Part shown: positions 1 through 22,346 of the stretch, piece after piece | Position numbering within the stretch: position 1 is the first letter of the stretch | How the letters are laid out: each line of letters opens with the position of its first letter | Source of the DNA: a virus | DNA length: 22,346 bases | IMG/VR virus record: IMGVR_UViG_3300048091_000036 | Span: 1-22,346 of that record | Strand: one strand, 5' to 3' | Position numbers and translations under genes: made by a program | Notes under the pieces: generated by a model | What the model was told of the DNA's origin: nothing | Seen by the model: only the letters and a program-made list of their open reading frames with translations | Databases searched by the model: none

Positions 1-1
1 A

Positions 2-160
2 GGCGTCACCACCACGCACATGGTCAACATGGGCGAACGTGCTGACCAGCTCAATCTTGTTCTGCGGGAGTTCACCGACTTCCTGCACAAGCTCGGCTTC
101 GATTACGTCCACGAAGTTGTCGCCTACAACGACGGCGGCTTTGAGATCCCAACAGCATGA
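2..160 (+). CDS. C-terminal end of an unknown phage protein (cut by window edge)
   Basis: An open frame enters from the left edge and runs 52 codons to a TGA at 158-160, so only the C-terminus is visible. The segment reads like a real amphipathic protein end (GERADQLNLVLREFTD, then VHEVVAYNDGGFEIPTA) and has no signal or membrane segment. Its stop overlaps the ATG of the following lipoprotein gene (ATGA), a translational-coupling arrangement used repeatedly in this genome. I do not recognise the family and the start lies outside the window. Confidence 0.6.
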   Translation, partial: GVTTTHMVNMGERADQLNLVLREFTDFLHKLGFDYVHEVVAYNDGGFEIPTA

Positions 161-537
161 AGAAGATCATCCTTCCTGTACTGGCTTTCGCCGGTACGCT
201 CGCGCTGTTTGGCTGCTCTGACGACGCACAAGTCGCTTCGCAGAACCTCCGCAAGGCTGCGGACAACTTCGAAATCCCGCGCCGCATCGTTTTCTACAAC
301 GGCGTCACGAACGACTACATCCTCGTCATTGAGGGCCTTTGCTCGCAGGAGCAGAGCGACAAGAAGTTGGCGGTCATCTGCAAGGTCGGCCCCGACACGT
401 TCAAGAAGCACTTCCTCGGCCTGTCCGACAACGTGACCTACTTCTCTGAACAGATGGACCCAGTGAAGGCCAGCGCCTCGCACTACCGCGTGACGTTCAA
501 GCCATCGACCATCATCCCATCGATCGACCTCCGTTAA
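157..537 (+). CDS. Small phage lipoprotein (predicted beta-rich, cell-surface)
   Basis: A 126-residue protein with a typical lipoprotein signal: MKK, a hydrophobic core, and a lipobox LFGC with the lipidated Cys at residue 20. Ser at +2 would favour the outer membrane of a Gram-negative host. The mature part is beta-rich (RRIVFYNGVTNDYILVIEG, ICKVGPDTFKKHFLGLSDNV, YRVTFKPSTIIP). It resembles a widespread phage lipoprotein family that, as far as I recall, public annotation labels 'beta-sandwich lipoprotein' or 'recombination directionality factor (RDF)'; the second label is doubtful for an exported protein. A role in superinfection exclusion or envelope modification is inference. The ATG overlaps the stop of the preceding gene. 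Confidence 0.8.
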   Translation: MKKIILPVLAFAGTLALFGCSDDAQVASQNLRKAADNFEIPRRIVFYNGVTNDYILVIEGLCSQEQSDKKLAVICKVGPDTFKKHFLGLSDNVTYFSEQMDPVKASASHYRVTFKPSTIIPSIDLR

Positions 538-541
538 CCCC

Positions 542-577
542 GCAGCGTTTCTACGCACCCTATCAAGGAAAGCTACA
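542..577 (+). repeat. Leader repeat copy 1 (hairpin plus ribosome-binding site)
   Basis: This intergenic segment closely matches 892-929. It starts GCAGCGTTTCTACGC, which contains GCGT-TTCT-ACGC, a 4-bp inverted repeat with a 4-base loop. It ends in AAGGAAAGCTACA, which holds the Shine-Dalgarno sequence and is identical in copy 2. It sits directly before the exported-protein gene at 580. It could be a duplicated promoter/RBS cassette or an mRNA processing site; I cannot tell which. Confidence 0.6.
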
Positions 578-579
578 CA

Positions 580-864
580 ATGAACAAGACCCTCGCATTC
601 TCCCTCTTCGCTCTCGCCCTGGCCACCATCGCTCTGGTCGTCACTACCGCAGGCTCACGCGCCGACACGGTCTATGATGCCAAGTCGTCCCCCGCTTCCA
701 TCGCAGCGGACAAGCTGACGAAGGCTGAGATCGCCACCAAGGTTTACCCGGTCGATCCGACCCCGGCCTACATGCTGACCAACTCGGTCTGCACGGGCAT
801 CAACGCTTTCGGCTGCACCAATGGTGGCGGCGCGGCAGGCGCAGCAGCGGGTAGCGGCCAGTAA
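580..864 (+). CDS. Small exported protein of unknown function
   Basis: A 94-residue protein with a clear N-terminal signal peptide: MNK, a long Leu/Ala-rich core, and a likely signal peptidase I site near SRA|DT at about residues 27-29. The mature part is about 66 residues, has two cysteines (NSVCTGINAFGCTNG) that could form a disulphide in the periplasm, and ends in a Gly/Ala-rich tail. AAGGAAAG at 565-572 is the ribosome-binding site. It follows the lipoprotein gene, so two consecutive genes encode envelope-directed products, which suggests modification of the host surface during infection. I do not recognise the family. Confidence 0.75.
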   Translation: MNKTLAFSLFALALATIALVVTTAGSRADTVYDAKSSPASIAADKLTKAEIATKVYPVDPTPAYMLTNSVCTGINAFGCTNGGGAAGAAAGSGQ

Positions 865-891
865 TCGCCCTACCACCCTCTCCCAACATCA

Positions 892-929
892 GCAGCGTTC
901 TTACGCGCCCTTCATAAAGGAAAGCTACA
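892..929 (+). repeat. Leader repeat copy 2 (hairpin plus ribosome-binding site)
   Basis: Second copy of the leader found at 542-577. GCAGCGTTCTTACGC keeps the GCGT-4 nt-ACGC inverted repeat although the loop bases differ (TCTT against TTCT), and the 13-base AAGGAAAGCTACA is identical. It immediately precedes the ATG at 929. Conservation of the arms with a changed loop hints at RNA structure. Confidence 0.6.
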
Positions 930-1372
930 TGTCTTCATTCAACCCGTTCAACGCCCCACGCAAGAAGCTGATCTCTGACTTCACCATCGGTCAGGGCGTT
1001 CGCCTCGTTGACGCAGGCGGCATGTCCGCCAAGGTCGGCGCGACCGGCGTCGTCGTCGGTAAGGACCACACCTACAACTGGCTCAGCATCAAGTGGGAAA
1101 AGAACGAACTGAGCGGCACTCAAGTCGATGGCATGTACTCTCCGGTCCACTTCGAAGATCTGCCGAACGGCGAGTACATCCTGATCCTCAAGACCGCCGC
1201 CGGTAAGTACGAACCCGCTGCCAACCCGCGCACCTACGCTACCGAAGCGCAGGCCATCGCGGTCGGTGACAGCATGGCCTCCAAGCACGGCGGCACGTTC
1301 GTTGTGTTCAAGTCGGTCGCTGCGGTTATCCCGCCGAAGACCGTCAAGAACACCGTGCAGAAGTACGGCTAA
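929..1372 (+). CDS. Unknown protein with two compact beta-rich modules
   Basis: A 147-residue protein starting at the ATG that follows AAGGAAAGCTAC; the frame is open further upstream, but that part overlaps the preceding gene and has no ribosome-binding site. Residues about 20-85 look like a small SH3/KOW-type barrel (VRLVDAGGMSAKVGATGVVV, WLSIKWEKNELSGTQVDGMY). Residues about 90-135 form a second alpha/beta unit (YILILKTAAGKYEPAANPRTY, then a helix and FVVFKSVAAVIPP). It has no signal peptide and no catalytic motif that I can name. It is the last gene before the noncoding/tRNA stretch. Function unknown. Confidence 0.75.
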   Translation: MSSFNPFNAPRKKLISDFTIGQGVRLVDAGGMSAKVGATGVVVGKDHTYNWLSIKWEKNELSGTQVDGMYSPVHFEDLPNGEYILILKTAAGKYEPAANPRTYATEAQAIAVGDSMASKHGGTFVVFKSVAAVIPPKTVKNTVQKYG

Positions 1373-1380
1373 CTAACAAA

Positions 1381-1556
1381 GCGGTGCCCGCCGATTGCAG
1401 ACGGGTAAAGGTGGGAGCAGTCCCGCCGCCGCATCAGCCATCTGATGGGCGCTCATCACAGCATTCGCGTTAGTTAACACGCGATAGGCTGGGTGCGGCA
1501 GAGCCATCAGCCAAACGTCAGGTAGGCGTGACAAGACGGGAGAGACCGTCCCTAGT
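1381..1556 (+). ncRNA. Candidate structured noncoding RNA or leader upstream of tRNA-Asn
   Basis: Between the stop at 1372 and the tRNA there are about 190 bases with no plausible gene but many short perfect hairpins: CCCG/CGGG (1387-1390 with 1402-1405), GGTGGGA/TCCCGCC with loop GCAG (1410-1427), CATCAG/CTGATG with loop CCAT (1432-1447), CGCGT/ACGCG (1466-1483), GTCA/TGAC (1517-1532) and GACGG/CCGTC (1535-1550). A longer pairing of GCGGTG at 1381-1386 with CGCCGC at 1426-1431 could close a three-way junction. CATCAGCCA occurs twice (1432-1440 and 1505-1513). I do not recognise a known RNA family, and no T-tract follows any hairpin. Confidence 0.4.
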
Positions 1557-1561
1557 TTCAT

Positions 1562-1637
1562 TGGGTTGTAGCTCAGTCGGTAGAGCAGCGCACTGTTAAT
1601 GCGCGTGTCGATGGTTCGAACCCATCCTTCCCAGCCA
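1562..1637 (+). tRNA. tRNA-Asn (anticodon GUU)
   Basis: A complete 76-nt cloverleaf. Acceptor strand TGGGTTG (1562-1568); D arm GCTC/GAGC; anticodon arm GCGCA-CTGTTAA-TGCGC, which is perfectly paired and has anticodon GTT; a five-base variable loop; T arm GATGG-TTCGAAC-CCATC; acceptor 3' strand CTTCCCA; discriminator G; and an encoded CCA ending at 1637. Discriminator G and GTT fit tRNA-Asn. The acceptor stem has two adjacent T-T mismatches (positions 5-68 and 6-67), which is unusual. It is probably a translation supplement for phage genes. A tRNA-derived attachment site is possible in principle, but no integrase is visible. Confidence 0.9.
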
Positions 1638-1660
1638 ATTTCACACCCATGGAGACGCTA

Positions 1661-1852
1661 ATGTTTGGTGCCTTAGCACTACCGCCGCCACCACCTCCAG
1701 ACTATGCGATGTTGGCGGCAGCGGATCGTCAAGAGTTCATCCGCTCCTACGTCCTCTCGACCGTCAAAGGTCAGGGCGGACTGACGCGGACCCAACTCCA
1801 GATCATCCGCGATAACGCGAGCGACATGTACGACATCATGTACGGACGCTGA
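1661..1852 (+). CDS. Small proline-run protein of unknown function
   Basis: A 63-residue protein. Two in-frame ATGs exist, at 1649 and 1661. I chose 1661 because GGAGA at 1651-1655 is correctly placed for it, whereas the first ATG has no ribosome-binding site. The N-terminus is MFGALAL followed by six prolines; the rest is helical and charged (LAAADRQEFIRSYVLSTVKG, LTRTQLQIIRDNASDMYDIM). Its stop overlaps the primase-helicase ATG (TGATGG), which indicates coupling. Family unknown. Confidence 0.6.
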   Translation: MFGALALPPPPPPDYAMLAAADRQEFIRSYVLSTVKGQGGLTRTQLQIIRDNASDMYDIMYGR

Positions 1853-3504
1853 TGGCTGAAAGTCACGTTGTCGGGACTGAACCGTGTCCCGCCTGTGGCT
1901 CTCGCGACAATCTCAAACGATACAGCGACGGCCACGCCCACTGCTTCGGCATGGGCTGCACATACAGGGAAAAAGGAGATGGCACTTCGTCGAAATCCAA
2001 TAGCAATGTCTCTTCGTTCGCCGCACCTGGCACCGAAGAGAATACCAAACAAGAAGGCGTACTCACGCCCCAAGGCGAAATCTCAGCAATACCAGATCGC
2101 AAGATCAGAGAGGACACCTGTCAGCACTTCGGCTACCGCCTAACTGACAAGGGCAATCAGGTCGCGTACTTCTACGACACTCATCGACGCATCATCGCTG
2201 GCAAAGTCCGCATGGCGAAGCTCGATGAGAACGGCAAAAAACGGTTCAAGTGGATCGGTGAGCCAAAGAAGACCGGGCTATACGGCCAGTGGCTGTGGCC
2301 CACCAAAGGCAAGATGATTGTCTGCACCGAAGGCGAACTCGATTGCCTTTCAGTCAGTCAGTTACAGGGCAACAAGTGGCCGTGTGTCTCCATCACCAAC
2401 GGCGCACAAGGCGCAGCCAAGCAGATCAAAGAGAACCTTGAGTTCCTGTCTGGCTACGACACCGTCGTCTTCATGTTCGACATGGACGAGCCGGGTCAGA
2501 TGGCAGCGAGCGAATGCGCTGAACTGCTTCCACCCGGCAAGGCCAAGATCGCCTCTCTCCCTCTCAAGGACGCCAACGAGTGTCTGATGCAGGGCAAGGG
2601 CGAGGACGTGATCCGCGCCATGTGGAATGCCAAGACGTTCCGCCCCGACGGCATCATCTCAGGCGAAGACCTGTGGGATGATATCATCAACGATAACAGC
2701 GCGGACAGCGTACCCTACCCATGGTCGGGCCTCAACGCGAAGACGCACGGTAACCGCACATCCGAACTGGTCACATGGACCGCAGGAAGCGGCATCGGTA
2801 AGTCCGCGATCATCCGTGAGGTAGCGAAGCACATCCTCGACTACGATCCCGCCAACAAGGTCGGCATGATCATGCTGGAGGAAGCCACGCGCCACACCGC
2901 GCTGGCAATGATGGGGCTGCATCTCAACAAGCGTCTGCATATCTCCCGCGAGGGGGTGACTGACGCAGAGCTAAAGCAAGCCTTCGACGCAACAGTCGGC
3001 TCAGGCCGTGTCTATCTCTACGACCACTTCGGCTCGACGGAGGTTGACAGATTGATCAGCCGCGTTCGCCATATGGCTCGCGGCCTCGACTGCAAGTACA
3101 TCTTCCTCGACCACCTGAGCATTGTCGTGAGCGCGATGAGCGAAGACGGCGACGAGCGTAAGTTGATCGATAGATGTATGACCCTGCTTCGCACACTTGT
3201 GCAGGAGACGGGCATCAGCCTGAACATCGTAAGCCACCTCAAGCGTCCTGAAGGGCGCGGCCATGAGGAAGGCGCACATACGTCACTCAGCCAGCTACGC
3301 GGTTCTGCCGCCATCGCACAACTGAGCGACATCGTGATCGGCCTTGAGCGTAACCAGCAAGGCGATAATCCGAACGAGACCTTCATTCGCGTTTTGAAGA
3401 ATAGGTTCTCGGGAGAAACCGGCCCAGCCGGATCATTGTTCTACGACGTTGAAACCGGACGGCTAACCGAAGTGGAAGCCGTGAAAGAAAATGGAGAGTT
3501 CTAA
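1852..3504 (+). CDS. DNA primase/helicase (T7 gp4-like)
   Basis: A 550-residue bifunctional replication protein, close to the 566 residues of T7 gp4. The N-terminal zinc-binding domain has C12, C15, C31 and C36 (PCPACG, HCFGMGC). The TOPRIM primase core has the catalytic Glu in CTEGELD (E160) and the DxD in FMFDMDEPG (D210, D212). The C-terminal RecA-like DnaB-type helicase has Walker A AGSGIGKS (311-318), a Glu-rich MLEEATRHTA motif at about 341, Walker B IFLDHLS (D420), SHLKRPEG at 461, and QLRGSAAIAQLSD at about 481 near the expected arginine finger. It unwinds the fork and makes primers for the family A polymerase encoded downstream. The stop overlaps the next ATG (TAATG). Confidence 0.96.
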   Translation: MAESHVVGTEPCPACGSRDNLKRYSDGHAHCFGMGCTYREKGDGTSSKSNSNVSSFAAPGTEENTKQEGVLTPQGEISAIPDRKIREDTCQHFGYRLTDKGNQVAYFYDTHRRIIAGKVRMAKLDENGKKRFKWIGEPKKTGLYGQWLWPTKGKMIVCTEGELDCLSVSQLQGNKWPCVSITNGAQGAAKQIKENLEFLSGYDTVVFMFDMDEPGQMAASECAELLPPGKAKIASLPLKDANECLMQGKGEDVIRAMWNAKTFRPDGIISGEDLWDDIINDNSADSVPYPWSGLNAKTHGNRTSELVTWTAGSGIGKSAIIREVAKHILDYDPANKVGMIMLEEATRHTALAMMGLHLNKRLHISREGVTDAELKQAFDATVGSGRVYLYDHFGSTEVDRLISRVRHMARGLDCKYIFLDHLSIVVSAMSEDGDERKLIDRCMTLLRTLVQETGISLNIVSHLKRPEGRGHEEGAHTSLSQLRGSAAIAQLSDIVIGLERNQQGDNPNETFIRVLKNRFSGETGPAGSLFYDVETGRLTEVEAVKENGEF

Positions 3505-3749
3505 TGAACGACGGTCTCGCCCACATGCTCAACCTCGATGCCGCCGACTTCTCCCCTATCTTTCAAGGGGACAAGACGGCGCTCATCCACGACGACACCC
3601 CAACTGCCCCGTTTGAAGCTGGGCAGTTCATCGAACTACGCGAAGGCACCTCGACCGGAGCAACCGGCCGGGTCTGCGAAGTTGAAGTCACCCACGTCGC
3701 CCCGCTGTTCAGCCGCGCCAAGCTGCTGTCCATAACCCTCGTATCCTAA
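3504..3749 (+). CDS. DUF3850/ASCH-like small protein
   Basis: An 81-residue protein coupled to the primase-helicase by TAATG. The pattern of a short N-terminal strand and FQGDKTALI, then FEAGQFIELREG, then TGRVCEVEVTHVAP, then LLSITLV matches my memory of the DUF3850/ASCH (PUA-like) beta-barrel found in many phages, where 'G-K-x-x-E-R', 'vGD-x-x-x-L-r-E' and 'TGR...V-T-h-V' are the conserved blocks. ASCH domains are thought to bind RNA or modified nucleosides. The role in this phage is unknown, and the assignment rests on motif pattern only. Confidence 0.65.
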   Translation: MNDGLAHMLNLDAADFSPIFQGDKTALIHDDTPTAPFEAGQFIELREGTSTGATGRVCEVEVTHVAPLFSRAKLLSITLVS

Positions 3750-3764
3750 CGCTCTGTTTTCAGA

Positions 3765-3783
3765 CCGTTACACAAGCGCAAAC
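3765..3783 (+). promoter_or_regulatory. Intergenic motif CCGTTAC..., copy 1
   Basis: CCGTTACACAAGCGCAAAC lies in the 60-bp gap after the DUF3850-like gene. It aligns with CCGTTACGCAACCGTAACC at 13867 and with CGTTACGCTACCGTAA at 7441; the shared core is CGTTACRCWASCGYAA. The inverted repeat seen in the other two copies is degraded here. It is a candidate phage promoter or regulatory site. Upstream, TCTG-TTTT-CAGA at 3753-3764 forms a tiny hairpin. Confidence 0.3.
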
Positions 3784-3809
3784 ATCACACATCAGAAAGC
3801 GAACTACAC

Positions 3810-4052
3810 ATGGCCAAGCAGACCCAAGCTGAAAAGATCCTGAACCACATCCTCGTTCACGGCTCGATCACCCAGCGTGAAGCGTACATCGACTACTCGA
3901 TCCAGTCGTTCCATCGTCGCCTGACCGACATCAAGGACAGCGGCTACGAGCTGGTCGGCGTCAGCAAGCATCACCCGACCACGGGACAGGTCTACTCGCG
4001 TTACTACCTGCGAGGGACAGAACCGAAGAGCAACCCGCAGCTCAATGGCTAA
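3810..4052 (+). CDS. Winged-helix DNA-binding protein (HTH_39-like)
   Basis: An 80-residue protein whose residues about 6-65 fit a winged helix: a helix QAEKILNHILVHG, then SITQREAYIDY, the recognition helix SIQSFHRRLTDIKDSGYEL, and a wing VGVSKHHPTTGQVYSRYYL. This resembles the small HTH_39-type (PF14090) regulators found in phages and prophages. It is the first gene after a 60-bp gap holding a repeated motif, so it may head a transcription unit. The leader GAAAGCGAACTACACATG partly matches the leaders before 580 and 929. It overlaps the next gene by 8 bp. Target unknown. Confidence 0.75.
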   Translation: MAKQTQAEKILNHILVHGSITQREAYIDYSIQSFHRRLTDIKDSGYELVGVSKHHPTTGQVYSRYYLRGTEPKSNPQLNG

Positions 4053-4302
4053 GGCCGTGAAGAAACAGGTGGAGGCGGCGGGAGCCGCTTCTACCATCAC
4101 CGGAACGAAGGCCGACCTCGTCATCCTCGACGACGTGCCTAACTGCCTCAACTGCATGTACTCAGGTCCGCTGGACGTGAACCGCTTCATGCGCTGCGAC
4201 ATTCCGCTTCCTCCCTTCCTCCGACGCTCTGACCGCCCACAGGACTATCTAGTCCGTGCCGACAGCGTCTGTGCTTTGCACCAGCGATTGGACTTCCTAT
4301 GA
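4045..4302 (+). CDS. Small Cys-containing protein, possibly zinc-binding
   Basis: An 85-residue protein starting 8 bp inside the preceding gene. The N-terminal 25 residues are basic and low complexity (MAKAVKKQVEAAG). The remainder has CLNCMYSG at about 46-53, then MRCDIP and later SVCALH; these four cysteines and the histidine could form a single zinc site. I do not recognise the family. Its TGA overlaps the ATG of the following membrane protein. Confidence 0.65.
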   Translation: MAKAVKKQVEAAGAASTITGTKADLVILDDVPNCLNCMYSGPLDVNRFMRCDIPLPPFLRRSDRPQDYLVRADSVCALHQRLDFL

Positions 4303-4475
4303 CCATCACTCCCAAGCAAGTCGAAAACACTCAGACCGTCGTGACCGGCGCTCGCTCCGTGATCCCGTTCACAGGTGGCCTGCTCTTCGTCATCTATGCG
4401 TTCTTCTGGCCCGTCCAGTACGGCGCATGGCTCGGCTCCATCGTCGCATCCTTCCGCGCAGCGGCGGGGTTCTGA
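4299..4475 (+). CDS. Small one-span membrane protein (58 aa)
   Basis: Reads MTITPKQVENTQ..., with one hydrophobic segment of about 23 residues (FTGGLLFVIYAFFWPV through AWLGSIVASF) and a short basic C-terminus. The start overlaps the previous stop (ATGA) and the stop is followed two bases later by the next ATG, so it fits tightly into the gene string, which supports it being real. A small phage membrane protein could be a holin-like or membrane-targeting factor, but its position among replication-side genes does not favour a lysis role. Function unknown. Confidence 0.6.
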   Translation: MTITPKQVENTQTVVTGARSVIPFTGGLLFVIYAFFWPVQYGAWLGSIVASFRAAAGF

Positions 4476-4476
4476 C

Positions 4477-4845
4477 ATGCAGGCTGATCAGTGGGACGAA
4501 GCCCTCCGGGGCAAGAAGATGTCCAGCACCACGGGCGACGTGATCTTCAAGTACCAAATGCCGGTGCTTGAGCAGTTCACGATGAAGCTCCCGGCTGGCG
4601 CTCGCATCCTGCGTGTCGCTGATCAAGGCGGCATGTTCTGGCTATGGGCGCTGATCAACACCGACCAGCCAGACGAAGAACGACGCTTCCGCGCTTTCAA
4701 GTGCGGCGGGTCAATCCCCATCGAAACCGCTCACCTCCGCTACATCGGCTTCTGTGCCGTTCATGTCCAGCAGGAGCTAGGCCTCTACATATTCGAGGAA
4801 GAGAAGACATGGATGGACGTTACGGAACTGCTCCTAAAGATCTAG
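4477..4845 (+). CDS. DUF7352-like protein
   Basis: A 122-residue protein starting at the ATG just after the membrane-protein stop; the frame is open upstream, but that part overlaps two genes. The core reads VIFKYQMPVLEQFTMKLPAGARILRV, then MFWLWALINTDQPDEERRFRAF, then HLRYIGFCAV and LGLYIFEE. This is the layout I associate with DUF7352: 'IwKYeip....f.l.lP.gA.iL.v' followed by 'lWalvd' and 'RrFr...TG..'. The function of that family is unknown. The last 37 bp overlap the next gene in another frame. Confidence 0.75.
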   Translation: MQADQWDEALRGKKMSSTTGDVIFKYQMPVLEQFTMKLPAGARILRVADQGGMFWLWALINTDQPDEERRFRAFKCGGSIPIETAHLRYIGFCAVHVQQELGLYIFEEEKTWMDVTELLLKI

Positions 4846-5438
4846 GGCTGATCGACCTCAAGCCGACCGAGATGATGTTCTGGCTCTATCTGCCTATCAA
4901 GCTCCCCGGTCGGGTTGCTGAAGAGCTACCGAAGAACCTGATGCAGTTTAGCCCAATCATCGACGCGGCCTACGACGATCTCGGCGACGAGCGTTGGTAC
5001 TTCAGCTACGTCTACCTCACCGTCAAGACCCTGCATGTTTCGAAGGATAGCCCCGGCAATCGCCCTGGCTGGCATTCGGACGGCTACATGACGGACGACC
5101 TGAACTACATCTGGTCCGACAAGAACCCGACAGAGTTCTGGGTGCCGAAGGAGCTTCGCAACTTCACGCCGGACCACAAGGTGGCCCTGCATGAGATGGG
5201 CTTCAACGCTGAAGAGAGCCGCATCACCACCTACCCCACCAAGCATCTGCTCCGCTTGGACGAGACGGTCATTCACCGTGTCGCTCCCAACGTCGAGGCC
5301 GGTGTCCGCACGTTCGTGAAGGTCTCCATCTCGGACAAGCCCTACGACCTCATAGGCAACTCGATCAATCACGAGCTGCTGACAGGCTTCACCTACTCGC
5401 CCCGCTCCTGCGAGCGCAACCACCCATCATCCAACTGA
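4809..5438 (+). CDS. Probable Fe(II)/2-oxoglutarate-dependent oxygenase-like protein
   Basis: A 209-residue protein. I start it at the ATG preceded by GAGGAAGAG, which gives a 37-bp overlap with the DUF7352 gene. Residues 88-91 read WHSD (H89, D91), and 65 residues later IHRVAP gives H156, with R167 in GVRTFVKVSIS. This His-x-Asp...His...Arg spacing is the iron and 2-oxoglutarate binding pattern of the double-stranded beta-helix oxygenases; R at H+11 is the usual distance. The N-terminal part, FWLYLPIKLPG to WYFSYVYLTVKTLHV, could supply the first strands. The substrate is unknown: nucleobase, protein or small molecule are all possible. The oxygenase call rests on motif geometry, not on homology that I could verify. 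Confidence 0.7.
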   Translation: MDGRYGTAPKDLGLIDLKPTEMMFWLYLPIKLPGRVAEELPKNLMQFSPIIDAAYDDLGDERWYFSYVYLTVKTLHVSKDSPGNRPGWHSDGYMTDDLNYIWSDKNPTEFWVPKELRNFTPDHKVALHEMGFNAEESRITTYPTKHLLRLDETVIHRVAPNVEAGVRTFVKVSISDKPYDLIGNSINHELLTGFTYSPRSCERNHPSSN

Positions 5439-5464
5439 TCCCCAGTTCACCAAAAGGAAAACCG

Positions 5465-5668
5465 ATGTTTCGCAAGAACACCGACGCAATCATTGCGCCC
5501 CTGAACAAGATCCTCCGCGACCTCGACGCCAACGCCAAACGCCTGTTCAGCGATGCCGCCGACAAGCGAGCCAACGCAGCCATCCTGTCCGCAGGGGCTG
5601 TGGCCGACGAGCAGGACGCCGAACGCGCCCTCCGCATTGCCGAAAAGGTAGCAGGCATCATCGACTAA
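5465..5668 (+). CDS. Small helical phage protein
   Basis: A 67-residue protein with AAGGAAAA directly upstream. It is almost entirely helical and Ala/Asp/Lys-rich (IIAPLNKILRDLDANAKRLF, DEQDAERALRIAEKVAGIID), suggesting a coiled coil. Similar short 'FRKN...' helical proteins are common in phage genomes just before replication or structural genes, without known function. Its TAA forms part of TAAGGAG, the ribosome-binding site of the DNA polymerase, so the two are probably co-translated. Confidence 0.65.
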   Translation: MFRKNTDAIIAPLNKILRDLDANAKRLFSDAADKRANAAILSAGAVADEQDAERALRIAEKVAGIID

Positions 5669-5678
5669 GGAGAACCCA

Positions 5679-7439
5679 TTGCAGCTTGTCTTCGATCTAG
5701 AAGGCAATGGCTTCCTCGAGAACATCACGAGGATGCATTGCATCGCACTAAAGGACATCGACAGCGGCGACATCAGTAGCTTCAGACCTCATCAGGTCGA
5801 ACACGGTCTCCGCGCTGTCATGGACGCTGATCTCATCATCGCCCACAACGGCATCAAGTACGATATCCCCGTCTCAACGAAGCTCTTTCCGTGGTTTCAC
5901 CTCGACCGAGAAAAGGTAGTGGACACTCTCGTCCTCTCCCGCCTGATCTACTCAGACCTCGGCGACCGTGACCGCGCTTCCAAGAACCCCATCGAAGGCA
6001 AGCTGCATGGCTCCCACTCCCTCAAGGCGTGGGGCCAGCGGCTCGGCTTTCCGAAGGGCGACTACGATGGCGGCTTCGACGAGTTCAACGAACCCATGAT
6101 GGAATACTGCGAGCGTGACACCGATGTCACCGCGCGGCTCTATCACATGCTCATCAACCACAGCGCCTTCTCTGAACGTGCGTCCATCCTCGAACACCTC
6201 GTTCAGTGGATCGTCGCCGCGCAGGAACGCTATGGCTTCACGTTCGCCGTGCAAGCCGCTCGCGACCTCGCAGCTACCCTGTTCTCCCGCCGCTATGAGC
6301 TGGAGAACAAGCTCCAAGAGACGTTCCAGCCATGGGACGAAGAGATCGGCCTGTTCACTCCCAAGGTGAACAACGCCAAGCTCGGCTATGTGAAGGGTGT
6401 CCCCATCATGAAGCGTAAGCGGATGGAGTTTAACCCCGGATCTCGCCACCACATCGCGAACCGCCTGATCGCCCTGCGCGACTGGAAGCCCAAAGACTTC
6501 ACCCCCGATGGCTCTGCCAAGATCGACGAAACGATCCTGGCTGGTCTCCCGTGGGACGAAGCGAAGCTCCTGTCCGACTACTTCATGATCCAGAAACGGA
6601 TCGGCATGTTAGCCGAAGGCAAGGGCGCTTGGCTCAAGTCAGAGCGTGGCGGCAAGATCCACGGTGAGTGCATCACAAATGGTGCTGTCACGGGAAGAGC
6701 AACCCATAAATCGCCGAACGTCGCACAAGTACCGTCCGTTGGTACGCCATACGGCAAGGAATGCCGACAACTGTTTGGCCCCTCGAAAGGCCGCGTTCAA
6801 GTCGGCATCGACATGTCAGGTCTTGAGTTGCGCATGCTCGCGCACTTCATGGCCAAGTACGACAACGGTGCTTATGGCCGCGAGGTTATCGAGGGCGACG
6901 TTCACACCATCAACCAGAAGGCCGCTGGTCTGGACACTCGCTCACAAGCGAAGACGTTCATCTACGCCTTCCTCTATGGCGCTGGCCCTGAGAAGATCGG
7001 GAGCATCGCCGGAAAGGGTGCCCAACATGGGCGACTCCTCAAAGCCCGGTTCCTCAAAAGAACCCCTGCCCTCGCTAAGCTTCTCAACAAGATCAAACAC
7101 GCCGCTGGTCGAGGTTACTTGGTTGGACTGGATGGGCGTCGGATTGCTGTTCGCAGTGCCCACAGTGCTCCTAACAGCCTTCTTCAGTCTGCTGGTGCCT
7201 TGGCTAGTAAGCAATGGATGGTCGAGCTGGATGCAGCTATCCCTCAAGAATGGCGCGGCAAGCTTCAGCAGTTGGCTTGGGTTCACGATGAACTACAGTT
7301 CGAATGTGATCCTGACATTGCTGACGAGTTTGGCAAGCTGGCGGTAGATTGTATCCGCCGCGCTGGCGAGTTCTTCAATCTCAAACTGCCCCTCACCGGA
7401 GAATACAAGATCGGTGCAAACTGGGCTGAATGTCATTAA
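5679..7439 (+). CDS. Family A DNA polymerase with 3'-5' exonuclease (T7 gp5-like)
   Basis: A 586-residue polymerase starting at TTG, 6 bases after AAGGAG. Exonuclease motifs: FDLEG (D6, E8), AHNGIKYD (N57, D62), YCERD (Y143, D147). Polymerase motif A: GIDMSGLELRMLAHF (D378). Motif B: RSQAKTFIYAFLYG (R421, K425, Y429). Motif C: WVHDELQ (D537, E538). All catalytic residues are present. T7 gp5 is 704 residues. The distance from the ExoIII Asp to the motif A Asp is 231 here and 301 in T7, so about 70 residues are missing from the thumb region where T7 carries its 76-residue thioredoxin-binding insert. It replicates the genome with the primase-helicase. Confidence 0.96.
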   Translation: MQLVFDLEGNGFLENITRMHCIALKDIDSGDISSFRPHQVEHGLRAVMDADLIIAHNGIKYDIPVSTKLFPWFHLDREKVVDTLVLSRLIYSDLGDRDRASKNPIEGKLHGSHSLKAWGQRLGFPKGDYDGGFDEFNEPMMEYCERDTDVTARLYHMLINHSAFSERASILEHLVQWIVAAQERYGFTFAVQAARDLAATLFSRRYELENKLQETFQPWDEEIGLFTPKVNNAKLGYVKGVPIMKRKRMEFNPGSRHHIANRLIALRDWKPKDFTPDGSAKIDETILAGLPWDEAKLLSDYFMIQKRIGMLAEGKGAWLKSERGGKIHGECITNGAVTGRATHKSPNVAQVPSVGTPYGKECRQLFGPSKGRVQVGIDMSGLELRMLAHFMAKYDNGAYGREVIEGDVHTINQKAAGLDTRSQAKTFIYAFLYGAGPEKIGSIAGKGAQHGRLLKARFLKRTPALAKLLNKIKHAAGRGYLVGLDGRRIAVRSAHSAPNSLLQSAGALASKQWMVELDAAIPQEWRGKLQQLAWVHDELQFECDPDIADEFGKLAVDCIRRAGEFFNLKLPLTGEYKIGANWAECH

Positions 7440-7440
7440 T

Positions 7441-7456
7441 CGTTACGCTACCGTAA
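7441..7456 (+). promoter_or_regulatory. Intergenic motif CGTTACGCTACCGTAA, copy 2
   Basis: Directly after the polymerase stop, this element has arms TTACG and CGTAA around CTAC, a 5-bp hairpin. It differs by one base from CGTTACGCAACCGTAA at 13868 after the capsid gene and is related to the site at 3765. It precedes the small gene at 7467 and the exonuclease. It could be a promoter, an RNA processing site or a weak terminator. Confidence 0.35.
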
Positions 7457-7466
7457 GGACAACACC

Positions 7467-7637
7467 ATGACGAAGACACAACGCCGCACCGTTAGCGGCG
7501 CTCGGGTCAACTTCGATCCGCGCACGACCGCAGAGGCCAACGTCTCTCGCGACCCCCGCAACTACAAGGCCGAAGAGCAGCCGTGGCGTGAGAAGCGTTA
7601 CTGGCAGCGCAAGGCGAAAGGTCAGAAGAAGGCTTAA
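7467..7637 (+). CDS. Small basic protein (56 aa)
   Basis: Reads MTKTQRRTVSGARVNFDP and ends WQRKAKGQKKA. It is strongly basic, with Arg/Lys at both ends and a Trp/Tyr-containing middle (EQPWREKRYWQR), consistent with nucleic-acid contact. Upstream GTAAGGA is the ribosome-binding site, and the TAA overlaps the exonuclease ATG (TAATG), so the two genes are translationally coupled. No recognised family. It lies between polymerase and exonuclease, where T7-like phages also carry small accessory genes. Confidence 0.65.
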   Translation: MTKTQRRTVSGARVNFDPRTTAEANVSRDPRNYKAEEQPWREKRYWQRKAKGQKKA

Positions 7638-8377
7638 TGGCGCTACTCATCGACGCCGACATCATCGCCTATCAGGCGGTGAGCGGCTCTCAACAGGAAG
7701 TCGAGTTCGATACGGACGTTTGGCAGATCTACTGTGACCTAGCCGACGTTCGCCGCAAGTTCAACGCGGCGGTAGAGGAACTCATGGGAGCGACCAGCCA
7801 GAAGGACTACCTCCTGTGCCTGTCCGATCCTGAGAGCAACAACTTCCGCAAGCAACTCGCTCCCGGCCAGTACAAGGCCAACCGCTCCGCTCGTAAACCA
7901 GTCGGTTACAAGCCCTTCATTGCATCGCTGCTTAGCGAGCATAAGAAGAAGATCAGATCGAAGCCCCGCCTAGAAGCCGACGACATCCTCGGCATCCTCG
8001 CAACGCGAGACGTAGGCAAGCATGTGATCTGGTCTATCGACAAAGACCTGATGCAAATTCCCGGCACCCACCTCGTGGACGGCAAGGAAGTTGAGCAGGA
8101 CGAGTACGACGCGGACCTCTGGTTCTACAAGCAAGTCCTGACGGGCGATGCTGTCGATAACTACCCAGGTTGCCCCGGCATTGGTCCGGTCAAGGCTGAC
8201 AAGATCCTTGCAGCCGCAACTGACAACCCTTGGGAAGCAATCCTCAACGCATACGTCGCTGCCGGTCTCACCGAAGCAGACGCGCTCGGACAGGCTCGCT
8301 TGGCCTTCATCCTCCGACACACCCACTACAACATCGAAACAGGGAAAATCCGACTATGGAAGCCAACAACGAACTGA
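7637..8377 (+). CDS. 5'-3' exonuclease (T7 gp6-like, PIN/FEN superfamily)
   Basis: A 246-residue nuclease. Acidic metal-binding motifs occur in the expected order: LIDADII (D6, D8), YKANR (79-83), LEADDILG (E113, D115, D116), SIDKDLMQIPG (D135, D137), TGDAVDNYPG (D171, D174). A helix-3-turn-helix DNA-binding element (CPGIGPVKADKIL) follows. It would remove RNA primers and degrade host DNA for nucleotide supply, and it sits after the polymerase as in T7. The last 22 bp overlap the DUF3310 gene. Confidence 0.93.
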   Translation: MALLIDADIIAYQAVSGSQQEVEFDTDVWQIYCDLADVRRKFNAAVEELMGATSQKDYLLCLSDPESNNFRKQLAPGQYKANRSARKPVGYKPFIASLLSEHKKKIRSKPRLEADDILGILATRDVGKHVIWSIDKDLMQIPGTHLVDGKEVEQDEYDADLWFYKQVLTGDAVDNYPGCPGIGPVKADKILAAATDNPWEAILNAYVAAGLTEADALGQARLAFILRHTHYNIETGKIRLWKPTTN

Positions 8378-8661
8378 CCCGCACCGTTAGGTACGCCACC
8401 CCAGCCGGGGCGACCGAGAAGCTGAACGCTATCGTCAACCGCCCATCCCACTACACCAAGTGGGCCATCGAACCCATCACCTTCATCATGCGAAACAAGA
8501 TGGAGTTCTGGCGTGGCAACATCGTCAAGTATGCGGCTCGCGCCGGATCGAAGATGTATGACGGCATGGACGCTACTGAAAGCGAGATCGCTGATCTCGA
8601 GAAGGTTCGCCGCTACGCTGAGATGCGTATCAACATGCTGAAGGGCGAGGTGACACTGTGA
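8356..8661 (+). CDS. DUF3310 protein (related to the domain in T7 gp1.7)
   Basis: A 101-residue protein. I chose the ATG at 8356, within the end of the exonuclease gene, because GGGAAAA lies upstream and residues before it are low-quality shadow sequence. The core reads RPSHYTKWAIEPITFIMRN, then FWRGNIVKYAARAG, then ADLEKVRRYAEMRINML, which is the DUF3310 (SaV-like) pattern: HY, IE, f..GN..KY..R.G, DL.K...Y. T7 gp1.7, a nucleotide kinase, carries this domain. Whether this short version is enzymatic is uncertain. The stop overlaps the next GTG. Confidence 0.82.
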   Translation: MEANNELTRTVRYATPAGATEKLNAIVNRPSHYTKWAIEPITFIMRNKMEFWRGNIVKYAARAGSKMYDGMDATESEIADLEKVRRYAEMRINMLKGEVTL

Positions 8662-8816
8662 GCGCCGTCCCTGCTGACCTCAAGTCCGACGCCGGTAAGG
8701 CCATTGTTCTGATGCTCAAGGTACATGGCTTCCCCGTTCACCGCATCGCTGCGCTGTTCGACGTGAACCAAGGCCGCATCACCGACGCCATCGGCAAGCG
8801 CCCCGAAAAGACGTGA
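8658..8816 (+). CDS. Minimal helix-turn-helix protein (52 aa)
   Basis: Starts at GTG overlapping the previous stop (GTGA). Reads SAVPADLKSDAGKAIVLML..., then KVHGFPVHRIAALFDVNQGR and ITDAIGKRPEKT. The section VHRIAALFDVNQGRITDAI is a good helix-turn-helix, resembling the short 'IAxxFGVNQGRISEV' proteins of many prophages. It is barely larger than the DNA-binding motif itself and probably acts as a dimer or partner. It is a possible regulator of late genes, by inference only. Confidence 0.65.
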   Translation: MSAVPADLKSDAGKAIVLMLKVHGFPVHRIAALFDVNQGRITDAIGKRPEKT

Positions 8817-8820
8817 TCAA

Positions 8821-9054
8821 ATGATCACCCATGAAAAGCACGGTGCCGACGAAGTTGTCACGATCCTAGACGACCGTGGCAACGACGCCGACATCGAGGT
8901 CCACTTCAAGGATGGCGGACCTAACGTCCTCATCCGCCAGCTCGATCCCGACAGCATGTCCTGCGATGTCATCGTCCTGTCTCCGTCCCAAGCCGGTGCC
9001 CTCATGGTGCTGCTGAACGAGATCATCGGCGAAGAGAAAGATACGCTCAACTAA
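8821..9054 (+). CDS. Small acidic protein of unknown function
   Basis: A 77-residue protein, rich in Asp/Glu. Beta-strand-like stretches (VVTILDDRGNDADIEVHF, NVLIRQLDPDSM) are followed by a C-terminal helix (SPSQAGALMVLLNEIIGEEK). It starts 4 bases after the HTH gene stop and its TAA overlaps the following ATG (TAATG), so it belongs to the same coupled run. It has no recognised domain. Acidic small early proteins can be DNA mimics or inhibitors of host enzymes, but nothing specific supports that here. Confidence 0.6.
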   Translation: MITHEKHGADEVVTILDDRGNDADIEVHFKDGGPNVLIRQLDPDSMSCDVIVLSPSQAGALMVLLNEIIGEEKDTLN

Positions 9055-9248
9055 TGTCAGAGACGCTAGCCGTTGTTGGGTCTTGTAAGATCACCCACGA
9101 ACCGTCTGGACCCGGCCACGTCCGCATCACTGCCACGCAGGCAGGCGATACCGTGTTTGGCTTCGACATCTCCATCGCAACCCTAATCGACATCCTCGTA
9201 GAGGCCAGACAGGCCGACAGGATGCTCGCCCAACCGAAAGACGCATGA
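9054..9248 (+). CDS. Small protein of unknown function
   Basis: A 64-residue protein with a beta-sheet pattern (AVVGSCKITHEP, GHVRITATQAGDTVFGFDIS) and a C-terminal helix (IATLIDILVEARQADRML). The architecture parallels the preceding 77-residue protein (strands then one helix), so the two could be distant paralogues; sequence identity is too low to claim it. It is coupled at both ends: TAATG upstream and a 4-bp overlap with the next ATG downstream. Confidence 0.6.
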   Translation: MSETLAVVGSCKITHEPSGPGHVRITATQAGDTVFGFDISIATLIDILVEARQADRMLAQPKDA

Positions 9249-9619
9249 ACGATCAAGTCACCGCGATCCTGCGGACACTCCCCCGCAAGATCAAGGTCGG
9301 CGCTTACGACTGGCGCGTCGTCATCAAAGACGGCCCCAGTGATTGTCACGGCGAAGCAGACTTCACCACACACTTCATCAGCCTATGGCCTGAGACCCTC
9401 GCAGATGGGCCTCACGCTGTAGGCGTGGTGATCCACGAGCTGCTTCACGTCATCTACGACGACCGCAACGTCGTCGAAGTCATCTCGAACGGTGACGACA
9501 CCGACGATCAGGAAGAGAGCATCGTTCTCGCATTTGAGAGCGGCCTCGTCTCCCTGTACCGCGACAATCCCAAGCTGCTGACCTGGATCAAACGAGGGTT
9601 CAAACCTGTCAATGGATGA
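9245..9619 (+). CDS. Putative zinc metallopeptidase-like protein (HExxH)
   Basis: A 124-residue protein with VVIHELLHVIYDD, an HExxH zinc motif at H64-E65-H68 at the end of a hydrophobic helix. Acidic residues E90 and E91 (DDQEESIVLAF), 22 residues further, could supply the third ligand, as in gluzincin- and ImmA/SprT-like folds. The N-terminal half forms strands (IKVGAYDWRVVIKDG, ADFTTHFISLWPE), the usual edge sheet of small minigluzincins. Possible roles are cleavage of a host regulator or a phage structural protein; neither is shown. It overlaps its neighbours by 4 and 8 bp. Confidence 0.75.
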   Translation: MNDQVTAILRTLPRKIKVGAYDWRVVIKDGPSDCHGEADFTTHFISLWPETLADGPHAVGVVIHELLHVIYDDRNVVEVISNGDDTDDQEESIVLAFESGLVSLYRDNPKLLTWIKRGFKPVNG

Positions 9620-9800
9620 CCTCCGACAGCCACAGGTCAGGAAGGAAACGCTCGACTATCTCAAGCAGCTCTTCCCTGATCGCCTACCAGAGCTAGCCGA
9701 CACCGACCGGCAAATCTGGTTCAACCGGGGTGCTGCCGAAGTTATCCGGCACCTTCAGCACCTCTACGATCAACAGCAAACCAACATTCTAGGAACTTAA
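9612..9800 (+). CDS. Small helical protein before the structural block
   Basis: A 62-residue protein starting 8 bp inside the metallopeptidase-like gene. It is charged and helical: LDYLKQLFPDRLPELADTDRQ, then WFNRGAAEVIRHLQHLYDQQ. The layout suggests two helices around a conserved-looking WFNRG. Similar short proteins occur immediately upstream of the portal region in several T7-like phages, without assigned function. It could be a minor virion or assembly component, by position only. Confidence 0.6.
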   Translation: MDDLRQPQVRKETLDYLKQLFPDRLPELADTDRQIWFNRGAAEVIRHLQHLYDQQQTNILGT

Positions 9801-9802
9801 CT

Positions 9803-10021
9803 ATGTGTTTTGGAGGCGACTCCGCCCCCGCAGCCCCGGCTCCACCGCCGCCGCCTGCCCCGCCGCCTGTCCTCGAACAGTCCGCGCCCTCGACCTCGGC
9901 CCCCAAGCAGTCCGATACGCTCGCCAATCAGGCCAGCGGGACCAAGAAGTATCGCAATAGCTCGCTCGGCATTACCAGCGGCGATGCGGGATCTTCCTCG
10001 GGCCTCTCAATCCCCACCTAA
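9803..10021 (+). CDS. gp7.3-like small tail-assembly protein
   Basis: A 72-residue protein beginning MCFGGDS, followed by an Ala/Pro tract (residues about 8-23) and ending KKYRNSSLGITSGDAGSSSG followed by LSIPT. T7 gp7.3 ends with a similar Lys, Ser/Leu and Gly pattern before 'GGGINI' and lies at the same place, just before the portal gene, so synteny and tail pattern support the call. In T7, gp7.3 is a small virion protein needed for particle infectivity. AGGA at 9791 serves as ribosome-binding site. The proline-rich middle is weakly conserved by nature, so direct homology is unproven. Confidence 0.65.
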   Translation: MCFGGDSAPAAPAPPPPPAPPPVLEQSAPSTSAPKQSDTLANQASGTKKYRNSSLGITSGDAGSSSGLSIPT

Positions 10022-10036
10022 GGACTACCCGACTTA

Positions 10037-11668
10037 ATGACTGAAGCGATCATGACGCTGGAAAAGCGTTATGACATGCTAGAAGCCGACCGCCTTACGT
10101 TTCTGGATCGCGCTCGCCGTTGTGCAGAGCTGACCATCCCGACGCTGATCCCTCCTGCGGGTCACAGTAAGTCCACGCAGTATTACACTCCGTGGCAGGG
10201 CATCGGCGCTAGAGGTGTCAACAACCTCTCCAGCAAGCTCCTGCTTGCACTCTTTCCCCCCAACGCTCCCTTCTTCCGTCTAGAGATCGACGACTTCACC
10301 GCTAACGAGCTGAGCCAGAACAATGGCCGACAGATCGTTGACGAGGGCCTGTCCAAGATCGAACGCGCCATCATGTCCGAGATCGAAAGCTCGGGTACTC
10401 GCTCCCCAGCGTTCATGGCGTTCAAGCACCTGATCATCGGCGGCAACGTATTGCTGTCGCTGCCCAAGGAAGGCGTCCGTATTTATCGCCTCGACAATTA
10501 CGTCGTGAAGCGAGACGTGCAGGGCAACGTGCTGGACTGTATTTCACGCGACGAGCTGTCTCCCAACGCGCTCAGCGTGAAGGAGCGCGCCCTGCTCGCC
10601 TCGGCTTTCGAAGCTGAAGAACAGGCCAAGAAGGGTGAAGAGGGAGAAACAGGTGCTAAGGACGAAGGCGCAAGCCCCGACCGCACCGTGAAGCTCTACA
10701 CCCGCTGGTATCGTACCGACCCGGCGCACGGCCCCGCTATGTGGCGTGGCTATCAGGAACTCAATGGTATTAAAGTCCCCGGCTCATTCGGCCAGTGGCC
10801 CATCGACAAGCCGCCTTTCATGGCCTTGCGCTGGACCGCCGTCGAAGGCGAGGACTACGGACGCAGCTACGTCGAGGAATATCTCGGCGACCTCATCTCC
10901 CTTGAAGGCCTGTCCAAGGCCATCGTCGAGGGAAGCGCGGTCGCAGCTCGCGTCGTGTATTTGCTCAACCCGAACGGCCTGACCAAACTCGACAACTTCC
11001 GCTCAGCGGAGAACGGTGACGTTATCATCGGTAAGGAAGGCGACGTTACCGCCGTCCAGTCGCAGAAGCAGGCCGACCTCACCATCGCATCGAATGCTGC
11101 GAAGGAAATCCAGAACCGCCTCTCTCAGGCGTTCCTCATGAACTCCAGCGTCCAGCGTCAAGCTGAGCGCGTGACAGCCGAAGAAGTGCGCTTCATGGCT
11201 TCGGAGCTGGAGGATGCACTAGGCGGCGTCTACTCAATCCTCGCACAAGAGTTTCAGCACCCCTTCGTCGTTCGCGTCATGGACCGGATGACCAAGGCTA
11301 AGAAGCTGCCAACTCTCCCCAAGGGCGTCGTCAAGCCGGTCATTATCACCGGACTAGAAGCTCTCGGTCGCGGTCACGATCTCCAGAAGTACACCACCCT
11401 CCTACAGGTGCTTCAACCGCTCGGCCCCGAAGTGATGGCCCAATACCTCAAGCCCGCTGGCTTTATCTCCCATGTCGCTACCTCGCTCGGTATCGACCCT
11501 GCCGACATCATCAAGTCCGCAGACGAACTCGCTGCTGAACAAAAGCAGATGGAGCAGATGAAGCAACAGCAGATGCTCGGCGACATCGCCGGGAAAGCAG
11601 CGCCTGCCCTCGTCAAGAGCGCATCCGACCAGTCCATGGCGACGGCGGAAGAGCCTGCTCCTCAATAA
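10037..11668 (+). CDS. Portal protein (head-to-tail connector, T7 gp8-like)
   Basis: A 543-residue protein, against 536 in T7 gp8. Typical features: an N-terminal helix EKRYDMLEADRLTFLDRARRC, the conserved ELTIPTLIPP (31-40), YYTPWQGIGARGVNNLSSKL (49-68), LALFPPNAPFFRL, and later YGRSYVEEYLGDLISLEGL and LSQAFLMNSSVQRQAERVTAEEVR. Residues about 190-216 are a Glu/Lys/Gly-rich surface insertion, and the C-terminus is Gln/Met-rich (EQKQMEQMKQQQMLGD). It forms the dodecameric DNA gate between capsid and tail. CTAAGGA upstream is the ribosome-binding site and is reused before the scaffold and capsid genes. Confidence 0.95.
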   Translation: MTEAIMTLEKRYDMLEADRLTFLDRARRCAELTIPTLIPPAGHSKSTQYYTPWQGIGARGVNNLSSKLLLALFPPNAPFFRLEIDDFTANELSQNNGRQIVDEGLSKIERAIMSEIESSGTRSPAFMAFKHLIIGGNVLLSLPKEGVRIYRLDNYVVKRDVQGNVLDCISRDELSPNALSVKERALLASAFEAEEQAKKGEEGETGAKDEGASPDRTVKLYTRWYRTDPAHGPAMWRGYQELNGIKVPGSFGQWPIDKPPFMALRWTAVEGEDYGRSYVEEYLGDLISLEGLSKAIVEGSAVAARVVYLLNPNGLTKLDNFRSAENGDVIIGKEGDVTAVQSQKQADLTIASNAAKEIQNRLSQAFLMNSSVQRQAERVTAEEVRFMASELEDALGGVYSILAQEFQHPFVVRVMDRMTKAKKLPTLPKGVVKPVIITGLEALGRGHDLQKYTTLLQVLQPLGPEVMAQYLKPAGFISHVATSLGIDPADIIKSADELAAEQKQMEQMKQQQMLGDIAGKAAPALVKSASDQSMATAEEPAPQ

Positions 11669-11688
11669 CCCTCCCCTAAGGATACAAA

Positions 11689-12501
11689 TTGTCTGATACG
11701 CTATCGGTGTCGATTGACACCAACAAGGATGTTGCTCACCCGACACTGGAAGAAGAAGCCGCGAAGCTCGATGCAGGTACTACTGCCGCGACCGGCGACA
11801 CCAGCAAGGACCGTCCTGCGTGGTTGCCTGAGAAGTTCAAGTCTGAAGAAGACTTTGCCAAGGCATACACGGAGCTTGAAAAGAAGCTCGGCGGTAAGAG
11901 CGACACTGAGACCGAACCAAAAGACGACGAAGAGTTAGTCGAGAAGCCAGCAGGCGACCAGACCGAAGCTCGCAAGGTCGCCGACGAAGCTGCCACCAAG
12001 GCAGGCCTCGATCTCAACGAACTGTCGGCCTCCTATTGGGAGAACGGTTCGCTCTCGGACGACCAGTACGCCAAGCTTGAAAAGGCTGGCTACCCCAAGA
12101 CCCTCGTTGACCAGTTCACTGCCGGTCAGCAGGCCATCCTCGATCAGCGCAGCGCCTCGGTATATGCCGAAGTCGGCGGCGAGGACAGCTACGGTGAAAT
12201 GCTCGAGTGGGCAGGTGATAACCTGGACAGCAAGCAGATCGCTGCATTCAACAAGACCGTCAACGGCACCGACATGTCAGCAATCATGCTGGCCGTGAAG
12301 GGCCTGAAGGCACAGTACGATGGCTCGGTTGGCTTTGAGCCTTCGACCGCCGTGCAGGGCCACACCTCTGCTCGCACTGGCGCAGCCAAGTATGACTCCA
12401 TCGCGCAGATGGAGAAGGACATGAGCGACCCGCGTTACGGCAGCGACCCTGCATTCCGCAAGTCGGTCGAAGACAAGTTGAGCCGATCCAGCATCTTCTA
12501 A
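11689..12501 (+). CDS. Scaffolding / capsid assembly protein (T7 gp9-like)
   Basis: A 270-residue protein (T7 gp9 has 307) starting at TTG after CTAAGGATACAAA. The conserved block RPAWLPEKFKSEEDFAKAY at 42-60 followed by TELEKKLG is the hallmark of T7-type scaffolds. The rest is acidic and helical, with a Glu/Asp-rich linker (GGKSDTETEPKDDEELVEKP) and a C-terminal segment SDPRYGSDPAFRKSVEDKL, which in this family contacts the coat protein. It would direct procapsid assembly with the portal and capsid proteins and then leave. Confidence 0.92.
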   Translation: MSDTLSVSIDTNKDVAHPTLEEEAAKLDAGTTAATGDTSKDRPAWLPEKFKSEEDFAKAYTELEKKLGGKSDTETEPKDDEELVEKPAGDQTEARKVADEAATKAGLDLNELSASYWENGSLSDDQYAKLEKAGYPKTLVDQFTAGQQAILDQRSASVYAEVGGEDSYGEMLEWAGDNLDSKQIAAFNKTVNGTDMSAIMLAVKGLKAQYDGSVGFEPSTAVQGHTSARTGAAKYDSIAQMEKDMSDPRYGSDPAFRKSVEDKLSRSSIF

Positions 12502-12510
12502 GGATCGCTA

Positions 12511-12750
12511 ATGGCTCGTGACTACGAGGCTGAATACAAAGCCTCGCGTACTCCCAAACGACGCCTCGCCAACATCATGCGAAAGCGAGCGCGCCGTTTG
12601 GCTATCAAGAAATACGGAGAAGCGGCTGTACGCGGCAAAGAGGTTGATCACAAAGACCTTAAGCCCTCTGCGCCTAACGCCAACCGCCTATCCAACCTCG
12701 CGATCATCTCCCGGCATGCCAACAGAATAAAGCAGCCCAAGAGATCCTAG
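12511..12750 (+). CDS. Small HNH-like nuclease-related protein
   Basis: A 79-residue basic protein. N-terminal half: MARDYEAEYKASRTPKRRLA then MRKRARRLAIKKYG. C-terminal half: GKEVDHKDLKPSAPNANRLS then NLAIISRHANRIKQ. The pattern VDH...(S)NL...N(R) matches the short HNH-type proteins often found between structural genes of T7-like phages, with Asn in place of the last His. Nuclease activity is likely but unproven; a free-standing homing nuclease is one option. CTAAGGATCGCTAATG supplies the ribosome-binding site. It lies between scaffold and capsid, which are adjacent in T7. Confidence 0.75.
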   Translation: MARDYEAEYKASRTPKRRLANIMRKRARRLAIKKYGEAAVRGKEVDHKDLKPSAPNANRLSNLAIISRHANRIKQPKRS

Positions 12751-12786
12751 CGAACACCTCCCGCGACAATTTCAGAACGTCCAAGC

Positions 12787-12817
12787 CCACCACGCACTGT
12801 GCGCAGTGTCTGTGTGG
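12787..12817 (+). other. Hairpin in the capsid leader region
   Basis: The 150-bp gap before the capsid gene holds CACTG-TGCG-CAGTG (12795-12808), a perfect 5-bp hairpin with a 4-base loop, flanked by CCAC (12787) and GTGG (12814) that can extend it across an internal loop. There is no T-tract, so it is not a standard terminator. It may be an mRNA processing or stability element for capsid mRNA. I see no gene in the gap. Confidence 0.35.
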
Positions 12818-12900
12818 AGAACTCGAATGGACTGTGAGCATCGCACTCACCCGCGCGTTTCAGCGCAACCATCCCTATATTTCTAAGGACTACAATTACT

Positions 12901-13866
12901 ATGGCTAACGCCACTCCCTCCCGCGTCGGTCAGGCACTCGGTGCTGGCGACGCACGCGCCCTCTTCCTGAAGGTTTTCTCGGGTGAGGTTCTCACGACCT
13001 TCAACACGAAGGTTCTGATGAAGGACAAGACCCGCGTCCGCAACCTGACTTCGGGTAAGTCGGCTCAGTTCCCGGCAATCGGTAAGACCTCGGCGACGTA
13101 CCACGTCCCCGGCACCGAGATCACCGGCAAGACCATCTTGCAGGATGAGAAGGTCATCACCATCGACGACCTGCTCATTTCGGACAGCTTTATTGCCCGT
13201 ATCGACGAGGCCATGAGCCAATTCGAAGTCCGCTCGGAATACTCCAAGCAGATGGGCGATGCGCTCGCGCAGACCTACGACCGCAACCTGTTCTCGCTCG
13301 CCGTCAAGGCCGCGCGTGACACCGTCGCCGGTGGCCTCGGTAAGGGCGCTGTCGGCCAGGGCGATGCCACGTCCGTCAAGATCGGCCTCACGCCGACCGT
13401 GCAGGCCATCATCGACGCTGCGTTCGCTCAGGCTGCGCGCTTCGACAAGCTGAACCTGCCCGAAGAGAACCGCTACCTCTTCGTGGACCCGGACACCTAC
13501 TACTCACTGGTCAACAGCGATAAGCTGCTGAACATGTGGTACAACCCCGGCAACAACGGTTCGTACTCGGACGGCAAGGTCAAGACCGTGGCTGGCTTCG
13601 CCATCACGAAGACCAACAACCTCCGCGTCGATCACACGGCCTCGACCGCGTACCCAGACTACAACAGCAAGTACGCTATCGACGCGCACGACACTGTTGG
13701 CCTGTTCTACCAGCCGACCGCGCTGGGCACGGTGAAGCTGCTCGATCTCGCTTCCGAGATGGAATACGACATCCGCCGTCAGGGCACCTTGATGGTGTCG
13801 AAGATGGCTGTCGGCCACGGCGTTCTGCGCCCAGAAGGCATCGCGGAGATCCGCGCAGCGGTCTAA
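12901..13866 (+). CDS. Major capsid protein (T7 gp10-like)
   Basis: A 321-residue HK97-fold coat protein of the T7 type (T7 gp10A has 345). Recognisable blocks are the N-terminal ALFLKVFSGEVLTTFNTKVLM, TSGKSAQFPAIGKTSATYHV, ITIDDLLISDSFIARIDEAMSQFEVRSEYS, and ENRYLFVDPDTYYSLVNSDKLLN. It builds the icosahedral shell around the scaffold and portal. CTAAGGACTACAATTACT precedes the ATG. The gene is insulated by a hairpin-bearing gap upstream and by a strong intrinsic terminator downstream, suggesting its own high expression level. There is no sign of a gp10B-type frameshift extension. Confidence 0.96.
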   Translation: MANATPSRVGQALGAGDARALFLKVFSGEVLTTFNTKVLMKDKTRVRNLTSGKSAQFPAIGKTSATYHVPGTEITGKTILQDEKVITIDDLLISDSFIARIDEAMSQFEVRSEYSKQMGDALAQTYDRNLFSLAVKAARDTVAGGLGKGAVGQGDATSVKIGLTPTVQAIIDAAFAQAARFDKLNLPEENRYLFVDPDTYYSLVNSDKLLNMWYNPGNNGSYSDGKVKTVAGFAITKTNNLRVDHTASTAYPDYNSKYAIDAHDTVGLFYQPTALGTVKLLDLASEMEYDIRRQGTLMVSKMAVGHGVLRPEGIAEIRAAV

Positions 13867-13885
13867 CCGTTACGCAACCGTAACC
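13867..13885 (+). promoter_or_regulatory. Intergenic inverted repeat CCGTTACGCAACCGTAACC, copy 3
   Basis: Begins right after the capsid stop. GTTACG (13869-13874) and CGTAAC (13879-13884) are perfect 6-bp arms around CAAC. The core differs from the copy after the polymerase at 7441 by one base and resembles 3765. It sits nine bases before the intrinsic terminator at 13894, an odd place for a promoter, which slightly favours an RNA-level role such as processing. Confidence 0.35.
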
Positions 13886-13893
13886 ACTACCAG

Positions 13894-13928
13894 CAGGGAG
13901 GGCAGCAATGCTCTCCCTGTTTTCGTTT
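13894..13928 (+). terminator. Strong intrinsic terminator after the capsid gene
   Basis: An 11-bp stem CAGGGAGGGCA / TGCTCTCCCTG (13894-13904 with 13909-13919; one G-T pair) closes a GCAA tetraloop and is followed by TTTTCGTTT. All elements of a Rho-independent terminator are present. It is located between capsid and tail tubular A genes, exactly where T7 has T-phi. The ribosome-binding site of the next gene (CAGGAG) follows after a few bases, so read-through would supply the tail genes at a reduced level. Confidence 0.9.
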
Positions 13929-13943
13929 CATCAGGAGTTTTTA

Positions 13944-14549
13944 ATGCCTCTCACTACCGCTCCAATGTCGCAGTTGGATGCCGTGAACATCTGCCTGTCT
14001 GCCATGGGGGAGCCTGTTATCAACTCCCTAGACGACGCCGCTATGGACGCCCAGATGGCCGTCGATATCGTCGCAGAGACCACGAACAGTGTGCAGTCAG
14101 TCGGCTGGCACTGGAATACAGAAACCCACACGATCAAGCCTGACATCGGCGGCTTCATCATCCTCCCTCCGAACACGATCAGCGTTGACACCATCGACGA
14201 GGATCGCGGCACCGACGTTATCCAACGCGGCTTGCGCCTGTTCGACAAGGGCACCTCGAATTTCGTCTTCACCAAACCTCTCAAGCTCCGACTGATCGTC
14301 ATCCTCGACTTCGACGATCTGCCATTCGCAGCTCGACAGTTCATCGCGATCCGCGCCGCTCGCACCTTCCAGCAGCGCCTGCTCGGCTCTGAAGCCCTCT
14401 ACAAGTATGACGCGGCTGACGAGAACAATGCGTGGGGCGTCCTCATGCAGAAGGAAGCTGAGACCATGAACGCGAACGTGCTTCGCGACAACTGGTCTGC
14501 CGGGTCCATCGTGCAACGCACCTTCTTCTCTCGAGGGACGTTCCGCTAA
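13944..14549 (+). CDS. Tail tubular protein A (T7 gp11-like)
   Basis: A 201-residue protein, close to the 196 of T7 gp11. I use the ATG after TCAGGAG rather than an upstream in-frame ATG inside the terminator. Characteristic segments are QLDAVNICLSAMGEPVINSL near the N-terminus, the Trp-rich VGWHWNTETHTIKPD, and LPFAARQFIAIRAARTFQQR. It forms the gatekeeper ring that joins the portal to the nozzle. The TAA overlaps the ATG of tail tubular B (TAATG). Confidence 0.94.
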   Translation: MPLTTAPMSQLDAVNICLSAMGEPVINSLDDAAMDAQMAVDIVAETTNSVQSVGWHWNTETHTIKPDIGGFIILPPNTISVDTIDEDRGTDVIQRGLRLFDKGTSNFVFTKPLKLRLIVILDFDDLPFAARQFIAIRAARTFQQRLLGSEALYKYDAADENNAWGVLMQKEAETMNANVLRDNWSAGSIVQRTFFSRGTFR

Positions 14550-16924
14550 TGCCTCTCGTATCCTCCCCGATCCCCAACCTGATCGGCGGCGTCTCTCAAC
14601 AGCCCGCAGCTATGCGGCTCCCGAACATGTGCGACACTGCTATCAACTGCTGGCCCTCTGTGGTCAGCGGTTTGCAGAAGCGCCCACCTACCCGACACAT
14701 GGCCGACCTCGGCATCACCATGCCAGCCGGTTGCGCCGGTCACATCGTGGACCGCGACGAGACCTACCGCTACGTCATCGCTGTCACCAACGGCGACGTG
14801 AAGGTCATCGACCTCGTCACGGGCCTCAAGCAGACCGTCTACCTCCCCGCTGGCGCGGCCTACCTCAACACGTTTGGTAAGCTGCCGGTCGATACGTTCC
14901 GCTTCGTCACGCTGGGCGACTACACGTTCATCGTGAACCGCCACGTCACCGTCGCAGCCGCCCCGGTAGGCGAGCCTGCCATCCCCGGCCAGTATCGCGT
15001 CGATCCGACCTATCAGGCGACCTACTACATCCAGCAGGCCGCGTACAACACCTACTACTCGCTCTACGTCAACGGCGCCCTGCGAGCCAGTTACCTGACG
15101 CCAACCGGCACCAGCGGCTCTGACCCTTGCCCAGACACCAGCACCATCGCGGGTATCCTGCGCGGCCAGCTCGCCGCAGCCGGGTTCTCCACGCTGCTGG
15201 ATGGCTCCGCGATCACCATCACCAACTTCGACCCTAGCTGGACCCTCCAAGTTCAGGGCGGCGGCGGTGACAAGATGATCCGTGGTTACATCAGAGACGT
15301 GCAGAGCTTCTCCGACCTGATGCCTGTCATGTTCGACGGGCGCATCTTCAATGTCGCAGCCGACATGGAGACCGCCAACGATGACTACTACGTCGTCTAC
15401 AAGCAGGGCATCTGGCAAGAGACAGTCGGGTGGGGCGCTGGCGAACGGCTCGTTCCCACCACCATGCCACATGTTCTGATCCGTAACGGAGATGGCACTT
15501 GGACGTTCCAGCCCCACACATGGGGTTCGCGACAGGTCGGCAACGCTAGCAGCAGCAAGACCCCGTCCTTCGTCGGCTACACGATCAACGACGCCTTCAC
15601 GTTCACCAACCGCCTCGGCTTCCTGGCTGACGAGAACGTCATCCTGTCCGAAGCAGGCAACTACGAGAACTTCTACCGCACCACCACGGCGCAGCTCCTC
15701 GACAGCGATCCCATCGACATCGCGGTCCTGCATAACAACGTGGACATCCTCTACCACTCGGTGCCTTACAACCGCGACCTCTTGCTCATGTCTGAGAAGG
15801 ATCAGTTCCGACTGACCTACCAGAACTATGTGGGTCAGAAGACGACGCGGGTGGAATACTCGACCAGCTTCAACGTCTCCAAGCGCATCAAGCCCAAGAA
15901 CGTCGGCAACAGCGTCTACTTCGCTGACGACAGGTCTGACTATGTCTTCGCCAAGCTCTTTGAGTTCGCGCCGCAGGACAACGCCACGACCGACGACGCT
16001 GACGAGGTTACGGCTCCTATCCCGGAGCTGATCCCCTGTGACGTGGACTTCATGGCCGCATCCAACCGTTCCAAGGCCGCAGTCATGCATTCCCGCAGTA
16101 GGCCGACCGATCTGTTCCTCTACAAGTTCTTCTGGTCCGACAACAAGAAGGCTCAGAACGCTTGGGGAGTGTGGTCGTTCGCTGATGCCCAGCGCATCCT
16201 GTGGGCCGACTTCAACGGCAACTTCCTCTACATGCTGATCGAGCGTAACGGCTCAACCCATCTGGAGAGGATGCGAACCGACGAAGACGTGTGGGACACC
16301 GATGAGAACCAAGAGGTGATGCTCGACCGCAGGGTCACGATCCCTGCTGGCTCCATCGCTTACGATAGCGTGACCGATACCTCAACGCTGACGCTCCCCT
16401 ATGGGGCTGCGGTTGCGCCTGAGGTGATCCTGAAGAACATCTCTGAAGAGATCACTGGCTTACGGCCTGAGGTCACTGTGGTGGACGGCTCTCACATCAA
16501 GGTGGACGGCGACGTTCGCGGTTACGATGTGACCGCTGGCATCCCCTACGAGATGTACTACGAGTTCTCCACGATCTACATGCGTCAGCGCATCTCTGGC
16601 ACCGGCTCCTACCAGATCATTCAGGATGGCCGACTTCAGATCCGCTACATGACCGTCGAGTATCACGACACGTCCTACTTCAGGGTGACAGTGACACTAC
16701 CGGGCCGCATGCCTTTCATCACCAACTTCTCCGGTCAGATCCTCGGCTCCGACAACGAGCTAGGTCGCCAGCCGGTCGCTACGGGCAAGATCCGTATCCC
16801 GGTGATGAGCGAGAACCTGAAGGCACGCATCTCACTGTCCAACGACACGCCCTTCCCTTGCGCATTCGGCGCAGCGGAGTGGCAAGCCATCTACTCCCCG
16901 AAATCAGCAACGAGAATTGCGTGA
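14549..16924 (+). CDS. Tail tubular protein B / nozzle (T7 gp12-like)
   Basis: A 791-residue protein, nearly the same length as T7 gp12 (794). The start SSPIPNLIGGVSQQPAAMRL followed by PNMC is the family signature, followed by beta-rich propeller-like repeats (AGHIVDRDETYRYVIAVTNG, DTFRFVTLGDYTFIVNR) and the conserved FTNRLGFLADENVILSEAGN section. It forms the tail nozzle closing the DNA channel. Coupled upstream by TAATG and downstream by GTGA. A 514-codon open frame on the opposite strand lies within it and is a shadow. Confidence 0.96.
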   Translation: MPLVSSPIPNLIGGVSQQPAAMRLPNMCDTAINCWPSVVSGLQKRPPTRHMADLGITMPAGCAGHIVDRDETYRYVIAVTNGDVKVIDLVTGLKQTVYLPAGAAYLNTFGKLPVDTFRFVTLGDYTFIVNRHVTVAAAPVGEPAIPGQYRVDPTYQATYYIQQAAYNTYYSLYVNGALRASYLTPTGTSGSDPCPDTSTIAGILRGQLAAAGFSTLLDGSAITITNFDPSWTLQVQGGGGDKMIRGYIRDVQSFSDLMPVMFDGRIFNVAADMETANDDYYVVYKQGIWQETVGWGAGERLVPTTMPHVLIRNGDGTWTFQPHTWGSRQVGNASSSKTPSFVGYTINDAFTFTNRLGFLADENVILSEAGNYENFYRTTTAQLLDSDPIDIAVLHNNVDILYHSVPYNRDLLLMSEKDQFRLTYQNYVGQKTTRVEYSTSFNVSKRIKPKNVGNSVYFADDRSDYVFAKLFEFAPQDNATTDDADEVTAPIPELIPCDVDFMAASNRSKAAVMHSRSRPTDLFLYKFFWSDNKKAQNAWGVWSFADAQRILWADFNGNFLYMLIERNGSTHLERMRTDEDVWDTDENQEVMLDRRVTIPAGSIAYDSVTDTSTLTLPYGAAVAPEVILKNISEEITGLRPEVTVVDGSHIKVDGDVRGYDVTAGIPYEMYYEFSTIYMRQRISGTGSYQIIQDGRLQIRYMTVEYHDTSYFRVTVTLPGRMPFITNFSGQILGSDNELGRQPVATGKIRIPVMSENLKARISLSNDTPFPCAFGAAEWQAIYSPKSATRIA

Positions 16925-17385
16925 ACCTAATCCGTCCACTCTCTATGGACGACATTGAACACGTTGCTACCAACATGCGTAAAGAGGATATCGAAGAGTG
17001 CGAGGCCGGTGGCCTTTCACCCTTCGGTGCCCTCGCCATGAGCATCGAGAACTCAATCGTCGCCAAAGTTCTGGTAGCGCCCGACACCGGCAAGGCTGGT
17101 GCGATCCTCGGCGTCTGCCACGGTTTCAGCCCTTCTTGGGGAGCCATCTGGCTACTCGGAACCGATGACATCAAACGTCACCGCTTGACCTTCTGTCGCC
17201 AGTCCCGGCGAACACTGCCCCTGCTCTACGAAGAGAGTGGCAAGGAGGTCTTCTACAACTACACCTACGTCGGCAACGATGTCCACCATTCGTGGCTTCG
17301 CTGGCTTGGGTTCACATTCATTCGCAAAGTCCCCCTACCACCCCACGGACAGCACTTCTATGAGTTCGTGAAGATCAAAGGATAA
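16921..17385 (+). CDS. Internal core protein A / gp13-like (DUF2833 type)
   Basis: A 154-residue protein (T7 gp13 has 138) with a GTG start overlapping the gp12-like stop (GTGA); the frame extends upstream, but only inside that gene. The sequence IRPLSMDDIEHVATNMRKED, the Trp-containing WGAIWLLGTDDI and the C-terminal WLRWLGFTFIRKVPLPPHG followed by YEFVKI follow the gp13/DUF2833 pattern, which has the look of a GNAT acyltransferase fold. In T7, gp13 is needed for infectious particles. Enzymatic activity is not established. Position between gp12-like and gp14-like genes supports the call. Confidence 0.85.
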   Translation: MNLIRPLSMDDIEHVATNMRKEDIEECEAGGLSPFGALAMSIENSIVAKVLVAPDTGKAGAILGVCHGFSPSWGAIWLLGTDDIKRHRLTFCRQSRRTLPLLYEESGKEVFYNYTYVGNDVHHSWLRWLGFTFIRKVPLPPHGQHFYEFVKIKG

Positions 17386-17394
17386 CTACATCAT

Positions 17395-17961
17395 ATGTGC
17401 ATGATGATGGCGGGAATGGCGCTCGGCATCGTCGGTGCCATCGGCCAGTACGCCGCCCAAAAGAAGGCGACCGACGACTACAACAAGCAAGCTGCTATCG
17501 CCCATCGTGACGCCATGATCGCCGGTACGAACAAGTACCGCGACAACGACAGCAAGTACATCTACGACGCGAAGTCGCTCAACCAGCAGGGCTACAAGGC
17601 CGCGCTGAACGGGCGCGAAGAGATGGCCAAGGGCCTCGCTTCGTCGGGCGGCATGGGCATCGATCCCGGCTCCAACACCCTCGACAACCTCATGTCCTCG
17701 TCCCGGCAGATCGCCGCTCAGAACGAGGCGAACGTGCAGACGAAGCGCGATGAGGGCTTCGACAGTCGCAACAACAACGCAGCATCAATCACGTCCGAAA
17801 TTCAAGGCCGCATCAACGCAGTCCCCTTCAAAGCCCAGCCCTCACCGCTCGGCATGATCCTCGGCATCGCTAACTCAGCGGTCGGCGGCATGGGAGGCGG
17901 CGGCGGAATGTCGGGCTTCTTCGGCTCCACCTCGCCGGGTATCGGCACCAGCTTCGGATAA
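17395..17961 (+). CDS. Internal virion protein B (T7 gp14-like)
   Basis: A 188-residue protein (T7 gp14 has 196). It has a hydrophobic N-terminus (MAGMALGIVGAIGQYAAQKK), a helical middle with Asn/Gln/Ala heptads, and a Gly-rich, hydrophobic C-terminus (GMILGIANSAVGGMGGGGGM). Four Met codons lie within the first five residues (MCMMM), so the exact start is open; I give the first ATG. By position and pattern it is the ejection protein that inserts into the outer membrane to start the trans-envelope channel. AAAGGATAA is the likely ribosome-binding site. Confidence 0.85.
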   Translation: MCMMMAGMALGIVGAIGQYAAQKKATDDYNKQAAIAHRDAMIAGTNKYRDNDSKYIYDAKSLNQQGYKAALNGREEMAKGLASSGGMGIDPGSNTLDNLMSSSRQIAAQNEANVQTKRDEGFDSRNNNAASITSEIQGRINAVPFKAQPSPLGMILGIANSAVGGMGGGGGMSGFFGSTSPGIGTSFG

Positions 17962-17964
17962 TCC

Positions 17965-20900
17965 ATGGCCATTGAAATGAACGACCCCTACGGCGGGGGC
18001 CAACCTGACGTATCGTTAGGCCGGTCCACCCTGCCCGTGCGGGAGACCTACACTAACCCGGCTGCTGGCGCTCAGGCGCGCTACAGCGAACAGATGTCGA
18101 GCGCCGATCAGATCGTGCGTGCGCTGTCTAGCCTGTCCTCGACCTTCAAAGAACAGGGCGAGAAGCAGCAGGCGCTGGTAGACCAGCAGGCCAAGCTCAA
18201 CATCGACCTGAACAACGGCGCGAACGACCTCGTCAACAACGGTAACACACCGGGCGGTGTCGTCTCCAAGCTCTACCCAGGCGGCGGCTCGCCAGACGGC
18301 ATGTCCTTCAACCCGTCTGTCAGCCCCGGCGCGCAGATGCAGATCAACCACCAGCTCGGTGCGCGTGACGCAGCTCGCTTCATCACCGAAGATCCGGTGA
18401 TCGCACAGATCAACGCCAATGAGGCGCTGAAGCTCGACCCCAAGGCCTATAACGAAGCCCTCCGCACGCGGCTCACGCAGCTCGAGCAGGAGAAGTCCAA
18501 CGCCCGTGGCGGCGGTGCTATGGGTTCGCTGTATCGCGGCGGCATCGCATCGACGTTCCGCTCCTTCGCCGACAAGCAGAGCGCGGAAGCGTTCCAGTCC
18601 TCGGTCAACGAGATAAGGAAGATCAATGACGAGTCCGGTCAGCGTGCCCTCAACGAGGCACAGCCTAAGACTGCCACTCAGCTCGCAGCCGTCAACGCTG
18701 TTAAAGCCCTCGGCGGCGACCCTGCCAAGCTCTACCAGTTCGTTGGCCTCGAGAACCAGCAGTGGGACAACCACGCGGTCTCAAGCAACGGCAGCGTTGG
18801 TCTCACGCAGATCAACGACGCTCGCTACGCCACCATCATCGAACGCCTCAAGCGTGAAGGCCGTGGCGACCTCGCCGCGAAGCTCACCGACCGAACCGAT
18901 CCGGCCCAGAACGCCGCGCTGTGGGCTGTCGAGTATGACTACAACTCAAAGCAGGCAAAGGCCGTCCTCGGTCGAGACCCGTCTACCGCTGAAGTCTACA
19001 TGTACTGGCAACAGCCAGCCAAGGCCGAAGGTATCCTCCGCAATCAGGACGCTCTCGTTCGAGACGCCATAGCTCCCAACGTCATCAAGGCCAACCCGTC
19101 GATCTACGGCGATGGCAACATGACCGTGAAGCAGATGCTCGCCAACGTGAACCAGCGTGCCAACGCCAACAGCGAAGTCCACACTCAGTATCACGATGTC
19201 CGATCCGCTGAGCGCAGGCTCATCACGCAGGACACTTGGTCCGACAGCCTCACGCAGAACGGCTACAAGTGGACCGACTTCAAGAACAGCGGACAGTATG
19301 GTGGCAAGGGTCAGGTTGACTCCCGCACCGTCATGGCGCTCGACCAGCTCTCCACGTTCATGGGCCGCAAGATCGGCGTCACCTCCGCTCACCGCGACGA
19401 CGCCTACAATGCCGATGTGACCGGCACCACGACTAAGAACCACCAGACCGGCGACAGCTTCGATATCGACATCAAGAACCCTGAGGACCAGAAGAAGGCC
19501 GCTCAGTTCCTTGCGTCTATCGGTGCGCGTGGCATCGGTGTCTACAACGGCCACATGCACTTCGACTTCGGCACTGGTCGCCCCAATCAGGCCAAGGATG
19601 TCAACACATGGTCGAAGGGCGGTCTCGATCAGGCCTCGCTCGATGCTGCTGTGGCCTCAGGCCGCGCCAATGCCAGCAACGGCAACTACATGCGAGCCAC
19701 GGGCTTCCAAGGCAAACCCATGGACCCGATGGAGAACCAGATCAGGATGCTCCAGACCCAGTACGGCATCCCGCCGTCGAAGGGCCGGGAGATGGTCATG
19801 AAGTCGTTCAACCAGTCCGCACTCAACATGGCCTACCGTGGTGACGCGGCTGGGGCGCAGGCACTGCTCGCCTCTGGCAAGAACACCTTCGGCGCGATGA
19901 GCGCGGAGGAAGAGCTTGGCATCAACAGGTCGCACCAGTCCGTCAACGAGATCCAGACCGCGCTGCGCAGTCGCAAGACCCAGCAGGATACGTTCGAAGC
20001 TTCAGAAGCCCTCAACGGCCAGATCAAGGCCGCAGAGGAACACGACGAAAAGAACAAGGGTGCTGGTCCGTACCAGCTCGACGAGAGTAAGTTTCCCGCG
20101 ACCGTTCAAGGCCACGAGGCCAAGAAGGCCGCTCGAGCCATCCTCCTCAACATTGGCGGTATCGACGCGGACACCAGCGGCGGAAACCTGATCCAGGCTA
20201 AGTCCGAGATCAGCGGCGACTACAATGCGTTCGCTAAGAAGTACGGCTTCGAAGATGGGAGCAAGGTAACACCGGCCCAGCTCAAGGCTGCGATCTATCA
20301 GCAGTCTCCGCGCCAGTTCACACCGGCCCACATCAACGATCTGCTGACCACTTATGAGGGTCATCGTCAGGCCGCGCCTCAGGCGGTCGGCGAGGCACAG
20401 ACACAGTCCAAGATCTTCAAAGCTGAGATCGAGTCAATGTTCCCAATGAACAGCGGCGCTATCGCAGCGATCACTGAAGCCAACGCTCGGGACAAGCTGA
20501 TCCAAGGCTCCGCTACCGACCCCTACTCGGCAACGCGGGAGATCTCCAAGTACGTCGGCATGACCGACACCTTCTTCCAGCAGAACTACGCTGCCCGTCA
20601 CAAGGCAGAGATGATGGGAAACAACGGCGTACCACTCTCCGGTACGCAGAAGGACACCATCGCTCGCGCTGCGCTCGAAAGCACCCGCATCTACGCGCAG
20701 TCCCTCGCCACGCTTGTCGAAGCCAACAAGGCTGACATGGCCAAGGTCGGTCCTGCCGCGTTCTCGATGCAGAACCCCGCCCAGCAGTTCGACGCAACCG
20801 TCATGGCTGCTGAGAAGGTCCGCCTCGGTGAGGCAGGCTTGGTCGCTGCAAACGTGAAGTATCCCGGCGTCCCTCAGGGATCGTTCGTCATGATCGACAA

Positions 20901-21261
20901 CAGCGGTAAGCCGCAGATGACGCCAGACGGTTCGTATCGCATGATGACCGCAGGCAACGAGCCGTTCTACTTCAAGCCTCAGTACAACGTGGTCCCGCAA
21001 GGCGCACCACAGCCGACTGAAGCCCCGGCAGAACTACAGCCACCCGCTGCTCCTGCGGCACCAGCAGCGCCAGCGCAACCCGCTGACGCCAACTTGGCTG
21101 CTACTCGGCAGTTCTTGCAGTCGCACCCACCTGACGCGCTGCTCCGCTCCTTTGCTCTCTGGTTGAAAGATCAGGGCAAGGGCGTTGCGAACGCGATGGA
21201 TCTGTCTACCTACCTCCCGTCAAAGGAGGCAGCAGACGCCTCGGGAAAACAGGTGAGGTAA
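17965..21261 (+). CDS. Internal virion protein with lytic transglycosylase and M15-type peptidase domains
   Basis: A 1098-residue protein in the gp15 position (T7 gp15 has 747). Residues about 240-360 resemble SLT transglycosylases: YQFVGLENQQWDNHAVSSNG followed by SVGLTQIND, with E263 as candidate catalytic Glu, and VEYDYNSKQAKAVLGRDPS with YMYWQQPAKA later. Residues about 450-540 fit M15 D,D-/L,D-peptidases: VTSAHRDDAYNADV, KNHQTGDSFDIDI (H493, D500) and GHMHFDFG (H530/H532, D534). The rest is helical up to an Ala/Pro linker at about 1020-1045 and a C-terminal helical unit. It probably cuts both glycan and peptide bonds during DNA ejection. In T7 the SLT domain is in gp16 instead. Confidence 0.88.
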   Translation: MAIEMNDPYGGGQPDVSLGRSTLPVRETYTNPAAGAQARYSEQMSSADQIVRALSSLSSTFKEQGEKQQALVDQQAKLNIDLNNGANDLVNNGNTPGGVVSKLYPGGGSPDGMSFNPSVSPGAQMQINHQLGARDAARFITEDPVIAQINANEALKLDPKAYNEALRTRLTQLEQEKSNARGGGAMGSLYRGGIASTFRSFADKQSAEAFQSSVNEIRKINDESGQRALNEAQPKTATQLAAVNAVKALGGDPAKLYQFVGLENQQWDNHAVSSNGSVGLTQINDARYATIIERLKREGRGDLAAKLTDRTDPAQNAALWAVEYDYNSKQAKAVLGRDPSTAEVYMYWQQPAKAEGILRNQDALVRDAIAPNVIKANPSIYGDGNMTVKQMLANVNQRANANSEVHTQYHDVRSAERRLITQDTWSDSLTQNGYKWTDFKNSGQYGGKGQVDSRTVMALDQLSTFMGRKIGVTSAHRDDAYNADVTGTTTKNHQTGDSFDIDIKNPEDQKKAAQFLASIGARGIGVYNGHMHFDFGTGRPNQAKDVNTWSKGGLDQASLDAAVASGRANASNGNYMRATGFQGKPMDPMENQIRMLQTQYGIPPSKGREMVMKSFNQSALNMAYRGDAAGAQALLASGKNTFGAMSAEEELGINRSHQSVNEIQTALRSRKTQQDTFEASEALNGQIKAAEEHDEKNKGAGPYQLDESKFPATVQGHEAKKAARAILLNIGGIDADTSGGNLIQAKSEISGDYNAFAKKYGFEDGSKVTPAQLKAAIYQQSPRQFTPAHINDLLTTYEGHRQAAPQAVGEAQTQSKIFKAEIESMFPMNSGAIAAITEANARDKLIQGSATDPYSATREISKYVGMTDTFFQQNYAARHKAEMMGNNGVPLSGTQKDTIARAALESTRIYAQSLATLVEANKADMAKVGPAAFSMQNPAQQFDATVMAAEKVRLGEAGLVAANVKYPGVPQGSFVMIDNSGKPQMTPDGSYRMMTAGNEPFYFKPQYNVVPQGAPQPTEAPAELQPPAAPAAPAAPAQPADANLAATRQFLQSHPPDALLRSFALWLKDQGKGVANAMDLSTYLPSKEAADASGKQVR

Positions 21262-21284
21262 TTCAGGAGAACCGTCTAACGGAT

Positions 21285-22019
21285 ATGCTCGGGATTACCT
21301 CTCCAGAAACCCCACAGGTAACGCAGCCGCCTCCGTCGAACGCTAGCTATCCTTCGCAGGAAGACGCGCTCGATGCGATCAAGAACGGCTATGGCTACGG
21401 CACGGGACACGAACCGTACATCGAAGGCAAACGCGCTGAGATCTACAAGGACGCGACAACCGGCAGCTTGTCTGACGCGATTGCCGCACCTTCGAAGAAC
21501 ACCGACCTGACCAAGCTCTCCAACATCGGTGAGCTTGACAAGGTGAAGACGCTCTTCGCTCAAGGTGCGCTCGCTGCCAACCGCAGCCCCATCGCTACGC
21601 TTGGCTTCGAACCGGCCAAGGCCGCGCTTCAGACCAAGCTGGGCAAGGCCAACGTGGCCGGAGCCTTCTCCAAGGATCAGGATCGTATCTTCGTCAACGT
21701 AGACGGCGATAGAGAAGAAGCACCCAGCACGATTGTTCACGAGAGTATCCATCGTGGTCTCGAGGAGCTTCGCAAGAAATCCCCTGAAGCTCGCGAGCTG
21801 ATGCGGGATCTGCCTAGAGAAGAACTGCTCGTCCGTTACATCATGGCAAAGACCATGGGTGACCCGGAGCATGGCACTGGTGACGTTGCTGACCAGCAGC
21901 GGAAGAGTGCGCTCTACGAGTGGGACAACAACTCCTTCATCTACAACAAAGCGTTCAAGCGGCTCGAAACGATTGCCGCCGAACTGCACAAGGATCGCCG
22001 CCCCGGCGGTCCTCGCTAA
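21285..22019 (+). CDS. Putative structural-block metallopeptidase-like protein (HExxH)
   Basis: A 244-residue protein. The N-terminus is Pro/Gln-rich and disordered-looking (PETPQVTQPPPSNASYPSQE). The middle reads RIFVNVDGDREEAPSTIVHE then SIHRGLEELRKK; HESIH at 152-156 is an HExxH zinc motif on a helix, and LPREELLVRYIM at about 176-187 offers E179 or E180 as the third ligand. This order of beta strand, HExxH helix and Glu helix is that of small zincins. It lies between two internal virion proteins, so it is probably packaged or acts in assembly. Ribosome binding is unclear: AGGAG is about 15 bases before the ATG. No T7 counterpart known to me. Confidence 0.72.
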   Translation: MLGITSPETPQVTQPPPSNASYPSQEDALDAIKNGYGYGTGHEPYIEGKRAEIYKDATTGSLSDAIAAPSKNTDLTKLSNIGELDKVKTLFAQGALAANRSPIATLGFEPAKAALQTKLGKANVAGAFSKDQDRIFVNVDGDREEAPSTIVHESIHRGLEELRKKSPEARELMRDLPREELLVRYIMAKTMGDPEHGTGDVADQQRKSALYEWDNNSFIYNKAFKRLETIAAELHKDRRPGGPR

Positions 22020-22028
22020 CCACAACTC

Positions 22029-22057
22029 GCCCTCGGCATTCACTTGCCGGGGGCTTT
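22029..22057 (+). terminator. Intrinsic terminator within the ejection-protein block
   Basis: GCCCTCGGCA (22029-22038) pairs with TGCCGGGGGC (22045-22054), ten pairs with one T-G, around loop TTCACT, and is followed by TTTCCCTTTC. The T-tract is interrupted but the stem is strong. It is placed just after the HExxH gene and before the last, truncated gene, so it would lower or separate expression of that long gene. Confidence 0.75.
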
Positions 22058-22082
22058 CCCTTTCACTCACAAGGTATCAACA

Positions 22083-22346
22083 TTGCCAGTCACGATCTTG
22101 TATCAGGGCAACCCCCTGACGTTCCCCAATCTTGATAGCCCAGATGAGGCTTACAAGCAGATGGGTGAACCTTCCCCGTCTGCCGCGCCGGTCAGTCAGA
22201 GCGCAGCTCCTACCTCGCAGAAACTCACCCCGATCAACGCCCCCAACGGCATCGATCCCTCCCTACTCGCAACCAACAAAGACTGGCTCGCTGCCAGCCG
22301 CACGCTCTACAACGCCACCCAAGGCCACGACTGGGACAAGACGAAG
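22083..22346 (+). CDS. N-terminus of a large protein, probably gp16-like internal virion protein (cut by window edge)
   Basis: An open frame of 88 codons running off the right edge, starting at TTG with CAAGGT about eight bases upstream; TTG starts are also used for the polymerase and scaffold. It reads PVTILYQGNPLTFPNLDSPD, then EAYKQMGEPSPSAAPVSQSA, a Pro/Ser linker, and SLLATNKDWLAASRTLYNAT then QGHDWD. The last part looks like the start of a folded domain. By gene order it should be the largest ejection protein (T7 gp16, 1318 residues), but no diagnostic domain is visible. An upstream intrinsic terminator separates it from the previous gene. Confidence 0.7.
   Translation, partial: MPVTILYQGNPLTFPNLDSPDEAYKQMGEPSPSAAPVSQSAAPTSQKLTPINAPNGIDPSLLATNKDWLAASRTLYNATQGHDWDKTK

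Follow-up and report, generated by a model that had tools for sequence, protein, structure and literature searches.

A structured noncoding block beside a phage tRNA-Asn gene lies where relatives carry hairpins linked to bacterial Abi_2 genes

Why does a phage genome that is otherwise almost gapless retain about 190 noncoding bases beside a tRNA gene? The window, that is, the whole stretch of 22,346 nucleotides that we analyzed, represents part of a T7-like phage genome (22 kb) and encodes primase/helicase, DNA polymerase, portal, capsid, and tail proteins, every one of these genes being on the plus strand. The closest relatives of its primase are from alphaproteobacterial phages. The phage is probably temperate; tyrosine integrases are encoded in its relatives L002, L003, and L005, and L002 is a prophage; on its left side, the junction was read by eye to lie in a tRNA-Cys gene (L101, about 14150, minus strand), within the part that encodes the anticodon loop. 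The block of interest (1373 to 1561) lies in the early operon between a gene for a 144-amino-acid hypothetical protein and a tRNA-Asn gene. The tight packing on which the original prediction of a function was based was borne out by the list of open reading frames (ORFs), in which one other sizeable unfilled gap, of ~150 nucleotides, precedes the capsid gene. The features of the block and its neighbor are as follows.

1373 to 1561, plus strand: noncoding structured block; no conserved frame, fold z-score -2.88
1381 to 1433, plus strand: 5' hairpin domain, from the fold, directly 3' of the upstream stop codon
1442 to 1510, minus strand: D2 hairpin, with arms at 1442-1448 and 1504-1510
1464 to 1484, plus strand: apical hairpin TTCGCGTTAGTTAACACGCGA, identical in relative L004 (21/21) between random linkers
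1498 to 1552, plus strand: 3' block of about 55 nucleotides, identical in L004, spanning the 3' arm of D2 plus two hairpins, GTCA/TGAC and GACGG/CCGTC
1562 to 1637, plus strand: tRNA-Asn (GTT) with encoded CCA, identical in L004

The block is real, noncoding, and structured. As had been proposed, it contains no plausible gene: stop codons break the plus-strand frames, and a 1-nucleotide indel in L004 shifts a 62-codon ORF on the minus strand. The tRNA-Asn beside it was likewise confirmed. All of the hairpins originally listed are present where they were said to be, but two of the pairings, GGTGGGA/TCCCGCC and GCGGTG/CGCCGC, are imperfect, as each includes a T.G wobble. The block holds seven perfect, nonoverlapping hairpins of at least 4 bp, compared with 3.9 ± 1.3 in shuffled sequences (2.6% of which reach seven) and 4.4 ± 1.2 in other 189-nucleotide windows of the genome (3.1% reach seven); its stems of 5 bp or more, three in number, are no excess, as 14% of shuffles reach that number. 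Its fold energy calculated with RNAfold is -75.6 kcal/mol (z = -2.88). A fold scan of the whole window gave a background mean z of -0.97 (standard deviation, 1.24), with values of -3.8 and -3.5 at starts 1321 and 1381. The block is thus a modest structural outlier, only moderately in excess of chance and within about the top 3% of the genome. In the same scan, the gap before the capsid gene (12751 to 12900) has a z-score near -4.

That the block matches no known RNA family also held true, since an Rfam search with gathering and permissive thresholds returned only the adjacent tRNA (1562 to 1637). A weak match to Twister-sister (E = 9.2) was rejected because the other core strand is missing. 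An intrinsic terminator was rejected as well, as the plus-strand hairpins have no U run after them, and a phage attachment (attP) or integration site is unlikely, given that the attachment site of the prophage relative L002 is in a tRNA-Cys gene elsewhere.

The same block sequence was found only in L004, the closest relative. Segment by segment, the identity between the two is 11/11 in the arm CTGATGGGCGC, 3/11 in the first inner strand, 21/21 in the apical hairpin, 3/13 in the second inner strand, and 54/54 in the 3' block. The linkers are thus at random identity, yet the arms and apical hairpin are unchanged. By itself, such identity is weak support for constraint because these mosaic genomes have other identical runs in common, in coding DNA, with lengths of 209, 59, 47, and 45 nucleotides, and we rejected the identical block of about 55 nucleotides as proof of constraint for the same reason. 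The longest run lies inside the primase gene (2006 to 2214 in the window and 5155 to 5363 in L004) and is a sign of recent exchange between the two phages. Lack of covariation was to count against a functional RNA under the original prediction, and the element common to the window and L004 indeed has zero compensatory pairs and no doubly changed pair, so that, taken alone, it speaks against that prediction. In this pair of sequences, the inner strands of D2 pair no better than shuffled ones (p about 0.2). A search for more relatives via neighboring proteins found none besides L002, L003, and L004; BLAST of GenBank phages with the block and the relatives' hairpins as queries gave nothing meaningful; and model R1, built from the window and L004, produced a single chance-level match in 385 bacterial genomes.

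A stronger result than any function of the window's own block is the hairpin family of its relatives. At the position of the 5' hairpin domain (1381 to 1433), L002 and L004 instead have a hairpin with a 9-bp arm, an internal loop of CUC opposite C, a UGC opposite GYA, and a variable apex. L004 has two such canonical hairpins, the second a few nucleotides 5' of the tRNA-Asn gene. Further copies were retrieved by a pattern scan of IMG/VR, and the covarying family with the CUC/C internal loop, to which no Rfam model corresponds, comprises the following phage hairpins.

L002, 3985-4036: one hairpin
L003, 967-1023: one hairpin
L004, 4018-4088 and 4210-4277: two hairpins
L175, 1535-1469, minus strand: one hairpin
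L215, 8914-8863, minus strand: one hairpin
L232, 3130-3197: one hairpin

The hairpins of these six phages have both a model match and covariation, with the qualification that the pattern used to retrieve those of L175, L215, and L232 had four arm bases and the core fixed, and that rows found by the model lean towards it. The covariation score of the family lies above all or nearly all shuffles (0/500 reach it) and vanishes on sliding, and G.U pairs are conserved. In addition, model R2 recovered the L003 copy, on which it had not been trained (E = 4e-10), and the flanks ACAYGG and GUCCUC, which were outside the search pattern, are common to the copies. A coding explanation, in which ATGGCNCGCGCCTCTGC could encode MARASA, was rejected because the apical lengths shift the frame and several copies contain stops or lack an ATG.

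The phage hairpins stand alone, also in unrelated phages, and lie mostly directly 3' of stop codons, with two of them immediately 5' of tRNA-Asn. One of the latter is in L175, a T7-like phage with an RNA polymerase gene, where the tRNA-Asn has the same mismatched acceptor stem as in the window (described below). The hairpins of L215 and L232/L211 are 3' of a gene for a 541- to 551-amino-acid protein. Two groups of further model matches were found. The first lies 3' of a capsid-like gene of another phage; the second overlaps the start of a spanin-like ORF and may be coding sequence that matches by chance.

L143, 2606-2558, minus strand: capsid-like group
L186, 1523-1571: capsid-like group
L122, 1348-1300, minus strand: spanin-like ORF group
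L173, 1426-1378, minus strand: spanin-like ORF group
L192, 4953-5001: spanin-like ORF group

The link between the window and this family is the D2 hairpin. Read on the minus strand, D2 is CTGATGG-CTC-TGC...GCG-C-CCATCAG, which is the CUC/C core of the relatives' hairpin; the combination of arm, CUC/C internal loop, and UGC/GYR step is present in D2 on that strand only, whereas all genes are on the plus strand. Of 3,151 inverted repeats in 816 kb, five have CTCTGC immediately inward of the arm, and all five are in the tRNA-Asn-adjacent blocks of three phages: one is D2 in its minus-strand reading, and the others are in the L002 and L004 blocks. The conservation of D2 between the window and L004 ends exactly at the borders of the CUC/C core. 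Covariance models R2 and R3, by which the family is defined here, did not match block 1373 to 1561 at any score on either strand with filters off. Because a canonical copy of the hairpin is absent from the window, a function of the window's own block can be proposed only through its relatives.

What the hairpin might do was suggested by its bacterial counterparts. In 385 alphaproteobacterial genomes, R2 gave two strong matches (E about 1e-9), each immediately 5' of, and codirectional with, a gene assigned to Abi_2 by Pfam and to AbiD by PADLOC, and both with a GUUUUC tail. We also picked six plasmid Abi_2 genes by protein similarity and then checked upstream of them for the hairpin. The model matched upstream of two (L252 and L254) and weakly upstream of a third (L255), with no model match upstream of the other three (L253, L256, and L257). 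The bacterial copies listed here have a GUUUUC or UUCUU tail.

L246, 1551-1501, minus strand: hairpin upstream of an Abi_2 gene, found with the covariance model
L247, 1501-1548: hairpin upstream of an Abi_2 gene, found with the covariance model
L252, 632-683: hairpin upstream of an Abi_2 gene (3e-10)
L254, 615-679: hairpin upstream of an Abi_2 gene (7e-6)

This arrangement resembles the AbiF system of Clostridioides difficile, in which RCd22, containing two abiF hairpins upstream of the gene, neutralizes AbiF in cis and in trans via direct binding and requires its stems but not their sequence (PMC12373285). The relatives' hairpin, as distinct from the window block, is like the abiF RNA (RF03085) and RCd22 in lying directly upstream of Abi_2 (AbiD/F) genes with a terminator-like tail in bacteria, and in conserving stem structure rather than sequence (PMC12373285). 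In contrast to the abiF RNA, the hairpins here are unmatched by RF03085 (no match at E up to 10 in the blocks of the window, L002, and L004, nor any at the Abi_2 loci, where the E limit was 5 or 1), and the phage copies stand alone, with no abi gene and no U tail. A search of 347 kb of phage sequence, some contigs of which are fragments, turned up no abi gene. An abiF-type hairpin has been reported in a phage genome before, the abiF small RNA of cyanophage S-CREM1, which differs from the hairpins here in its phage and host group and in matching RF03085; unlike the phage hairpins here, it has no link to tRNA-Asn that is apparent in the available part of that report (PMC9964418).

Taking the block and its relatives together, we favor, with a probability of about 0.4, the reading that the block represents the variable slot for RNA in a small counter-defense island composed of a structured RNA and tRNA-Asn, a slot that holds Abi_2-type hairpins in the relatives. 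The first proposal, of a structured RNA that is functional and connected with the tRNA, is plausible because arms and apical hairpin are conserved amid random linkers and the slot holds covarying hairpins in relatives; within the window/L004 element itself, no covariation was found. In the relatives, the slot carries one or two stand-alone hairpin RNAs whose bacterial counterparts immediately precede Abi_2 (AbiD/F) toxin genes. If RCd22 is taken as a guide, the early operon's transcript would include the phage copies, and, as RCd22 does in trans, the RNA would bind the host Abi protein so that it stays inactive. Copies of a toxin-neutralizing RNA that stand alone in phages are most simply explained by counter-defense. 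A comparable case, as described in the available text, is phage PhiTE, whose RNA mimics the ToxIN antitoxin and stands in for the host's toxin-neutralizing RNA (PMC3475682); replacement of a host antitoxin RNA by a phage RNA, shown there, is what we propose here, although the toxin family and RNA fold differ. The tRNA-Asn may replace tRNA damaged by defense nucleases, and it would fit such an island because phage tRNAs are reported, in the available portions of two sources, to evade tRNA-cutting defenses (PMC11555353, PMC10264068).

More broadly, it is possible, and we suggest it tentatively, that diverse phages carry stand-alone, antitoxin-like Abi_2 (AbiD/F) hairpin RNAs after stop codons and beside tRNA-Asn as RNA anti-defense genes, the window being a diverged member with the core on the opposite strand. 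If this is true, stand-alone regulatory hairpins in unrelated phages would constitute a class of phage RNA anti-defense genes overlooked by protein-based searches. AbiF-type systems are RNA-regulated HEPN toxins and have been linked to the origin of Cas13. The covariance model and the loci named above are supplied for testing the idea of RNA anti-defense.

As for the window itself, its block may have diverged and still function as an RNA, may serve as a processing spacer, or may be a relic. As an RNA-processing or insulating spacer, its hairpins would be cut (e.g., by host RNase III) or would shield ends, freeing the tRNA from the polycistronic early transcript. The location of hairpins directly after a stop codon and before a tRNA fits such a role, and there is a precedent in the early RNA of T7, which is processed at R1.1, a 60-nucleotide hairpin with an asymmetric 4/5-nucleotide internal loop that is a substrate of alphaproteobacterial RNase III (PMC6121014). 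The hairpins here resemble R1.1-type hairpins in being intergenic, in having asymmetric internal loops, and in occurring in a T7-type early region (PMC6121014), but their loop sizes and sequences differ, and the family here is tied to Abi_2 genes. Processing leaves unexplained the recurrence of the relatives' hairpin immediately 5' of Abi_2 genes and at other sites that lack a tRNA, and we regard this reading as unlikely, though the foremost competitor of the counter-defense slot.

Somewhat more doubtful is that an ancestor had Abi_2-type hairpins which the window lost, leaving a fast-changing spacer with no present function. Canonical hairpins number two in L004 and zero in the window, the linkers are at random identity, and the copy that precedes the tRNA in L004 differs from the window as a clean insertion/deletion, all of which would be expected of a relic; the identity of the arms, apical hairpin, and 3' block between random linkers would not, and phages rarely keep 190 idle bases. 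A DNA-level element, acting in hairpin form as a site of recombination or replication, was considered because the core occurs in both orientations, D2 being inverted relative to the relatives' hairpins; it is very improbable, as all other copies are on the gene strand with conserved G.U pairs, an RNA signature, and the L002 attachment site is elsewhere. The 62-amino-acid protein that the minus strand (1561 to 1373) could encode, in a frame open over the entire block, is nearly refuted, because the L004 indel breaks this frame within the best conserved part and the frame is antisense to all genes.

Several further observations concern the tRNA and the early region. The acceptor stem of the tRNA-Asn has two adjacent U.U mismatches in the window (1562-1637), L004 (4278-4353), and L175 (1395-1467, minus strand), and this mismatched tRNA occupies different genome places in the three. 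The apical hairpin loop of the block (1466-1483) holds GUUAA, the same as the anticodon loop of the neighboring tRNA-Asn; this may be an anticodon-arm look-alike or chance. Near the tRNA-Asn of L002 are a second structure, closed by a long stem (4041-4157), and a degenerate sequence that resembles a tRNA and has a T-arm (4245-4320). A gene absent from the window and ending in ...FTNQITNGGPPLAS (about 4717 in L004 and about 4750 in L002) has CCCCCTTTAGC immediately before its stop codon, where the -1 frame leads into a hydrophobic segment, and a programmed frameshift at CCCCCTTTAGC is possible. Lastly, a repeated leader, CAGCGTTYYTACGC...AAGGAAAGCTACA, perhaps a promoter or processing signal, lies ahead of early genes in the window (541-577 and 890-929), L004 (2780 and 3131), and L002 (3298).
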